Below, piece after piece: positions 1 through 64,000 of a stretch of 64,000 nucleotides of DNA. The position numbers were made by a program, and so were the translations under genes. This DNA comes from Pseudomonas sp. HMWF032 (lineage in GTDB: Bacteria; Pseudomonadota; Gammaproteobacteria; Pseudomonadales; Pseudomonadaceae), in the NCBI RefSeq assembly GCF_003060885.1, contig NZ_QAIG01000013.1, positions 298,712-362,711 on the forward strand, written 5' to 3'. The notes beneath the pieces were generated by a model that saw only the letters and a program-made list of their open reading frames with translations, was not told where the DNA came from and ran no database searches. The first letter of the stretch is position 1. Each line of letters starts with the position of its first letter.

Positions 1-6
1 TCTTTC

Positions 7-255
7 ATGATATTCCTGGCACTAACACGTAAAGGTTATGAAAGTTACCAAAGCATTAGCAATATTTCGGCTTGCTTGCTCTGGCTGTCTGCAGGAATAT
101 TATCTAAGGCAGAACTCGCAGCACTTAGACAGTCGGGCTTAGCCTTTTCAGACTTTAGCTATGTAATTGAGCCTAACGATAAAGAAGCAATTTCATGCGC
201 AATCCATACCATCAAAGAACATCATCCAGATGAAACGGTATGGGTAGAGTCATGA
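7..255 (+). CDS. Cassette 1: hypothetical protein, possibly partial
   Basis: An 82-residue reading frame from the ATG at 7 to the stop at 253-255, inside the first and left-truncated cassette. The frame is open to the window edge, so the true start may lie upstream, and no ribosome binding site is visible in the six bases before the ATG. The product has a hydrophobic stretch around residues 20-32 (ACLLWLSAGIL) and a charged C-terminal half; I recognise no domain. Its attC begins 42 bases downstream. As for other cassette genes, expression probably depends on the integron promoter far to the left or on a local promoter I cannot identify. Confidence 0.55.
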   Translation: MIFLALTRKGYESYQSISNISACLLWLSAGILSKAELAALRQSGLAFSDFSYVIEPNDKEAISCAIHTIKEHHPDETVWVES

Positions 256-297
256 AACATAGAAATTTACATGTGTTCGACTATCAATTTCGGTACA

Positions 298-373
298 GCC
301 TAACAAATGGTTCAAATCGTTCGCTTCGCTCACTGGGACGGGCTAAAGCCCGCCCCTTAACCAAACGTTAGGC
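298..373 (+). repeat. attC site 1 (76 bases, Pseudomonas type)
   Basis: Starts with GCCTAAC at 298-304 and ends with GTTAGGC at 367-373, an exact complement. The interior holds the TTCGCTTCGCTCAC and GGGACGGGCTAAAGCCCGCCCC imperfect palindromes. The recombination point is between G367 and T368. Confidence 0.93.
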
Positions 374-378
374 ATCAC

Positions 379-819
379 ATGAAGCTCATCATTTCATCCA
401 TAGCTATAACGTTAATTTTAACTGGGTGCATTCCTTTTCCTCGGTATATCACAACCCAACCAGACATAACTATTCAAGTAAATGACCAGGCTGGCATGCC
501 TATACCTGACGCAAATATATTAATAATCAGCGCATTTAATCCTCACAGAGTCTTACACAAGAAAAGCACCCTCATCACTGACTCGCATGGAATAGCAAAG
601 CTAAGCAGAGAAGCTGAGTGGGAAATTATGTATCCATTCATGCTTCACGGAGTACGCTACTTTTATTGGTCGTGGTGCATCAGTAAAAACGGGTACATTA
701 GTTCATCAAATGAAACCCGGGAAATTTCCCTAAGCACGACTACCACTCTCAAAAAAGGGGAGTCAACTAAATGCAGCAACGATCAAGGCTATATCCTGAT
801 AGGTAACCAGCCTAACTAG
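379..819 (+). CDS. Cassette 2: putative lipoprotein
   Basis: A 146-residue product starting at the ATG at 379, six bases after the attC core. The N-terminus is a lipoprotein signal peptide: a Lys, a hydrophobic stretch, then the lipobox LTGC with Cys at residue 17, so the mature protein should be lipid-anchored. The rest includes a segment resembling a carboxypeptidase-regulatory or Ig-like fold (IQVNDQAGMPIPDANILI, then TDSHGIAKLS), a pattern common in exported proteins of unknown function. The stop lies within the R'' arm of its attC, a typical compact cassette layout. There is no clear ribosome binding site. No specific function can be given. Confidence 0.75.
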   Translation: MKLIISSIAITLILTGCIPFPRYITTQPDITIQVNDQAGMPIPDANILIISAFNPHRVLHKKSTLITDSHGIAKLSREAEWEIMYPFMLHGVRYFYWSWCISKNGYISSSNETREISLSTTTTLKKGESTKCSNDQGYILIGNQPN

Positions 820-886
820 TGGTTCAAGTCGTTCGCTTCGCTCACTCGGGACGGGCTAAAGCCCGCCCCTTAACCAAACGTTATGT
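810..886 (+). repeat. attC site 2 (77 bases, hybrid core)
   Basis: GCCTAAC at 810-816 and GTTATGT at 880-886. The right core does not match the left because in an integrated array it belongs to the next cassette, whose own left arm is ACATAAC at 1410. This mismatch is direct evidence that cassettes 2 and 3 were joined by site-specific recombination. Confidence 0.92.
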
Positions 887-913
887 GCCAGCTGATTTTT
901 TGGGGAATGATTG

Positions 914-1405
914 ATGCCGAGCAAAAGTCTAAACTCACGTATACCAGCTTATAAGTCCGCATTCTCCAGTGGGGAACTCCAAAAGACCTACCAAGACCTG
1001 GTTGGCATTGTCCAAAATCTAAGAACTGAATTCTCTAAGAAATACAAAAGCGAATTCTTGATTGCCAATGTGTTGCATGGTTACATAGATTTCACGTACT
1101 TTTACTTGCAAAACAGCTATCTCAAGAAGAAAAAGCTAAAGCTTGCGATTGTCTTCAACCACAAAAATGCAAATTTTGAACTGTGGCTCCTTGGGCAAAC
1201 AAAGGATGTACAGATTCTCTATTGGAGAAAACTAAGAGAAGTGAAGTGGGTCAATAAGGAGGTAATGCCAGAGTATTCAATTTTCGAAGCCCCACTACTT
1301 TTGGCCCCAGACTTTGATAGTTCAACAAAGCTATCGGAGTCCATTCACACTCAATTTGAATCCCTGTCGCAGGAGATATTCAACACGCTGGAGGCATACG
1401 AATAA
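914..1405 (+). CDS. Cassette 3: DUF7000-like hypothetical protein
   Basis: A 163-residue product. I chose the ATG at 914 over the TTG at 911 because GGGG at 902-905 sits eight bases upstream. The protein is rich in Lys and aromatic residues. It contains SELQ/KTYQDLVGIVQNLRTEF, then a core DFTYFYLQNSYLKKKKLKLAIVF and FELWLLGQTKDVQILYW. From memory this layout matches the DUF7000 family of small cytoplasmic proteins of unknown function, but I could not check it. Its composition (AT-rich, many AAA/AAG codons) differs clearly from the core genes to the right. No signal peptide or membrane segment is visible. Confidence 0.72.
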   Translation: MPSKSLNSRIPAYKSAFSSGELQKTYQDLVGIVQNLRTEFSKKYKSEFLIANVLHGYIDFTYFYLQNSYLKKKKLKLAIVFNHKNANFELWLLGQTKDVQILYWRKLREVKWVNKEVMPEYSIFEAPLLLAPDFDSSTKLSESIHTQFESLSQEIFNTLEAYE

Positions 1406-1409
1406 TGCC

Positions 1410-1460
1410 ACATAACACTGCAGTCGAGAGGGACGGCCGCCCCTCACTTCCACGTTAGAG
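1410..1460 (+). repeat. attC site 3 (51 bases, short atypical type)
   Basis: ACATAAC at 1410-1416 and GTTAGAG at 1454-1460, with the interior GAGAGGGACGGCCGCCCCTC as a short stem. It lacks the TTCGCTTCGCTCAC interior of sites 1, 2, 4 and 6, so this cassette came from a different cassette pool. Confidence 0.85.
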
Positions 1461-1471
1461 CTCATTCACTC

Positions 1472-2020
1472 ATGCACATACCAGCCCTCATCATCATTGA
1501 TATGCAGCGTGGAATGCTCGAACCGTCAGCAGGCGCTCGCAACAACCCGCATGCAGAGCAAGCAATCGCAATTACGCTGAAAGCATGGAGAGAAGCGAAG
1601 GCACCGATTGTTCATGTGCGTCACATCTCAAGAACACCTGGCTCTCCGTTCTGGCCTGGGCAGCCTGGTGTTGAGTTCCAAGAAGAACTACAGCCATTAA
1701 ACACCGAGCATGTAGTTGAAAAGAACGTCCCGGACGCATTCATTAACTCCGGGCTTGAGCGCTGGCTTCGGATCAGAGGCATCGAAACCATTGCAATCGT
1801 AGGTGTGAGCACCAACAATGCTGTCGAAGCAACAGCGCGTACAGCAGGTAATCTTGGTTTTCAAACTTATGTGGCAGCGGATGCAACGTTTGCATTCGCA
1901 AAGCCCGACTACAACAGAGTTCTACGTAGCGCTGAAGAGGTACATGCTATGGCATTAGCGAATCTTCATGGTGAGTACGCAACAGTCGTCACAACCACCG
2001 AGTTACGAAAGGCCCTCTAA
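1472..2020 (+). CDS. Cassette 4: isochorismatase-fold hydrolase lacking the catalytic Cys
   Basis: A 182-residue member of the isochorismatase/cysteine hydrolase family (nicotinamidase-like alpha/beta fold). The start is the ATG at 1472. The Asp of IIIDMQ (residue 10) and the Lys of VVEKNVPDAF (residue 84) fill two positions of the usual Asp-Lys-Cys triad. The third position, normally Cys in a G-x-x-T-x-x-C-V motif, is Ala117 here (GVSTNNAVEATA). Some family members, including true isochorismatases of the PhzD type, work without this Cys, so the protein need not be dead, but amidase or nicotinamidase chemistry is unlikely. The stop codon lies inside the left arm of its attC. Substrate unknown. 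Confidence 0.88.
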   Translation: MHIPALIIIDMQRGMLEPSAGARNNPHAEQAIAITLKAWREAKAPIVHVRHISRTPGSPFWPGQPGVEFQEELQPLNTEHVVEKNVPDAFINSGLERWLRIRGIETIAIVGVSTNNAVEATARTAGNLGFQTYVAADATFAFAKPDYNRVLRSAEEVHAMALANLHGEYATVVTTTELRKAL

Positions 2021-2091
2021 CAACTGGTTCAAACCGTTCGCTTCGCTCACTCGGGGTCGGTTAAAACCGTCCCCTTAACTTAACGTTAGTC
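2015..2091 (+). repeat. attC site 4 (Pseudomonas type)
   Basis: CTCTAAC at 2015-2021 pairs with the GTTAGAG at 1454-1460 that begins this cassette. The right core is GTTAGTC at 2085-2091. The interior carries TTCGCTTCGCTCAC. Confidence 0.9.
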
Positions 2092-2117
2092 ATCTTCACC
2101 CTATAGGAAATTGTCAG

Positions 2118-2657
2118 ATGAAATTGTTAGCATTTGCAGCCAGTAACAGTAAACAGTCTATAAACAAGCAGTTGGTAACATATGCCGCAAGCCTCCTTGA
2201 AGGTGCTGATGTCGATATCTTAGATTTGAACGACTATGAACTGCCATTGTTCAGTATTGATAAGGAAAAAGAGCTCGGCAATCCTGATTTGGCAAAGGCA
2301 TTTGTGTCAAAAATTGCAGCTTCTGATGTGATCATAATTTCTTTTGCTGAACACAATGGCGCCTACAGTGCAGCCTACAAGAACCTGTTTGATTGGTGCT
2401 CGAGAATTAATACAAAAGTATTTCAAGACAAGCCTCTTGTTTTGCTTTCCACGTCACCAGGCGCACGCGGAGGCGCCAGCGTTCTGGCCTTAGCAACGAC
2501 CTCTGCTCCTCATTTTGCCGGCCGTGTCCAAGCCAGTCTTTCTATTCCAAGCTTTAACGAGAACTTTGATGTCGAGCGCGGCATGCTTATTAACGAAGCG
2601 TTGAACGACCGATTGATTGAGGCTGTTAGGGGGTTGAAGAATTTGCCAAACGGCTAA
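2118..2657 (+). CDS. Cassette 5: NADPH-dependent FMN reductase family protein
   Basis: A 179-residue flavodoxin-like protein of the NADPH-dependent FMN reductase (FMN_red) family. Residues 3-20 form the first beta strand and phosphate-binding loop (LLAFAASNSKQSINKQL). The segment AEHNGAYSAAYKNLFDW near 78-94 matches the conserved [PA]-E-[YH]-N-G motif followed by a K-N-x-x-D-W helix. LLSTSPGARGG near 109-119 is the third flavin-contacting loop. Such enzymes reduce FMN, quinones, azo dyes or metals using NAD(P)H in the cytoplasm; the actual substrate is unknown. TAGGAAA at 2104-2110 is a plausible ribosome binding site for the ATG at 2118. The stop overlaps its attC. Confidence 0.88.
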   Translation: MKLLAFAASNSKQSINKQLVTYAASLLEGADVDILDLNDYELPLFSIDKEKELGNPDLAKAFVSKIAASDVIIISFAEHNGAYSAAYKNLFDWCSRINTKVFQDKPLVLLSTSPGARGGASVLALATTSAPHFAGRVQASLSIPSFNENFDVERGMLINEALNDRLIEAVRGLKNLPNG

Positions 2658-2706
2658 CAACATCCAGCGGCGGCGCTCTGCGTCGCCGCTGATGTTGACG
2701 GTAAGC
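2652..2706 (+). repeat. attC site 5 (short, degenerate right core)
   Basis: GGCTAAC at 2652-2658 followed by the arms AACATC and GATGTT around a GCGGCGGCG...CGTCGCCGC stem. The right simple site reads GTAAGC rather than GTTAGCC, so the site may be recombination-poor. The interior differs from both the Pseudomonas-type sites and site 3. Confidence 0.72.
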
Positions 2707-2722
2707 TTACCAGGAGGAAACC

Positions 2723-3031
2723 ATGGACGACGCAGCTTACGAACAACTAGAAGCTCTTTGTGCGGACTTCCAAAGGCAGTGGATCGTCTTACTACGGGAC
2801 AGGCTTAAAAAGCACAACATACCTAACGACATCGCCAAATCAATCTGTGGTGAATTCAGCTTCGACTTATCAATGCTTTTCGATCAAGGCGAGATCGATT
2901 ATCAAGGCGATAGTTTCAGGCCATTTGTCGCTTTCACAGACGATGCTGAACAGCCAGCACTTATTGTTGAACCTAACGGCCCTCAATTCCATGAATATGC
3001 GTTGGGTACGACTGACGAGGCCTATGAGTAG
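2723..3031 (+). CDS. Cassette 6: hypothetical protein
   Basis: A 102-residue acidic protein starting at the ATG at 2723, preceded by a strong AGGAGG at 2711-2716. This is the clearest ribosome binding site in the array. The sequence has an amphipathic N-terminal half (EQLEALCADFQRQWIVLLRDRLKKHNI) and an Asp/Glu-rich C-terminus. No signal peptide, membrane segment or known domain was recognised. It lies 17 bases after attC 5 and its attC begins seven bases after the stop. Confidence 0.72.
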   Translation: MDDAAYEQLEALCADFQRQWIVLLRDRLKKHNIPNDIAKSICGEFSFDLSMLFDQGEIDYQGDSFRPFVAFTDDAEQPALIVEPNGPQFHEYALGTTDEAYE

Positions 3032-3037
3032 CAAACG

Positions 3038-3113
3038 GCCTAACCAGTGGTGCAAAGCATTCACTTCGCTCGCTGGGACACGCTCCAGCCGGCCCCTTAA
3101 CCAAACGTTAGGC
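3038..3113 (+). repeat. attC site 6 (76 bases, Pseudomonas type)
   Basis: GCCTAAC at 3038-3044 and GTTAGGC at 3107-3113, with a diverged interior (CACTTCGCTCGCTGGGAC) and the shared right arm CCCCTTAACCAAACG. Confidence 0.92.
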
Positions 3114-3174
3114 CATATGCAAAGAATGCTCTATCTCCGCATCATTTCATTTTTTAATACATCAGGTGATAACC

Positions 3175-3570
3175 ATGCTGAAAGGAAGTTGCTGCTGCGG
3201 AACCATCAGGTTCACGCTATCTAGCCCCCCAACAATGATGGGCACTTGTTACTGCACGCGCTGCCGCAAGGTCGGCGCCACCACATTTGTATTCGTCAAG
3301 CGCGATTCTTTTGAATTACTCTCAGGCGCAGACGCCATATCCACATACAAGCCAGAAGCACCCTACCAATACAACCGTTGCTTTTGCTCCCATTGCGGCA
3401 CAGCGCTTGGTGAAATCACATCCCTTGAAGAGTCTTTTCCGGTTGCGGCCAACTGCTTCGATGACGAGCTTAAGATCACGAATATGTTTCATGAGTTCGT
3501 AAAAGAAAAGCCGAGCTGGTATGGCATCTGTGATGAGGCGAAACAATTCTTAGAGCATCCTCACCCGTAG
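3175..3570 (+). CDS. Cassette 7: GFA/CENP-V-fold zinc protein
   Basis: A 131-residue member of the GFA (glutathione-dependent formaldehyde-activating enzyme-like, CENP-V) family. I chose the ATG at 3175 because AGGTGA at 3164-3169 is correctly spaced. The zinc ligand pattern is complete: GSCCCG (Cys6-8), CYCTRC (Cys25, 27 and 30) and CFCSHCGT (Cys69, 71 and 74). Most family members have no proven activity; formaldehyde-glutathione adduct formation is known for only a few, so no specific role is claimed. It is the last cassette gene of the array, and its attC is degenerate. Confidence 0.88.
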   Translation: MLKGSCCCGTIRFTLSSPPTMMGTCYCTRCRKVGATTFVFVKRDSFELLSGADAISTYKPEAPYQYNRCFCSHCGTALGEITSLEESFPVAANCFDDELKITNMFHEFVKEKPSWYGICDEAKQFLEHPHP

Positions 3571-3627
3571 TGCCATGCAGCAAAACTGAGAACGGTGAAT
3601 TCTGCTATCGGCGCAAACCGTGGCGCG

Positions 3628-3690
3628 GCCTAACTGCATTAAAAACCGCCCACGTCGCTCACTGACACGGACCAAAGCCCCACGTTCAAC
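3628..3690 (+). repeat. attC site 7 (degenerate, end of array)
   Basis: GCCTAAC at 3628-3634 and an imperfect right core GTTCAAC at 3684-3690. The interior keeps CGTCGCTCACTGACACGGACCAAAGCCCC, a decayed copy of the Pseudomonas-type attC. No further attC follows. Confidence 0.7.
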
Positions 3691-3855
3691 TGCCCGAGCA
3701 GTCGTGTACCGATACCCTATTTACTAACATGGACGCCCCCAGCAAGCGGATTTGACCTATGAAAATTCAACTTAATAGCCGTCTGCCCTCACGTAACGCT
3801 GGATATATATTTTTAACCCATCGTGAATATTCAAGAACATGACCAGGGAATCAAT

Positions 3856-4255
3856 ATGGCAGCCATGAGCAAAGGCATTCACCATCTTGGTTTGAGCGTT
3901 TGCAACCTTGAGGAGAGCGCCCAGTTCTTCATTCAGCAACTGGGTTGGCATGAAGTTAAAAGAAACCCGGATTACCCAGCAATTTTTGTCAGCGACGGTA
4001 CCGTGACGCTGACTCTCTGTGTCGACCAAAGCCATCGCCCCGGTTGCATTTGATTGGCACGCCAATGTGGGTTTACATCATTTGGCATTGCTCGTTGAAA
4101 GTGAGGCGCAACTTGAGGCGCTGCACAGGCACCTGATCCGTTCTGGCACTCGTGTTGAGTTTTCGCCTGACTGGGTGAAACAAGGCCCGGCGCAACATCT
4201 TATGTGCTTCGACCCCAGCGGCATTCGTATTGAGTTCTTCTGGCCGGGTGTGTGA
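3856..4255 (+). pseudogene. Frameshifted VOC/glyoxalase-family gene
   Basis: Two reading frames together make one vicinal-oxygen-chelate (glyoxalase/bleomycin resistance-like) domain. The first begins at the ATG at 3856 (AGGGA at 3844-3848) and gives SKGIHHLGLSV through SDGTVTLTL. The second gives STKAIAPVAFDW, NVGLHHLALLV and FDPSGIRIEFFWPG up to 4255. The switch is at about 4018-4021 (CTCTGTGTCGACC). Removing the T at 4020 restores CTC TGG TCG ACC, that is TLTLW-S-T-K, and the family normally has TLTLW there. One inserted base therefore explains the break; a sequencing error is the alternative. Both metal-ligand regions (first HHLGLS, last IEFF) are otherwise intact, so the lesion looks recent. 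I read the GTG at 4019 as part of the broken gene, not a second start. Confidence 0.8.
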
Positions 4256-4480
4256 ATACCCGTGATCAGCCGATCCATCCAGGCCAATGACTACTGCCAA
4301 GCCTGGCGCATACCACGCTCGCTGCAAGCTGGACCAAGCCCCTCGATAAGCGAGCCGAACGGCATGCACAGCTGCAGAGCGTGCAACGCGCTCATCTGAA
4401 GCCCGCCTCAGCGCGCAAGACTTCGCGCCGAAAACCCGGATAATGGCGGCCATTTGTTCAGCCCGTATTCGGTATGCCCC

Positions 4481-6679
4481 ATGGAAATCAAGGTCAACTT
4501 TCTCGACAACCTGCGTCTCGAAGCCAAGTTCGATGATTTCACGGTAATCGCCGACCAGCCCATCCGCTACAAGGGCGATGGCTCGGCGCCGGGGCCGTTC
4601 GACTACTTCCTCGCATCCTCGGCGCTGTGCGCGGCCTACTTCGTCAAGTTGTACTGCCAGACGCGCAACATCCCCACGGATAATATCCGCCTGTCGCAAA
4701 ACAACATCGTTGACCCGGAAAACCGCTACCAGCAGATTTTCAAGATTCAGGTCGAACTGCCAGCGGACATCTCCGACAAGGATCGCCTGGGCATTCTGCG
4801 TTCCATCGACCGTTGCACGGTAAAGAAGGTGGTGCAGGCCGGACCGGAGTTCGTGATTGAGGAAGTGGACAACCTCGACGCCGATGCCCAGGCGCTGTTA
4901 ATGCCGGCGCTGACGGCCGGCGAAGGCACGCGCATTCTTGGCAAGGACCTGCCGCTGGAAGAAACCATCGCCAATATGTCGGCCATCCTTGCCGGCCTGG
5001 GCATGAAGATTGAGATCGCCTCCTGGCGCAACATCGTGCCCAACGTCTGGTCGCTGCATATCCGCGACGCGCAGTCGCCGCTGTGCTTCACCAACGGCAA
5101 GGGCGCGACCAAGGAGAGCGCGCTGGCCTCGGCGCTGGGCGAGTTCATCGAGCGGCTGAACTGCAACTTCTTCTACAACGACCAGTTCTGGGGCGAGGAG
5201 ATCGCCAACGCCGATTTCGTCCATTACCCCAACGAGCGCTGGTTCAAGCCGGGGCCGAAGGATGCGCTGCCGGATGAGATCCTCGACGAGTACTGCCTGG
5301 CCATCTACAACCCGGACGGTGAACTGCGCGGCTCACACCTGTACGACACCAACTCCGGCAACAAGGCGCGTGGCATCTGCTCGCTGCCCTTCGTGCGCCA
5401 GTCGGATGGCGAGACGGTGTACTTCCCGTCCAACCTGATCGAAAACCTGTTTCTGAGCAACGGCATGAGCGCCGGCAATACCCTGGTAGAAGCGCAGGTG
5501 CAGTGCCTGTCGGAAATCTTCGAGCGGGCGGTCAAGCGCGAGATTCTGGAGAACGAACTGGCCCTGCCGGATGTACCGCAGGCGGTCCTGGCCAAGTACC
5601 CCGCCATCGTTGCCGGCATCCAGGGGCTTGAGGCGCAAGGCTTCCCGGTGCTGGTCAAGGACGCTTCCCTGGGCGGCGAATTCCCGGTGATGTGCGTGAC
5701 CCTGATGAACCCGCGCACCGGCGGCGTGTTCGCCTCTTTCGGCGCGCACCCAAGCCTTGAGGTGGCGCTGGAGCGCAGCCTCACCGAGCTGCTCCAGGGC
5801 CGCAGCTTCGAGGGCCTCAACGACCTGCCGCCGCCAACCTTCGAGAGCCAGGCGCTGAGCGAGCCGAACAACTTCGTCGAGCACTTCATCGACTCCAGCG
5901 GCGTGGTGTCGTGGCGTTTCTTCAGCGCCAAGGCCGACTACGAATTCGTCGAATGGGACTTCTCCGGCGCAGGGGCTGACTCCAATGCCCAGGAAGCCGC
6001 GACCCTGTTCGGCATCCTCGAAGGCATGGGCAAGGAGGTGTACATGGCGGTGTACGATGACCTCGGCGCCAATGCCTGCCGCATCCTGGTGCCGGGCTAC
6101 TCGGAAATCTACCCCGTTGAGGACCTGATCTGGGATAACACCAACAAGGCCCTGCTGTTCCGCTCGGACATCCTCAACCTGCACAGCCTGAGCGACATGC
6201 GCCTCAAGTCCCTGCTCAAGAGCCTGGAACACTGTGAGGCCGACGATTACACCGAGATATCCACACTGATCGGCATCGAATTTGACGACAACACGGTGTG
6301 GGGCCAGTTGACCATCCTTGAGCTGAAGCTGCTGATTTACCTCGCCTTGCAGAAATTCGAAGAGGCCAAGGAACTGACCGAAGCCTTCCTGCAGTACAAC
6401 GACAATACAGTCGAACGCGGCCTGTTCTATCAGGCCCTGAACGTCGTGCTGGAAGTGCAACTGGACGACGACCTGGCGCTGGACGATTACGCGACCAACT
6501 TCCGCCGCATGTTCGGCAACGAGCGGATGGCGGCGGCCATCGGTTCGGTCAACGGCAGCGTACGCTTCCATGGCCTGACCCCGACCAGCATGAAGCTGGA
6601 AGGTCTCGACCGTCATCTGCGCCTGGTGGAAAGCTACAAAAAACTGCATGCAGCCAGAGCACGGGCAGCGGGACGCTAA
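4481..6679 (+). CDS. ycaO: OsmC-YcaO fusion protein (S12 methylthiotransferase accessory protein family)
   Basis: A 732-residue protein with an N-terminal OsmC-like domain (about residues 1-140, including PIRYKGDGSAPGPFDYFLASSALCAAYF, with Cys near 47) fused to a YcaO domain (about 160-560, with TNGKGATKESALASALGEFIERL, the ATP/Mg-binding type helix, and EAQVQCLSEIFERAVKREI). A C-terminal helical part follows. YcaO enzymes use ATP to activate amide bonds. E. coli YcaO is linked to beta-methylthiolation of ribosomal protein S12 but lacks the OsmC part; the fused form is known from pseudomonads and vibrios. I chose the ATG at 4481 because homology begins MEIKVNF; an upstream TTG at 4454 is possible. 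No clear Shine-Dalgarno sequence. A small TIGR03643-type gene follows after 35 bases. Confidence 0.9.
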   Translation: MEIKVNFLDNLRLEAKFDDFTVIADQPIRYKGDGSAPGPFDYFLASSALCAAYFVKLYCQTRNIPTDNIRLSQNNIVDPENRYQQIFKIQVELPADISDKDRLGILRSIDRCTVKKVVQAGPEFVIEEVDNLDADAQALLMPALTAGEGTRILGKDLPLEETIANMSAILAGLGMKIEIASWRNIVPNVWSLHIRDAQSPLCFTNGKGATKESALASALGEFIERLNCNFFYNDQFWGEEIANADFVHYPNERWFKPGPKDALPDEILDEYCLAIYNPDGELRGSHLYDTNSGNKARGICSLPFVRQSDGETVYFPSNLIENLFLSNGMSAGNTLVEAQVQCLSEIFERAVKREILENELALPDVPQAVLAKYPAIVAGIQGLEAQGFPVLVKDASLGGEFPVMCVTLMNPRTGGVFASFGAHPSLEVALERSLTELLQGRSFEGLNDLPPPTFESQALSEPNNFVEHFIDSSGVVSWRFFSAKADYEFVEWDFSGAGADSNAQEAATLFGILEGMGKEVYMAVYDDLGANACRILVPGYSEIYPVEDLIWDNTNKALLFRSDILNLHSLSDMRLKSLLKSLEHCEADDYTEISTLIGIEFDDNTVWGQLTILELKLLIYLALQKFEEAKELTEAFLQYNDNTVERGLFYQALNVVLEVQLDDDLALDDYATNFRRMFGNERMAAAIGSVNGSVRFHGLTPTSMKLEGLDRHLRLVESYKKLHAARARAAGR

Positions 6680-6714
6680 GCCCGCACAAGCGCATCAACA
6701 GATGGAGGTACAGG

Positions 6715-6966
6715 ATGCAGCCGTCAGCAGATGAGATGTCGCGGATAATTGAAATGGCCTGGGAGGACCGCACGCCCTTCGAAGCCATTGCGCTGCAATT
6801 TGGCCTGTCTGAAGCGCAGGTAATCGCCTTGATGCGCCGCGCCCTCAAGTCCGGCAGTTTCAAACTCTGGCGAGCGCGGGTCAGTGGCCGACAGACCAAA
6901 CACCTGAAACTGCGCGATACGCGCGTGAGTCGCGGCTATTGCCCGACGCAATACAAACAACGTTAA
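6715..6966 (+). CDS. TIGR03643/DUF2805 family small protein
   Basis: An 83-residue basic protein preceded by GGAGG at 6704-6708. The N-terminal half (IEMAWEDRTPFEAIALQFGLSEAQVIALMRRALK) looks like a helix-turn-helix, followed by FKLWRARVSGRQTKHLKLR, the sequence signature I associate with the TIGR03643/DUF2805 family. This suggests nucleic-acid binding, but no function is established. It is 35 bases downstream of the OsmC-YcaO gene and probably co-transcribed with it. Confidence 0.82.
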   Translation: MQPSADEMSRIIEMAWEDRTPFEAIALQFGLSEAQVIALMRRALKSGSFKLWRARVSGRQTKHLKLRDTRVSRGYCPTQYKQR

Positions 6967-6978
6967 AGCACAGCCTGA

Positions 6979-7312
6979 TCAGACTGCAGAAGCCAGCACC
7001 GCCTGGTTGCGACCACTGTGCTTGGCCTTGTAGAGCAGACGATCAACCTGTTCGAGAAAGCTCTGTGGCTGATCGGATGGACCTGGCGTCGGGGTGCCAA
7101 CGCCCAGGCTCAGGGTCAGCAAAGGGCCGACGTGGGAATGGGCGTGCTGGATGTTCTGCTCACGGATCAGCTGACGGCACCGCTCGGCGACCTGAGCCGC
7201 AGCCTGGGCACCGGTTGCCGGCGGCAGCAGAGCCGCCGAAGCGGGCCATCAGGTGACGCGGGCGTACAGCGGCCGCGCTCAAGGCCCGGCCAACACTCCG
7301 CAGGCAATCCGG
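6979..7312 (-). pseudogene. Remnant of a GGDEF (diguanylate cyclase) gene
   Basis: On the - strand, conceptual pieces give DCLRSVGRAL, PRHLMARFGG, then in another frame LLTLSLGVGTPTPGPSDQPQ and FLEQVDRLLYKAKHSGRNQAVLASAV, ending at a stop at 6979-6981. This is the C-terminal half of a GGDEF domain in the right order. The signature itself is lost: the sequence runs ARFGG and then breaks frame near 7235-7245, where EEF/DEF should be. No start or N-terminal half is present beyond about 7312. It is therefore a truncated, frameshifted fragment that cannot be a cyclase. Confidence 0.75.
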
Positions 7313-7392
7313 ACGGCTGATAGCTGAGGTTTAACCACGATCAGCGGACGGCGCAACATTGGCCAGGCTGACTGGCCAGTGCTGCCGCAGAA

Positions 7393-7420
7393 TGCACAAG
7401 GGCCGCTAATGCGGCCCTTG
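7393..7420 (-). terminator. Stem-loop after spuH
   Basis: A perfect 12-base inverted repeat, CACAAGGGCCGC and GCGGCCCTTGTG with loop TAAT, 20 bases past the spuH stop. There is no strong T-run on the - strand side, so it may act as an RNA-stabilising hairpin or an imperfect intrinsic terminator. Confidence 0.65.
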
Positions 7421-7440
7421 TGGGTTACTCCGAGGTGCGA

Positions 7441-8334
7441 TCAGGCATGCACTTGGGACGGGTCACGGCGGCTGTCCGGGCCGTTCATCAGCGCGGCACC
7501 GGTGGTTTCATCCATGGCCTGCTGCAGGGCCTTCTTGCGCTTCTCTTCGGCGCGGTGGGCAAAGAACCACACCAGGAAGGTGGCGAAGGACACGGCCAAC
7601 AGAATCAGACTGGCCACGGCGTTGATTTCCGGCTTCACACCCAGACGCACGGCAGAGAAGACCTCCATCGGCAGGGTGGTCGAACCTGGCCCGGACACGA
7701 AGCTGGCGAGCACCAGATCGTCCAACGACAAGGCAAAGGACATCATGCCGCCGGCCGCCAGCGAAGGCGCGATCATCGGGATGGTGATCAGGAAGAACAC
7801 CTTCCACGGCTTGGCGCCCAGGTCCATGGCCGCTTCTTCGATAGACAGGTCCAGCTCACGCAGACGCGACGACACCACGACCGCCACATAGGCAGAACAG
7901 AAGGTGGTGTGGGCGATCCAGATGGTCAGGATGCCACGCTCGGCAGGCCAGCCGATCAGTTGTGCCATGGCCACGAACAGCAGCAGCAGCGACAGACCGG
8001 TGATCACTTCAGGCATGACCAGTGGCGCGGTGACCAGACCACCGAACAGCGTGCGCCCCTTGAAGCGGGTCACGCGGGTCAGCACGAAGGCTGCCATGGT
8101 GCCCAGCGCGACCGCAGCAATGGCGGTGTAACAGGCGATTTCCAGCGAGCGCATCACCGAGTTCATCAGCTGGGTGTTGTCGAGCAGGCCGACATACCAC
8201 TTCACCGACCAGCCCCCCCACACCGTCACCAGCCGCGAGGCGTTGAACGAGTAGATGACCAGGATCAGCATCGGCAGGTAGATAAACGCCAGACCGGCCC
8301 ACAGCATAAAGTTGGAGAAACTGAAACGCTTCAT
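7441..8334 (-). CDS. spuH: Polyamine ABC transporter permease SpuH (PotI-like)
   Basis: A 297-residue inner-membrane permease of the spermidine/putrescine ABC importer. It has about six hydrophobic segments (for example LWAGLAFIYLPMLILVIYSF near 11-30) and the cytoplasmic coupling motif EEAAMDLGAKPWKVFFLITIPMIAPSL near 168-192, which contacts the ATPase. It forms the transmembrane heterodimer with SpuG, whose stop overlaps its start (ATGA at 8331-8334), implying translational coupling. It is the last gene of the operon spuABCDEFGH. The C-terminal tail (PDSRRDPSQVHA) is charged and probably cytoplasmic. Confidence 0.95.
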   Translation of the reverse strand: MKRFSFSNFMLWAGLAFIYLPMLILVIYSFNASRLVTVWGGWSVKWYVGLLDNTQLMNSVMRSLEIACYTAIAAVALGTMAAFVLTRVTRFKGRTLFGGLVTAPLVMPEVITGLSLLLLFVAMAQLIGWPAERGILTIWIAHTTFCSAYVAVVVSSRLRELDLSIEEAAMDLGAKPWKVFFLITIPMIAPSLAAGGMMSFALSLDDLVLASFVSGPGSTTLPMEVFSAVRLGVKPEINAVASLILLAVSFATFLVWFFAHRAEEKRKKALQQAMDETTGAALMNGPDSRRDPSQVHA

Positions 8335-9242
8335 GCCCGGCCCTCCATCTCTTTGGCTTGGTTACGGTTGAACAGGATGATGGGCACAATCAGGATCGCC
8401 AGCATCACCACCGCCAGGGCGGATGCCACCGGCCAGTCGCGGTTGTTGAAGAACTCCTGCCACAGCACCTTGCCGATCATCAGGGTCTCCGGACCGCCGA
8501 GCAGTTCAGGGATCACGAACTCACCGACCACCGGGATAAACACCAGCATGCAGCCGGCGATGATGCCGTTCTTGGCCAACGGCACGGTGATTTTCCAGAA
8601 GCTGTTGAAGGTGCTCGACCCCAGATCTGCGGCGGCTTCCAGCAGGCTCTGGTCATGTTTGACCAGGTTGGCGAACAGCGGCAGCACCATGAACGGCAGG
8701 TACGAGTAAACAATACCGATGTACACCGCCAGGTTGGTGTTGAGGATCTGCAACGGCTCGCTGATCACCCCCAGCCACATCAGGAAGCCATTGAGCAGGC
8801 CGTTGTTGCTGAGAATGCCCATCCAGGCATACACGCGGATCAGGATCGCCGTCCAGGTCGGCATCATGATCAGCAGCAGCAGCACCATCTGCTTGTCCTT
8901 GTCGGCCCGAGCAATGGCATAGGCCATGGGAAAGCCGATGATCAGGCAGAGAAAGGTGCTGACCGCGGCCATCTTCAGCGAGCCCAGGTAGGCGGCCAGG
9001 TACAACGCATCCTCACTCAGGAAGATGTAGTTACCCAGATTGATGATCACCGTGAGCTTGTTTTCTGCCCAGCTGTACACATCGGTGTACGGCGGGATGG
9101 CCACATCGGCTTCGGCAAAGCTGATCTTCAGGACAATGAAGAACGGCAACATGAAGAACAGGAACAACCACAGGAACGGCACCCCGATTACCAGGTGCCG
9201 GCCCTTGGGCATACGGCGGCTGATACTCCGGACAATGTTCAT
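8331..9242 (-). CDS. spuG: Polyamine ABC transporter permease SpuG (PotH-like)
   Basis: A 303-residue inner-membrane permease with an N-terminal segment FLWLFLFFMLPFFIVLKISF and five more hydrophobic spans. The EAA loop reads LLEAAADLGSSTFNSFWKITVPLAKNGI. I chose the ATG at 9242 because it overlaps the spuF stop as ATGA; a longer frame upstream lies within spuF. It pairs with SpuH to form the channel that takes polyamine from SpuD/SpuE and is driven by SpuF. Confidence 0.95.
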   Translation of the reverse strand: MNIVRSISRRMPKGRHLVIGVPFLWLFLFFMLPFFIVLKISFAEADVAIPPYTDVYSWAENKLTVIINLGNYIFLSEDALYLAAYLGSLKMAAVSTFLCLIIGFPMAYAIARADKDKQMVLLLLIMMPTWTAILIRVYAWMGILSNNGLLNGFLMWLGVISEPLQILNTNLAVYIGIVYSYLPFMVLPLFANLVKHDQSLLEAAADLGSSTFNSFWKITVPLAKNGIIAGCMLVFIPVVGEFVIPELLGGPETLMIGKVLWQEFFNNRDWPVASALAVVMLAILIVPIILFNRNQAKEMEGRA

Positions 9243-10393
9243 GATTGCAGTACCACGCCGCTGTCGTCTTCCCAATACACCACCACCGGATCATCCCAGG
9301 TCGGCCGCTTGCCACGCCGTTCGGCGTTGGCGATGAAGCACTGCACCACCTGCCCGGAGGTGAGTTTGACGTGGTACACCGAGTGACCGCCGAGGTAGGC
9401 GATATCGTGGACGTGGCCGTTGCTCCAGTTGTATTCGGGGTGTTCATGGTCACTCGGCAACACAGTGGCCATCAGTAGTTTTTCCGGGCGCAGGGCGTAG
9501 CTGACCTTCTTGTCTTCGGCACGGGTACTGACGCCGTGACCGATGTAGATCGGTTTGTCCAACTGCGGGCAGTTGATGATGGCGTGGTCGGCCTCGTCGC
9601 TGGTGATCTGCCCATCGAATAGGTTGACGTTGCCAATGAACTCACAGACCAGACGGCTGGTCGGGGTTTCATAAATGTCCACCGGGCTGCCGATCTGCGC
9701 GATCCAGCCCAGGTGCATGATGGCAATGCGCTGAGCCATGGTCATGGCTTCTTCCTGGTCGTGGGTCACCATGACGCAGGTTACGCCGACCCGCTCGATG
9801 ATTTCGACAAGCTCAAGCTGCATCTGCGAACGCAGCTTCTTGTCCAGAGCACCCATGGGCTCATCGAGCAGCAGCAGTTTGGGACGCTTGGCCAACGAGC
9901 GCGCCAGAGCCACACGCTGGCGCTGACCACCGGACAGCTGGTGCGGCTTGCGCTTGGCGTACTGGGTCATATGCACCAGCTTGAGCATTTCCTCGACGCG
10001 AGCGTCGATTTCCGCCTTGGGCATCTTGTCCTGCTTGAGACCGAAGGCGATGTTCTCGGCCACGCTCATGTGTGGGAACAAGGCGTAGGACTGGAACATC
10101 ATGTTGATCGGTCGCTCGTAGGGCGGCAGGTCGGTGATGTCCTGACCATCGAGGAAAATACGGCCCTCGGTTGGTCGTTCAAAACCGGCGAGCATGCGCA
10201 ACAGGGTCGATTTACCCGAGCCGGAACCGCCCAGCAGGGCAAAGATCTCACCTTTGTTGATCGTCAAAGAGACGTCTTCGACGGCCACAGTCTCGTCAAA
10301 CTTCTTGGTTACGCGCTCGATCTTGACCAACACCTCTTTCGGTTGCTGATCACCCTCGAGAACCTTTTTGTAGGCACTGGAAGCAACTGCCAT
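9239..10393 (-). CDS. spuF: Polyamine ABC transporter ATPase SpuF (PotG-like)
   Basis: A 384-residue ABC ATPase. The Walker A motif GGSGSGKST is at about residues 55-63, the Q-loop is in MMFQSYALFPHM, the signature is LSGGQRQRVALARSL, the Walker B is LLLLDEPMGALD and the H-loop is VMVTHDQEEAM. The C-terminal third is a TOBE-type regulatory domain, as in PotG/PotA. The ATG at 10393 is preferred over a TTG two codons earlier because GGGAG on the - strand lies about eight bases upstream. It energises import through SpuGH. The 54-base gap to spuE holds a stem-loop that could lower expression relative to the binding protein. Confidence 0.96.
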   Translation of the reverse strand: MAVASSAYKKVLEGDQQPKEVLVKIERVTKKFDETVAVEDVSLTINKGEIFALLGGSGSGKSTLLRMLAGFERPTEGRIFLDGQDITDLPPYERPINMMFQSYALFPHMSVAENIAFGLKQDKMPKAEIDARVEEMLKLVHMTQYAKRKPHQLSGGQRQRVALARSLAKRPKLLLLDEPMGALDKKLRSQMQLELVEIIERVGVTCVMVTHDQEEAMTMAQRIAIMHLGWIAQIGSPVDIYETPTSRLVCEFIGNVNLFDGQITSDEADHAIINCPQLDKPIYIGHGVSTRAEDKKVSYALRPEKLLMATVLPSDHEHPEYNWSNGHVHDIAYLGGHSVYHVKLTSGQVVQCFIANAERRGKRPTWDDPVVVYWEDDSGVVLQS

Positions 10394-10415
10394 TACCAAA
10401 ACTCCCGCAAAAGTA

Positions 10416-10440
10416 GCGCCCGACCCCGCTGGCCGGGCGT
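10416..10440 (-). other. Intercistronic stem-loop spuE/spuF
   Basis: An inverted repeat of GCGCCCG and CGGGCGT around CCCCGCTGGC in the gap after the spuE stop. It is placed where ABC-transporter operons often carry RNA hairpins that protect the binding-protein message from 3' decay. Confidence 0.55.
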
Positions 10441-10447
10441 TTTGAAT

Positions 10448-12696
<2,249 letters not shown>

Positions 12697-12725
12697 GCGT
12701 ACAGCTCCTGTTGTTGTAGTCGTTT

Positions 12726-12835
12726 CCGGAAGATGCGCGTCATCTGCAGCACCTTCCGGTGAGCCTGACATACGCATTGGCGCAGTCTGGCAAGGTCACC
12801 ACCCGTTGACAACTTTCAGACGTAACCATCTGAAA
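12726..12835 (-). other. Two stem-loops in the spuC/spuD gap
   Basis: The 156-base gap holds CCGGAAG (12726-12732) paired with CTTCCGG (12753-12759), with an inner GATG/CATC stem, and TTTCAGA (12814-12820) paired with TCTGAAA (12829-12835). The second lies just after the spuC stop and could attenuate or stabilise the message. No gene fits in this gap. Confidence 0.5.
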
Positions 12836-12852
12836 ACGAAGGTTATTGAACC

Positions 12853-14226
12853 TTAAACCAGCACCTCAGCGGCAGTCAGGTCGAGGCATTTACGGGCCTT
12901 TTCAACCAGTTCGTCGATCTCAGCAAAGCTGATTACCAGAGGCGGCGAGATGATCATGGTGTCGCCGACGGCGCGCATGATCAGCCCATTATTAAAGCAG
13001 TGACCACGGCAGATCATGCCAACCCCGACATCTGCGGCAAAACGTTGGCGGCGAGCCTTGTCCTGCACCAATTCAATGGCACCCAACATGCCGACGCCGC
13101 GCACTTCACCCACCAGCGGGTGATCAGCCAACTCACGCAAACGCTTTTGCAAATACGGTGCCGTTTCTGCCTTGACGCGCGCAACAATCTTTTCTTCGCG
13201 CAAAATGCGCAGGTTTTCCAGGGCCACCGCGGCCGCCACCGGATGCCCGGAGTAGGTAAAGCCGTGGTTGAAGTCACCGCCCTGATTGAGCACCTCGACA
13301 ATATCGTCGCGCACGATCAGCCCACCCATCGGGATGTAGCCGCTGGTCAGGCCCTTGGCGATGGTCATCATGTGCGGCGTGTTGCCGTAATAGTCACTGC
13401 CGAACCATTCGCCGGTACGGCCAAAGCCACAGATCACTTCATCGGCGACAAACAGGATGTCGTACTTGGCGAGGATTTCGCGGATGCGCGGCCAGTAGCT
13501 GTCCGGCGGGATGATCACGCCACCCGCGCCCTGAATCGGCTCGGCAATAAAGGCGGCGACATTTTCTTCGCCGACTTCGAGGATCTTCTGCTCAAGCTGG
13601 TCGGCGGCCCAGATACCGAACGCTTCGGGGCTCATGTCACCGCCCTCACCGAACCAGTACGGCTGCGGAATGTGCACAATGCCCGGAATCGGCAGATCGC
13701 CCTGCTCATGCATGTACTTCATGCCGCCCAAGCTGGCGCCCGCCACGGTGGAGCCGTGGTAACCGTTGATCCGGCTGATGATCACCTTCTTGTTCGGCTG
13801 GCCTTTGACTGCCCAGTAATGGCGCACCATACGCAGCATGGTATCGTTGCCTTCAGAGCCGGAGCCGGTAAAGAACACATGGTTCATTCCCGCCGGAGCC
13901 AGCTCGGCAATCGCCTTGGCCAACTCCAGAGCAGGCGGCGTGGCCGTCTGGAAGAACATGTTGTAGTAGGGCAGCTCTTGCATTTGTTTCGCGGCGGCGT
14001 CTGCCAGTTCCTTGCGACCATACCCAATTGCCACACACCAAAGTCCGGCCATGGCATCGAGGATCTTGTGGCCCTCGCTGTCCCACAGGTAAACACCGTC
14101 GGCCTTGGTGATAATGCGCGGGCCCTTCTCGTGCAGCTGCTGATAATCGCTGAACGGCGCGAGGTGATGTTCGCGGCTCATGGCCTGCCACTCGCGGGTT
14201 TTCGGATTGGTCACTTGACTGTTCAT
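12853..14226 (-). CDS. spuC: Polyamine:pyruvate transaminase SpuC
   Basis: A 457-residue class III PLP aminotransferase that moves the amino group of putrescine or related diamines to pyruvate in polyamine breakdown. Key features are [14 protein letters not shown] (PLP phosphate loop, 120-133), the Asp of [13 protein letters not shown] (residue 262) and the Schiff-base Lys291 in [10 protein letters not shown]. The ATG at 14226 has AAGGTG five bases upstream; the further in-frame codons lack a binding site and are non-homologous. It lies third in the spu operon, between the glutamylation enzymes and the uptake genes, so import and catabolism are co-expressed. Confidence 0.95.
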
Positions 14227-14245
14227 AACAACACCTTGGATTAAC

Positions 14246-14266
14246 CGGGCTGCGTACTGCAGCCCG
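14246..14266 (-). other. Intercistronic stem-loop spuB/spuC
   Basis: Perfect 8-base arms CGGGCTGC and GCAGCCCG around a five-base loop, in the 116-base gap between spuB and spuC, 20 bases upstream of the spuC ATG. It could limit or protect the downstream message. Confidence 0.55.
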
Positions 14267-14342
14267 CTAAAATTCTTGGAGCCTGATAACCGGCTCATCG
14301 CGACCACTGGCGCAGGGATCACCCACGCCAGCGGCCTGGCAG

Positions 14343-15701
14343 TTACACCGACAGCAGCAGGAACTCGCGCTCCCAGGAGCTGATCACCCGCTTGTAGTTC
14401 TCGTGCTCGGCGCGTTTAACCGCGACGTAACCACGCATGAACTTGTCGCCCAGGTACTTCTCCGCATCCTTACAGGCTTCCATGCGTTCCAGGGCGTGCT
14501 CGATGGTGATCGGCAGGCGCAGGTTGCGACGCTCATAAGCGCGACCTTTGACTGGAGCACTCGGCTTGAAGTCGCCAACCATGCCCATATAGCCACACAG
14601 CAGCGAAGCGGCCAGCACCAGGTAAGGGTTGGCGTCAGCACCGGCCAGGCGGTTTTCCACTCGGCGGTTCTGTGGCGTGGCTTCCGGTACGCGCAGGCCC
14701 ACGGTGCGATTCTCTTCACCCCATTCGACGTTCACCGGTGCCGAAGTATCCGGCAGGAAGCGGCGGAACGAGTTGACGTTGGGGGCGAACAGCGGCAGCA
14801 GTTCAGGGATGTACTTCTGCAGACCACCGATGTGCAACATGAACAGTTCGCTCATGCTGCCATCCGGGTTGGAGAACAGGTTCTTGCCGGTTTTAATGTC
14901 CACCACGCTCTGGTGAATGTGCATCGCGCTGCCCGGCTGATCGGTGATCGGCTTGGCCATAAAGGTGGCAGCCACATCGTGCTTGAGCGCGGCTTCACGC
15001 ATGGTGCGCTTGAACACGGTGATCTGGTCGGCCAGGTGCAGGGCCTCGCCGTGACGGAAGTTGATTTCCATCTGCGCCGGACCGTCTTCGTGGATCAGCG
15101 TATCGAGATCTAGGCCCTGGATTTCGCACCAGTCATACACGTCTTCAAACAGCGGATCGAATTCGTTGGCCGCATCAATGGAAAACGACTGACGACCCAC
15201 TTCCGGACGACCGGAACGCCCCATCGGGGCGACCAGCGGGAAATCCGGATCGCTGTTGCGCTTGGTCAGGTAGAACTCCATTTCCGGCGCGACGATTGGC
15301 TTCCAGCCCTTGTCTGCGTAGAGCTTGAGCACATTCTTGAGAATGTTGCGCGGCGACAGCTCAATCGGGTTGCCCTGCTTGTCGAAGGTGTCGTGAATCA
15401 CCATCGCAGTTGGCTCAATGGCCCACGGCACAAGGAACACAGCGTTCTCGTCCGGACGGCAGAACATGTCGATGTCCGCCTCGTCGAGCAGGTCGTAATA
15501 AATATCGTCCTCGACATAGTCGCCGGTTACGGTCTGTAGCAGCACACTCTCGGGGAGGCGCATGCCCTTCTCGTCGAGGAACTTGTTGGTCGGCGAGATC
15601 TTGCCGCGGGCAATGCCGGTAAGATCGCTGATCAGGCATTCAACTTCGGTGATTTTGCGTTCTTTCAGCCAGCTCGAAAGCTGGTCTAGTTTGGTACTCA
15701 T
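14343..15701 (-). CDS. spuB: Gamma-glutamylpolyamine synthetase SpuB
   Basis: A 452-residue protein of the glutamine synthetase superfamily (PuuA-like). It contains the N-terminal beta-grasp ([21 protein letters not shown]), the catalytic-domain segment VAPEMEFYL, the metal/glutamate-binding [14 protein letters not shown]-site [17 protein letters not shown], and [17 protein letters not shown]. Rather than ammonia, this subgroup couples glutamate to a polyamine amine using ATP. The ATG at 15701 is preceded by GAGG; the long upstream extension is non-homologous. It follows spuA after 43 bases that include a stem-loop. Confidence 0.92.
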
Positions 15702-15721
15702 AGAGACCTCAGGGTTGGTGA

Positions 15722-15746
15722 GAGCCGACCTATATATAGTCGGCTC
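15722..15746 (-). other. Intercistronic stem-loop spuA/spuB
   Basis: GAGCCGAC and GTCGGCTC form perfect 8-base arms around CTATATATA, overlapping the spuA stop codon. The TATATATA loop also gives a weak promoter-like stretch, so an internal promoter for spuB is possible. Confidence 0.5.
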
Positions 15747-16497
15747 AGCGTTGCCCCGCCTTCTTCCTGCAAGCCTCACCAAAGGCCTGGAAGATGGCGA
15801 GATAATTCGGGTTGGATCGTACCTGCCATTCAGGGTGCCATTGCACCCCCAATGCAAAGCTTTTGGCACCTTCGACGGAGAAGGCTTCGATCAACCCGTC
15901 AGGCGCCAGTGCTTCTACGCGAAGGCCCGGCGCCAGACGCTGAACGCCCTGGCCATGAATGGAATTGACCTGAATCTCGCTCGGCAAGCCGATGCTGGCG
16001 AGTAGCCCACCGGGCTGCACATGCAGCGCGTGTCGCAGGCCATATTGTTGCGCTACCGGGGTGTCTTCGGGCTCACGATGATCCATGTAGCCATCCACCT
16101 CATGCACCTTCTGGTGTAATGCACCACCAAAAGCCACATTCATTTCCTGAAAACCACGGCAAATGCCCAGCACCGGGATGCCCAGGGCAATTGCTGCTTT
16201 AATCAGAGGAAGAGTCGTGCTGTCACGAGCAGCATCATGCAGGGTGCCGACATCGCTGGCAGGGCCACTGTAATGGTGAGGTTCAACGTTTGACGGAGAG
16301 CCCGGGAACACCAGACCATCAATATGTTGCAGCAGGTACTGCTGGTCGATCTGCTCGCCCAGGGCCGGAATGATCACCGGCATGCCGCCAACGACGGTAA
16401 CAATGGCCTGCAGGTATTTATCACCTGCGGTGTGATAGATGTTGTGCCCGAGCTGCTTGGTGCAGGCACTAACGCCGATAATCGGCTGGCGCGACAT
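15745..16497 (-). CDS. spuA: Gamma-glutamyl hydrolase SpuA (peptidase C26, PuuD-like)
   Basis: A 250-residue class I glutamine-amidotransferase-like hydrolase. The nucleophile is Cys113 in LGICRGFQEMNVA, with His221 and Glu223 in GVQWHPEW completing the triad; GLVFPGSPSNVEP forms the oxyanion loop. In the gamma-glutamylated polyamine pathway it releases glutamate from gamma-glutamyl-GABA. It is the first gene of the spu operon, facing the divergent spuI across a 276-base gap where the operon promoter and operators must lie. Confidence 0.93.
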   Translation of the reverse strand: MSRQPIIGVSACTKQLGHNIYHTAGDKYLQAIVTVVGGMPVIIPALGEQIDQQYLLQHIDGLVFPGSPSNVEPHHYSGPASDVGTLHDAARDSTTLPLIKAAIALGIPVLGICRGFQEMNVAFGGALHQKVHEVDGYMDHREPEDTPVAQQYGLRHALHVQPGGLLASIGLPSEIQVNSIHGQGVQRLAPGLRVEALAPDGLIEAFSVEGAKSFALGVQWHPEWQVRSNPNYLAIFQAFGEACRKKAGQR

Positions 16498-16773
16498 GAG
16501 ACACCCGTTTTATTGCTGTTATGGGTTTCGACCGAGCTTAGCCTTGTTCATTTTTTTTCACAATAGCCATGTAAAAAATTGAACACACCCGACTGAGCAC
16601 CGCGGCAGACAAGGGTTTCAGCTGGGTTACAATGCCCTGCAATGCCCCAAAACTGGCCATCAAGCCCTCTTTTTGGGCAAAATGTGCCTCTCTTGACAGC
16701 ACAGGGTGTTTAAGATTGACTCACCCCCGTGCAATTGCATGATTGATATTTTTAACAAAAAAGGTGTTGCATC
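16498..16773. promoter_or_regulatory. Divergent control region between spuA and spuI
   Basis: A 276-base AT-richer gap between divergent spuA (-) and spuI (+). It holds an imperfect inverted repeat, GTTCATTTTTTT (16546-16557) against AAAAAATTGAAC (16573-16584), a good candidate operator or promoter flank for the spuA side. A TTGACA (-35-like) at 16693-16698 points toward spuI, with no convincing -10 box. AAGGTG at about 16759-16764 is the spuI ribosome binding site. In P. aeruginosa these promoters are repressed by PauR; whether this repeat is its site is not known to me. Confidence 0.6.
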
Positions 16774-18150
16774 ATGTCGGTACCCCCGCGTGCCGTTCAG
16801 CTTAACGAAGCGAACGCGTTCCTTAAGAAACATCCTGAGGTCCTGTTCGTCGACCTTCTGATCGCAGATATGAATGGTGTGGTGCGCGGCAAGCGTATCG
16901 AGCGTGCGAGCCTGCATAAGGTTTACGAACGCGGCATTAATCTCCCGGCTTCCTTGTTTGCCCTGGACATCAACGGCTCGACGGTGGAAAGCACCGGCCT
17001 GGGTCTGGATATCGGCGACGCCGACCGGGTCTGCTTTCCCATCCCCAACACCCTGAGCAATGAGCCTTGGCAAAAACGCCCTACCGCGCAGCTGCTGATG
17101 ACCATGCATGAAATGGAAGGCGAGCCATTCTTTGCCGACCCGCGTGAAGTCTTGCGCCAGGTGGTGGAGAAGTTCGACGAACTGGGCCTTACCATTTGCG
17201 CCGCGTTCGAAATCGAGTTTTACCTGATCGACCAGGCCAACGTGAACGGCCGCCCACAGCCGCCGCTGTCACCTTTGTCAGGCAAACGCCCACAGTCGAC
17301 CCAGGTATACCTGATCGACGACCTCGACGAGTACGCCGAATGCCTGCAGGACATTCTTGAAGGCGCCAAGGAGCAAGGCATCCCGGCTGACGCCATCGTC
17401 AAGGAAAGCGCACCGGCGCAGTTCGAAGTCAACCTGCACCACGTTGCCGACCCGATTAAAGCCTGCGACCACGCACTACTGCTCAAGCGTCTGATCAAGA
17501 ACATCGCTTACGACCATGAAATGGACACCACCTTCATGGCCAAGCCCTACCCCAATCAAGCGGGCAACGGCCTGCACGTGCACATTTCGGTACTCGACAA
17601 GCAAGGCAACAATATCTTTGCCTGTGATGACCCTGAGCAAAACGATGCACTGCGCCATGCCATCGGTGGCGTATTGGAAACCATGCCCGCGTCGATGGCG
17701 TTCCTCTGCCCGAACGTCAACTCTTACCGACGTTTCGGTGCTCAGTTCTACGTACCGAACTCGCCATGCTGGGGTATCGACAACCGCACGGTGGCGCTGC
17801 GCGTGCCCAATGACACGGCCGATGCCGTGCGTATCGAACACCGCGTGGCAGGTGCCGACGCCAACCCCTACCTGCTGATGTCGGCAGTACTGGCAGGCGT
17901 GCATCACGGCTTGACCAACAAGATCGAGCCGGGCGCCCCGGTGGAAGGCAACTCCTACGAGCAGAACGAGCAGAGCCTGCCAAACAACCTGCGTGACGCC
18001 CTGCGCGAGCTGGACGACAACGAAGTACTGGCACGTTATATCGATCCGAAATACATCGATATCTTCGTCGCCTGTAAAGAGAGCGAGTTGGCCGAGTTCG
18101 AGAACTCGATCTCCGACCTCGAATACAACTGGTACTTGCACACAGTTTGA
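16774..18150 (+). CDS. spuI: Gamma-glutamylpolyamine synthetase SpuI
   Basis: A 458-residue glutamine-synthetase-like ligase that adds glutamate to polyamines using ATP. It shows LFVDLLIADMNGVVRGKRIERASL near the N-terminus, CAAFEIEFYLID, ESAPAQFEVNLHH, AKPYPNQAGNGLHVHIS and [19 protein letters not shown]. It is a paralogue of SpuB; several such ligases with different polyamine preferences occur in pseudomonads. Transcribed divergently from spuA, as in P. aeruginosa, and followed by an intrinsic terminator. Confidence 0.93.
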   Translation: MSVPPRAVQLNEANAFLKKHPEVLFVDLLIADMNGVVRGKRIERASLHKVYERGINLPASLFALDINGSTVESTGLGLDIGDADRVCFPIPNTLSNEPWQKRPTAQLLMTMHEMEGEPFFADPREVLRQVVEKFDELGLTICAAFEIEFYLIDQANVNGRPQPPLSPLSGKRPQSTQVYLIDDLDEYAECLQDILEGAKEQGIPADAIVKESAPAQFEVNLHHVADPIKACDHALLLKRLIKNIAYDHEMDTTFMAKPYPNQAGNGLHVHISVLDKQGNNIFACDDPEQNDALRHAIGGVLETMPASMAFLCPNVNSYRRFGAQFYVPNSPCWGIDNRTVALRVPNDTADAVRIEHRVAGADANPYLLMSAVLAGVHHGLTNKIEPGAPVEGNSYEQNEQSLPNNLRDALRELDDNEVLARYIDPKYIDIFVACKESELAEFENSISDLEYNWYLHTV

Positions 18151-18160
18151 TACAACACCC

Positions 18161-18190
18161 AACGCCGGCCTTTGAGCCGGCGTTTTTTAT
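18161..18190 (+). terminator. Rho-independent terminator of spuI
   Basis: AACGCCGGC and GCCGGCGTT form perfect 9-base arms with a six-base loop, followed by TTTTTAT, ten bases after the spuI stop. Confidence 0.93.
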
Positions 18191-18312
18191 GGCCCCTGGC
18201 CTACCCCGCGCACTGCGCAATCCCCTGCCCAACAATCGCCAGAGTCGCGGTGACGGGCAGTGTTCGACCCGGATCTTTGCTGGCACGCCATTCACCTACC
18301 CCGGAGAACCCC

Positions 18313-19371
18313 ATGCCTCGCCTGTTTGCCGCCTTCCTGCTCACCCTGACACCATTGCTGGCCAGTGCCGAGGAGGTGATCCGGGTCTACAACTGGAACG
18401 ACTACATCGCCCCGCAGGTACTGAAAGACTTCGAGGCGCAAACCGGCATCCGCGTGGACTACCGCACTTACAGCACCGCCGAAGAGCTGGCTGCTGTACT
18501 GGCCAGCGGCGAAGCCGTCGACGTGGCCGTGCCTTCGCATGACGCACTGCCGACACTGATCAAGAACGGCAACATTCAGCCGCTGGATTTCAGCCTGTTG
18601 CCTCATCGCAAACACCTCGACAAACAACTGCTCAGCACCCTGGTCGCCCTCGACCCCGCCAACCGCCATGCATTGCCCTACCTGTGGGGCGCAGTCGGTC
18701 TGGCGATCAACACACCACAAGCAGAAGCAGCCTTTGGCGGCCCGCTGCCCAATAGCTGGAGCCTGCTGTTTGATGCCGAACAAAGCTCACGCCTGGCCAC
18801 GTGTGGCATGAGCGTACTGGACGCTCCTGACGAGACCCTGACCCTGCTGCTCAACTATCAGGGCCGCAGTCTGGCGCGCAGCGCACCGAGCCGCATCGAG
18901 CGCTCCAGCAGCGTCCTGGATGATCTGCGGCCGAATCTGCGTTACGTCGACAGCGAGCGCTATATCGACGACCTCAACCAGGGCAAGCTGTGCGTGGCTA
19001 TGGCCTGGGTCGGTGATGCACTGGCAGCAGCTGATGCGGGTCAGCCGGTGCGTTTCGTGGTGCCTGACGAAGGTTCAATCCTGTTTATCGACAACCTGGT
19101 GATCCCCAGCAGCGCCAAGCGCGTCGACCTGGCCCACCGCTTTATCGACTACCTGATGCAGCCCAAAGTCGCCGCACTGATCACTGCCGAAACCCTGTAC
19201 CCCAGCGGCAACGCCGACTCCCGCGAGTTTCTCGATGAAGCCCTGCGCAACCAGCCGGATCTCTACCCGGACCGCGACACCAAACGCCGCCTGCATCCCC
19301 TGGAAACCCTGCCAGAAAAGCACAGCGCGACCCGCGATGCCGTATGGACGCGCTTTCGCGATGGCAGTTGA
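18313..19371 (+). CDS. Divergent polyamine-binding-like periplasmic protein beside spuI
   Basis: A 352-residue PotF/SpuD-type binding protein with signal peptide MPRLFAAFLLTLTPLLASA and the family opening IRVYNWNDYIAPQVLKDFE. GGAG at 18303-18306 supports the ATG at 18313. It keeps the fold but differs at pocket positions: YNWSDY is [13 protein letters not shown] is TYSTAEE, and the SpuE Trp position is Phe in DEGSILFIDN. P. aeruginosa has a similar unassigned gene (PA0295) at the same place. It has its own position after a terminator and no adjacent permease genes, so it may feed SpuFGH, sense polyamines, or bind something else. Confidence 0.88.
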   Translation: MPRLFAAFLLTLTPLLASAEEVIRVYNWNDYIAPQVLKDFEAQTGIRVDYRTYSTAEELAAVLASGEAVDVAVPSHDALPTLIKNGNIQPLDFSLLPHRKHLDKQLLSTLVALDPANRHALPYLWGAVGLAINTPQAEAAFGGPLPNSWSLLFDAEQSSRLATCGMSVLDAPDETLTLLLNYQGRSLARSAPSRIERSSSVLDDLRPNLRYVDSERYIDDLNQGKLCVAMAWVGDALAAADAGQPVRFVVPDEGSILFIDNLVIPSSAKRVDLAHRFIDYLMQPKVAALITAETLYPSGNADSREFLDEALRNQPDLYPDRDTKRRLHPLETLPEKHSATRDAVWTRFRDGS

Positions 19372-19388
19372 GTGAAAAACAGATAGAT

Positions 19389-19441
19389 GGGAGGGGCTTC
19401 AGCCGCGACAAGAACAACAGCTCGCCGCTAAAGCGCCTCCC
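19389..19441. repeat. REP-like inverted pair
   Basis: GGGAGGGGCTTCAGCCGCGA at 19389-19408 faces its near-complement TCGCCGCTAAAGCGCCTCCC at 19422-19441 across 13 bases. This matches the shape of Pseudomonas REP sequences arranged as an inverted pair. It lies between convergent genes and may double as a bidirectional terminator. Confidence 0.7.
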
Positions 19442-19457
19442 GCAAAAGGCCCGGCGC

Positions 19458-20822
19458 TTACTTGACCAGCTGACGCCAGGCTTTCAGCGAACCGATGGTC
19501 AGCAACTGCGCCTTGCGCGCAGCCAGCACTTCCGGATCAATTACTTGATTGGCCAGTTCCGCCAGCTTGTTCAGTTCACCGTACAGACGGTCGACTTCCG
19601 GCACTTCCAGTACCTCACGGGCCAGATGCAGCCAGACCAGCAGGCGCTCGATGCGCGGCAGCTGTTCGGCCAGGTCTTCCGGCTGCTGCTGGTAACGACG
19701 CAGTTGCAGGGCAGCGCCTTCTTCAGCAATCAACGTCGGCAACCAGTTGCCCAGCGGCGCAGCGCCCTGGCGATTACCACGGTTGTTACGCTCCACCGTC
19801 CAGCTGCGGGCCAATAGCCAGCGCGACAGGTTCAGCGAGAACAGCCCCCAACGATTGCCCTGCAGTTCAGCTGCAAACAATGCCGGAGCGTTCTTGCGCA
19901 GGCTGTCCTTGTCCTGCCCGGCCAGAACGCGTGGGCGCCATTCCAGCAGCAAGGCATCCAGCAATTCACGCAAGGCATGGCTGCTGGCACGCGGCGCGGC
20001 CTGACCCAGGCTGCCGAGCAATGCACGCAGGCCGATCAGCTGCTCCAGCCAGTCGACCAACAAACGCCAGTGGCCATTAAAGCGGTACTGCTCGGCCAGG
20101 CGCTGACTGCTGCCCAGCAGGTGCCAACCCAGTGCCGCAACGCTGTCATCCAGACTGGTTTCCGCGCTCAGGCTCGGTGCCGGCAGGCTCAGGCTGTAGC
20201 TGCCAGCATCGAACAGGCGGTAACCGCGCTCGGCCTTGCTGATATCGCAGGGCATCAGCGCCAGGTCGGCCGCCAACTCAGCGGCCAGCTCCAGCAGCGC
20301 TTCGGGCTCGCCCTGACGCAGCTCCAGCTCCAGCTCGCAGATTTCTTCTTCGCCTTCGCCGGCAATCACCTTACCGAGGTCCAGCGCCGCCTCAATCACC
20401 ACCTTGGCCTTGCCACGGCCCCAGGCGATTTCCGCCTTCTCGCGAACAAAGTCGGTGGTGAAGATCGGCACCAGCCGCTTTTTATCCAGCCCAGCCAGGG
20501 CCGACGGCCAGCAGCTGTCATCGAGCCTCTTCAGATCCAGCTTGGCCTTGGCCAGGTTCCAGTCCCACTCATTGCGCTCGGACAAACCGGCCACGCTCTG
20601 CCCGCGGGTTTTCAGGGTCTGGATAAACTGCTCGCCATCACGGCGCACGCGCAGCGCCACTTTGGCCGCCGCCAGGTCACGCTCGGGGGTGTCGAAGTAC
20701 TGATTGAACAGTTCGCACTGCTCCCAACCACTCTTGTTGCGCTTCTTCAGCAGCGGATGCTCACGCAAGGCGGCCAGGGTCTCGCGGCTGATGCGCAGCT
20801 TGATTTCGGTTTCTTTGACCAT
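19458..20822 (-). CDS. CYTH-CHAD domain protein (inorganic triphosphatase family)
   Basis: A 454-residue protein. The N-terminal CYTH domain (about 1-200) carries the E-x-E-x-K signature (Glu4, Glu6, Lys8 in KETEIKL), with charged strand motifs VALRVRRDGEQFIQTLKTRG, RNEWDWNL and ICELELELRQG lining a triphosphate tunnel. The C-terminal CHAD domain (about 230-454) is alpha-helical and rich in Arg/His, suited to polyphosphate binding. Family members such as E. coli YgiF hydrolyse inorganic triphosphate. It is downstream of the phosphate carrier gene pitA, which fits phosphate or polyphosphate metabolism. Confidence 0.88.
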   Translation of the reverse strand: MVKETEIKLRISRETLAALREHPLLKKRNKSGWEQCELFNQYFDTPERDLAAAKVALRVRRDGEQFIQTLKTRGQSVAGLSERNEWDWNLAKAKLDLKRLDDSCWPSALAGLDKKRLVPIFTTDFVREKAEIAWGRGKAKVVIEAALDLGKVIAGEGEEEICELELELRQGEPEALLELAAELAADLALMPCDISKAERGYRLFDAGSYSLSLPAPSLSAETSLDDSVAALGWHLLGSSQRLAEQYRFNGHWRLLVDWLEQLIGLRALLGSLGQAAPRASSHALRELLDALLLEWRPRVLAGQDKDSLRKNAPALFAAELQGNRWGLFSLNLSRWLLARSWTVERNNRGNRQGAAPLGNWLPTLIAEEGAALQLRRYQQQPEDLAEQLPRIERLLVWLHLAREVLEVPEVDRLYGELNKLAELANQVIDPEVLAARKAQLLTIGSLKAWRQLVK

Positions 20823-20856
20823 GGTCGACTCTTGCGGAATTGATTAAAAGGATGGC

Positions 20857-21001
20857 CCTGAGAACCTGCTTACGATCTGCTCAGTGCGACCCGAAGGGCG
20901 AGTGAAACGAGTCATGCTCATTTACAACTCACAAACTGCGCGTCCTCGGCTGTTTTGCCTTGTCTGGCTCTAGCTCGCGAGATCGCAAACAGGCCCTAAG
21001 G
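20857..21001. repeat. MITE-like intergenic repeat with imperfect terminal inverted repeats
   Basis: About 145 bases between pitA and the CYTH-CHAD gene. The left end CCTGAGAACCTGCTTACGATCT is a near inverted copy of the right end AGATCGCAAACAGGCCCTAAGG. No coding potential. It resembles interspersed repeats that I recall from other pseudomonad genomes, but copy number in this genome cannot be seen from one window. Confidence 0.5.
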
Positions 21002-21005
21002 CCAC

Positions 21006-21027
21006 AAAGCCGCCCGAAGGCGGCTTT
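21006..21027 (-). terminator. Hairpin terminator after pitA
   Basis: On the - strand AAAGCCGCC-TTCG-GGCGGCTTT, a 9-base stem with a UUCG loop, 24 bases past the pitA stop. Only three T residues follow the stem core, so termination may be partial. Confidence 0.75.
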
Positions 21028-21050
21028 GCGTAACGCACTGCGTGTCGAGC

Positions 21051-22523
21051 TTAGACGAACAACTTCACGCCCAACCAGAATAAGCCGGCAGACAGCGAGA
21101 TGGTGATCGGCAGGGTCAGCACCCAGGCGGTCAGGATATTGCGTACGGTACCGAACTGCAGGCCACTTTTGTTGGCCACCATGGTACCGGCTACACCAGA
21201 AGACAACACATGGGTGGTCGACACTGGCAGGCTGTAGACGTTGGCCAGGCCAATGGCGATGGATGCTGTGATCTGCGCACTCATGCCCTGGGCGTAGGTC
21301 ATGCCCTGCTTGCCGATCTTCTCGCCAACGGTCAGAACCACGCGCTTCCAGCCGACCATGGTGCCGATACCCAGCGCCAGGGCGACCGCGAGGATGACCC
21401 AGAACGGCGCATATTCGGTGGTGGCGGTGAGGTCCTTACGCAGTTTGGCCAGGTCAGCCACTTCACGCTTGGGCAGGTTATCCAGCTTGCCGACCTTCTT
21501 CGCCGTGTCATCCAGGCACAGCAGGTAGCGCCGCGCCTGGGTGCGCTGCTCTTCGGACATCTGCTTGTAGTCGGTGACGCCTTCGATGGTCTTCAGCAGG
21601 GTCGCGATGGTCAGCTCGGTGAGCTTGGCGTCACAGCGGAACTTGGCCGGCAACTCGGTGGTGCCGTTCTTGCCCAGCGCCAGGTATTCGCTCAACGCGT
21701 CGTGGTTGCGCTCGTAGAACTGGCTGAGGTGAATGGCGGCGTCGCGGGTGCGCTCGATCTGGTAAGTGGTGCTGTTCAGATCAAGGACGAACTGTGCCGG
21801 CACGATACCGATCAGCACCAGCATGATCAGGCCGATCCCCTTCTGCCCGTCGTTGGAGCCGTGCACGAAGCTCACGCCCATGGCCGAGGCGATCAGCACC
21901 ACGCGATTCCAAAACGGCGGCTTGTTCTTGCCTTTGATCTCCTTGCGGGTCTCTGGCGTTTCATGCATTTTCGAGCCGCCCCACATGCGCTTGAGCGCCA
22001 GCAGCAGCAGCGCCGCAACGGCAAAACCGGCTAGCGGAGACAGCAGCAGGGAAAGGCCGATGTCGATCGCCTTCTGCCAGTTCACCCCTTCGCTCAAGGC
22101 GATATCGGAGATCAACGCGTGAGCCAGGCCGACACCGAGGATCGAACCGATCAGGGTGTGGGAACTGGATGCCGGAATGCCCAGGTACCAGGTACCGAGG
22201 TTCCAGGCGATGGCCGCACTGAGCATGGAAAACACCATGACCAGGCCATAGGCAGTGTTGGAATTGATCAACAGCTCGACCGGCAGCAGGTGCACGATGG
22301 CATACGCCACGCCCACGCCGCCAAGCAGCACACCGAGAAAGTTGAAGATACCGGAGAAGATCACGGCCAGATGCGGCGGCATGGCCTTGGTATAGATCAC
22401 AGTGGCGACTGCGTTGGCAGTGTCATGGAAACCGTTGATAAATTCGAAGGTCAGAACAAAGGCCAGAGCAAGCACCAGGCTCACAGCAACCCATGCATCG
22501 AGTCCGTTAAAGAGTTCAAACAT
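21051..22523 (-). CDS. pitA: Low-affinity inorganic phosphate transporter PitA
   Basis: A 490-residue inner-membrane PiT-family carrier that imports metal-phosphate with protons. The duplicated PiT signatures are visible: FEFINGFHDTANAVATVIYTKAM near 25-48 with IPASSSHTLIGSILG, and SFVHGSNDGQKGIGLIMLVLIG with VYSLPVSTTHVLSSGVAG in the second half. Around ten hydrophobic segments, with a large soluble loop (about 250-370) between the halves. It is divergent from argE. In P. aeruginosa a DUF47/PhoU-like gene is linked to this transporter; none is present here. Confidence 0.93.
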   Translation of the reverse strand: MFELFNGLDAWVAVSLVLALAFVLTFEFINGFHDTANAVATVIYTKAMPPHLAVIFSGIFNFLGVLLGGVGVAYAIVHLLPVELLINSNTAYGLVMVFSMLSAAIAWNLGTWYLGIPASSSHTLIGSILGVGLAHALISDIALSEGVNWQKAIDIGLSLLLSPLAGFAVAALLLLALKRMWGGSKMHETPETRKEIKGKNKPPFWNRVVLIASAMGVSFVHGSNDGQKGIGLIMLVLIGIVPAQFVLDLNSTTYQIERTRDAAIHLSQFYERNHDALSEYLALGKNGTTELPAKFRCDAKLTELTIATLLKTIEGVTDYKQMSEEQRTQARRYLLCLDDTAKKVGKLDNLPKREVADLAKLRKDLTATTEYAPFWVILAVALALGIGTMVGWKRVVLTVGEKIGKQGMTYAQGMSAQITASIAIGLANVYSLPVSTTHVLSSGVAGTMVANKSGLQFGTVRNILTAWVLTLPITISLSAGLFWLGVKLFV

Positions 22524-22669
22524 GGCGGTTTTGTGACTGTTTGAGATTGGGGGCGCGGATTATGCCAGAAGCAGGGTGCCTGCGCGCGCTGGATTCGACG
22601 ACCAGCCTGCAGCCTTCTATTCGCCCAGCCAGGCTCCTATGATGGCCGAACTGCCTGTGGAGACTGTCG

Positions 22670-23848
22670 ATGACCCTGCCTTCCTTTAAAGAGCAATTCG
22701 CCGCGCTGATCGCTGCGCCCTCGGTGAGTTGCACCCAGGCGCACTGGGATCAGTCCAACCGCGCGGTGATCGATTTACTGTCGAACTGGCTTACGGATCT
22801 CGGCTTCACCTGCGAGGTGCAGGAAATATCTCGTGGCAAATTCAACCTGCTCGCCAGCTATGGCAGCGGTCCTGGCGGCCTGGTGCTGGCCGGGCACAGC
22901 GACACCGTGCCATTCGATGCCGCGCTGTGGCAGACCGACCCACTGAAGCTCACCGAAGTCGATGGCCGCTGGGTGGGCCTCGGCAGTTGTGACATGAAGG
23001 GCTTTTTCGCCCTGATCATCGAAGCCGTGCAACCCCTGCTGGAGCAGCGCTTCCAACAACCGCTGCTGATCCTCGCCACCTGCGACGAAGAAAGTTCGAT
23101 GTCTGGCGCCCGCGCCCTGGCGCAAGCCGGACGGCCGCTGGGCCGTGCGGCGGTGATCGGTGAGCCGACCGGATTGAAGCCGATTCGCCTGCACAAGGGG
23201 GTGATGATGGAGCGCATCGACATCCTCGGGCAAAGTGGTCACTCCTCCGATCCGCGCCTCGGCCACAGCGCCCTGGAAGCCATGCAGGACGTGATGCTGG
23301 AGCTACGCGGCCTGCGCGCGCAGTGGCAGCGCGAGTACAACAACCCGCAATTCAGCGTGCCACAGCCGACCTTGAACTTCGGCTGCATCCACGGCGGCGA
23401 CAACCCCAACCGCATCTGCGGCCAGTGTTCACTGGAGTTCGACCTGCGCCCGCTGCCCGGCATGCAGCCGGAAATACTCCGCGCGGCGATCCGCCAGAAG
23501 CTGCAGCCGCTGGCCGAGCAGCATCAGGTGAAGATCGATTTTGCCCCGCTGTTCCCTAGCGTGCCGCCGTTCGAGCAGGCCGCCGACGCCGAGCTGGTGC
23601 GCCTGGCCGAACGCCTCACCGGGCACAGCGCCACAGCAGTGGCATTTGGCACCGAAGCGCCTTATCTTCAGCAACTTGGTTGCGAAACCCTGGTGCTCGG
23701 CCCCGGCGATATCGACTGCGCCCACCAGCCTGGGGAATACCTGGAAATGTCACGTTTGCAGCCTACTGTGCGTCTGCTGCAGCAACTGATTGAACATTAC
23801 TGCCTACAAGCCAAACACCCTGTGTTATCCGGAGGAGAGAACGCGTGA
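22670..23848 (+). CDS. argE: Acetylornithine deacetylase ArgE
   Basis: A 392-residue M20-family zinc amidohydrolase that removes the acetyl group from N-acetylornithine, or a close homologue. Metal ligands are seen in VLAGHSDTVPF (His and Asp), GLGSCDMKGFFAL, ATCDEESSMSGA and IGEPT; a dimerisation domain lies around 180-290 (GQSGHSSDPRLGHSALEAM). GGAG is present near 22657. Pseudomonads also have ArgJ, which recycles acetyl groups, so this enzyme's flux role may be minor. argA follows 103 bases later on the same strand. Confidence 0.92.
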   Translation: MTLPSFKEQFAALIAAPSVSCTQAHWDQSNRAVIDLLSNWLTDLGFTCEVQEISRGKFNLLASYGSGPGGLVLAGHSDTVPFDAALWQTDPLKLTEVDGRWVGLGSCDMKGFFALIIEAVQPLLEQRFQQPLLILATCDEESSMSGARALAQAGRPLGRAAVIGEPTGLKPIRLHKGVMMERIDILGQSGHSSDPRLGHSALEAMQDVMLELRGLRAQWQREYNNPQFSVPQPTLNFGCIHGGDNPNRICGQCSLEFDLRPLPGMQPEILRAAIRQKLQPLAEQHQVKIDFAPLFPSVPPFEQAADAELVRLAERLTGHSATAVAFGTEAPYLQQLGCETLVLGPGDIDCAHQPGEYLEMSRLQPTVRLLQQLIEHYCLQAKHPVLSGGENA

Positions 23849-23951
23849 AGCTGCCCCAACTGCGACGATAAAACCGCTGCTCTCGGCTGCCGCCTGGCGC
23901 GTCCCCGCGCCGCTCCCATGCGTTCCGTTTTCGACACAGGTTCTTCACGCA

Positions 23952-25250
23952 ATGCACGACCACGTCAACTGGCTCCGCCACGCTTCGCCCTATATCAATG
24001 CCCACCGCGACTGCACCTTTGTGGTGATGCTGCCGGGCGAGGGTGTTGCTCACCCGAATTTCGGCAATATCGTCCACGACCTGGTGCTGCTGCACAGCCT
24101 CGGCGTACGCCTGGTACTGGTGCACGGCTCGCGCCCGCAGATCGAGGCACGCCTGGCCAACAACGGCCTGACGCCACGCTTTCACCGTGACCTGCGGATC
24201 ACCGACAGCCCGACCCTGGAATGCGTGATCGATGCCGTCGGCCAGCTGCGCATCGCCATCGAAGCGCGCCTGTCGATGGACATGGCGCGCTCGCCGATGC
24301 AGGGTTCGCGCCTGCGCATTACCAGCGGCAACTTTGTCACTGCGCGGCCGATTGGCGTGGTCGATGGCGTCGACTACCACCACACCGGCGAAGTGCGGCG
24401 CATCGACCGCAAGGGCATTAATCGCCAGCTGGATGAGCGCAGCATCGTCCTGCTGTCGCCACTCGGTTATTCGCCCACTGGGGAGATCTTCAACCTGGCC
24501 TGCGAAGACGTCGCCACCCGCGCCGCCATCGACCTGGACGCCGACAAGCTGCTGCTGTTCGGCGCCGAATGCGGTCTGCTCGACGAAGCCGGCAAACTGG
24601 TGCGCGAACTGCGCCCGCAGCAAGTACCCGCGCATCTGCAACGCTTGGGCAGTAGCTATCAGGCGGAGCTGCTGGATGCCGCCGCCGAAGCCTGCAAGGC
24701 CGGGGTACGGCGCAGCCATATCGTCAGCTATGCGGAAGATGGAGCGCTGCTTAGCGAGCTGTTCACCCGCACCGGCAACGGCACCCTGGTGGCCCAGGAG
24801 CAGTTCGAGTCGCTGCGCGAGGCGACCATCGAAGACGTCGGCGGACTGATCGAACTGATCACCCCACTGGAAGACCAGGGCATTCTGGTACGCCGCTCAC
24901 GCGAGGTGCTGGAACGAGAGATCGAACAGTTCAGCATTGTCGAACGCGAAGGGCTGATTATCGCCTGCGCCGCGCTGTACCAGATTGCCGAGTCGGATTT
25001 CGGCGAGCTGGCATGCCTGGCGGTCAACCCGGCCTACCGCCATGGCGGACGCGGTGATGAGTTGCTCGAACGCATCGAAGAACGCGCCCGCGCCCAGGGC
25101 CTGAAAACCCTGTTCGTACTTACCACGCGCACGGCCCACTGGTTCCGCGAACGCGGCTTTATGCCCAGCAGCGTCGACCGCCTGCCGGCTGCGCGCGCCT
25201 CGCTGTACAACTACCAGCGCAACTCGCAGGTGTTTGAAAAGGCGCTGTAG
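23952..25250 (+). CDS. argA: N-acetylglutamate synthase ArgA
   Basis: A 432-residue enzyme for the first step of arginine synthesis. The N-terminal amino-acid-kinase-like domain (about 1-285, starting HDHVNWLRHASPYINAHRDCTFVVMLPGEGV) senses arginine in this family. The C-terminal GNAT domain (about 290-432) has LACLAVNPAYRHGGRGDELLERIEERA for acetyl-CoA binding and TRTAHWFRERGF. The ATG at 23952 fits the usual family start; an upstream in-frame extension to 23790 overlaps argE and is non-homologous. The stop codon lies inside a GTAGG-type repeat. Confidence 0.95.
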   Translation: MHDHVNWLRHASPYINAHRDCTFVVMLPGEGVAHPNFGNIVHDLVLLHSLGVRLVLVHGSRPQIEARLANNGLTPRFHRDLRITDSPTLECVIDAVGQLRIAIEARLSMDMARSPMQGSRLRITSGNFVTARPIGVVDGVDYHHTGEVRRIDRKGINRQLDERSIVLLSPLGYSPTGEIFNLACEDVATRAAIDLDADKLLLFGAECGLLDEAGKLVRELRPQQVPAHLQRLGSSYQAELLDAAAEACKAGVRRSHIVSYAEDGALLSELFTRTGNGTLVAQEQFESLREATIEDVGGLIELITPLEDQGILVRRSREVLEREIEQFSIVEREGLIIACAALYQIAESDFGELACLAVNPAYRHGGRGDELLERIEERARAQGLKTLFVLTTRTAHWFRERGFMPSSVDRLPAARASLYNYQRNSQVFEKAL

Positions 25251-25330
25251 GTTGGCGTTGAGCGTAGCGAAGCGCAACTGACGAGGCCGGATCGCTGGGC
25301 TTCGTCGCGCGGCTACTCAACCCAACCTAC
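25247..25330. repeat. GTAGGTTGG-type inverted repeat overlapping the argA stop
   Basis: GTAGGTTGGCGTTGAGCGTAG at the left and CTACTCAACCCAACCTAC at the right form an imperfect palindrome with an internal AGCGAAGCGCAAC/GGCTTCGTCGCG core. Further copies or halves occur at 32885-32967, 33001-33037 and 45668-45701. It separates convergent argA and the tetR-like gene and may act as a terminator. Confidence 0.7.
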
Positions 25331-25343
25331 GCCTAGCGGCGCC

Positions 25344-25976
25344 CTACAGATTGCGTTTCGGCAGATGGGGTGGCAGGTACAAACCTAAATAGGCATCGAA
25401 CACCCGCATACCTTCTTCGGCCATACGCTGGGTGATGGTGCCGTGCAGTTGCACCGAGCGGGCGTAGACGCGGTCGCCCAGTTCCATGGCTAGGGCGAAC
25501 ACATCGACATCGTCCGGCAGTTGCGGCAGGGGGAAGTGGCGGTCGAAGACCTGCTGCATCAACTGGCCCAGTTCAATGTCGTGCTGACGATCGGCCTGGG
25601 TCACCTCGGTCAGCCCGTGTTGGGCGAGAATCAGCTGGCGGGCGGCGGCGTCGGCGGCGTAGATCGCCAGCATGCGCTGTTCGATCAGGCGCGACAGATC
25701 ACGCCAGTCGCGCAACGCGTCATGCACCACCGGCGCTTGCAGGCAATCGCGAAAGGCCTGGTGCACATCGGCGGTCAGCGCTTCCAGCAGTGCCGGCACG
25801 CTGGCAAAAAAGTGATAGACCGATGACGGCGGAATCGCCGCGCGTTCGGCCACGTTGTAGATCGACAGACTGGCCACGCCCTGCTCGGCCAGCAATTCGC
25901 GGGCGGCGGCCAGAATGCCGGTGATGCGGCTCTGACTACTGGCGCGGGGTTTGCGGACAACGGCTGGGCGGGACAT
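25344..25976 (-). CDS. TetR/AcrR family transcriptional regulator
   Basis: A 210-residue repressor-type protein. The N-terminal HTH (about 15-65) reads SRITGILAAARELLAEQGVASLSIYNVAERAAIPPSSVYHFF, the classical TetR pattern. The C-terminal ligand domain gives no clue to the inducer. It is monocistronic between repeats, so its target is not obvious from neighbours; the 24-base palindrome 73 bases upstream may be its own operator. Confidence 0.9.
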   Translation of the reverse strand: MSRPAVVRKPRASSQSRITGILAAARELLAEQGVASLSIYNVAERAAIPPSSVYHFFASVPALLEALTADVHQAFRDCLQAPVVHDALRDWRDLSRLIEQRMLAIYAADAAARQLILAQHGLTEVTQADRQHDIELGQLMQQVFDRHFPLPQLPDDVDVFALAMELGDRVYARSVQLHGTITQRMAEEGMRVFDAYLGLYLPPHLPKRNL

Positions 25977-26048
25977 GGCGAGACTCAGAGCAGGGAATCA
26001 AGGGGTGATGACGGTTCGCCGCCTACCCTACACCGAACCCATAGCTCG

Positions 26049-26072
26049 AATAAAATCCACGACGGTTTTATT
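26049..26072. promoter_or_regulatory. Palindrome upstream of the tetR-like gene
   Basis: AATAAAA and TTTTATT arms separated by ten bases, 73 bases upstream of the start at 25976. A candidate operator of the TetR-like protein; a chance AT-rich hairpin is the alternative. Confidence 0.3.
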
Positions 26073-26107
26073 GACGACAAAGATGCCCGGAGTGCGTCCG
26101 GGCGCGC

Positions 26108-26188
26108 AGGGTGGATCGGGGCGCGTAGTTGGCGCTGTGCTCATCCATCAAGGCCATCGGTGGATGAGTGAAGCGCCATCCACCCTAC
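26108..26188. repeat. GTAGGGTGGAT-type inverted repeat downstream of trpA
   Basis: AGGGTGGAT (26108-26116) and ATCCACCCTAC (26178-26188) with inner GGCGC/GCGCC and CATCCATC/GGTGGATG pairs. It is the same family as 47569-47637. It lies just past the trpA stop, where it may act as a 3' hairpin. Confidence 0.7.
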
Positions 26189-26202
26189 GACTCAGATCCA
26201 CG

Positions 26203-27012
26203 TCAGACGCGCGCGCTGCGCACACCTTCAGCCAGCGCGCTGCACAGGCTCAGCACGCCGTCTATGGCCTGTGCGTCGCTTGTGGCATTGGCAATCTGGT
26301 CGATCAGCGCCGAGCCGACCACCACGCCTTCGGCCAGGCGGGCGATGGTTGCCGCGTGTTCCGGGGTGCGGATGCCGAAGCCGATGCACAGGGGCAGGTC
26401 GGTGTGGCGACGCAGACGGGTGACGGCCTGTTCGACGTGATCCAGCGTGGCTGCGCCGGCACCGGTCACACCGGCGACTGACACGTAGTAAACAAAGCCC
26501 GAGCTGCCGTTGAGCACTTTCGGCAGGCGCTTGTCGTCGGTGGTCGGGGTGGTCAGGCGGATAAAGTCCAGGCCCGCCGCCTGCGCCGGGTCGCACAGGT
26601 CAGCGTTATGCTCGGGCGGCAGGTCGACCACGATCAAACCGTCGACGCCGGCGTCTTTGGCTTCGGCGATAAACCGCTCAACGCCGTATTTGTGAATCGG
26701 GTTGAAGTAGCCCATCAGCACCAGCGGGGTCACTTGCTCGCCTTCGCGGAATGCGCGGACCATCTGCAGGGTTTTCGCCAGATCCTGACCGTTGTCCAGC
26801 GCACGGATGTTGGCCAACTGGATGGCCGGGCCATCGGCCATCGGGTCGGTGAAGGGCATGCCCAGTTCGATCACATCCGCACCGGCGGCGGGCAGGCCTT
26901 TAAGGATGGCCAGCGAGGTGTCGTAGTTCGGGTCGCCACCGGTGACGAAGGTCACCAGCGCGGCGCGGTTCTGTTGTTTCAGCTCGGCAAAGCGGCTTTG
27001 CAGGCGGCTCAT
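26203..27012 (-). CDS. trpA: Tryptophan synthase alpha subunit
   Basis: A 269-residue TIM-barrel subunit that cleaves indole-3-glycerol phosphate to indole for channelling to TrpB. Catalytic Glu is in [21 protein letters not shown] near residue 49, catalytic Asp in [14 protein letters not shown], and the phosphate loops are VAGVTGAGA and [10 protein letters not shown]. Its start overlaps the trpB stop as ATGA (27009-27012), so the two are translationally coupled. Confidence 0.97.
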
Positions 27013-28220
27013 GCGTGCTTCTCCTGTTGTTCCATATGGTGCACGATGGTTTGCATGTCTTTGTCGCCACGCCCGGAGAGGTTGACCACCATCAGGTGAT
27101 CCTTGGGCAGGTTGGGCGCGCGTTTGAACACTTCCGCCAGGGCGTGAGCGGTTTCCAGCGCCGGGATGATGCCCTCCTGACGGCAGCAGATGTGGAAGGC
27201 TTCAAGGGCTTCGGTGTCGGTCACGGAGGTGTATTCGACGCGGCCCACTTCATGCAACCAGGCGTGTTCCGGGCCGATGCCGGGGTAATCCAGGCCGGCG
27301 GAAATCGAGTGGGCGTCGATGATCTGGCCGTCGTCGCTCTGCAGCAGGAAGGTGCGGTTGCCGTGCAGTACGCCCGGTACGCCGCCGTTCAGGCTCGCGG
27401 CGTGCTTGCCGGTTTCGATGCCGTGACCGGCCGCTTCCACGCCGATGATTTGGATCTGTTTGTCATCGAGGAAGGGGTGGAACAGGCCGATGGCGTTCGA
27501 GCCACCGCCGATGCAGGCGATCAGGCTGTCGGGCAGGCGACCTTGCTGGGCGAGCATCTGGTCGCGGGTTTCCTTGCCAATCACGGCCTGGAAGTCGCGC
27601 ACCATGGCTGGGTACGGGTGTGGGCCGGCCACGGTGCCGATCATGTAGAAGGTGCTGTCGACGTTGGTTACCCAGTCGCGCAGGGCTTCGTTCATCGCAT
27701 CTTTCAGGGTGCCGGTGCCGGCGACAACCGGGATCACGGTGGCGCCCATCAGCTTCATGCGCAGCACGTTGGCGTTCTGCCGGTGGATGTCGGTGCTGCC
27801 CATGTAGATCACGCACTCCATGCCGAAGCGCGCCGCCACGGTGGCAGTGGCCACGCCGTGCATGCCCGCGCCGGTCTCGGCGATGATGCGTTTTTTGCCC
27901 ATGCGCTTGGCCAGCAGCACTTGGCCGATGCAGTTGTTGATCTTGTGCGCGCCGGTGTGGTTCAGCTCTTCGCGCTTGAAGTAGATCTTCGCGCCGCCAC
28001 ACATCTCGGTCAGGCGCTCAGCGAAATACAGCGGGCTCGGACGGCCGACGAAATCACGCTGGAAGTAGGCCAGTTCCTTTTCGAACTCAGGGTCGAGCTT
28101 GGCCTTTTCGTACTCATCGGCCAGGTCGTGGATCAGCGGCATCAGGGTTTCGGCAACGTATTGGCCACCGAATGAGCCGAACAGGCCGTTGGCGTCTGGG
28201 CCAGTGCGGAAGGAAGTCAT
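27009..28220 (-). CDS. trpB: Tryptophan synthase beta subunit
   Basis: A 403-residue PLP enzyme that joins indole and serine. The PLP lysine is in [15 protein letters not shown] (about residue 93), the phosphate-binding loop in [10 protein letters not shown], and the indole/serine site in [10 protein letters not shown]. It is the first gene of trpBA, divergent from trpI, the arrangement of pseudomonads in which TrpI with indoleglycerol phosphate activates trpBA. Confidence 0.97.
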
Positions 28221-28331
28221 GGCGTTCTCCTCGGGAAATGGGCGCGCTGAACGGGTGATACCCGCTTCACGACGATGGACACAGGATAAAGCTGTGGCCC
28301 GTTCAGCAAAAGCGATAAGATCGCCGCAACC

Positions 28332-28348
28332 TGTCAGGAAAACTCACA
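28332..28348 (-). promoter_or_regulatory. Candidate TrpI binding site
   Basis: On the - strand TGTGAG-N5-CTGACA, which as I recall is the core of the P. aeruginosa TrpI site between trpI and trpB. It ends two bases before the trpI ATG at 28350, so TrpI bound here would also block its own gene. Confidence 0.65.
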
Positions 28349-28349
28349 G

Positions 28350-29237
28350 ATGAGCCAGGACTTACCGCCGCTGAATGCCCTGCGCGCCTTTGAAGCGGCC
28401 GCCCGTTTGAACAGTGTCAGCCACGCCGCCAACGAGCTGCATGTCACCCACGGCGCGGTGAGCCGGCAGGTGCGCGCGCTGGAAGCGCACCTCGGTGTGG
28501 CCCTGTTCAGCAAAGAAGGGCGTGGCCTTAAACTCACAGATGCAGGGATTCGCCTGCGCGATGTGTGTGCCGAGGTGTTTGGTCGCCTGCGCAGCACCTG
28601 TACGGAATTGCAGCAAGGCCAAGCCGATGCGCCTTTTGTTCTGGCCTGCCCCGGCAGCCTGCTGGCGCGCTGGTTTATCCCGCGTCTGGACCGGCTCAAC
28701 CGTGAGTTACCCGAACTGCGCCTGCAACTGTCAGCCAGTGAAGGGGAGCTGGACCCACGCCGCAGCGGTGTGGACGCCACCCTGTGGTTTGCCACGCCGC
28801 CTTGGCCAGCGGACATGCAGGTGTTTGAGTTGGCGGCTGAGCGCATTGGCCCGGTGCTCAGCCCGCGTTACGCACGCTTCGCGCAGTTGCATCAGGCACC
28901 GGCCAGCGCGCTGCTGGGCGAGCCGTTGTTGCACACCAGCTCGCGTCCGCAAGCCTGGCCCAACTGGGCCACGCGCAATGCGCTGGACGCCAGCGCGCTG
29001 AAACTCGGCCAAGGCTTCGAGCATTTGTATTACCTGCTGGAGGCGGCAGCCGCAGGGCTGGGTGTCGCCATCGCCCCGCAACAACTGGTGGCCGATGATC
29101 TCGCCGCCGGTCGCCTGGTTGCGCCCTGGGGCTTTGTCGAAACCTCGGCGCGTTTGGCCTTGTGGGTACCGGCGCGGCGCCTGGATAAACGGGCACAGCT
29201 GTTGGCCGCATGGCTACGTCACGAACTGCAAGGCTGA
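28350..29237 (+). CDS. trpI: LysR-type activator of trpBA
   Basis: A 295-residue LysR-family regulator. The winged HTH (about 5-65) reads [41 protein letters not shown], and the periplasmic-binding-protein-like effector domain covers 90-290. Position opposite trpBA with a matching operator identifies it as TrpI, which responds to indoleglycerol phosphate. The GcvA-like start ([15 protein letters not shown]) is typical of the subgroup. Confidence 0.93.
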
Positions 29238-29303
29238 ACCGGCGGTCAGGCAGAACCGTGGCGACTCAACTAGCGTTGAACGAACAACCTGCGGAGAACG
29301 CCC

Positions 29304-29519
29304 ATGTCCGATCATCACACCTACAAGAAAATCGAAATCGTCGGTTCCTCGAAAGTCAGTATCGAGGACGCCATCGAAAATGCCCTGGCCGAATGTGCCA
29401 AGTCGGTGCGCAACCTCGACTGGTTTGAGGTGGTAGAGACCCGCGGGCATATCGTGAATGGCAAGGTCGGCCACTACCAGGTCACGTTGAAGATCGGCTT
29501 CCGCCTGAGTGATAGCTGA
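29304..29519 (+). CDS. Dodecin family flavin-binding protein
   Basis: A 71-residue protein with the dodecin layout: HTYKKIEIVGSSKVSIEDAIENALAECAKSVRNLDWFEVVETRGHI, then a final beta strand VGHYQVTLKIGFRL. The conserved Trp of LDWFEV stacks on the flavin in characterised dodecins, which assemble as hollow dodecamers storing FMN or its breakdown products. CGGAGAA at 29291-29297 gives a good ribosome binding site. It lies between trpI and a flavin-dependent monooxygenase-like gene. Confidence 0.93.
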   Translation: MSDHHTYKKIEIVGSSKVSIEDAIENALAECAKSVRNLDWFEVVETRGHIVNGKVGHYQVTLKIGFRLSDS

Positions 29520-29528
29520 ACCCAGCTG

Positions 29529-29556
29529 CTGCGGTCATGCCTGGACATGGCCGCAG
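29529..29556 (+). terminator. Stem-loop after the dodecin gene
   Basis: CTGCGGTCATG and CATGGCCGCAG form an 11-base stem (one mismatch) with loop CCTGGA, nine bases after the dodecin stop. A T-run is absent, so it is a probable but weak terminator. Confidence 0.5.
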
Positions 29557-29670
29557 ATCTTCCCGCCCCACGCACCTTGCCCTTGGAATCCGCAGAACAA
29601 GCCCCACTATCTAACTCAGGTATTGGGGCCTTAATGCGCCCGAACACACGGATAATCCACAGGCAGCCCG

Positions 29671-30669
<999 letters not shown>

Positions 30670-30678
30670 ACGGGCACA

Positions 30679-31098
30679 TCAGAACGTGCCGCAGCGCAGC
30701 ACCTTGCCGCGCGCCAGCACAGTGCGTTGCTCGTCATACAGCCAGGACTGCGCCTTCATTTGCATAGGCCTGGCTTCCAGCCGGTAGCGCTGGCCAGCCA
30801 CGAAATTGTCATGCTGCACACGAATCTCGCAGGTCACCTGAAGCGGCTCATAGGCGCCATCCAGGCCACCGCCACGGTTCACCTCGAACTGAAAGCGCGC
30901 CTGCAGCTCATGAGCACCGCTAGGCACCTGGAAGAAACGGCCATCGTTAAGGCGCTGGCCATCAAGGCGATCCGCCATCAACAGGGTGCCGGCATTACTG
31001 CGCAGTTCAACCCAGGCCTGGCTCGGGTCTGCCGGCGGCACGGGCGAGGCGCAGGCGCTGAGCACCAGCACACCGCCAAGCAAAGCCAGATAACGCAT
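30679..31098 (-). CDS. Putative outer-membrane lipoprotein, unknown function
   Basis: A 139-residue product from the ATG at 31098. Lipoprotein signal MRYLALLGGVLVLSAC with lipobox LSAC (Cys16). The mature part is beta-rich: WVELRSNAGTLLMADRLDGQRLNDGRFFQVPSGAHELQARFQFEV, a PEGA-like layout (a short beta repeat that often ends in a G-x-H-x-L strand). No family can be named with certainty. It is convergent with the luciferase-like gene. Confidence 0.75.
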   Translation of the reverse strand: MRYLALLGGVLVLSACASPVPPADPSQAWVELRSNAGTLLMADRLDGQRLNDGRFFQVPSGAHELQARFQFEVNRGGGLDGAYEPLQVTCEIRVQHDNFVAGQRYRLEARPMQMKAQSWLYDEQRTVLARGKVLRCGTF

Positions 31099-31128
31099 GG
31101 GGCACCTCCATAAATCGCAACAGCCCAA

Positions 31129-31398
31129 GGGTCTGTTGACGTTTCGTTCGCGGCCGCGCCGAAGCCTGTTTTAGCGCGAGGCAAGGCACGAGACACGAGA
31201 CACGAAGTTTGTTGTTCCAAATGAGTGTCGAGAAACGCAGTATCGCGCTAAAACAGGCTCGGCCCTTCGGGTTGCGCGAAAAATCTCGCCAAGCGGTGTT
31301 GGAGGACTTGGCAAGGGAACACCATTACCGGCGTCCTACGCCTAGCCTGGCGAAATTTTTCGCGGCAACGCGGTTCGCGACGAAACATCAACAGCCCC
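31129..31398. repeat. 270-base nested palindromic repeat (MITE-like)
   Basis: The ends are inverted copies: GGGTCTGTTGACGTTTCGTT at the left and, on the other strand from the right, GGGGCTGTTGATGTTTCGTC. Inside are two further inverted repeats: GCCTGTTTTAGCGCGA (31164-31179) with a perfect partner at 31243-31258, and CGCGAAAAATCTCGCCA with TGGCGAAATTTTTCGCG between about 31275 and 31363. CACGAGA occurs in tandem near 31188. It has no convincing gene. It occupies the gap between the lipoprotein and aminopeptidase genes. Confidence 0.7.
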
Positions 31399-31478
31399 TA
31401 ACCTACGCCGATCCCGTACTGGAGGCAGCAGCGCCGATGCGCTAGCGTGGCAGCCTGTTTACTCAGGGGTACTGATCC

Positions 31479-32537
31479 ATGTTCGACGCGCTGCTCTGGC
31501 GCTGGGTTCCGTTGGCCGCCGCATGGCTGCTGAGCGGTTGCAGCACCCTGGATTACTACAGCCACCTGGCCGGCGGGCACCTGCACCTGCTGCAGGCCCG
31601 CGAGCCGATTGCCGAGCTGCTGGGGAACCCGACTGCTGACCCCGAACTCCAGCAACGCCTGGCCATGGCACAACAGGCGCGGGATTTCGCCAGCGCTCAG
31701 CTGAGCCTGCCTGACAACGGCAGCTACCGCCTGTATGCCGATATCGGCCGACCGTTCGTGGTGTGGAACGTATTTGCCACGGCGGAATTTTCCCTGTCAC
31801 CTGAGCTGCACTGCTTCCCCATTGCCGGTTGCGTGGCCTATCGCGGTTTTTACAGTCAGGGCCGGGCGCGCGGTGCGGCGGCCTTGCTCAAGCAGCAAGG
31901 GCTGGACACCTACCTGGGCGGGGTCGAGGCCTATTCCACCCTGGGCTGGTTCAATGACCCGATTCTCAACACCATGTTGCGCTGGAGCGATGAGCGCCTG
32001 GTGGCGGTGATCTTCCACGAGTTGGCGCACCAACAGCTGTATGTGGCGGATGACACCGCGTTCAACGAATCCTTCGCCAGCTTTGTCGAGCACGAAGGCC
32101 TGCGCCAATGGCGTGCTGCGCGGGGTTTAGTGGCCAGCGATCCGGCCGGCGAACAGCAGCGCGAGCACTTTATCGCGCTGGTACTGGCCAGCCGCGCACG
32201 CTTGGCGCAGCTCTACGCCAGTGAGCTGCCCGCGACTCAGATGCGCGTGCGCAAAGCCGCTGAGTTCGACCGGCTGCGCACGGAGTACCACGCCCTGCGT
32301 GAACGCCAATGGGCTGGCCAGGGCCGTTACGACAACTGGATCAACACGCCGATGAACAACGCCAAGCTGCTGCCCTTTGGCCTCTATGATCAATGGGTGC
32401 CGGCTTTTGCCGCGCTGTTCGAGCAGGTTGACCGCGACTGGCCGCGCTTTTATGAGCGCGTCGCCGCCTTCGGCCAACTGCCCGAGACGCAGCGGCATCA
32501 AGCGTTGACGGACTTATTGGCCGTTACGCCGAACTAA
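31479..32537 (+). CDS. Putative lipoprotein aminopeptidase (PF10023/COG4324-like)
   Basis: A 352-residue protein with a signal peptide ending in the lipobox LSGC (Cys21), so probably anchored in the envelope. The zinc-protease signature H-E-x-x-H is at 180-184 (VIFHELAHQQLY) and a third ligand is likely Glu197 in FNESFASFVEHEG. This matches the predicted aminopeptidase family common in proteobacteria, whose substrate has not been established. CAGGGG at 31465-31470 may be the ribosome binding site. Confidence 0.87.
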   Translation: MFDALLWRWVPLAAAWLLSGCSTLDYYSHLAGGHLHLLQAREPIAELLGNPTADPELQQRLAMAQQARDFASAQLSLPDNGSYRLYADIGRPFVVWNVFATAEFSLSPELHCFPIAGCVAYRGFYSQGRARGAAALLKQQGLDTYLGGVEAYSTLGWFNDPILNTMLRWSDERLVAVIFHELAHQQLYVADDTAFNESFASFVEHEGLRQWRAARGLVASDPAGEQQREHFIALVLASRARLAQLYASELPATQMRVRKAAEFDRLRTEYHALRERQWAGQGRYDNWINTPMNNAKLLPFGLYDQWVPAFAALFEQVDRDWPRFYERVAAFGQLPETQRHQALTDLLAVTPN

Positions 32538-32596
32538 GGGACGGCACAGACAGTCCACATCCATGTCATTGATGTTCACGCAAAAAGGAGCAGGCC

Positions 32597-32827
32597 ATGA
32601 ACAAACTCACCCTCGGCGTACTGTTAGCGCTGACCAGCACCAGCCTGTTGGCTGCACCCAAGCCCTGCGAAGAGCTGCGCGCGGAGATTGAAGTGAAAAT
32701 CCAGGCCGCCGGTGTGGCCAGTTACACCCTGGAAATCGTGCCCAACGAAGACGCTCAGGACCCCAACATGGTGGTCGGCAGCTGCGACGGCGGCACCAAG
32801 AAGATCATTTACCAGAAGAACGCTTAG
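32597..32827 (+). CDS. DUF1161 family small exported protein
   Basis: A 76-residue protein with signal peptide MNKLTLGVLLALTSTSLLAA and a short mature part PKPCEELRAEIEVKIQAAGVASYTLEIV and VVGSCDGGTKKIIYQ. The two Cys residues (in KPCEEL and GSCDGG) probably form a disulfide. The layout matches DUF1161, a small periplasmic family of unknown role. AAGGAG at 32585-32590 is a clear ribosome binding site. Confidence 0.88.
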   Translation: MNKLTLGVLLALTSTSLLAAPKPCEELRAEIEVKIQAAGVASYTLEIVPNEDAQDPNMVVGSCDGGTKKIIYQKNA

Positions 32828-32840
32828 GCGTAGCGCATCA

Positions 32841-32967
32841 GGTGGACACGCTTCGCGTTGTCCACCCTGCCTGACTTTCAGGCCGTAGGTTGGGTTGAGG
32901 CGCGCAGCGGCGAAGCCCGACGAATGTACAACCCAGTTGGGCTTCGCTGCGTTCAACGCCAACCTAC
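32841..32967. repeat. GTGGAC hairpin and GTAGGTTGG-type inverted repeat
   Basis: GGTGGACA and TGTCCACC (32841-32866) form one hairpin. GTAGGTTGGGTTGAG (from 32885) and GTTCAACGCCAACCTAC (to 32967) form a second with a CGAAGCCC/GGGCTTCG core. A third, decayed half copy (33001-33037) reaches the stop of the HAD gene. CTTTCAGGC precedes both the second and third units, suggesting tandem duplication. Confidence 0.65.
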
Positions 32968-33034
32968 GGGTATGCAATCCGGTCGATGCTTTCAGGCTGT
33001 AGATTGTGTTGCGAGGCGCAGCGACGAAGCTCAA

Positions 33035-33697
33035 CTAGCGCATAAACGCCCGATGCAACTCCGCCAGGCTGTGGAAGTGATAGGTCGGCGCTTCGGCCTG
33101 CAACTCGGCAAAGCTGCCAAAGCCATAGCCCACCGCGGCCGCATCCAGGCCGTTGCGTTTGGCACCAATCAAATCGTGCTTGCGATCGCCGATCATCAGC
33201 GTGCGCGCCGCTGGCAGTTGTTCCTGTTGCAGCAGGTGGGCGATCAGCTCGACCTTGTCAGTGCGCGTGCCGTCCAGCTCGCTGCCGTAAATCACCTTGA
33301 AGTGCTTCGCGAAACCAAAGTGCCGGGCAATCTGCTCGGCAAATACCGTCGGCTTGCTGGTGGCGATGTACAGCGTGCGCTGTTGGTTTTGCAGCAATTG
33401 CAGCAGTTCACCGACGCCGTCGAACAGCCGGTTTTCATACAGCCCCACCTCGCGAAAACGCTCGCGGTAATGGTTCACCGCCTGCCAGGCCGTGGCCTCG
33501 TCAAAGCCGTAGCTGTGCATAAAACACTGCAACAACGGCGGGCCGATAAAGTGCTCCAGCGCCTGCAAATCAGGCTCCTCAATGCCCAGCTTGGCCAGCG
33601 CATGCTGCACCGAGCGGGTAATCCCTTCGCGCGGGTCGGTGAGGGTGCCGTCGAGGTCAAACAGGATGTTCTGGTAGTGCATCACGGGTTCGCTCAT
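33035..33697 (-). CDS. HAD-family hydrolase (phosphoglycolate phosphatase-like)
   Basis: A 220-residue haloacid-dehalogenase hydrolase with a cap domain. Motif I is FDLDGTLTD (nucleophile Asp15), motif II is ATSKP, motif III Lys lies around TDKVELIAH and motif IV is MIGDRKHDLIGAKRNG. Such enzymes act on phosphoglycolate, nucleotides or other phosphates; the substrate is not readable. The start overlaps the gamma-carbonic anhydrase stop (TGATG), and both form a pair divergent from prlC, an order I know from P. aeruginosa. Confidence 0.92.
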   Translation of the reverse strand: MSEPVMHYQNILFDLDGTLTDPREGITRSVQHALAKLGIEEPDLQALEHFIGPPLLQCFMHSYGFDEATAWQAVNHYRERFREVGLYENRLFDGVGELLQLLQNQQRTLYIATSKPTVFAEQIARHFGFAKHFKVIYGSELDGTRTDKVELIAHLLQQEQLPAARTLMIGDRKHDLIGAKRNGLDAAAVGYGFGSFAELQAEAPTYHFHSLAELHRAFMR

Positions 33698-34239
33698 CAG
33701 CCGGCATAGCCTTCCAGCAGGTGTTGGTCTTTCAACCGCACGTAGTTGGCGGCGCTGTAGCTGAAGAAGTTGCGCTCTTTGTCCGTCAACGGCCGTGCTT
33801 GTTTCACCGGGCTGCCGACATACAAAAAGCCGCTTTCCAGCACCTTGCCCGGCGGCACCAGAGCGCCGGCACCGATCACCACCTCGTCCTGCACCACCGC
33901 ACCGTCCATGATGATGCTGCCCATGCCGACCAGAATACGGTTACCCAGGGTGCAGCCGTGCAGGGTGACGTTATGGCCGACGGTCACCTCATCGCCAATG
34001 ATCAGCGGGTAGCCGTCCGGGTTGAACGGCCCGGCATGGGTGATGTGCAGCACGCTGCCGTCCTGAATGCTGCTGCGCTCACCGATGCGGATGCGGTGCA
34101 TGTCGCCGCGAATCACCACCAGCGGCCACACCGAGCTGTCGCTGCCGATGTGCACATCGCCCAGCACCACGGCTGAGGCGTCGACAAACACCCGCTCGCC
34201 AAGCTGCGGGGTGAACTCCTGGTAGGTACGAATCGCCAC
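33697..34239 (-). CDS. Gamma-carbonic anhydrase family protein
   Basis: A 180-residue left-handed beta-helix protein built from hexapeptide turns, trimeric in its family. The three zinc His are His68 (VLHITHAG), His89 and His94 (VGHNVTLHGC). It matches the YrdA/PaaY-type subgroup, only some members of which are active carbonic anhydrases. It precedes the HAD gene with a one-base overlap and is divergent from prlC. Confidence 0.92.
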   Translation of the reverse strand: MAIRTYQEFTPQLGERVFVDASAVVLGDVHIGSDSSVWPLVVIRGDMHRIRIGERSSIQDGSVLHITHAGPFNPDGYPLIIGDEVTVGHNVTLHGCTLGNRILVGMGSIIMDGAVVQDEVVIGAGALVPPGKVLESGFLYVGSPVKQARPLTDKERNFFSYSAANYVRLKDQHLLEGYAG

Positions 34240-34370
34240 GATAGAAATCTCTTGGGCTGCGGGAAAGCTTGATTGTAATTAAGATGGCCCCCATGTCGGG
34301 TGATATCACGTCAGGCGAGTTGCCCATCGTCTGCGCCCAGCCCTTTTCCCTTCGCCACAGGTGCCTTGTT

Positions 34371-36419
34371 GTGACCGCCACTAATCCCCTGCTGCACGCC
34401 TTCGACCTGCCGCCCTACAGCGCCATCCGCCCGGAGCACGTAGAGCCGGCCATTGAGCAGATTCTGGCCGACAACCGCGCCGCCATGAGCCACCTGCTGG
34501 AACAACAGGCCGCCGACCCAAGCTGGGACGGCCTGGTGCTGGCCCTGGATGAACTGGGCGCGCGTCTGGGTCAAGCCTGGAGCCCGGTCAGCCACCTGAA
34601 TGCGGTGTGCAACAGCGCTGAACTGCGCGCGGCCTACGAGGCCTGCCTGCCCAAGTTGTCCGAATACTGGACCGAAATCGGTCAGAACCAACCGCTGTTC
34701 CAGGCCTATCAGACGCTGGCCGCAAGCCCGGCAGCCGCTGGTTTCGACGTGGCGCAAAAGACCATCCTCGAACACGCCCTGCGCGACTTCCGCCTGTCCG
34801 GTATCGACCTGCCGGCCGAGCAGCAAAAGCGCTACGGCGAGATTCAGATGAAGCTGTCCGAGCTGGCCAGCAGCTTCTCCAACCAGTTGCTCGATGCCAC
34901 CCAGGCCTGGACCAAGCACGTGACCGACGAGGCGGCGCTGGACGGCCTGACCGACTCAGCCAAGGCGCAGATGCAGCAAGCCGCCGAGGCCAAGGGGCTG
35001 GACGGTTGGCTGATCAGCCTGGAATTCCCCAGCTATTTCGCGGTGATGACCTACGCCAACGACCGCGCCCTGCGCGAAGAGTTGTATGCCGCCTACTGCA
35101 CCCGCGCCTCCGATCAGGGGCCGAATGCCAGGCAGAACGACAACGGCCCGGTGATGAACGAAATCCTCGCCCTGCGTCAGGAACTGGCCAAGCTGCTGGG
35201 CTTCGGCAACTACGCCGAGCTGAGCCTGGCCAGCAAAATGGCCGAAAGCACCGAGCAGGTGCTGAGCTTCCTGCGTGATCTGGGCGTACGCGGCAAGCCG
35301 TTTGCGGAACAAGACCTGCGCGAACTGCAAGCCTTCGCCGCTGAACAGGGCTGCAACGAGCTGCAAAGCTGGGACGTCGGCTACTACAGCGAGAAGCTGC
35401 GCGAGCAGCGCTACAGCATTTCCCAGGAAATCCTGCGCGCCTACTTCCCCATCGACAAGGTGCTGACCGGCCTGTTCGCCATCGTCGAAAAGCTCTACGG
35501 CATCCAGATCAACGAGCTGTCCGGCTTCGACAGCTGGCACCCGGATGTGCGCCTGTTTGAAATCAGCGAAAACGGTGCGCACGTCGGGCGTTTCTTCTTC
35601 GACCTCTACGCCCGCGCCAACAAACGCGGCGGCGCGTGGATGGACGGCGCGCGTGACAAACGCCGCACGGCTGATGGCACGCTGATCAGCCCAGTGGCCA
35701 ATTTGGTGTGCAACTTCACCCCGGCAGTCGGCGGCAAGCCAGCACTGCTGACCCACGATGAAGTCACCACCCTGTTCCACGAATTCGGCCACGGCCTGCA
35801 CCACCTGCTGACCCGCGTTGAACACGCTGGCGCGTCGGGCATCAACGGCGTGGCCTGGGACGCCGTGGAGCTGCCAAGCCAGTTTATGGAGAACTGGTGC
35901 TGGGAGCCGGAAGGCCTGGCGCTGATCTCCGGCCATTTTGAAAGCGGCGAGCCGCTGCCACAGGACCTGCTGGACAAGATGCTGGCGGCGAAGAACTTCC
36001 AGTCCGGTTTGATGATGGTGCGGCAGATCGAGTTCAGCCTGTTCGACTTCGAACTGCACGCCACCCACGGCAACGGCCGCAGCGTGCTCGACGTACTCGA
36101 AGGCATCCGCGCGGAAGTCTCGGTACTGCGTCCACCGGCCTACAACCGCTTCCCCAACAGCTTCGCGCACATCTTCGCCGGTGGTTACGCGGCCGGTTAC
36201 TACAGCTACAAGTGGGCTGAAGTGCTCAGCGCCGATGCCTTCTCCAAGTTTGAGGAAGAAGGCGTGTTCAACAGCGCCACCGGCCAAGCCTTCCGTGAGG
36301 CGATTCTGGCGCGCGGCGGCTCGCAGGCACCGATGGTGCTGTTTGTCGATTTCCGTGGCCGCGAGCCGAGCATCGACGCCCTGCTGCGCCACCTCGGCCT
36401 GAGCCAGGAGGCCGCATGA
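34371..36419 (+). CDS. prlC: Oligopeptidase A
   Basis: A 682-residue M3-family zinc metallopeptidase that degrades short peptides, including signal peptides, in the cytoplasm. The HEXXH motif is HEFGH at about 470-474, within TLFHEFGHGLHHLL, and the third ligand is in the GVAWDAVELPSQFMENW helix. I chose the GTG at 34371 (AGGTG eight bases upstream; product opens TATNPLLHAFDLPPYSAI) because residues upstream look non-homologous. The stop overlaps the yheV-like gene by four bases. Confidence 0.93.
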   Translation: MTATNPLLHAFDLPPYSAIRPEHVEPAIEQILADNRAAMSHLLEQQAADPSWDGLVLALDELGARLGQAWSPVSHLNAVCNSAELRAAYEACLPKLSEYWTEIGQNQPLFQAYQTLAASPAAAGFDVAQKTILEHALRDFRLSGIDLPAEQQKRYGEIQMKLSELASSFSNQLLDATQAWTKHVTDEAALDGLTDSAKAQMQQAAEAKGLDGWLISLEFPSYFAVMTYANDRALREELYAAYCTRASDQGPNARQNDNGPVMNEILALRQELAKLLGFGNYAELSLASKMAESTEQVLSFLRDLGVRGKPFAEQDLRELQAFAAEQGCNELQSWDVGYYSEKLREQRYSISQEILRAYFPIDKVLTGLFAIVEKLYGIQINELSGFDSWHPDVRLFEISENGAHVGRFFFDLYARANKRGGAWMDGARDKRRTADGTLISPVANLVCNFTPAVGGKPALLTHDEVTTLFHEFGHGLHHLLTRVEHAGASGINGVAWDAVELPSQFMENWCWEPEGLALISGHFESGEPLPQDLLDKMLAAKNFQSGLMMVRQIEFSLFDFELHATHGNGRSVLDVLEGIRAEVSVLRPPAYNRFPNSFAHIFAGGYAAGYYSYKWAEVLSADAFSKFEEEGVFNSATGQAFREAILARGGSQAPMVLFVDFRGREPSIDALLRHLGLSQEAA

Positions 36420-36703
36420 GCGATGCACCCTTGACCATCACCGCCAAACGCTTTATCGCCGGGGCCGTCTGCCCGGCGTGCAGCGAAATGGACAAGATCC
36501 AGATGTGGAATGTCGACGGCGTACCCAACCGCGAATGTGTGGCCTGCGGCTACGCCGACACCCTGGACGAGCGCGGCAACTCGGTGCCGAAAGAACTGCC
36601 CACGCGCGTCAACACCAGCGCGCTAAAACCCAAGGCGCCTGATCCGAAGGTGCAGGCGGTGCAGTTCTTCCCGAATCCGAAACTGAAAAAGCCGAGCGAA
36701 TAG
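36416..36703 (+). CDS. yheV: YheV family putative zinc-ribbon protein
   Basis: A 95-residue protein with two C-x-x-C pairs (AVCPACSEMD and RECVACGYAD), a zinc-ribbon layout, followed by a Pro/Lys-rich tail. It is the small partner commonly found overlapping prlC (ATGA at 36416-36419). Function unknown. It is the last core-genome gene before the accessory block at 36885. Confidence 0.87.
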   Translation: MSDAPLTITAKRFIAGAVCPACSEMDKIQMWNVDGVPNRECVACGYADTLDERGNSVPKELPTRVNTSALKPKAPDPKVQAVQFFPNPKLKKPSE

Positions 36704-36849
36704 CTTGAATCGATGCAATCCGGATCCAGTCCGGGCTGCTCGCGAGAACACTTAGGCCAGTGAAGGCCATTTATAGAGATCAAAAAGTGGCGACTGAGCA
36801 ACCACTAGCGTTTGTAGTTCATGGCAGCAATCACCCAGCTAACGATGTA

Positions 36850-36862
36850 AAGTGATGCACTT
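36850..36862. promoter_or_regulatory. Candidate RHH operator upstream of the defence operon
   Basis: AAGTG-ATG-CACTT, a 13-base palindrome 22 bases upstream of the RHH start, directly against a TATTCT (-10-like) at 36864-36869. Short inverted repeats at this position are typical of operators for ribbon-helix-helix autorepressors. Confidence 0.4.
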
Positions 36863-36884
36863 GTATTCTTTTCGGTGAGCAGAC

Positions 36885-37064
36885 ATGAAGTCCGCACGCA
36901 CAACCATCTCGCTTCCCCCGGAACAACTTGAGCAACTGCAGGCGCTGGCGGATAAACATGGCTTGTCGTTGGCTTGGGTGATCCGTCAGGCCATCAACGA
37001 GTTTCTCGCGCGGGTCGAGCAGCCTGCTGGCTTCAACCCCCTCGCCCCGCGCAAGGAGGGCTGA
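36885..37064 (+). CDS. Ribbon-helix-helix (CopG/Arc-type) regulator
   Basis: A 59-residue protein with the RHH pattern: strand ARTTISLPPEQ, helix EQLQALADKHGLS, helix LAWVIRQAINEFLARVE. Such proteins bind operators as dimers and often repress their own operon or act as antitoxins. The start is the ATG at 36885 after GGTGAGC. Its stop overlaps the helicase start (TGATG), so it is the first gene of the five-gene operon and its likely regulator. No toxin gene is apparent next to it. Confidence 0.8.
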   Translation: MKSARTTISLPPEQLEQLQALADKHGLSLAWVIRQAINEFLARVEQPAGFNPLAPRKEG

Positions 37065-39886
37065 TGTACACCGCCTACCAGCGTGCCTACCTGGCCCAAT
37101 GGCTGACGCTTGTCCAAGCGGAAGAACAGAAGCTGACGCAGACCATCGCCGGTGCCAAGGTCGACATGAACCCGCATCAGGTCGATGCCGCGCTGTTCGC
37201 CCTGCATTCGCCTTTGTCGAAAGGTGTTTTGCTGGCAGACGAAGTCGGGCTGGGTAAAACCATTGAAGCCAGCCTGGTGCTGGCGCAGAAGTGGGCCGAG
37301 CGGCGGCGCAAGCTCCTGCTCATCGTGCCGGCCACGCTGCGCAAGCAATGGAGCCAGGAACTGCAGGAGAAATTCGCGCTGCCGTCGAAAATTCTCGAAG
37401 CCAAGGACTTCAGCGCGGCCAAGCAAGCCGGCGTCCGCAACCCCTTCGACCGAGCAAGCGCGGGCGAGCCGGCCATCGTCATCTGCTCCTATGAGTTCGC
37501 CGCCCGCAAGCAGCGCGAGTTAGCGCAGATACCCTGGGATCTGGTGGTGCTCGACGAAGCGCACCGGCTGCGCAACATCTACAAGAAAGACGGCGCGAAA
37601 ACCGCCAAAGCGCTAAACGATGCACTGCTGGGCGTCCCCAAGGTTTTACTCTCCGCCACGCCGCTGCAGAACAGCCTGCTGGAGCTGTACGGCCTGGTGT
37701 CGGTGATCGACCCGCATTTTTTCGGCGACCTGAACTCATTCAAGGCCCGCTACAGCAAGCCCAAACTCGACGACAGCGAGCTGGAGCTGCTGCGCAAACG
37801 CCTGCAAAGCATTTGCAAACGCACCCTGCGTCGGCAAGTGCAGGAAGAAGGCGGCATCAACTTCACCCGCCGCTACTCCATGACCGTCGACTATGACCCG
37901 CAGCCCGACGAAGTCGAACTGTACAAGCAAGTGTCCCACTACCTGCAGGATGACTACGTGCTGGCTATCCAGCCGCAAGCCCGGCATTTGGTCACGCTGG
38001 TCATTCGCAAGATTCTCGCTTCGTCGTCCTATGCCATACGCGGCACCTTGCAACGCATGATTGAGCGGCTGGAGAGCAAGCGGTCGCTGGCCGATGCCTT
38101 GAGCGACTACGAAGAGTTGGCCGACCTGGCCGACGCCACCGGCATCGACGACGATGACCTGATCGACCAAGCCGCCCTGCAGTCGGAAATCGACCAACTC
38201 AAGGGTTTCCAGCACCTGGCTGCAAACATCACCAGCAATGCCAAAGGCAGCGCCCTGCTGGCCGTGCTGGGCAAGGCTTTCGACTTTACCGAGCGTTTGG
38301 GCGGGCAACGCAAAGCAGTGATCTTCACCGAGTCGGCACGCACCCAGGCTTGGCTGTTCGAACAACTCGCCAACGCCGGTTACGCCGGCAAGGTCGTGCT
38401 GCTCAATGGCACGAACAACGATGCCGACTCCATCGCCACCCTGCAGGCCTGGCAGCAACGCCACGCCGGCTCGCCGCGCATCTCCGGCTCACGCAACGCC
38501 GACATGAAGGCCGCACTGGTCGAGCGCTTCCGCGAGCAAGCCAGCATCATGATCTGCACCGAAGCGGGTGCCGAAGGTATCAACCTGCAGTTCTGCTCGC
38601 TGCTGATCAACTACGACCTGCCCTGGAACCCGCAGCGCGTCGAGCAGCGTATTGGCCGCGTACACCGCTACGGGCAAAAACACGACGTAGTGGTGGTCAA
38701 CTTCATCAACAACGCCAACAAGGCCGACCAACGCGTCTTCGAGTTGTTGAGTAAAAAGTTCAACCTGTTCGAGGGCGTGTTCGGCGCCTCTGACGAGATT
38801 CTCGGCACCATCGAATCGGGCGTGGACATCGAGCAACGCATTCACGCCATCTACCAGCAATGCCGCAGCGATGAGGAGATCGAGCGTGAGTTCGATCAGC
38901 TCCAGGCGCAACTGCAAAGCCAGATCGAAGGCCGCAACCAGGATGCCCGCCGTTCGCTGTTCGAGCACTTCGACGTCGACGTTATCGAGCGCCTCAACGT
39001 GCGCCGCGAGAAAACCGAACAGGCCCTGGACGACTACCAGAAAACCCTGCTGCTGCTGGCACGCATGAGCCTGCCACACGCGCACTTCGCCGACGATTAC
39101 CTTGAGCTGCACGGCATTCGCTACACCCCGCACTGGCAAACCGCCGAAAACAGCGACAGCGAGTTTCTGCAACCCAACGACGGCCTGGGCCAGCACCTGA
39201 TCGACGAGGCGCGCGCGGCCATCGTCAGCGACCAAGCTCAGGTCACCTTTCACTATGCGCCCGCCGAAAACGGCCAGTACTCCAACCTGCGCGACCTGCT
39301 GGGGCACAGCGGTGAGCTGACGTTGCACAAACTGACCCTCAGCACCCCCAAGCAGAACTACGAGCACCTGTTACTGGCCGGCGTGACCGACAGCGGGCAC
39401 ATGCTCGACGCCCCCACCTGCGAGCGCCTGTTGCGCCTGCAAGCCAGCGAGCAGGCCGCCAGCCCCACGCTGCAACACAGCCCGCGCCTGCACGCGCAGC
39501 TCGACGCCCTGCGCGACGCCTGCCTCAAGGCCGCCGAAGCGCGCAACGAACGCTTCTTCGAGGAAGAAACCGAAAAGCTCGAACGCTGGGCAGAAGACAA
39601 ACGCATCGGCCTCGACATTCGCATCAAACAGCTCGACCAGGAGATCAAGGAAGCGCGCAAAGCCGTGCGCCAACTGGAAACCCTGCAAGAAAAAATGAGC
39701 GCCAAAAAAGCCCTGAAAAAGCTGGAGCGCGAGCGTGACGATTTGATGCTCGCCTACCACGAAGAGAAGAAAAAAATCGAAGCCGAAGAAGACCGCCTGC
39801 TGGAAGACATCGAGCAAAACCTGCTGCTCAGCCCCGAGCAACAACCGCTATTCAGCCTGCGCTGGCGCCTGGAGGGCACCCCATGA
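37064..39886 (+). CDS. SNF2-family (superfamily 2) helicase/translocase with C-terminal coiled coil
   Basis: A 940-residue ATPase. Motif I is ADEVGLGKT (58-66), motif II is DEAH (164-167), motif III SATPLQN (197-203). The second RecA domain contains TEAGAEGINLQF, and LPWNPQRVEQRIGRVHRYGQ is motif VI, typical of SNF2/RapA-type double-stranded DNA translocases. Residues about 840-925 are a strong coiled coil (EEETEKLERW, IRIKQLDQEIKEARKAVRQL, KKLERERDDL). The ATG at 37064 has AAGGAGG just upstream and overlaps the RHH stop. Similar helicases act in DISARM- and BREX-like systems. The next gene overlaps it by four bases. Confidence 0.9.
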   Translation: MYTAYQRAYLAQWLTLVQAEEQKLTQTIAGAKVDMNPHQVDAALFALHSPLSKGVLLADEVGLGKTIEASLVLAQKWAERRRKLLLIVPATLRKQWSQELQEKFALPSKILEAKDFSAAKQAGVRNPFDRASAGEPAIVICSYEFAARKQRELAQIPWDLVVLDEAHRLRNIYKKDGAKTAKALNDALLGVPKVLLSATPLQNSLLELYGLVSVIDPHFFGDLNSFKARYSKPKLDDSELELLRKRLQSICKRTLRRQVQEEGGINFTRRYSMTVDYDPQPDEVELYKQVSHYLQDDYVLAIQPQARHLVTLVIRKILASSSYAIRGTLQRMIERLESKRSLADALSDYEELADLADATGIDDDDLIDQAALQSEIDQLKGFQHLAANITSNAKGSALLAVLGKAFDFTERLGGQRKAVIFTESARTQAWLFEQLANAGYAGKVVLLNGTNNDADSIATLQAWQQRHAGSPRISGSRNADMKAALVERFREQASIMICTEAGAEGINLQFCSLLINYDLPWNPQRVEQRIGRVHRYGQKHDVVVVNFINNANKADQRVFELLSKKFNLFEGVFGASDEILGTIESGVDIEQRIHAIYQQCRSDEEIEREFDQLQAQLQSQIEGRNQDARRSLFEHFDVDVIERLNVRREKTEQALDDYQKTLLLLARMSLPHAHFADDYLELHGIRYTPHWQTAENSDSEFLQPNDGLGQHLIDEARAAIVSDQAQVTFHYAPAENGQYSNLRDLLGHSGELTLHKLTLSTPKQNYEHLLLAGVTDSGHMLDAPTCERLLRLQASEQAASPTLQHSPRLHAQLDALRDACLKAAEARNERFFEEETEKLERWAEDKRIGLDIRIKQLDQEIKEARKAVRQLETLQEKMSAKKALKKLERERDDLMLAYHEEKKKIEAEEDRLLEDIEQNLLLSPEQQPLFSLRWRLEGTP

Positions 39887-41175
39887 TCAACACCACGGAA
39901 CTGGTACGCGAACTGATCTACCAGATTCGCCTGGGCGAAGACTCGGCCTACGAGTTCAAGGCCATCACCCTCAAAGGGAAAAAGGTCGATAAGCCACACA
40001 GCGACAGCATCGCCGATGAACTGGCGGCCTTCGCCAACACCAGCGGCGGCATCCTGGTGCTGGGCGTCAACGACAAAACGCGCAACATTGAAGGCATCAC
40101 CCGTGATGATCTCGACACCGTCGAGCTGTGGCTGACCAACCTGGCCAGCCAATTGATTGACCCGCCGCTGCCCATTGAAACGCGCCTGGTGGAAATCCCC
40201 GATCAGCAGGGCGAGGCCAAGCCCGTGGTCTGGGTGCGCGTCAACAAAAGCCTGTTTGTCCACCGCAGCCCCGCTGGCTACAGCCACCGCGTTGGCTCCA
40301 GTAAGCGCCTAATGTCCCCAGAGCTGCTCGCCCGCATGTTCCAGCAACGCAGCATGGCGCGGCTAATCCGCTTCGACGAACAACGGGTGCCCGGCACCCG
40401 CCGCGAGGACATCGCCGCGGAGCTGAAAGCACGCTTCCTGCGCGGCGACCTGCCCGAAGCCCTGCAACTGAAAAAGCTCTACCTGCTGCTCGAAGACGAA
40501 AACCATCAACCGCAACTGACCGTTACCGGCGTGCTACTGCTGACCCGCCGCCCGGCGGACTTTCTCTCCTCGGCACTGGTGCAATGCGTCGCCTACAGCG
40601 GCACCGAGCGCAACGCCGAGTACCAGTTGGATGCCCAGGACTGCGACGGCCCGGTGGATGAGCAAATCCAGCAGGCCTTCAACTTCGTCAAACGCAATAT
40701 GCGCGTGGAGGCGGTCAAGCGCCCAGGGCGCATCGACATCCCGCAATACGACCTCGGTGCCGTCTATGAAGCCGTGGTCAACGCCGTGGCCCACCGTGAC
40801 TACGCCATGCATGGCGCGCGCATTCGCCTGCACCTGTTCGCCGACCGCCTGGAAATCAGTACGCCGGGCGGCCTGCCCAACAGCCTGACCGTCGAGAGCA
40901 TGGACGCCAACAGCATCAGCCGTAACGAAACCCTGGTGAACCTGCTCAGCCGCTACTACCCAGCCGACCCGAGCACCCGCCGGCAGAACATGATCGAACG
41001 CCGTGGCGAGGGCGTGCCCACCATCAACGGTGCCAGCGAACGCCTGTCCCTGCGCCGCCCGCGCTATGAACAAACCGAGCACACCGAACTGAAACTAACC
41101 ATCTACGCCGCCAGCCGCGAACGCAACGGCCTGCTGGCGCACTTTGCCGAAGACGAAGACCACGCCGATGACTGA
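39883..41175 (+). CDS. Schlafen AlbA_2 domain / HATPase-like protein
   Basis: A 430-residue protein. The N-terminal AlbA_2 (Schlafen-type) domain, about 15-140, shows EDSAYEFKAITL, the E-x-x-x-x-E-F-K segment of the family, and IADELAAFANTSGGILVLGVND. The C-terminal part (about 290-400) resembles an ATP-binding HATPase_c_4 domain: EAVVNAVAHRDYAMHGARIRLHLFADRLEISTPGGLP. Proteins of this type occur as regulators and next to restriction or toxin genes. Starts with ATGA overlapping the helicase stop and ends with an eight-base overlap into mod, so all are translated as one unit. Confidence 0.87.
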   Translation: MINTTELVRELIYQIRLGEDSAYEFKAITLKGKKVDKPHSDSIADELAAFANTSGGILVLGVNDKTRNIEGITRDDLDTVELWLTNLASQLIDPPLPIETRLVEIPDQQGEAKPVVWVRVNKSLFVHRSPAGYSHRVGSSKRLMSPELLARMFQQRSMARLIRFDEQRVPGTRREDIAAELKARFLRGDLPEALQLKKLYLLLEDENHQPQLTVTGVLLLTRRPADFLSSALVQCVAYSGTERNAEYQLDAQDCDGPVDEQIQQAFNFVKRNMRVEAVKRPGRIDIPQYDLGAVYEAVVNAVAHRDYAMHGARIRLHLFADRLEISTPGGLPNSLTVESMDANSISRNETLVNLLSRYYPADPSTRRQNMIERRGEGVPTINGASERLSLRRPRYEQTEHTELKLTIYAASRERNGLLAHFAEDEDHADD

Positions 41176-42817
41176 CAAGCCCAAACTCGAACTGACCTGG
41201 ATCGGCAAAGACCAACGCCCACGCCTCGAACCGCGCATCCTGATCGAGGACAAAAGCCTGTCGTACCGGGCCGACGCGCCGACCCCGGCCCAGGGCGACC
41301 TGCTGGCCGAAGCCGCCAGCCCGGCCTTGCACGACAACCTGCTGATCCAGGGCGACAACCTGCTGGCGCTTAAAGCGCTGGAGGCCAAGTATGCGGGCAA
41401 GGTGAAGTGCGTCTTTATCGACCCGCCCTATAACACCGGCAGTGCTTTTACCCATTACGACGATGGGGTTGAGCATTCGTTATGGCTGACGCTGATTCGG
41501 GATCGGCTGGAGATTATCCGCAACTTGCTGGCGGAAGATGGTTCGCTGTGGATCACCATTGACGATAACGAAGCGCATTATTTGAAAGTATTGTGCGATG
41601 AGATTTTTGGCAGAAGAAATTTTGTTGCGAATATTGTTTGGCAAAAAAAATACTCTGTTGCCAATGATCATAAGACGATAGCCCCGATGCACGACCATTT
41701 GCTGGTTTACCAAAAGTCTGGAAGCTGGCAGAGGAATCTTATTCCGCGTACCGAAGAAAAAGATCGCCAGTATAAATATGAAGACGAAAAAGGTGTATTC
41801 AGGCCGGACAATTACACATGCAGCAAGTCCTCGGATGAGCGCCCGAATCTTTACTACCCAATAATTCAGCCAAATACTGGACTTGAAATTTGGCCAAGCA
41901 AAACACGTGTATGGTCATATTCAAGAGAAGAGCACTTGCGCCATGTTGCTGAAGGCTTCATTTACTGGGGCAAAGATGGCCTCGGTAAAACCCCATCATT
42001 TAAACGATACAAGCATTTGCTACGCAATCAGGGTGTGGTTCCACAAACTCTGTGGTCACACGAGTACGCGGGACACACCGATGCTGCAAGAAAAGAGGTG
42101 AGGGCTGTACTGGGTAGCTCCTCACTGGCAACTGACTTCATTACTCCAAAGCCAGAAAGCTTAATGCAACGTGTACTTGAGATAGCCACCAACCCCGGCG
42201 ATCTCGTCCTCGACTCCTTCGCTGGCTCCGGCACCACCGGCGCGGTGGCCCACAAGATGGGGAGGCGCTGGATCATGGTCGAGCTGGGCGAGCACTGCCA
42301 TACCCATATCGTGCCGCGCCTGTGCAAGGTGATCGACGGCGAGGATCAGGGCGGTATCAGCAAGGCGGTCGGCTGGCAGGGCGGCGGCGGTTTCCGTTAC
42401 CTGCGCCTGGCACCGTCGCTGCTGAAAAAGGACCAATGGGGCAACTGGGTGATCAACCCGGCCTACAACGCCGAAATGCTGGCCGAGGCCATGTGCAAGC
42501 ACATGGGCTTCGCCTACGCGCCGAGCCAGGCGCATTTCTGGATGCACGGGCAAAGCAGCGAGAGCGACTTTATCTACGTCACCACCGGCAGCCTGAGCCA
42601 CGACCAGTTGCGCCGCATCAGCGACGAGGTGGGCAGCGCACGGACCCTGCTGATCTGCTGCAAGGCTTTTATGGCCGACGTGGATGCCTTCCCCAACCTG
42701 ACCCTGAAGAAGATCCCCCGCGCCATCCTCGGCAAGTGCGAGTGGGACCACGACGACTACAGCTTCAGCATCAACCTGATGGCCGAGCCGGACGACCAAG
42801 CCCTCGATGACGAATAA
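41168..42817 (+). CDS. Type III-like DNA methyltransferase (Mod, beta class)
   Basis: A 549-residue site-specific DNA methyltransferase. Motif IV DPPYNTGS is at 85-92, and the SAM-binding motif DSFAGSGTTGAV is at 349-360, after the target-recognition region. This motif order is the beta class used by type III Mod subunits. Product is probably N6-methyladenine or N4-methylcytosine. The middle (about codons 145-330, bases 41590-42170) is about 40% GC in three hand-counted 60-base rows against 73% in a row of the 5' flank, so the recognition part was swapped in. The ATG at 41168 lies in the eight-base overlap with the previous gene. Res follows after 11 bases. Confidence 0.9.
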   Translation: MTDKPKLELTWIGKDQRPRLEPRILIEDKSLSYRADAPTPAQGDLLAEAASPALHDNLLIQGDNLLALKALEAKYAGKVKCVFIDPPYNTGSAFTHYDDGVEHSLWLTLIRDRLEIIRNLLAEDGSLWITIDDNEAHYLKVLCDEIFGRRNFVANIVWQKKYSVANDHKTIAPMHDHLLVYQKSGSWQRNLIPRTEEKDRQYKYEDEKGVFRPDNYTCSKSSDERPNLYYPIIQPNTGLEIWPSKTRVWSYSREEHLRHVAEGFIYWGKDGLGKTPSFKRYKHLLRNQGVVPQTLWSHEYAGHTDAARKEVRAVLGSSSLATDFITPKPESLMQRVLEIATNPGDLVLDSFAGSGTTGAVAHKMGRRWIMVELGEHCHTHIVPRLCKVIDGEDQGGISKAVGWQGGGGFRYLRLAPSLLKKDQWGNWVINPAYNAEMLAEAMCKHMGFAYAPSQAHFWMHGQSSESDFIYVTTGSLSHDQLRRISDEVGSARTLLICCKAFMADVDAFPNLTLKKIPRAILGKCEWDHDDYSFSINLMAEPDDQALDDE

Positions 42818-42828
42818 GGACAGTTCCC

Positions 42829-45618
42829 ATGGCTGAGCCAATCAATGGCCGCAGAGTCGCCAACCAGATCACCGCACGGCTGTCGCTGCGCAAACCGCAG
42901 CGTGAGTCGCTGGACATTCTGGTCGAGCTGCTCGACCAGTTGCCGCTCGACAAAGAACCGGATATGCAGCACTGGCTGCAACTGATCCGCAGCCAGTACC
43001 CGAGCCTGCAGGCCTTCGAGCGGGCCTTCCCGTCGCTGTGCTTTGCCCTGGCCACCGGCGTGGGCAAAACCCGGCTGATGGGCGCGATGATCGCCTGGCT
43101 GTTTATCACCGGGCGCAGCCGGCACTTTCTGATCCTGGCACCCAACCTGACCATCTATGAGAAGCTGAAAAAGGACTTCACCCTCGGCGACCCCAAGTAT
43201 GTGTTTGCCGGCATCCCGGAAATGGCCGGCTCGCCGCCGGTGATTGTTACCGGCGATGACTACGAGGATGGCCGTGGCGTGCGCCTGGACTATGCGGTGC
43301 CGGCGACCATCACCGGCGACCTGTTCAACGGCGACGCCAACCTGCATATCAACATCTTCAACATCGCCAAGATCAGCGCTCGCGACAACAAGAAGGGCGC
43401 GGCCAAGTCCACCACCGCCAAGGTCAAGCGCCTGCAGGAGTATCTGGGCGAGTCGTACTTCCAGTACCTGGCCAACCTGCCCGACCTGGTGGTGCTGATG
43501 GATGAGGCGCACCGCTACTACGCCGATGCCGGGGCCAAGGCCATTGACGACTTAAAGCCGGTGCTCGGCCTGGAGCTGACCGCCACGCCAAAAACCACCG
43601 GGGCCAAGCCCCGGCCATTCGGCAACGTGGTGTACCACTACCCGCTGTCCCTGGCGCTCAAGGACGGTTATGTGAAGATTCCGGCGGTGGGCACCCGTCG
43701 CGACTTTCAGCACGCCCAGTACAGCCAGGCCGACCTGGAGGCGATCAAGCTGGAAGACGGCATCCACCACCATGAGTACGTCAAGGTGGAGCTGGAGAAC
43801 TACGCGCGTAACCACAACGTCAGGGCGGTGAAGCCCTTTATGCTGGTGGTGGCGCAGCACACCGCCCATGCGGCGGAGATTCGCGCCTATATCCAGTCGG
43901 ACAACTTCTTTGGCGGGCGCTACAAGGAGCGGGTCATTGAGGTGCATTCCAACCTCACTGGCGAAGAATCTGACGAGTCGATGCAGCGCCTGCTGGCGGT
44001 GGAGCACGACGAGACCACCGAGATCGTTATTCACGTCAATAAGCTCAAGGAAGGCTGGGACGTCACCAACCTCTACACCATCGTGCCGCTGCGCGCCTCG
44101 GCCTCGGAGATTCTTACCGAGCAGACCATTGGCCGCGGCCTGCGCCTGCCCTATGGCAAACGCACCGGCGTGGTGGCGGTGGATCGTTTGTGCATCGTCG
44201 CCCATGAGCGTTTTCAGGAAATCGTCGACCGTGCCAACCAGGACGACTCGCTGATCCACGAGAAGGTCTATATCGGTAACGGCAGTGACAGCGATGTGCC
44301 GAATGAGAAGCCGCAACTGCTGGAGTCGGCTTCAGTGGCCATTGTGCTTGGCCATACCGGTGCAGACGGCGCCGCACCTGCTGCCGAAAGCCAAGGCCGC
44401 TATCAGGTGGCGGTGCAGAGCGCCGCAGAAGCCAATGTCGCGGCCATCACCCTTGAGGCCGTGCAGGAGGAGGCGCGCAAGCTGGCCAGCAGCAGCCAAC
44501 TGCAGGAGCCAGCAACCCAGCAGCGCCTGATCGCCCGTGTGCAAAAGGCCCTGGATGCGCAATTGCCCGCCCAGACGCAGTTCGAGGGTATGGATAGCAC
44601 GGCGGTGCCTGAGCCGTTGAGCGTGGCTGAGCTGGTGCGTAAGGTCACGGCCAAAATCGTGGCGCTGACCATCGACGTGCCGCGCATCGCGGTACTGCCC
44701 ACCCGCGAGGTGAACTATCAGTTCGAGGATTTCGACCTACAGGGGCTGGAGAAGATTCGCTTCGAGCCGGTCAGTCAGGAGTTGCTTTTGCGTCACCTGG
44801 AAAATAACCAGAGCGCGAGCATTCAGTGGCGTCAGCAAGACGGCCAGGAGGCGCGCCAAGAGGATTATCTGGTGCGCCACCTGTTTGCCCGTGACGAGGT
44901 GGACTACGACCGCTACGCCGCACTGCTCTATAAGCTGGCCGGGCAGATGCTGCAGCACCTGCGCAGCTACCTGCCGACCCAAGAGGCGGTGGATAACGTG
45001 CTGCTGTATTGGCAAAAGCAGTTGAGCGATTTTATTTGGGCGCAAATGCAAATGCCCGCCAACCTGACCACCACCCCAACGGATTACCGAGGCAGGGTGA
45101 CGCAAGGTTTCGATGTGCTCAAACCGGCGGCCTACACCCTGCCAGCCGGGGAGGCTCCGCGTCATTTCCGTACCCCCGTTACGGATAAACGTGCGGTGCG
45201 GCAAATGGTCTTTGAGGGTTTCGCGCGCTGCTGCTACCCCTATCAGAAATTCGATTCGGTCGACGGCGAGTGGCGTCTGGCGCAGATTCTCGAAGACGAT
45301 CCGCAGGTGCTCAAATGGATGAAACCGGCGTCTGGGCAGTTCCGCATCGAATACCTCAATGGGCAGAACTACGAACCGGACTTTGTGGTGGAAACCCAGA
45401 CCGACTACCTGATCATCGAACCCAAACGAGCGGATCAGATTGCACTCAACGAAACCCAAATGAAGGCCCGTGCTGCCGAGCGCTGGTGCGGCTATGCCAA
45501 TGAACATGCCCGCGAGCACGCCGCCAAGCAGTGGTCATATTTGTTGGTGCCGGATGAGCAGATTACCTTGGCGATGAGTGTTGCCGGACTCAAGGCGCGT
45601 TTTGCAAGCCAGTCATAG
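42829..45618 (+). CDS. Type III-like restriction helicase-nuclease (Res)
   Basis: A 929-residue superfamily 2 ATPase with a nuclease tail. Walker A is LATGVGKTRLMG (about 74-85), the DEAH motif is VLMDEAHRYY and motif III is LTATPKTTG. Motif VI-like LTEQTIGRGLRLPYG follows IHVNKLKEGWDVTNLY. The C-terminus has a PD-(D/E)xK-type nuclease: Asp851 in YEPDF, then Glu864-Pro-Lys866 in YLIIEPK. It would cut DNA in complex with Mod when recognition sites are unmethylated. Short gap of 11 bases after mod. Last gene of the operon. Confidence 0.9.
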   Translation: MAEPINGRRVANQITARLSLRKPQRESLDILVELLDQLPLDKEPDMQHWLQLIRSQYPSLQAFERAFPSLCFALATGVGKTRLMGAMIAWLFITGRSRHFLILAPNLTIYEKLKKDFTLGDPKYVFAGIPEMAGSPPVIVTGDDYEDGRGVRLDYAVPATITGDLFNGDANLHINIFNIAKISARDNKKGAAKSTTAKVKRLQEYLGESYFQYLANLPDLVVLMDEAHRYYADAGAKAIDDLKPVLGLELTATPKTTGAKPRPFGNVVYHYPLSLALKDGYVKIPAVGTRRDFQHAQYSQADLEAIKLEDGIHHHEYVKVELENYARNHNVRAVKPFMLVVAQHTAHAAEIRAYIQSDNFFGGRYKERVIEVHSNLTGEESDESMQRLLAVEHDETTEIVIHVNKLKEGWDVTNLYTIVPLRASASEILTEQTIGRGLRLPYGKRTGVVAVDRLCIVAHERFQEIVDRANQDDSLIHEKVYIGNGSDSDVPNEKPQLLESASVAIVLGHTGADGAAPAAESQGRYQVAVQSAAEANVAAITLEAVQEEARKLASSSQLQEPATQQRLIARVQKALDAQLPAQTQFEGMDSTAVPEPLSVAELVRKVTAKIVALTIDVPRIAVLPTREVNYQFEDFDLQGLEKIRFEPVSQELLLRHLENNQSASIQWRQQDGQEARQEDYLVRHLFARDEVDYDRYAALLYKLAGQMLQHLRSYLPTQEAVDNVLLYWQKQLSDFIWAQMQMPANLTTTPTDYRGRVTQGFDVLKPAAYTLPAGEAPRHFRTPVTDKRAVRQMVFEGFARCCYPYQKFDSVDGEWRLAQILEDDPQVLKWMKPASGQFRIEYLNGQNYEPDFVVETQTDYLIIEPKRADQIALNETQMKARAAERWCGYANEHAREHAAKQWSYLLVPDEQITLAMSVAGLKARFASQS

Positions 45619-45667
45619 TTGTGGCTCAGCCGCGGCCATGCCTGTTAACGACCGTTACCTGCAGACG

Positions 45668-45701
45668 GTAGGTTGGTGTTGAGCGCAGCGAAGCCCAACA
45701 G
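45668..45701. repeat. GTAGGTTGG-type half repeat at the defence/recD border
   Basis: GTAGGTTGGTGTTGAGCGCAGCGAAGCCCAAC is one half of the family seen at 25247 and 32885. It lies exactly between the end of the Res gene and the end of recD, which are convergent. Confidence 0.6.
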
Positions 45702-45712
45702 CTTTTACAGCC

Positions 45713-47557
45713 TCAAAACAACGCCCACTGGTTGCTGTCCTCTACCGTCACCGGTGCTGGCGTAGGTCTGTCAGGCGCGGTGGCCAGCCGCTCGGCCAAG
45801 CCCGCCGCGCGCTCGGCACGGGTGGCCACGGCTTCGCCCAAGCGGGCGGCTAAGGCCCAGATTTCCACCTTGTGTTTGGCGCGGGTGATGCCGGTGTAGA
45901 ACAGGCTGCGGCTGAGCAAGGGGCTGGGCAGTTCGGGCAGCACCAGCAGCACGTTGGCAAATTCCGAGCCCTGGCTTTTGTGCACGGTCATGGCGAAGGC
46001 GCTGTCGTGGCTCGGCAGGCGTGCCGGGGCGAAGGGGCGGTAACCGTCCTCGCCTTCAAAAAAGACGCGCAGGCCGTATTCAGTGTGCAGGCAGAGGCCG
46101 ATATCACCGTTGAACAGGCCGAGGGCGTAGTCGTTCTGCCGCACCATGATCGGCCGGCCGACATACCAGCGCTCGCGCGCGGAAACCTGGCTGCGGCGTT
46201 TGATCCGTGCCTCCAGCGCTTCGTTGATCCCGGCCACGCCCCAGGCCCCCTCACGTTGAGCGCAGAGCGCGCGAAAGGCATTGAACGCGGTAAAGGCGGC
46301 GGCAGGGTCGGCGCTTCTGGCGGCGCTGATATAGGGCGCGTAGCCCTGATCCAGACGTTCCAGCAACTCATTGGGCGTTGGCGTGGCCATCCAGGTCAGG
46401 TCGCTGCGGCTTTCCTTGAGCAGGTTCAGCGTGCCGCTGACATCGCCGCCATTAATGCGCCGCGCCAGTTCGCCGATGCCGCTGTCACCGGCAAAGCGGT
46501 GGCTGTGGGTGAGCAGCACCACCGCATCGCCCAGTTGTGAGGTCGGCTGGCTGATCGGCACCTGCTGGCCGGTGATGCGTTGCAGTTCGCCCGCCGCCTG
46601 AGCATCAAAACCACGGCCCTCGCAGAGCTCGGCAAACACCGCGCCGGCTTCCACGGCGCACAGTTGGTCTTTATCGCCAAGCAGGATCAATCGTGCAGTG
46701 GGCGGCAGCGCATCGAGCAGTTTGGCCATCAGCGCCAGATCGACCATCGACGCTTCGTCCACCACCAGCACGTCCAGCGCCAGCGGATTGGCCGCGTGAT
46801 GCCGCACCTGCGGGCTGTCGCCCCGGCTGCCGAGCAGGCGATGCAGGGTGCGCGCCTCATCGGGCAGCGCGGCTTTGATCGCCTCGCTGACCGGCAACTC
46901 GGCTTTGGCATTGCGAATGGCTTCGGCCATGCGTGCAGCGGCTTTGCCGGTAGGCGCGGCCAGGCCGATGGCCAGCGGAGCGCCGCCCGGATGTTCGCAA
47001 CCGGGCTGTTCAAGCAGCGCCGCCAGCAAACGCACCACGGTGGTGGTTTTGCCGGTGCCGGGGCCGCCGGAGATCACCGCCAGCTTGCGTCGCACCGCTT
47101 GCGCGGCGGCCAGGCGCTGCCAGTCGGGCTGTTGCTGATTAAAGGCAAACAACCGGGTCAGGCTTTCACTGAGCTGGGCCTCATCCACTTCGGGCAGATC
47201 GGCGGCGCGTTGCAGCAACTGCTTGGCCAACTGGCGCTCATAAGCCTGATAACGCGCGAGATAAAGGCGGCCGTGCTCAAGGATCAGCGGTGTGAACGCC
47301 CCCTCGCCGCCTACCAACGCGGATGCCTGCAACTGCGCCTGCCAGTCCGCCAGTTTCGGCAGATTGAAGGCATGTTCCGGCCAGGGCCGCTGCCCGGCTG
47401 TGCGCGCCAACGGCAGGCACACATCGCCTTTGTCCAAGGCCATGCACAGCAGCGCCGCTGACGCCAAGACCACCGGCGACGCCTGCGGATCAAGGCGCTG
47501 CAAGCTGGCGACCAGCGCGCGTTCCAGCGGGCCGAGGGGCAGATCAGCAAGCGTCAT
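45713..47557 (-). CDS. recD: Exodeoxyribonuclease V alpha subunit RecD
   Basis: A 614-residue 5'-3' helicase subunit of RecBCD. Motifs are SGGPGTGKTTTVVRLL (Walker A, about 161-176), VVDEASMVDL (motif II), LLGDKDQL, and MTVHKSQGSEF with SRSLFYTGITRAKHKV near the C-terminus. The ATG at 47557 is preceded by GGGAG; codons further up lie in a repeat and are not homologous. The gap to recB (112 bases) contains a GTAGGGTGGAT repeat. Gene order recC-recB-recD matches pseudomonads. Confidence 0.94.
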   Translation of the reverse strand: MTLADLPLGPLERALVASLQRLDPQASPVVLASAALLCMALDKGDVCLPLARTAGQRPWPEHAFNLPKLADWQAQLQASALVGGEGAFTPLILEHGRLYLARYQAYERQLAKQLLQRAADLPEVDEAQLSESLTRLFAFNQQQPDWQRLAAAQAVRRKLAVISGGPGTGKTTTVVRLLAALLEQPGCEHPGGAPLAIGLAAPTGKAAARMAEAIRNAKAELPVSEAIKAALPDEARTLHRLLGSRGDSPQVRHHAANPLALDVLVVDEASMVDLALMAKLLDALPPTARLILLGDKDQLCAVEAGAVFAELCEGRGFDAQAAGELQRITGQQVPISQPTSQLGDAVVLLTHSHRFAGDSGIGELARRINGGDVSGTLNLLKESRSDLTWMATPTPNELLERLDQGYAPYISAARSADPAAAFTAFNAFRALCAQREGAWGVAGINEALEARIKRRSQVSARERWYVGRPIMVRQNDYALGLFNGDIGLCLHTEYGLRVFFEGEDGYRPFAPARLPSHDSAFAMTVHKSQGSEFANVLLVLPELPSPLLSRSLFYTGITRAKHKVEIWALAARLGEAVATRAERAAGLAERLATAPDRPTPAPVTVEDSNQWALF

Positions 47558-47568
47558 AGTCCACTCCC

Positions 47569-47637
47569 GTAGGGTGGATGACGCTTCATCCATCCACCGT
47601 TCGCCGTGGTGGATGAAAACAGCGTCATCCACCCTAC
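47569..47637. repeat. GTAGGGTGGAT-type inverted repeat inside the recBD operon
   Basis: GTAGGGTGGATGACGCTTCATCC (left) and its near-inverse ending ATCCACCCTAC (right) form a 69-base palindrome with inner GGTGGATG/CATCCACC stem. It separates recB from recD, only 11 bases upstream of the recD start, so it may influence recD translation. Confidence 0.75.
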
Positions 47638-47669
47638 CCTAGACATCCCCGCCGGATCACCCAACAGCA

Positions 47670-50600
47670 TCAGCGCCCCTCCGCAAACAAGGTATCCAGC
47701 GCATCCAACAGCCCATCGCTGGGCCGCGAGAAATACACTCCAGCGCTCGGCATGCCGCGCAGAAACAGGTAATACGCGCCGCCCAGCTGCTCATTCTGGA
47801 AGCCATCCAGACGCTGCCGCAGGAAGCGCCGCAGCGCCACCAGGTAGATCAGGTATTGCAGGTAGTAATGCTCGGCGGCCAGGGCGTGCAGCAGGCGTTC
47901 GCCGCCGTAGTAGCTGGCGTCCGGGCCGAGCCAGTTGGACTTGTAGTCGGCGATGTACCAGCGGCCGTTGTGCTCGAAGGTCAGGTCGATAAAACCCTTG
48001 AGAAAGCCCTTGAGGCTGTCGAATTCCAGCCGCGCCGCCGCCTCGCGCATCGGTGCCGCCAGGCCATGCGCCGGGTCGCAGAGAATCGCGCGCAGGCGTT
48101 GCACATCCAGCCCCGCCAGGGGAAAGGTAAAGCCCAGTTCGGGCAAGCGTCGGGTCGGATTCAGACCAGCGAGGGTCAGACCCTGGCCGTCCAGATCGGC
48201 GTCGATCACTTGTTGCAGATGGTCAAGCGCCACGGCCTGCCAGTCGTTGCTGATGCCGTGACCGCTCAGCCCCGGTTCGATCAGCTCAGCCAGCGCGCCT
48301 TTGCTGCGCGCCCAATCTTCGAGGATGGCGTGCAGACAGGTACCGGCCCGCGCACCACGGGGAAAGGCGAAGAAGCCCGTGCCCGGCTCGCTGGCATCCG
48401 GCAGCACCAGGCCATCGCGGTCCGGGGCTTCCATATGCATACCCGCCGCCAACCCCGAAAAGCTGCCGATGCGCCAGGCGCTGTGCAGGCTGCGCTGCAA
48501 GGTGGCGAGTTGCTGCGGGGCCGGGGCGCGTTGCTCACCGGCGGCGCTGGCCTCGCTGTCACGCAACGGTTGAATGGCCATCTGGCCTTGGCTGCTGGCG
48601 ATCAGCTGTTCGACTTCCGCACGCAAACCCTGCGGACTGAGGGTTTGCAGGTGGCCGGCCAGTTCGGCGAGGGCATCCTCACCCGATAACCCACGGCCGT
48701 GCAGCAGCCAGGCCAGGGCGCTGCTGTGCAGGCCGCTGTCGCCGAGGCTGCCGTCCTTTTTCGGCTTGCAGTCCACCGGCCCCCAGTGCAGCCACAGGCG
48801 ATCGCGCGCGCGGGTCAGGGCGACGTAGGTCAGGCGCAGTTTTTCGGCAAAACGCTCATGACGGGCGCGCTCGCGGTGTGTGTCGAGCTGTTCGCTGCCG
48901 AGGTCCAGCAGCGGCGTGCCGTCGTCGGCGTGGCAGCTGATGTCTTCATGCTGGCGCAGCAGCGCGCCGTCCCACAGGTAGGGGCAGAACACCAGCGGGT
49001 ATTCCAGGCCTTTGGAGGTGTGGATGGTGACGATTTGCACGCGCTCGGCATCGCTTTCCAAACGCAGCAGGGCGTCTTCGCCATGGGCCTCGGTGCTGCG
49101 CTGGGCGTTGAACCAGGCGAGCAATTGCTCCAGGCCGGGACGTTGCAGGCTTTCGCTTTGCAGCAGCTCGGCCAGGTGCAGCAGGTTGGTCAGACGGCGC
49201 TCGCCATCGACCAGCGCCAGCAACCGCTGGGCCACTTGCTGCTCATCCAGCCAGGCGCGGAAAGCGCGCATAAAGCCTTGTTGCTGCCAGAGTTGGTGAT
49301 AGCGCTCGGCGGCTTCGCGCTCACGGTCCCAGGCTTGGGCATCCTCGCTGCAGGCGGCCAGATCAGCGGCGCTGCGGCCCAGCAAACGGCTGGCCAGGGC
49401 ATAACGCAATGCGCCCTCGCGGCCCGGTTCGGCGTAGGCGGCGAGCACGGCGGACAGCTCATCGGCCTCTTCGCTGTGCCAGACGTTCTCCTTGCCTCGG
49501 CGCACGCTGGGCACGCCACGGGCGGCCAGTTCGGCGGCCACTTCGCCGGCTTGACGGTGACTGGCGACCAGCACGGCGATATCACCGCCCTTTAACGGCG
49601 TATGGATACCCGACTGTTCGAAATAGGCCTCCCCCCGGCTGCTGGCGCTGAGCACCGCCGCAATGCGCCGCGCCGTATCCCGCGCCACCAATGCCCCCGC
49701 TTCACCCTTGCCCAGGTAGTCGTTATCCAGCCAGACCAACGCCAGCGGCGCGTCGGTTTCATCCTCAATACGCGGCAATACCAGTCGCGCCCGCGCCTTG
49801 CTGCTGGCCCCGACCTGCTGGTAAGCCAAGCCCTTCTCGGCAAAGGGCATGGGCCGGTCGAACAGCTGATTCAGCGCGGCGATCAGCGCGGGCGTGGAGC
49901 GGTGGTTGGTGGCCAGGCTGTATTGCCGCGCGGCTTCGCTGCGGGCTTTTAAATACGTGGCTAAGTCGGCACCGCGAAACGCGTAGATGGCCTGTTTGGG
50001 GTCGCCGACAAAACACAGGTCGCCCGCCTGGCTACTGCGCGCCTCGCTGACTGCGTCAGTTCCTCGCTCAGGGCTCGCCGTACAGCCAGTACTGTCTCGC
50101 CCTTCGCTCGGAGCCTTCCTTGTCAGCAAGTCGCTCGCTACGCCAGGGTTTGAATAGATACGGTGAAACACCCGGTACTGCACCGGGTCGGTGTCCTGAA
50201 ACTCATCGATCAGCGCCACCGGATACTGCGTGCGCAGGGTGCTGGCCAGGTGCTCGCCGCCCTCACTCTGCAAGGCTTGCTGCAGTTTGTTGAGCAGGTC
50301 ATCGAAGGCCAGCAGGCGTTGCGCCGCCTTGCGCGCGGGCAATTGTTCGTTGAGCTGATGAATCAAGCGCACCTGCAGGTCGATCAGGCGTTGCTCAGCC
50401 TCGGGTTGTGCGGCATCCAGCGCATCGCACAGCTCCTGCAAGGCAGCGGCCAGCGGATTGGCGGGGGCTTCGCAGCCCTTCTTGCTGGCCTTGTTCAGCC
50501 CTTCGCGGGCCAGGCGGCGATGCGCTTCGGTCTTGCTGAACAGCGCAGCGGCGTCGCTGAAATAACCGTCCAACTCAGCCTGCCAGACGCCCAGTTTGGC

Positions 50601-51335
50601 CGGGTTGCACATATTGCTCTTGAAGCCGTCAAAGGCCTTGAGCTGCGCCAGCCAGCCGGCGCTTTCGCCCTGCCAAAGGCGCTGCGCCTGCTGCCAGGCA
50701 GCGCGCAGGGCGCTCATCTCGCTGCGCGTGCCCGGTTGTGGTTCGATGCGCAGGTAGGGTTTGCCCAGGTGATTGCGCAAACGCTGACGCAGGCTTTGCG
50801 GAGTGATCTTTTGCTGCACCAGAAATGCCGCCCATTCCGGCTCGGCGCTGGCCAGCTCATGCCGCCAGAGGTCGGCGAGCAGGGCGTCGATAATCTCGCG
50901 GTCGTCGTGGGTCAGCTCGTTGTCGAAATCGCCACCGGCCTCGAACGCGGCGTCCTGCAACGCCCGCTGGCAGAAGCCGTGGATGGTGAAGATCGCCGCC
51001 TCATCAAAACCGTGCACCGCCAGCAGCAAACGCCGGTGGCTGGCGGCATCCGGGTACTGGGCGTGCAATTCATTGAGCAAGGCGTCATCACCCGGCCCCT
51101 GTTCATACACTGCCAGCAACTCGGCCAGGCGCTTACGAATGCGCTCGCGCAGCTCGGCGGTGGCAGCGGTGGTAAAGGTCACCACCAGAATCTGGCTGAC
51201 GTTGAGCTGTTTCTCCAGCAGCAGGCGCGCGTACAACGCGGTCAGGGTCCAGGTCTTGCCGGTGCCGGCGCTGGCCTCGATCAGCGAGCGACCGGTGAAG
51301 CTGTCGTGCAACAGGTTCAGGCTGGCGCTGCTCAT
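47670..51335 (-). CDS. recB: Exodeoxyribonuclease V beta subunit RecB
   Basis: A 1221-residue helicase-nuclease. Motif I is EASAGTGKTWTL (20-31), motif II LIDEFQDTDPVQY (375-387), motif III VGDPKQAIYAFRGADL (443-458), motif V VQIVTIHTSKGLEYPLV and motif VI RLTYVALTRARDRL. The C-terminal nuclease has ADYKSNWLG with the catalytic Asp-x-Lys. Together with RecC and RecD it processes double-strand ends. Unusual feature: about 40 extra residues (395-436, SNPGVASDLLTRKAPSEG...SSQ) lie between motifs II and III with no frame break. The start overlaps recC by four bases. Confidence 0.95.
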   Translation of the reverse strand: MSSASLNLLHDSFTGRSLIEASAGTGKTWTLTALYARLLLEKQLNVSQILVVTFTTAATAELRERIRKRLAELLAVYEQGPGDDALLNELHAQYPDAASHRRLLLAVHGFDEAAIFTIHGFCQRALQDAAFEAGGDFDNELTHDDREIIDALLADLWRHELASAEPEWAAFLVQQKITPQSLRQRLRNHLGKPYLRIEPQPGTRSEMSALRAAWQQAQRLWQGESAGWLAQLKAFDGFKSNMCNPAKLGVWQAELDGYFSDAAALFSKTEAHRRLAREGLNKASKKGCEAPANPLAAALQELCDALDAAQPEAEQRLIDLQVRLIHQLNEQLPARKAAQRLLAFDDLLNKLQQALQSEGGEHLASTLRTQYPVALIDEFQDTDPVQYRVFHRIYSNPGVASDLLTRKAPSEGRDSTGCTASPERGTDAVSEARSSQAGDLCFVGDPKQAIYAFRGADLATYLKARSEAARQYSLATNHRSTPALIAALNQLFDRPMPFAEKGLAYQQVGASSKARARLVLPRIEDETDAPLALVWLDNDYLGKGEAGALVARDTARRIAAVLSASSRGEAYFEQSGIHTPLKGGDIAVLVASHRQAGEVAAELAARGVPSVRRGKENVWHSEEADELSAVLAAYAEPGREGALRYALASRLLGRSAADLAACSEDAQAWDREREAAERYHQLWQQQGFMRAFRAWLDEQQVAQRLLALVDGERRLTNLLHLAELLQSESLQRPGLEQLLAWFNAQRSTEAHGEDALLRLESDAERVQIVTIHTSKGLEYPLVFCPYLWDGALLRQHEDISCHADDGTPLLDLGSEQLDTHRERARHERFAEKLRLTYVALTRARDRLWLHWGPVDCKPKKDGSLGDSGLHSSALAWLLHGRGLSGEDALAELAGHLQTLSPQGLRAEVEQLIASSQGQMAIQPLRDSEASAAGEQRAPAPQQLATLQRSLHSAWRIGSFSGLAAGMHMEAPDRDGLVLPDASEPGTGFFAFPRGARAGTCLHAILEDWARSKGALAELIEPGLSGHGISNDWQAVALDHLQQVIDADLDGQGLTLAGLNPTRRLPELGFTFPLAGLDVQRLRAILCDPAHGLAAPMREAAARLEFDSLKGFLKGFIDLTFEHNGRWYIADYKSNWLGPDASYYGGERLLHALAAEHYYLQYLIYLVALRRFLRQRLDGFQNEQLGGAYYLFLRGMPSAGVYFSRPSDGLLDALDTLFAEGR
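50022..50155 (-). repeat. In-frame repeat-like insertion in recB
   Basis: The segment encodes about 40 residues (SNPGVASDLLTRKAPSEG, then RDSTGCTASPERGTDAVSEA) that are absent from RecB proteins as I know them. The DNA is rich in GCGAGC/GCTCGC and similar short inverted motifs. I recall this peptide string as an interspersed element read through in various pseudomonad proteins. Edges are approximate. Confidence 0.6.
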
Positions 51336-54300
51336 GCTTCGTCCTCGTCACTGTCTTGCAGGGCGTCCAGCGCCGGGCCGTAGAGTTGTTCGGCCAACAC
51401 TTCAAAGCGCTCATCCAGCGCTTCACGGTCGCGGAAGGCCAAGGCGTTCCAGGGGTCTTGGCCTTCACCGGTCATAAAGTCATTGCCTTGCCACATCACC
51501 CGCGCTTCGCTGCGGGCGGCGTCAATTGGCTCTTTACGCCCGGGGTTGCGCCATTTGTGAGCAAAACCGTGGCTGCATTTGGCGAACAGCGGCAGCGGCT
51601 CGCACAGCGCGCGTTTGTAGGCCTCCAGCCAGGGTAAGAGCAGCTCACGGGCATTGGCCAACGCGCCCAGACGCCATTCGCTTTTCGGTGAGAGCAGGCG
51701 GCTGTCGCGGCTGATCTCGGGGCTGGCCGCGCAGTTGAGCAGCAGATGGCGCAGCCAGAACGGCGCCAGCTCCCAAGCGCCGAGATCACGCAGGCGGTAA
51801 TCAAACAACCCTTCACGGGTCACGCCATCCAGCCAGCCGTGGATGCGCACACCCGCCAGTTCGATATCGACCAACAGCGGTTGCGGCGCGTCCTCCGGGC
51901 GCTCGTCAAACAGGGTCGGCGCAAAGGCGCGAATCGGCCCGCGAATTTGCCCCCAGTGCGCCTGGCCCAACTCGCCCACTGGCAGCCAGCCGGAAGCCGC
52001 CGCCACGGCGCGCTCCTGGCGTTCACTCCAACCGTTCTCGATAGACTGCAACGCCAGCTGGCGCAGGCCGTGCTGGCGGGTCCACTCGACACTGAACGGC
52101 TCGTCACCGGCGAGGGCTTCCTCGCTTTGCGCCAAACGCAGGCCGAGGCGTTGTTCCAGCAGGTAGCGCGCCGGGTGTTTGAAGCAGTGAATCAACTGAC
52201 TGGGTTCGATGCTTAACCCGTCCGCATCCGGTGCATCCAGAGCGCTGGCAAAGGGCGCGGGGGCTTGCACCGCCTGACTCAAGCGCTGTGCAGCGTGGAA
52301 CCAGGGCGCGGCAAAGCCGGCATGGCGGTTGCCGGCGAAGTTGCCGGGGGCGAAGGGCTGCAGCGGGTGGTGGTGGGTAATCCTCGTGCTAGCCGGGCCG
52401 TTGCCATCGATCGCCGTCAGATCAACCACATCCAGCAGCTCGCTGACCAGTACCGAAGGCGGCAGCTCGGCGTTGCTGCGTGGATCACGGCCGACATAGC
52501 TCAGGTACAGGCCGCCCCGCGCCGAGAGCAAAATTTCCAGCAGCAGGTAACGGTCATCCAGCCGCCGTGCGCGGTCGCCGCGACGGGGTTTCTGGCTGAT
52601 CAGGTCAAAGCCCGCTGCCGGGGTGCGGCGCGGCAAGGCACCGTCATCCAGACCGAGCAGGCAGACCAGACGAAACGGAAGGCTGCGCATCGGCACCATG
52701 GTGCAGAAGGTCACCGCGCCGGTGAGAAAGCCCGAAGCGGCGCTGCCCTGCTCCAAGGCAGCGGTCAGTTGCTGGCGGATGAGCGCCAGCTCAATCGGCC
52801 GCTCAACCCCCGAGGCGTCGCCCTGTTCTTTGAGCGCTGCGCAGGCCTTGGACAGCAGCAACAGGGTGTCACCGGCTTCGCGCTCATCGAACAACTGATC
52901 AATCAGCCCTTGCAGGGATTCGGCCCATTCGCCCAGGGCGCGCGGCCGTTGCAGGCTCTGCGCCAGCGCGGCCAAGCGCTCGACAAAACCGGCCAAGCGC
53001 CCGAGCAGTTGTGCGCGGCCGCCTTCCAGTGCATCCAGCGGCCAACTGTCGCCCAGCAACGGCGCGGCAAGCCCTGCTAATTGCGGCGGTGCAGCAAAGC
53101 CCAGCAGCAGGCGGTCCAGCCCTTGCCGCCAGGTAAAGGCCGCGTCGGCCGGCAGGCCCAGTTGCTCACGGTGCGTTTCATCGCGGCCCCAGCGTACGCC
53201 CGCGTCGCGCAGCCAGTCGCGCAGCAGCGGTAAATCTTCGGCTTCGATACCTGCGCGGCGGGCAATGGACGGCTGTTCCAGCCAGGCCAGAATTTCTTCG
53301 GCAGCAAAGCGGCTGTCCGGCAGCGCCAACAGGTTGAGGAAGGCTTCGATCAGCGGGATTTCCGCGCGCAGGCTGCGGTCGGCCAGGCTGAACGGCACGC
53401 GCGGCACACCTTCACGCGGGGCAAACACCGCTTCGATATAGGGCGCATACCGCTCGATGTCCGGGGTCAGCACCACCACCTGATCGGGCGTCAGCGCGGG
53501 GTCGGCGGCAAAGCGGGCGAGCAGTTGGTCATGCAGGATTTCCACTTCGCGCAGCGGCGAGTGAGCGACGTGCAGTTCCAGTGAGCGGTCGTCTTCGCGC
53601 AGCACTATGCGTTCAGCCGCCGTTCGAGTGCGCAGGCGCAGGATGTCGTTCTGCAATGCCTGCAACAGGCTGGCGTCTTGCAGGTCTTCATCTTCGGAAT
53701 ACAGGCCGATTTCCTGACTGCCTTCGCTGGAGGCCAGGCTAAACAGGCTGTCGAAAAAATCGCGGCCCTGTTTGCCTAGGCTGGCCAGTAACGGATGGCC
53801 GACATCCAGGTACCAGTCTTCGGGGTTGGCTTCGGGTTGCCGCGCCAGTTCGCGGATGTCGCGAATCTCGCCCCAGGCTTCGCGGCACGGGTTGAGGGCG
53901 AAAACAATCACCTGGGTGTGCCGCGCCAGGCCTTCCAGTACGCGCATGTGGTGCGGTGGCAGCGAACTGATGCCGAACACAAGCACGCGCTCGGGCAGCC
54001 CGGCGATGGGCGTAGCGTCATACAGGCGGGCGAGCAACTCTTCCAGCAAGCGGGCGCGGTGCGGGTGGCCGTCTTTGGTCAGCTCGCGCCAGAGCAGCGC
54101 CTGCCAGCCTTCATCCGGGCCAAGATCAAGCAGCTCGTTGCGTTCCCAGGCAGCCAGCCAGTCGTCGCGATACAGCAGGTATTGGTCGAATACGTCGGCG
54201 ATCTTCACGGCCAGCGACAGCCTTCGGCGTTCATCGCCACCGTCCAGGTAATGCGCCAGACGCGGCGCTTCAGCCAAGTGAGCGGGCTCGCACAGCCAGT

Positions 54301-54586
54301 CATACAAGCGCCAGCTCAGGCTGCTGGGGCTGAACGCCGATTGCTCCGGCAGTTGCCCCAGGCACAGGCGCGAGATGTCCCAGACGAACTTGGCCGGCAG
54401 CTGCACGTCCAGCTGCATGGCAATGCCCTGCTTGCGCGCCAGCTCCAGCGTCAGCCAGCGCCCCATGCCCTGACTCGGCACCACCACCCAGGCCGGCGCA
54501 AACGGCTCGCGCATTGGCGTGGCGAGCAGCGTGGTCGCCAGTTCGCCAAGGGTTTCCAGATCGGGGGCATGGTAGAGGGTGAACAT
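51332..54586 (-). CDS. recC: Exodeoxyribonuclease V gamma subunit RecC
   Basis: A 1084-residue protein typical of RecC length. Helicase-like but inactivated N-terminal half: WVVVPSQGMGRWLTLELARKQGIAMQLDVQLPAKFVWD. RPSTC-type landmarks include HVAHSPLREVEILHDQLL, VVVLTPDIERYAPYIEAVF and MRSLPFRLVCLLGLDDGALPRR. RecC recognises Chi and holds RecB and RecD. The stop overlaps the recB start (ATGA, 51332-51335). No obvious ribosome binding site upstream of the ATG at 54586. First gene of the recCBD unit. Confidence 0.95.
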   Translation of the reverse strand: MFTLYHAPDLETLGELATTLLATPMREPFAPAWVVVPSQGMGRWLTLELARKQGIAMQLDVQLPAKFVWDISRLCLGQLPEQSAFSPSSLSWRLYDWLCEPAHLAEAPRLAHYLDGGDERRRLSLAVKIADVFDQYLLYRDDWLAAWERNELLDLGPDEGWQALLWRELTKDGHPHRARLLEELLARLYDATPIAGLPERVLVFGISSLPPHHMRVLEGLARHTQVIVFALNPCREAWGEIRDIRELARQPEANPEDWYLDVGHPLLASLGKQGRDFFDSLFSLASSEGSQEIGLYSEDEDLQDASLLQALQNDILRLRTRTAAERIVLREDDRSLELHVAHSPLREVEILHDQLLARFAADPALTPDQVVVLTPDIERYAPYIEAVFAPREGVPRVPFSLADRSLRAEIPLIEAFLNLLALPDSRFAAEEILAWLEQPSIARRAGIEAEDLPLLRDWLRDAGVRWGRDETHREQLGLPADAAFTWRQGLDRLLLGFAAPPQLAGLAAPLLGDSWPLDALEGGRAQLLGRLAGFVERLAALAQSLQRPRALGEWAESLQGLIDQLFDEREAGDTLLLLSKACAALKEQGDASGVERPIELALIRQQLTAALEQGSAASGFLTGAVTFCTMVPMRSLPFRLVCLLGLDDGALPRRTPAAGFDLISQKPRRGDRARRLDDRYLLLEILLSARGGLYLSYVGRDPRSNAELPPSVLVSELLDVVDLTAIDGNGPASTRITHHHPLQPFAPGNFAGNRHAGFAAPWFHAAQRLSQAVQAPAPFASALDAPDADGLSIEPSQLIHCFKHPARYLLEQRLGLRLAQSEEALAGDEPFSVEWTRQHGLRQLALQSIENGWSERQERAVAAASGWLPVGELGQAHWGQIRGPIRAFAPTLFDERPEDAPQPLLVDIELAGVRIHGWLDGVTREGLFDYRLRDLGAWELAPFWLRHLLLNCAASPEISRDSRLLSPKSEWRLGALANARELLLPWLEAYKRALCEPLPLFAKCSHGFAHKWRNPGRKEPIDAARSEARVMWQGNDFMTGEGQDPWNALAFRDREALDERFEVLAEQLYGPALDALQDSDEDEA

Positions 54587-54717
54587 TGGGCAACCGGCCT
54601 GCTGTCGAAGGCGCTAGGGTAGCAGTTCAGCGGCGGCACAGCAGGTGTTCAGCCGAGGCAGACGCGTTGACACCGATCAATGTTTCCCCGGGAGTGCACC
54701 GTTAAAGTGCCGCCTCT

Positions 54718-55035
54718 ATGTGTACCCTCGCCCCTACACCACGGATCATCTGCACAGACGCATCACTGGGTCTGCGCCTGCGCCAATGGCTGGCCAGCCA
54801 GACCAGCGCCGGTGAGGTCATCTGTGTCACCAGCGACTGCAGTCAGGCACCGCTGTGCCACTGGCTACAGGCACCCAGCCCGCCGGCAGAAGATCTGCTG
54901 CATGCGGCCCTGAGCGATACGATCGCCACCCTCATGCGTACCCGCCATGCGTTCAAATCCCGCGAGCTGGGTGAGCTGCGCACGCGCCTGGAGGGCTTGC
55001 TGGAGGAATTGTCAGCCACCCGGAAAATAGAGTAG
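54718..55035 (+). CDS. Hypothetical protein, divergent from recC
   Basis: A 105-residue frame starting at the ATG at 54718 and ending at 55035. The opening PRIICTDASLGLRLRQWLASQTSAGEVICVTSDCS looks like a Rossmann-type first strand and helix, somewhat like a response-regulator start, but the usual acidic pocket and later motifs are missing. The C-terminal half is helical. I recognise no family. The ribosome binding site is weak. It is followed 74 bases later by a strong terminator. A non-coding stretch is the alternative. Confidence 0.55.
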   Translation: MCTLAPTPRIICTDASLGLRLRQWLASQTSAGEVICVTSDCSQAPLCHWLQAPSPPAEDLLHAALSDTIATLMRTRHAFKSRELGELRTRLEGLLEELSATRKIE

Positions 55036-55108
55036 AACTAGCGTTCAAGTAGGTTCCGCCACGGCGGGAACCGGCTTTGCCGGGCAGGACACAGGGCCTG
55101 CAAGACGA

Positions 55109-55159
55109 AGCGCCGCAGCAGTGCGTTCATCACGAACGTAATGCTGCGGCGCTTTTTTT
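55109..55159 (+). terminator. Strong intrinsic terminator
   Basis: AGCGCCGCAGCA and TGCTGCGGCGCT form a perfect 12-base stem, with an inner CGTTC/GAACG stem in the loop, followed by seven T residues. It closes the transcript of the 54718 gene. Confidence 0.93.
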
Positions 55160-55256
55160 ATGGCTGCGATTTGTGGGGGCCACTTGGCCGCGCAGCATCC
55201 GGGCGAGGCGCTGACCACTGTGCATGACTGCAAAACAACAACAGCAGGGAGGGAAG

Positions 55257-57485
55257 ATGAACTCAGTAGCCGCACTCGATGAGCTGATCCAGCGCATCGG
55301 CCTCAACCGCCGTGACGTGCATGAGCGGCGCAAACTCCTCGACTGGCAGGATGCCGACGCCACACGCCTGAATAGCGCCGCCGCGCACATGAGCGACACC
55401 CAACAGGCCTTTACCGAGCGCCTTTACGGACACCTGGCCGGCTTTCCCGGCCCCGCCAGCCTGATCAGCAGCGCATCCACCCTGCAACGCCTCAAGCACA
55501 GCCAGCTGGATTACTACCAGCGTCTCTGGCACGGCCCCTACAACGCCGACTACGTGGCCAGCCGCCTGCGCATCGGGCTGATCCACCAGCTGGCCGGCAT
55601 CGAACTGAAATGGTACATGGCCGGTTACCGGCTGTACCTCGATGAAGTCCTCGCCCGCCTATTCGCGGAGCATCCCGACCAGGCTCTCTACGCCAGCCTG
55701 TTGAAAGCGGTGTTCTTCGACATGACGCTGGCCATCGACACCTACAGCGCCGCCCAGCGCAAGGCCCTGGAAGACAGCGAAGCGCGGTTCGCCCGGGCCT
55801 TGCGTGGCGCCAATGACGGCATCTGGGACTGGCACCTGCAGCACGATCGTCTATATGTCTCGGCACGCTGGGCCCGCATGCTCGACCTCGACCGTGATCA
55901 GCTCGGCGAAAGCAGCGCCAGCTGGTTCAGCCGCGTGCACCCGGACGACCTGCCGGCGTTGCGCCAGGCCCTGGAAAGCCACCTCAGTGGCGCCAGCCCG
56001 CTGTTGCACCACGAGTACCGCATCCGTCGCTGCAATGGCGATTACCTCTGGGTGCTGGTGCGTGGCGTGGCGCAGAGCGATGCCAGCGGGCAACAGCGCA
56101 TCGCCGGTTCGCAGAGCGACATCAGCGCACGCAAGGCCGTCGAACAGCAACTGCGCCACGCCGCCCGCCACGACCCGCTGACCGGCCTGGGCAACCGCCT
56201 GCGCCTCGACGAGCTGCTGCTGCAAGCCCTGCAACAGCTGGGCAAAGAGGGCGCGCGTGCAGCCGCACTGCTGTTTATCGACCTCGACCGCTTCAAGCTG
56301 ATCAACGACAGCCTCGGTCACTCCTGCGGCGATCAGGTACTGATCGAGATCAGCCGCCGCCTGAACCACTGCCTGCGCCCCGGTGATCACGTGTGCCGCT
56401 TTGGCGGTGATGAATTTGTGGTGCTGCTCACCGACCTGGCCAGTACCAGCGATGCCGAGCAGGTGGCCCAGCGCATGCTCGACAGCCTGCACCTGCCCCT
56501 GCATGTACAGGAGCAGGTGCTGGTGGTCAGCGCCAGCATCGGCATCACCGCGTTGCAGGCCAGTGATGCCGCCGAGGATGCCCTGCAGGCCGCCGACCTG
56601 GCCCTGTATCAAGCCAAACAAGCCGGCAAGGCTCAGTTCGCCCGGTTCAGCGCTGAACTGCAGGCCAGCGCGCATCATCAGCTGGAACTGGAAAGCGCTC
56701 TCGGCCAGGCCCTGCTGCGTGATGAGTTTGTCCTGCACTACCAGCCAATCTGTCGCAGTGATGGCACGGGCACTCAGGTCGTCGGGGTCGAGGCCCTGCT
56801 GCGCTGGCAACGCGGCGAAAAGCTGGTCGCACCGCTGGAGTTCATCCCCTCACTGGAAGAGTCCGGGGAGATTGTTCCGGTCGGCGACTGGGTGCTGCGC
56901 CAGGCTTGCCGCCAGGTGCGCGCCTGGCAACAGGCCGGGCACACGCAACTGCACTGCGCCGTAAATCTTTCCAGCCGGCAGTTGCGCCAGGACGACTTTG
57001 TCAACCGGCTCACCGCCATCCTGCAGGACACCGGTTTGCCGCCCTCCTGTCTGGTGCTGGAAATCACCGAAAGCCAGTTGCTGGAAGACAGCACCGCAAC
57101 CCTGATCACCCTGCGCGCCCTCGCCAACCTGGGTATTCAACTGGCCCTGGATGATTTCGGCACCGGCTATTCCTCACTGGGTTACCTCAAACGCTTTCCA
57201 CTGCACATCCTCAAGGTCGACAAGAGCTTTATCGGCGGCGTGCCCGAAGATGCCGAACTGCAAGCCATCAGCCGGGCGATCATCGGCCTGGGCCACAGCC
57301 TCGGCCTGGAGGTCATCGCCGAAGGCGTGGAGCACGCCGCCCACCTGGATTTTCTGCGCACGCAGAACTGCCAACTGGCCCAGGGCTTCTGGTTCAGCCG
57401 TCCCTGCAGCGCCCATGAACTGCAACCCCTGTTCAGCCGCATGAGCACCCGCTTGCCCTCAGCCGAAGAGCCGATCGAATCATGA
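55257..57485 (+). CDS. Globin-coupled PAS-GGDEF-EAL protein
   Basis: A 742-residue cyclic-di-GMP enzyme. The N-terminal 165 residues form a globin-coupled sensor (protoglobin) domain with the proximal His110 in [24 protein letters not shown]_3-like domain (about 175-295) follows, then GGDEF (300-465) with intact GGDEF (383-387) and the RxxD inhibitory site five residues before it (RPGD, 374-377). The EAL domain (480-735) has VEALLRW (512-514), DDFGTGYSS and EVIAEGVEH. Both catalytic signatures are intact, so it may make and degrade c-di-GMP. The haem domain suggests oxygen sensing. AGGGAGG supports the ATG at 55257. Overlaps the next gene by four bases. Confidence 0.9.
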
Positions 57486-59071
57486 AAACCAACCTGCCCG
57501 TTAGTCAGCACGACGTCAGCGTGCCAGAAGACGCCAACATCCTCTCCACCACCAACCTCAAGGGTGCGATCAGCTACATCAACCCTGATTTCATCCGCAT
57601 CAGCGGTTTCGACGAGGCTGAACTGCTCGGCCAGAACCACAACATCGTGCGTCACCCGGATATGCCCAGTGCCGCCTTCAGCGAACTGTGGCAAACCCTC
57701 AAGGCGCGCCGCTCGTGGATGGGCCTGGTGAAAAATCGTTGCAAGAATGGCGATCACTATTGGGTCAGCGCCTACGTCACCCCGGTGGTGCGCAATGGCC
57801 AAACGGTGGAATACCAGTCCGTGCGCACACGCACCACACCCGAGCGCATCGCCCGAGCCGAGTGGTTGTACGGCCAGTTGCGGGCAGGGCGCAGCCCACA
57901 GCAACTGCGTCCACTGCGGCTGCCGCTGGCCAATCGCTTGAGCGTGCTGCTCAGCCTGCCCATCCTCGCCTGCGCCGCCGTTCTGGCAACCAGTGGCAGC
58001 CTGCCCGGCTGGCTGGCCGTCAGCGGCGGATTGGGGTTGAGCGCCTTGCTGTCGGCAGGCTGCCACCTGGCACTGCGGCCACTGCACCAGCTCTGTCAGG
58101 AAGCCCGCGCCCTGGTCGACAACCCGCTGAGCCAGTGGGTCTACAGCGGCCGCCGTGACGAATTCGGCCAATTGGCCTTCGCCCTGCACAGCCTGCGGGT
58201 CGAGTCCGGTGCAGTGGTCGGACGCCTGGCCAACTCGGCCCGGGAACTCAGCCAGGATGCCGCCGAACTGGCCAATGCCATCGACAGCAGCAACGAGGCC
58301 AGCCTGCAGCAACACACAGAGACCGAGCAGGTCAGCAGTGCCATCAGCCAGATGGCCAGCAGCGTGCAGGAGGTGGCGCGCCACGCCCAGCTCAGTGCCA
58401 ATGCCGCCAGCCAGGCCGATCTGGAAACCGTCAACGGCCTGCAACTGGTCGAGGAAACCCGCCAGCAGATCGCCACCCTCGCAGCGGAAGTGCTGCACGG
58501 CCATCAGGTGATCCAGCAGCTGGAGCTGCACAGCCAGGACATCTACCAGGTGCTCGATGTGATCCAGAGCATTGCCGAGCAAACCAACCTGCTGGCCCTT
58601 AACGCCGCCATTGAGGCGGCACGCGCCGGTGAGGCCGGACGCGGCTTTGCCGTGGTGGCCGATGAAGTGCGCGGCCTGGCACAACGGACCCAGCAATCTA
58701 CGGCAAAGATCCACGCCATTATCAATGCCCTGCAGCTGGGCACGCGTGACGCGGTGGCCGCCATGGCGCGCAGCCAGACACAGGCGCAGGCGAGTGTCGA
58801 ACAGGCGCTGCAGGCCGCCGAAGCGCTGGGCGGAATCAACCAGCGGGTGGCGCAGATCAGCGACATGAACATCCAGATTGCCGCGGCAGTGGAGCAGCAA
58901 AGCACGGTGGGTGACAGCATTCAGCTCAACCTCTGCGCCATCCGCGAGGCGAACCTGAGCAGCGTGGCCGCCAGTGATCAGAGTCGCCACAGCGCCCAAC
59001 ACCTGGCGAAGCTGGCCGAGCGTCTGCAACTGCTGGTGGAGCAATTCCACAGCCATCAACGCCACGCCTGA
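57482..59071 (+). CDS. Aer-like PAS methyl-accepting chemoreceptor
   Basis: A 529-residue chemoreceptor. The N-terminal PAS domain (about 15-120) reads [30 protein letters not shown] and [15 protein letters not shown], the Aer-type PAS signature, likely flavin-binding. Two hydrophobic segments (152-170 and 176-197) anchor it without a periplasmic domain. The cytoplasmic signalling tip is [20 protein letters not shown] followed by [20 protein letters not shown]. It should sense redox or energy state and signal to CheA/CheW. Its ATG overlaps the stop of the globin-coupled protein (57482-57485), tying oxygen/redox c-di-GMP signalling to chemotaxis. Confidence 0.9.
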
Positions 59072-59288
59072 CCGACGCGGCGCTGGAAAGCAGCGAGACA
59101 GGCGCCCTGCCTCACGAGGACAACGACGTGAAGTAACACCCCAAGAAAATTGGTCTATACCACCCAACCTTGGTTGGGTTGAGGTAACGCGGCGCACCCG
59201 CTTTAAGTTGACATGCGGCATTGCAACCTTTTTGCCATCAATGACCGCTAATACTGCTCAACTCCAACAACAAAAGAGCGCCTTCCCT

Positions 59289-60278
59289 ATGAAAACCCTC
59301 ACCTCCCTGGTCGTTGGTCTAGGCCTGGCTTTTAGCGCCAGCCATGCCAGCGCCTGGTCGCAACCTACGCACAAAAACATCGTCAAAGACGCCCTGGCCT
59401 TCCTCAACTCGGCGCACGCCACGCCCGAGATGAAACGCGCCTACCAGTTCTATGTCGGTGCCGCCGGCAGCGAAGCCCGCGCGGGGGAAATCCTCGGCCA
59501 GGCCGCCTACGACGTCGATGATTTCCAGGACACCCGCCTGGGTGGCTGGTGGGTCGGCTACGAGCACGCGCCGGTGTATGGCGCCGCCGCTTCGCTGGTC
59601 AATTACACCTCCTATTGGCACTTCATCAACATGGCCCGCCAGGGCGACGCCCACGGCAACGACCACGGCGGCTACGACTACCGCTACCGCAAGGTGGATG
59701 GCAGCTGGAGCGGCGACGTTGACTGGTACGCCATGGTTTACCTGTACAACCGCGAGCTGAAGAAAAGCGACTTCGACACCACCGAAGCGCATTACCGTCA
59801 GGGCACGTCCTCCAACTGGCAGACGCACTATGGCGACTTCCAGACTGCGGCCTTTCAGCCCATCGATAACCTGGCCAAATACTGGTTCGATCAGTTCAAA
59901 AACGCCCCCTCGCTGCAAACCATCGGCTACTCACTGCACACCACCGGCGATGTGGCGCAGCCACACCACGCCTGGGTCACCTCGGGCAACGGTCACTCCG
60001 GCTGGGAAGGCTGGGTGGACGATCATTACTTCAGCGAAGGCCTGAACAATATCGCCGCGGTGGCCAACCGGGTGGGCAGTTACGACCCGCAAAAGCCGAT
60101 CCGCGAGCTGCTGACCCAGACCGCGCAAGTGGCCTACCAGCGCCCCGAGCCGCTGTATGACACCAGCTACGCTACCCGCCTGCGGGTGGCCAAGGAGCTG
60201 ATTCCGGAGTCCATCGCCCTCACCGTCAGCGTGCTGACCAAGGGTGCCAACACCTTCTACGGCCAGGGTGGCCTGTAA
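59289..60278 (+). CDS. Secreted zinc-dependent phospholipase C-like protein
   Basis: A 329-residue protein with signal peptide MKTLTSLVVGLGLAFSASHASA. Cleavage after Ala22 makes Trp23 the mature N-terminus (WSQPTHKN), which is a zinc ligand in the zinc-PLC/P1-nuclease fold. Other candidate ligands are His28, DVDDF, TSYWHFINM, and HTTGDVAQPHHAW near 218-230. The family includes phosphatidylcholine-hydrolysing phospholipases C and nucleases; the substrate here is not proven. I chose ATG 59289 because the signal peptide begins there. The next gene, a parvulin-like foldase, starts 11 bases after the stop. Confidence 0.85.
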   Translation: MKTLTSLVVGLGLAFSASHASAWSQPTHKNIVKDALAFLNSAHATPEMKRAYQFYVGAAGSEARAGEILGQAAYDVDDFQDTRLGGWWVGYEHAPVYGAAASLVNYTSYWHFINMARQGDAHGNDHGGYDYRYRKVDGSWSGDVDWYAMVYLYNRELKKSDFDTTEAHYRQGTSSNWQTHYGDFQTAAFQPIDNLAKYWFDQFKNAPSLQTIGYSLHTTGDVAQPHHAWVTSGNGHSGWEGWVDDHYFSEGLNNIAAVANRVGSYDPQKPIRELLTQTAQVAYQRPEPLYDTSYATRLRVAKELIPESIALTVSVLTKGANTFYGQGGL

Positions 60279-60288
60279 GGTGCGCGCG

Positions 60289-61530
60289 ATGATCCAGCGC
60301 AGTTTGCTGGTACTGGGGCTGACCGGCATCTGCCTGTCAGCCCTGGGCAGCCAGGACCTGCACATCAACGGTGAACGCCTGCCTGGCAAAAGCATCGGCC
60401 TGCTGGAACAGGCCATGACCCGGGTCAAATTCAACACCGACCTGCGCCTGCTGCGCACAGGCCTGGCGGAAAACCACCTGCTGGCCCGTGAGGTGGAAGA
60501 CGAACTGAATACCAAATACAGCAGCGATTTGGATGCCTTGGTCGAGCGCGAGGCGAGCAATCTGATCGAGCAGGTCTACGGCCGCCAATTCGACCACGAT
60601 GTACGCCCCTTTCTGCGTCAGCCACAGGCGCTGAGCAGTGCCCGCATGCGCCAGGTACTGACCGCGCCAACCCAAGGCGTGGTGCTCGACAGCCTGCAGT
60701 TGAGCCCCCAACAACAAACCGATGCTGCCCAGGTGCAGCTAATCAGTTGGCAATTCCCCGGCCAGGCCGAACAACGCCTGAACCTGCTGGAGCTGTATCA
60801 AGGCGACAACGTGCAAGGCCGCGTGGAGCTGCAACAGGGCAACCTGGTGTACCTGGCTGAACAGGTGCGCCAGCAGGCGCTGCGTGACTACCTCTGGTAT
60901 CAGCTCGGCGAGAAAGGCTTTAGCACGGACGAACAGGCCGGCATCCGCCAGCTGGTGCGCGACAAACTCGTCCGCCACAAGTACCTGCACCAGCTTGGCC
61001 TGCACAACGACTTTCACCATGAAACCGCCGGCCTGCGCGAACGCGCTAGCCGGGTCAGCGATGCGGACGCCGAGGCTTACTACCAGCGCAACCTGCAGCT
61101 CTACCTGAACGTTGCCCAGGTGCAGGCCAGCCATATCCGCCTGGCTGATCAAGCCAGTGCCGACCGGGTGTATGCCGAACTGCAACAGGGCCTGAGCTTC
61201 GATGACGCCGTGCGCCGCTACTCACTGGCTGAGACCAAGAGCCACACGCCACCCGGCGACCTCGGCCTGATTCGCCCACAGGACGCGCCGCTGGATTTTC
61301 TGCGCAAGACCGCCCTGCTGCAGAAGGCAAACAGCATTTCTCAACCGATGTTGATCGACGGTGCCTTCGAGATCGTGCAGGTACGCAGCCGCGAGGATCG
61401 ACAGCTGCCACTGAGCGATCCCAGCGTGCGGTATGAGGTCAACCAGGCCGTGGCCAAGGAGCAACTGACCCAAGCCTTCCAGGCTCGCGTCGACGCTCTG
61501 CTGGCCAACGCCAAGGTAGAAGGGCTATGA
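60289..61530 (+). CDS. Parvulin-type peptidyl-prolyl isomerase-like exported protein
   Basis: A 413-residue protein with an N-terminal hydrophobic signal (MIQRSLLVLGLTGICLSALG). The C-terminal half contains a PpiC-type parvulin domain: VQASHIRLADQASADRVYAELQQGLSFDDAVRRYSLAETKSHTPPGDLGLIRPQD, then ISQPMLIDGAFEIVQVRSRED. The N-terminal half is SurA-like helical. AAGG at 60277-60280 fits the ATG at 60289. It lies between the phospholipase and a membrane-anchored protein, which suggests a dedicated periplasmic foldase for the phospholipase. The next gene overlaps by four bases. Confidence 0.85.
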   Translation: MIQRSLLVLGLTGICLSALGSQDLHINGERLPGKSIGLLEQAMTRVKFNTDLRLLRTGLAENHLLAREVEDELNTKYSSDLDALVEREASNLIEQVYGRQFDHDVRPFLRQPQALSSARMRQVLTAPTQGVVLDSLQLSPQQQTDAAQVQLISWQFPGQAEQRLNLLELYQGDNVQGRVELQQGNLVYLAEQVRQQALRDYLWYQLGEKGFSTDEQAGIRQLVRDKLVRHKYLHQLGLHNDFHHETAGLRERASRVSDADAEAYYQRNLQLYLNVAQVQASHIRLADQASADRVYAELQQGLSFDDAVRRYSLAETKSHTPPGDLGLIRPQDAPLDFLRKTALLQKANSISQPMLIDGAFEIVQVRSREDRQLPLSDPSVRYEVNQAVAKEQLTQAFQARVDALLANAKVEGL

Positions 61531-62111
61531 AGGCCTGGCTCGGTATCGGCCTACTCGGCGTGATCACCGCGGTGACCATCGTCGTTGTGCGCACGCCCCA
61601 GGCTGATATCACACCTGCCGTTGCAGCACAGACTGCAACACCAATCAGTCCGCCCATTCGCCTGCCAGAGATGCCCGCCGCACTGCCGAAACAGCAGCCA
61701 GCGGCAGCCCCAACACCTGCGGAACAACCTGTGGAAGCGCCGCCCAGCGAACCGCCCCTGAATGCCCAGGAAGCGCAGATGCTGATTCAGCTTATGGCCG
61801 ATCAGGGTGACCCACGCAGCCCGGCCCTGGGCCAACTCAAACCGCGCCAACCCGCCAGCCCCGCCCAAATGGCCGATCCGGCGCAGTACAACGCCTTCGA
61901 AGAACAACAAACCCGCGACCAGATCATGGCCTACGCCAGCGGCGTCCAGCAGATCCCCGCCATCCGCGAGCGCATCGAACAAGCCGCGCAATCCGGCGAA
62001 CGCAGCCAAACCGAACTCGACGAAGCCCGCGCCGCGCTGGAGCAGCTGGAAATGCTGCAGAACAAACTGCTGAGGGAAAGACCGGAACTGTTACCGGATG
62101 GAGGCGAGTGA
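61527..62111 (+). CDS. Membrane-anchored proline-rich protein, unknown function
   Basis: A 194-residue protein starting at ATG 61527 within the stop of the foldase gene. Residues 2-22 are one membrane anchor (WLGIGLLGVITAVTIVVV), followed by a Pro/Ala-rich linker (about 38-78: PPIRLPEMPAALPKQQPAAA) and a helical end with possible coiled coil (RERIEQAAQSGERSQTELDEARAALEQLEMLQ). This inner-membrane anchor plus long periplasmic linker resembles assembly or secretion-helper proteins, for example lipase-foldase layouts, but no homology is recognised. Its place makes it the third gene of the phospholipase operon. Confidence 0.7.
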   Translation: MKAWLGIGLLGVITAVTIVVVRTPQADITPAVAAQTATPISPPIRLPEMPAALPKQQPAAAPTPAEQPVEAPPSEPPLNAQEAQMLIQLMADQGDPRSPALGQLKPRQPASPAQMADPAQYNAFEEQQTRDQIMAYASGVQQIPAIRERIEQAAQSGERSQTELDEARAALEQLEMLQNKLLRERPELLPDGGE

Positions 62112-62414
62112 CAGAAATACGCTCATCCGATGGGTGCCCAAATGCTCTAATCGACTCACCACCCGAAGTAGGAACTTCGGCCGGCCATCCCTCGCTCGTA
62201 CTGCAGGCATGCGCAGTAAAAGCCTGACAATAGATGCATGGCGTAATACCCGTGGCGCACAAAAGAACGGCGGGATGGCGAGCGGCGCTTAAACGGCAGC
62301 GAGCAATTAGCACCAAAACAAATTCTATTCAGATCCAAAATATTTATCTGAATAAATTTCCACACGCTGTCACGCCATTAGGTACAGCATTTAAGCGCCA
62401 CGTCTTTATATTGA
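62112..62414. other. Intergenic stretch, composition border
   Basis: About 300 bases between convergent genes. GC drops sharply toward the right. CCGAAG and CTTCGG (62163-62168 and 62175-62180) form a small hairpin that may end the phospholipase operon. A short frame at 62234-62503 overlaps the next gene on the other strand and looks spurious. Nothing else is recognised. Confidence 0.6.
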
Positions 62415-63374
62415 TTAATGACATTTTAACGCCAACCGTAAAAGACGCACAGCGGCTCGAGGATAACCATTACGCAGGCTCCACGGTCGAATTTGTTTTT
62501 TGATATGTGCTTTAGTGCTGACTAGCGCATGCTGTGCAACTGAGTGTTCAGATACACACTGTTCGCTGAGACGGGCATAGACGCGCAGATTACCCTCGTA
62601 TATTCCATACGCCTCACGGCAACTGTGTTGAACCTTAAAGCCATTTTTCTGCAATAAAGCCTCGAGCGTTTCCATACAGAAGTAGCTACGGTGAGAAATA
62701 TGGATTTGCCACAAACCAAGTTTCGGCCAATTAGCCAGAATATCGGGCACCTCTATAACCAGCCAACCATCAGGGGCAATCAGTTTGGCAATCCATCCCA
62801 GCGCCTTTCCCGGCTCATCCAGATGCTCCAGCACATGAAATAAGGTCACCAACTTTGGCTTGAATGGCAGCTGAGTCGTTTGGTCCAGGTACCCGTCCTG
62901 GATAGCCTCACCTAATCCCAAGGTATGAACCGCATGCTCGCGCTGAGGCCCACCAGGTTCAATACCGGCATATTGTTCGCAGCCATGTGCCCTGCAGGCG
63001 TCCAGGAAAAAGCCTAACCCAGAGCCCACGTCCAACACAGAAGAGCATTCACCAACCACTGCGTTGATTTCGCTGTAGCGATAGCCCGCAATCAGGCGGT
63101 AGTGACAGAGCGCATCTTCGGGTGGCGGCTGACGCATCAAGCGAGGGTAAATGTGTGAATAGAAACGGGTCTGGGCTTCACCGCTGAGCCCTCGAGCCAG
63201 GTAAACCACGCCGCATCCACGACAAGCCGATAGATTGACTTCAAGAAAATAGCGATCACGACGCCAGATGAAAGAGGGGTCGCGCTTACCGCAGGACGGA
63301 CACGGAAGCTCCAGCAGATTCTGGTTCAGCCTGCCGAGCTCAACCAGCAAAGAGGAATTTTGACTAACCGACAT
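62415..63374 (-). CDS. Class I SAM-dependent methyltransferase with zinc-ribbon N-terminus
   Basis: A 319-residue protein. Residues 25-54 hold two C-x-x-C pairs (CPSCGK and CRGCGVVY), a zinc-ribbon common in sugar or polyketide methyltransferase-like proteins. The SAM-binding motif I is VLDVGSGLGFFLD (113-125). Later motifs VTLFHVLEHLDEPGKALGW and PDGWLVIEVPDI resemble Methyltransf_23/24 proteins often found in surface-polysaccharide gene sets. The acceptor is unknown. It lies in an AT-rich setting with another methyltransferase to the right, unlike the core DNA to the left. Confidence 0.87.
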   Translation of the reverse strand: MSVSQNSSLLVELGRLNQNLLELPCPSCGKRDPSFIWRRDRYFLEVNLSACRGCGVVYLARGLSGEAQTRFYSHIYPRLMRQPPPEDALCHYRLIAGYRYSEINAVVGECSSVLDVGSGLGFFLDACRAHGCEQYAGIEPGGPQREHAVHTLGLGEAIQDGYLDQTTQLPFKPKLVTLFHVLEHLDEPGKALGWIAKLIAPDGWLVIEVPDILANWPKLGLWQIHISHRSYFCMETLEALLQKNGFKVQHSCREAYGIYEGNLRVYARLSEQCVSEHSVAQHALVSTKAHIKKQIRPWSLRNGYPRAAVRLLRLALKCH

Positions 63375-63745
63375 TAATGCCCACTATATATTAAATGATT
63401 TTTTATCAGCGCACTTTAAATCAACACACCATTACTTTAAACCACATTCACAAACATTAAAAAATCAAACAAAAAACACAAAGCAATGACCACATATTAA
63501 TTTACCGAAGCGTAACATAAAAAACTTCCACCTGAATTATTAAAGCCTACCTGAGCACTTTAAGCCATTGAAAACCTCCGATTTCCGATAACCACTATAG
63601 CCTGCTTACATTCACAAGCGGATAAAATAAAAAATCACAGCACATAAAATGATTACGCCATGCACCGCACAGAAAATTTAACACTACGCCTTGCAAAGGC
63701 CTATACTCAAAGAATTCTAGCGTCTAATTCTACCGTGAAAAAATA
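63375..63745. other. AT-rich intergenic stretch
   Basis: 371 bases with no gene. The row 63421-63480 is about 27% GC by hand count, against about 60-70% in core genes. It must hold the promoter of the - strand methyltransferase at 63374. I see no clear motif or repeat. This composition suggests laterally acquired DNA. Confidence 0.6.
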
Positions 63746-64000
63746 TTATTCAGAATCCATAGGTTTCTTGCGGTAAACACCATCATCCCCCCTCACACCA
63801 GGCAGTAAATGATCGTCCCTACCGTAAATGGGAGTGACCTCTGTTTCATCGGTGAAAGTCTCCCGTTGCAGGCACTCAAACAAGTAAGCAACCTGCGTAT
63901 CGCCAAAGCGGAAGTTGGCGTGGCGAATCACTAACAGGCCGCCAGGACGCAATACCCTAGCAAAATCTATGATAACTCGCTCGAAATCGCTAAATCTCAG
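63746..64000 (-). CDS. Partial SAM-dependent methyltransferase (C-terminal part)
   Basis: The frame is open to the right edge, so only the C-terminal 84 residues are seen: FERVIIDFARVLRPGGLLVIRHANFRFGD, then YLFECLQRETFTDETEVTPIYGRDDHLL. The LRPGGLLVIRHAN segment is the post-motif III strand of a Methyltransf_11-like enzyme. Shares strand and AT-rich setting with the methyltransferase at 62415 and may belong to the same surface-polysaccharide set. The rest of the gene lies beyond the window. Confidence 0.72.
   Translation of the reverse strand: MRFSDFERVIIDFARVLRPGGLLVIRHANFRFGDTQVAYLFECLQRETFTDETEVTPIYGRDDHLLPGVRGDDGVYRKKPMDSE

What the first reader, a model, noticed from the sequence alone, without database searches (positions are those of the whole stretch)
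50022..50155. About 40-residue repeat-like peptide inserted in frame between RecB helicase motifs II and III
After LIDEFQDTDPVQYRVFHRIY the sequence reads through SNPGVASDLLTRKAPSEG and TASPERGTDAVSEA before returning to VGDPKQAIYAFRG. RecB proteins as I know them have only a few residues here. The DNA contains GCGAGC-type short inverted motifs and I recall the peptide as a read-through interspersed element of pseudomonads. If so, a mobile repeat has landed in an essential helicase loop without breaking the frame, comparable to the palindromic elements in Rickettsia proteins. It sits beside the restriction operon, where RecBCD function matters.
Basis: partly seen in the sequence, partly recalled or inferred. 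Interest (0 to 1): 0.72.

Follow-up and report, generated by a model that had tools for sequence, protein, structure and literature searches.

The report
Jumping hairpin DNA inside RecB helicase
A short mobile hairpin-forming DNA repeat has landed inside the gene for a key DNA-repair motor in a pseudomonad without breaking its reading frame, so the protein should carry an extra floppy loop of about 40 residues, and relatives show that the same protein has taken such inserts several times.

Summary
RecB (47670-51335, -) has about 40 extra in-frame residues (DNA 50025-50153) between helicase motifs II and III. Close relatives lack them, including a same-species genome whose RecB is otherwise 98-99% identical. 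The DNA belongs to a family of about 110-bp palindromic, MITE-like repeats: 10 covariance-model matches in this genome (2 strong, 1 medium, 7 weak), matches in 47 of 298 genomes of the genus (own included), and more in other Gammaproteobacteria, where copies have terminal inverted repeats and target duplications. The hairpin shows strong covariation.

Family copies also sit in frame in a second RecB loop of other species and at the N-terminus of an ABC ATPase. The RecB motif II-III loop holds a different palindromic repeat in two distant MAGs. AlphaFold2 gives the insert pLDDT below 50.

Best reading: an interspersed element, translated as a tolerated disordered loop. It works like the protein-coding palindromes of Rickettsia, but no membership is claimed. 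In-frame REPs in repair genes, recB included, were reported in 2013 (PMC3733652), so this is a new member of a known kind.

Not shown: translation, effect on RecBCD, the transposase, and whether the copy jumped here or came with an imported recB tract.

The parts
50025..50153 (-). Inserted segment in recB, net +120 nt (40 codons) against the empty allele of G154
   Evidence: blastn of window recB against G154 aligns nt 1-1182 and 1312-3666; junction sequences
50032..50142 (-). Element core, 111 nt, CGTAGCGAGC...GCGCAGTAG, one long hairpin with conserved internal loops
   Evidence: covariance model match 50022-50151, 124.7 bits; alignment A1 and structure; core length of L052
50143..50147 (-). 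Left outer arm CCTGG, possible remnant of a terminal inverted repeat
   Evidence: pairs with CCAGG at 50027-50031
50027..50031 (-). Right outer arm CCAGG; CCAGG is also present at the empty site of G093
47670..51335 (-). recB, 1221 aa, UvrD-like helicase and PD-(D/E)XK nuclease domains
   Evidence: ORF; Pfam; E. coli RecB 1w36_B, E=1.7e-176
50187..50207 (-). Helicase motif II DEFQDTD, residues 377-383, intact (motif name recalled)
   Evidence: invariant columns of A3
49992..50006 (-). Helicase motif III GDPKQ, residues 444-448, intact (motif name recalled)
   Evidence: invariant columns of A3
51332..54586 (-). recC
   Evidence: ORF; Pfam Exonuc_V_gamma and RecC_C
45713..47632 (-). recD
   Evidence: ORF; Pfam RecD_N, AAA_19, UvrD_C_2

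Best explanation
The segment is one copy of an interspersed, palindromic, MITE-like element: a core of about 110 bp that folds into one long hairpin, framed by inverted repeats. It sits in the recB loop between helicase motifs II and III. The insert is a multiple of three and stop-free in the reading strand, so recB should be translated into a RecB with about 40 extra hydrophilic residues that stay disordered on the surface while the helicase folds around them. The element spreads as DNA, presumably by transposases acting in trans on its ends. Copies in genes survive where an open frame of the element lines up with the gene and the site is a permissive loop. Shown: family membership of the DNA, presence/absence between close RecBs, the open frame, the conserved pairing, and inverted ends with target duplications in homologues. 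Inferred: trans-mobilisation, translation, and near-neutrality for RecB.
For: Absent from the same-species G154 (aa 98-99% identical in the two matched pieces; DNA 95-96%; junction) and from P. anguilliseptica, P. xionganensis and P. peli (best segments 93, 91, 90%). Same DNA family elsewhere: 19 of 199 genomes of the genus, own included, by plain DNA search; 47 of 298, own included, with the model at E<=1e-10; 10 places in the own genome with E<=8.5e-5, at 124.8, 108.9, 65.6 and seven at 35-46 bits. Two more in-frame sites: RecB loop 2 in G014, G013 and Pseudomonas sp. GD04019, and an ABC ATPase N-terminus in G000, G154, G001, G279 and G133, 43 codons longer than MSAFIEV in G013 and G118. Structure: 92.7% of cells paired, 24 of 40 pairs with changes on both sides, 0 of 500 shuffles as high. 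Homologues outside the genus have matched ends; T2 copies have a 4-bp direct duplication in 4 of 5. AlphaFold2: residues 397-435 below pLDDT 50, mean 80.6 over 880 residues. One RecB match to a 300-aa query in the own genome.
Against: The window copy itself has only 5-6 bp of outer arms and no clear target duplication (read by eye). No full-length partner transposon was found: of four genomes searched with one TIR pattern two had matches, and inverted pairs were element-sized or shorter. About 90 bp next to the insert differ between G000 and G154 and match P. peli instead, so the copy may have come in with a recombined recB tract. One aligned copy, L020, forms only 25 of the 40 pairs. The low pLDDT of the insert may partly reflect that few rows of the alignment cover it. 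Seven of the ten own-genome matches are weak. No expression data.
Confidence: 0.87

Rival explanations
1. The copy did not jump into recB in this lineage. It came with a short tract of a foreign recB allele by homologous recombination, and the jump happened in another pseudomonad.
For: recB nt 1341-1431 match P. peli at 90 of 90 positions and G154 at 76 of 90; in no other 120-nt bin of recB is P. peli nearer than G154, with two ties. P. guryensis carries an element at the same site that is 85% identical over 121 bp (L003).
Against: The P. peli genome held has no insert. The tract also agrees with MAG L104 (88 of 90) and P. xionganensis (82 of 90), so it may be a common mosaic unrelated to the insert; in some other bins P. 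anguilliseptica or P. xionganensis is slightly nearer than G154 too.
Confidence: 0.35
2. The insert is selected: it alters RecBCD activity (helicase speed, recombination, degradation of phage or restricted DNA), which is why RecB is hit again and again.
For: Two of the three in-gene sites that I recognised are in RecB. The motif II-III loop holds another palindromic repeat in MAGs L175 and L180. Many REP-bearing genes in PMC3733652 are DNA synthesis and repair genes, recBCD among them (section 15).
Against: Insert presence is scattered and rare on the RecB tree (site 1: 5 changes among 51 rows with remnants), and one lineage keeps only remnants at both sites (L113), which looks like decay. No functional data. 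A permissive loop explains the pattern without selection, and RecB was the gene I looked at most closely.
Confidence: 0.08
3. The hairpin acts at the RNA level inside recB mRNA, as a processed or bypassed intervening sequence or an mRNA stability element.
For: The RNA folds at -60.5 kcal/mol, z = -3.51, pairing is strongly conserved, and half of a related subfamily matches the Xanthomonas sRNA family sX9 (43.6 and 35.4 bits against a gathering score of 44).
Against: The in-gene copies found keep an open frame that joins both sides, which excision or bypass would not require; copies that break a gene would have escaped my search, however. The DNA-parameter fold is unremarkable (z = -0.99).
Confidence: 0.05
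4. A clade-specific protein subdomain of RecB, inherited with the gene.
For: P. guryensis has a similar peptide at the same site.
Against: Missing in the closest RecBs and found as DNA between genes and in another protein.
Confidence: 0.02

Closest known systems
Rickettsia palindromic elements (RPE), Ogata et al. 2000/2002 (not read; seen as described in passages of PMC10969869 and PMC3733652)
   Same: Palindromic repeats of about 150 bp inserted in frame in unrelated protein genes
   Different: Other host; no RPE sequence was compared; here few strong copies per genome and most copies found lie between genes
REP repeats inside repair genes, including recB of Xanthomonas (Di Nocera et al. 2013, PMC3733652; section 15 read in full, passages of other sections)
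   Same: Palindromic repeats read in frame in recBCD and other repair genes; recB of X. campestris and X. oryzae hit at about the same site
   Different: REPs are 20-40 bp units or their dimers; the present element is a single hairpin of about 110 bp with MITE-like ends. I could not check whether the Xanthomonas site is the same loop
ERIC and other enterobacterial repeat units with open frames (Delihas 2007, PMC2759123; abstract and discussion read)
   Same: MITE-like repeats of 103-168 bp fused in frame to genes
   Different: That paper found none inside conserved domains and describes C-terminal fusions in large families; here the insert lies inside the helicase core domain
Rfam RF02228, Xanthomonas sRNA sX9
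   Same: Matches one half of two related B-type copies, on the strand opposite to the one modelled here
   Different: The window copy's locus and ten other A-type loci gave no Rfam hit at E<=1; both sX9 matches are below the gathering score

Membership tests
[quoted passage not shown]
   core 109-112 nt in 75 of 79 copies measured, some loci counted twice; 10 places in the own genome, 3 of them above 60 bits
[quoted passage not shown]
   34 of 36 distinct loci have arms pairing above the 95% level of mismatched arms (the inner 9 positions are part of the model, which favours this); shared ends in high-copy genomes. Window copy: 5-6 bp only
[quoted passage not shown]
   in homologues only: 40 copies fetched, both ends recognised in 20. 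T2: 4-bp direct repeat in 4 of 5. T1: TA on both sides in 9 of 9, but TA is its own reverse complement and so could be part of the inverted ends. T3: 0 of 6 by the script's boundary, 5 of 6 (CTGAG) by eye with the boundary moved. Not seen for the window copy
[quoted passage not shown]
   one TIR pattern, 4 genomes, matches in 2, no transposon-sized pair seen
Rickettsia palindromic element | Sequence relationship to an RPE family | not tested
   no RPE sequence was fetched, so no membership is claimed
Rickettsia palindromic element | In-frame insertion in unrelated protein genes | tested here: met
   RecB two sites, ABC ATPase one site
REP / REPIN | 20-40 bp palindrome with a GTAG end, single or as pairs | tested here: not met
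   one hairpin of about 110 nt; GTAG-like ends lie on the same strand at both ends (GTAG at the left in 12 of 15 rows, AGTAG at the right in 10 of 15)
Rfam families | Match at the curated score | tested here: not met
   11 loci with A-type copies, none at E<=1

The most novel reading that the evidence does not exclude
The loop between motifs II and III of RecB is a general landing place where unrelated palindromic elements are retained because they tune RecBCD, the enzyme that processes broken DNA ends. The 110-nt core would itself be a functional structured module that persists across genera while its terminal repeats are swapped.
Probability: 0.1. Interest if true: 0.82.

Novelty: new member of a known kind. 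Interest (0 to 1): 0.55.

Why it matters
In-frame landing of mobile palindromes in proteins is best known from Rickettsia. Here it occurs in pseudomonads, inside the core domain of RecB, with a same-species genome that lacks the insert. That gives a close natural pair in which the cost or benefit of such an insert can be measured. The repeated use of RecB loops by different repeats makes the open question of why repair genes collect such inserts testable.

Tried and rejected
Rejected: clade-specific RecB domain (copies outside recB; closest RecBs empty). No support for phage or plasmid origin (no match in either collection at E<=1e-5). Rejected as the main mechanism: insertion into the loop of pre-existing terminator hairpins, which I took up because arms looked locus-specific. 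In high-copy genomes the arms proved to be shared ends. At the dipeptidase intergenic site, of 30 loci read (93 genomes matched), 2 hold the element, 1 (L188) a shortened piece, and several others, by eye, hold different hairpins or REP-like repeats. I also considered that arms are copied from the target flank (RecB sites, ATPase); this remains possible but unproven, since palindrome correction after insertion would look the same.

Led nowhere: no Rfam hit for the A type; DNA strings searched in papers gave, in the 15 of 26 papers listed, titles unrelated to this element (listing only); no transposon-sized TIR pair. Not in print as far as searched: in a library lacking most subscription journals, showed no description of this element in RecB; most listed papers were seen as listings only. 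Repeat family R178 of P. fluorescens (PMC2718517, passages) may be related; its sequence was not seen. Passages of PMC6337395 and PMC2828478 were read and are not used as evidence.

Caveats on counts: the 15 rows of A1 include orthologous copies of one intergenic site, so covariation cells are not independent events. In one search some genomes appear twice among 117 rows. In one search one in-gene locus (L054, same place as L254) was labelled as not in a gene, so only whole-set counts are used. In one search I aligned 49 of the 80 loci plus 7 genome rows and the window; rows L138 and L154 are partial and were dropped from the tree, and rows G014 and G013 are cut by the ends of their loci. In one search only 4 of 30 ATPase loci matched my motif (2 with, 2 without the insert); 3 further loci with the insert come. 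In-gene copies were recognised by open frames, so copies that destroyed a gene were not looked for. Model searches over many genomes score few candidates per genome, so their counts are lower bounds. E-values of the model are rough by the tool's own statement.

Full report
What is there. RecB is encoded at 47670-51335 on the minus strand, between recC and recD, with UvrD-like helicase and PD-(D/E)XK nuclease domains and E. coli RecB as the best solved relative. Between DEFQDTD and V/I/L-GDPKQ, 104 of 117 RecB rows have 19-24 residues. The window protein has about 40 more, SNPGVASDLLTRKAPSEGRDSTGCTASPERGTDAVSEARSSQA, in frame and without a stop.

Relatives. G154, labelled same species by the tool, has a RecB 98-99% identical in protein and 95-96% in DNA, and reads HRIYQDSGDLC at the site. 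G014 (92-94% over most of the protein), G093 (86-92%) and the named P. anguilliseptica, P. xionganensis and P. peli also lack the insert at this site. P. guryensis (L114; its contig has the length of G118's, so I take them as one genome) and G028 have related inserts at this site, G028 a longer one. MAG L124 has a diverged one with a REP-like piece inside, by eye. Pseudomonas sp. SJZ079 (L113) has a short remnant. G014, G013 and Pseudomonas sp. GD04019 have a family copy in another RecB loop, again in frame, and L113 has a remnant there too. On a RecB tree of 55 rows, 51 of them of the pseudomonad type, the site-1 insert needs 5 changes with the remnant and L124 counted, 3 strictly; site 2 needs 4 and 3. 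That means repeated gain, loss or transfer.

The DNA family. A plain DNA search finds the segment's relatives in 19 of 199 genomes of the genus, own included. Fifteen copies aligned over 132 columns share a core CGTAGCGAGC...GCGCAGTAG with some variation. RNAalifold gives 40 pairs, 24 of them with changes on both sides. A named-structure count gives 92.7% of cells paired and a covariation score of 0.487 against 0.184 in shuffles, 0 of 500 as high; sliding the partner drops pairing to 28-38%. RecB copies keep the hairpin: 36 and 37 of 40 pairs at site 1, 37 and 37 at site 2. The weakest row, L020 upstream of ybaB, forms only 25. Some rows are orthologues, so this is not 15 independent histories. 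The conserved pairing may reflect selection on the folded nucleic acid or correction of palindromes during replication; I cannot separate these.

Distribution. A covariance model built from the alignment finds 10 places in the own genome with E<=8.5e-5: the RecB copy at 124.8 bits, one intergenic copy at 108.9, the ATPase copy at 65.6, and seven at 35-46. It hits all 12 genomes of a set chosen because they were close or had matched, 47 of 298 genomes of the genus at E<=1e-10, and 25 of 274 genomes of the class at E<=1e-6, own included in both. In the window only this copy scores well. Many weaker hits form a related B type; two of these match Rfam sX9 below its threshold over half their length. 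There is no hit in the plasmid or phage collections.

How it moves. In 36 distinct loci the outer arms pair, with a median score of 11 against a mean of 1.3 for mismatched arms; 34 of 36 exceed the 95% level (the inner nine positions are part of the model). In high-copy genomes outside the genus the arms are shared ends of several types around the same core, two types within one genome, G346. Of 40 such copies fetched, 20 had both ends recognised by my patterns. T2 copies have a 4-bp direct duplication in 4 of 5. T1 copies have TA on both sides in 9 of 9, which fits a TA target but, TA being its own reverse complement, cannot be told from two more bases of inverted repeat. The six T3 copies gave none by the script's boundary, but five of the six read CTGAG on both sides by eye when the boundary is moved. 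This is the anatomy of MITEs. I recall TA and YTAR targets from IS630- and IS5-type elements; no call identified the transposase, and a TIR search in four genomes (matches in two) showed no transposon-sized pair.

In-frame copies. Besides the two RecB sites, a copy sits just after the start codon of an ABC ATPase gene in G000, G154, G001, G279 and G133. G013 and G118 read MSAFIEVK there; the ORFs read in G000, G001, G279 and G133 are 43 codons longer. No ATG, GTG or TTG lies in frame between the first codon and the ATPase core in L254, L261 and L253; L262 has a TTG at codon 13. A GTG at codon 50, five codons into the core, exists in L254 and L261, while L253 and L262 have no start codon in the first 60 codons of the core. 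So at least G001 and G133 should translate element-derived codons, G001 all of them. PMC3733652 warns that N-terminal repeats may be extragenic, so this site is weaker evidence than RecB. All three sites use, by eye, the same strand and frame of the element (VAS at its start), although typical copies have three to four open frames: of 79 copies, +0 is open in 51, -1 in 58, -0 in 54 and -2 in 46. Three sites are too few to conclude from.

Effect on the protein. AlphaFold2 on residues 1-880 with 30 sequences gives mean pLDDT 80.6 and pTM 0.66, with residues 397-435 below 50; the insert lies between a helix (384-393) and a strand (439-444). Few aligned sequences cover the insert, which by itself lowers confidence there. 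Motif II and III residues are intact, and the genome shows one RecB match to a 300-aa query. A tolerated, disordered surface loop is the simplest reading. Translation and function were not tested.

How it came here. recB nt 1341-1431, just beyond the insert, match P. peli at 90 of 90 positions, MAG L104 at 88, P. xionganensis at 82 and G154 at 76. Recombination has therefore been active beside the site, and import of an insert-bearing allele is as live as a jump in place.

A wider pattern. The same RecB loop is long in MAGs L175 and L180, where it encodes a different palindromic repeat, alike in the two: -73.0 kcal/mol against a shuffled mean of -48.1 (sd 4.4), and -30.7 against -20.8 (sd 3.2) (single-letter shuffles). 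In the same test the diverged or shortened inserts of L124, L093 (G028) and L113 and the tandem repeat of L163 folded no better than shuffles by more than about one and a half sd. PMC3733652 (section 15) reported REPs in frame in recBCD and other repair genes, and recB of X. campestris and X. oryzae hit at about the same site. PMC2759123 (discussion) found enterobacterial repeats in frame but none inside conserved domains. The present case adds a MITE-like family inside the helicase core and a same-species empty allele.

Verdict. The kind of event is known; the element family in RecB was not found described in nine library searches (listed under tried and rejected).

Noticed in passing
L182-L211, downstream of the membrane dipeptidase gene (Peptidase_M19): Of 30 loci read, the gap after this gene holds the element in 2 (own, G043), a shortened piece in 1 (L188), and by eye other hairpins or REP-like repeats in several more: a hotspot for different palindromes.
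   Followed up: partly
L175 and L180, RecB motif II-III loop: A different palindromic repeat encodes extra residues at the same RecB loop in two distant MAGs.
   Followed up: partly
L335-L346 (genome G346): One genome carries the same 110-bp core inside two different sets of terminal repeats.
   Followed up: partly
window 47670-51335 and G194: The window RecB fragment is 33-47% identical to that of most congeners searched, and G194 carries both types, which suggests replacement or transfer of recBCD.
   Followed up: no
L057 and L087: B-type copies lie beside the named RNAs proV and gyrA.
   Followed up: no
window 55224-57485: Protoglobin-PAS-GGDEF-EAL protein, a likely oxygen-sensing cyclic-di-GMP enzyme (Pfam; function inferred).
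   Followed up: no
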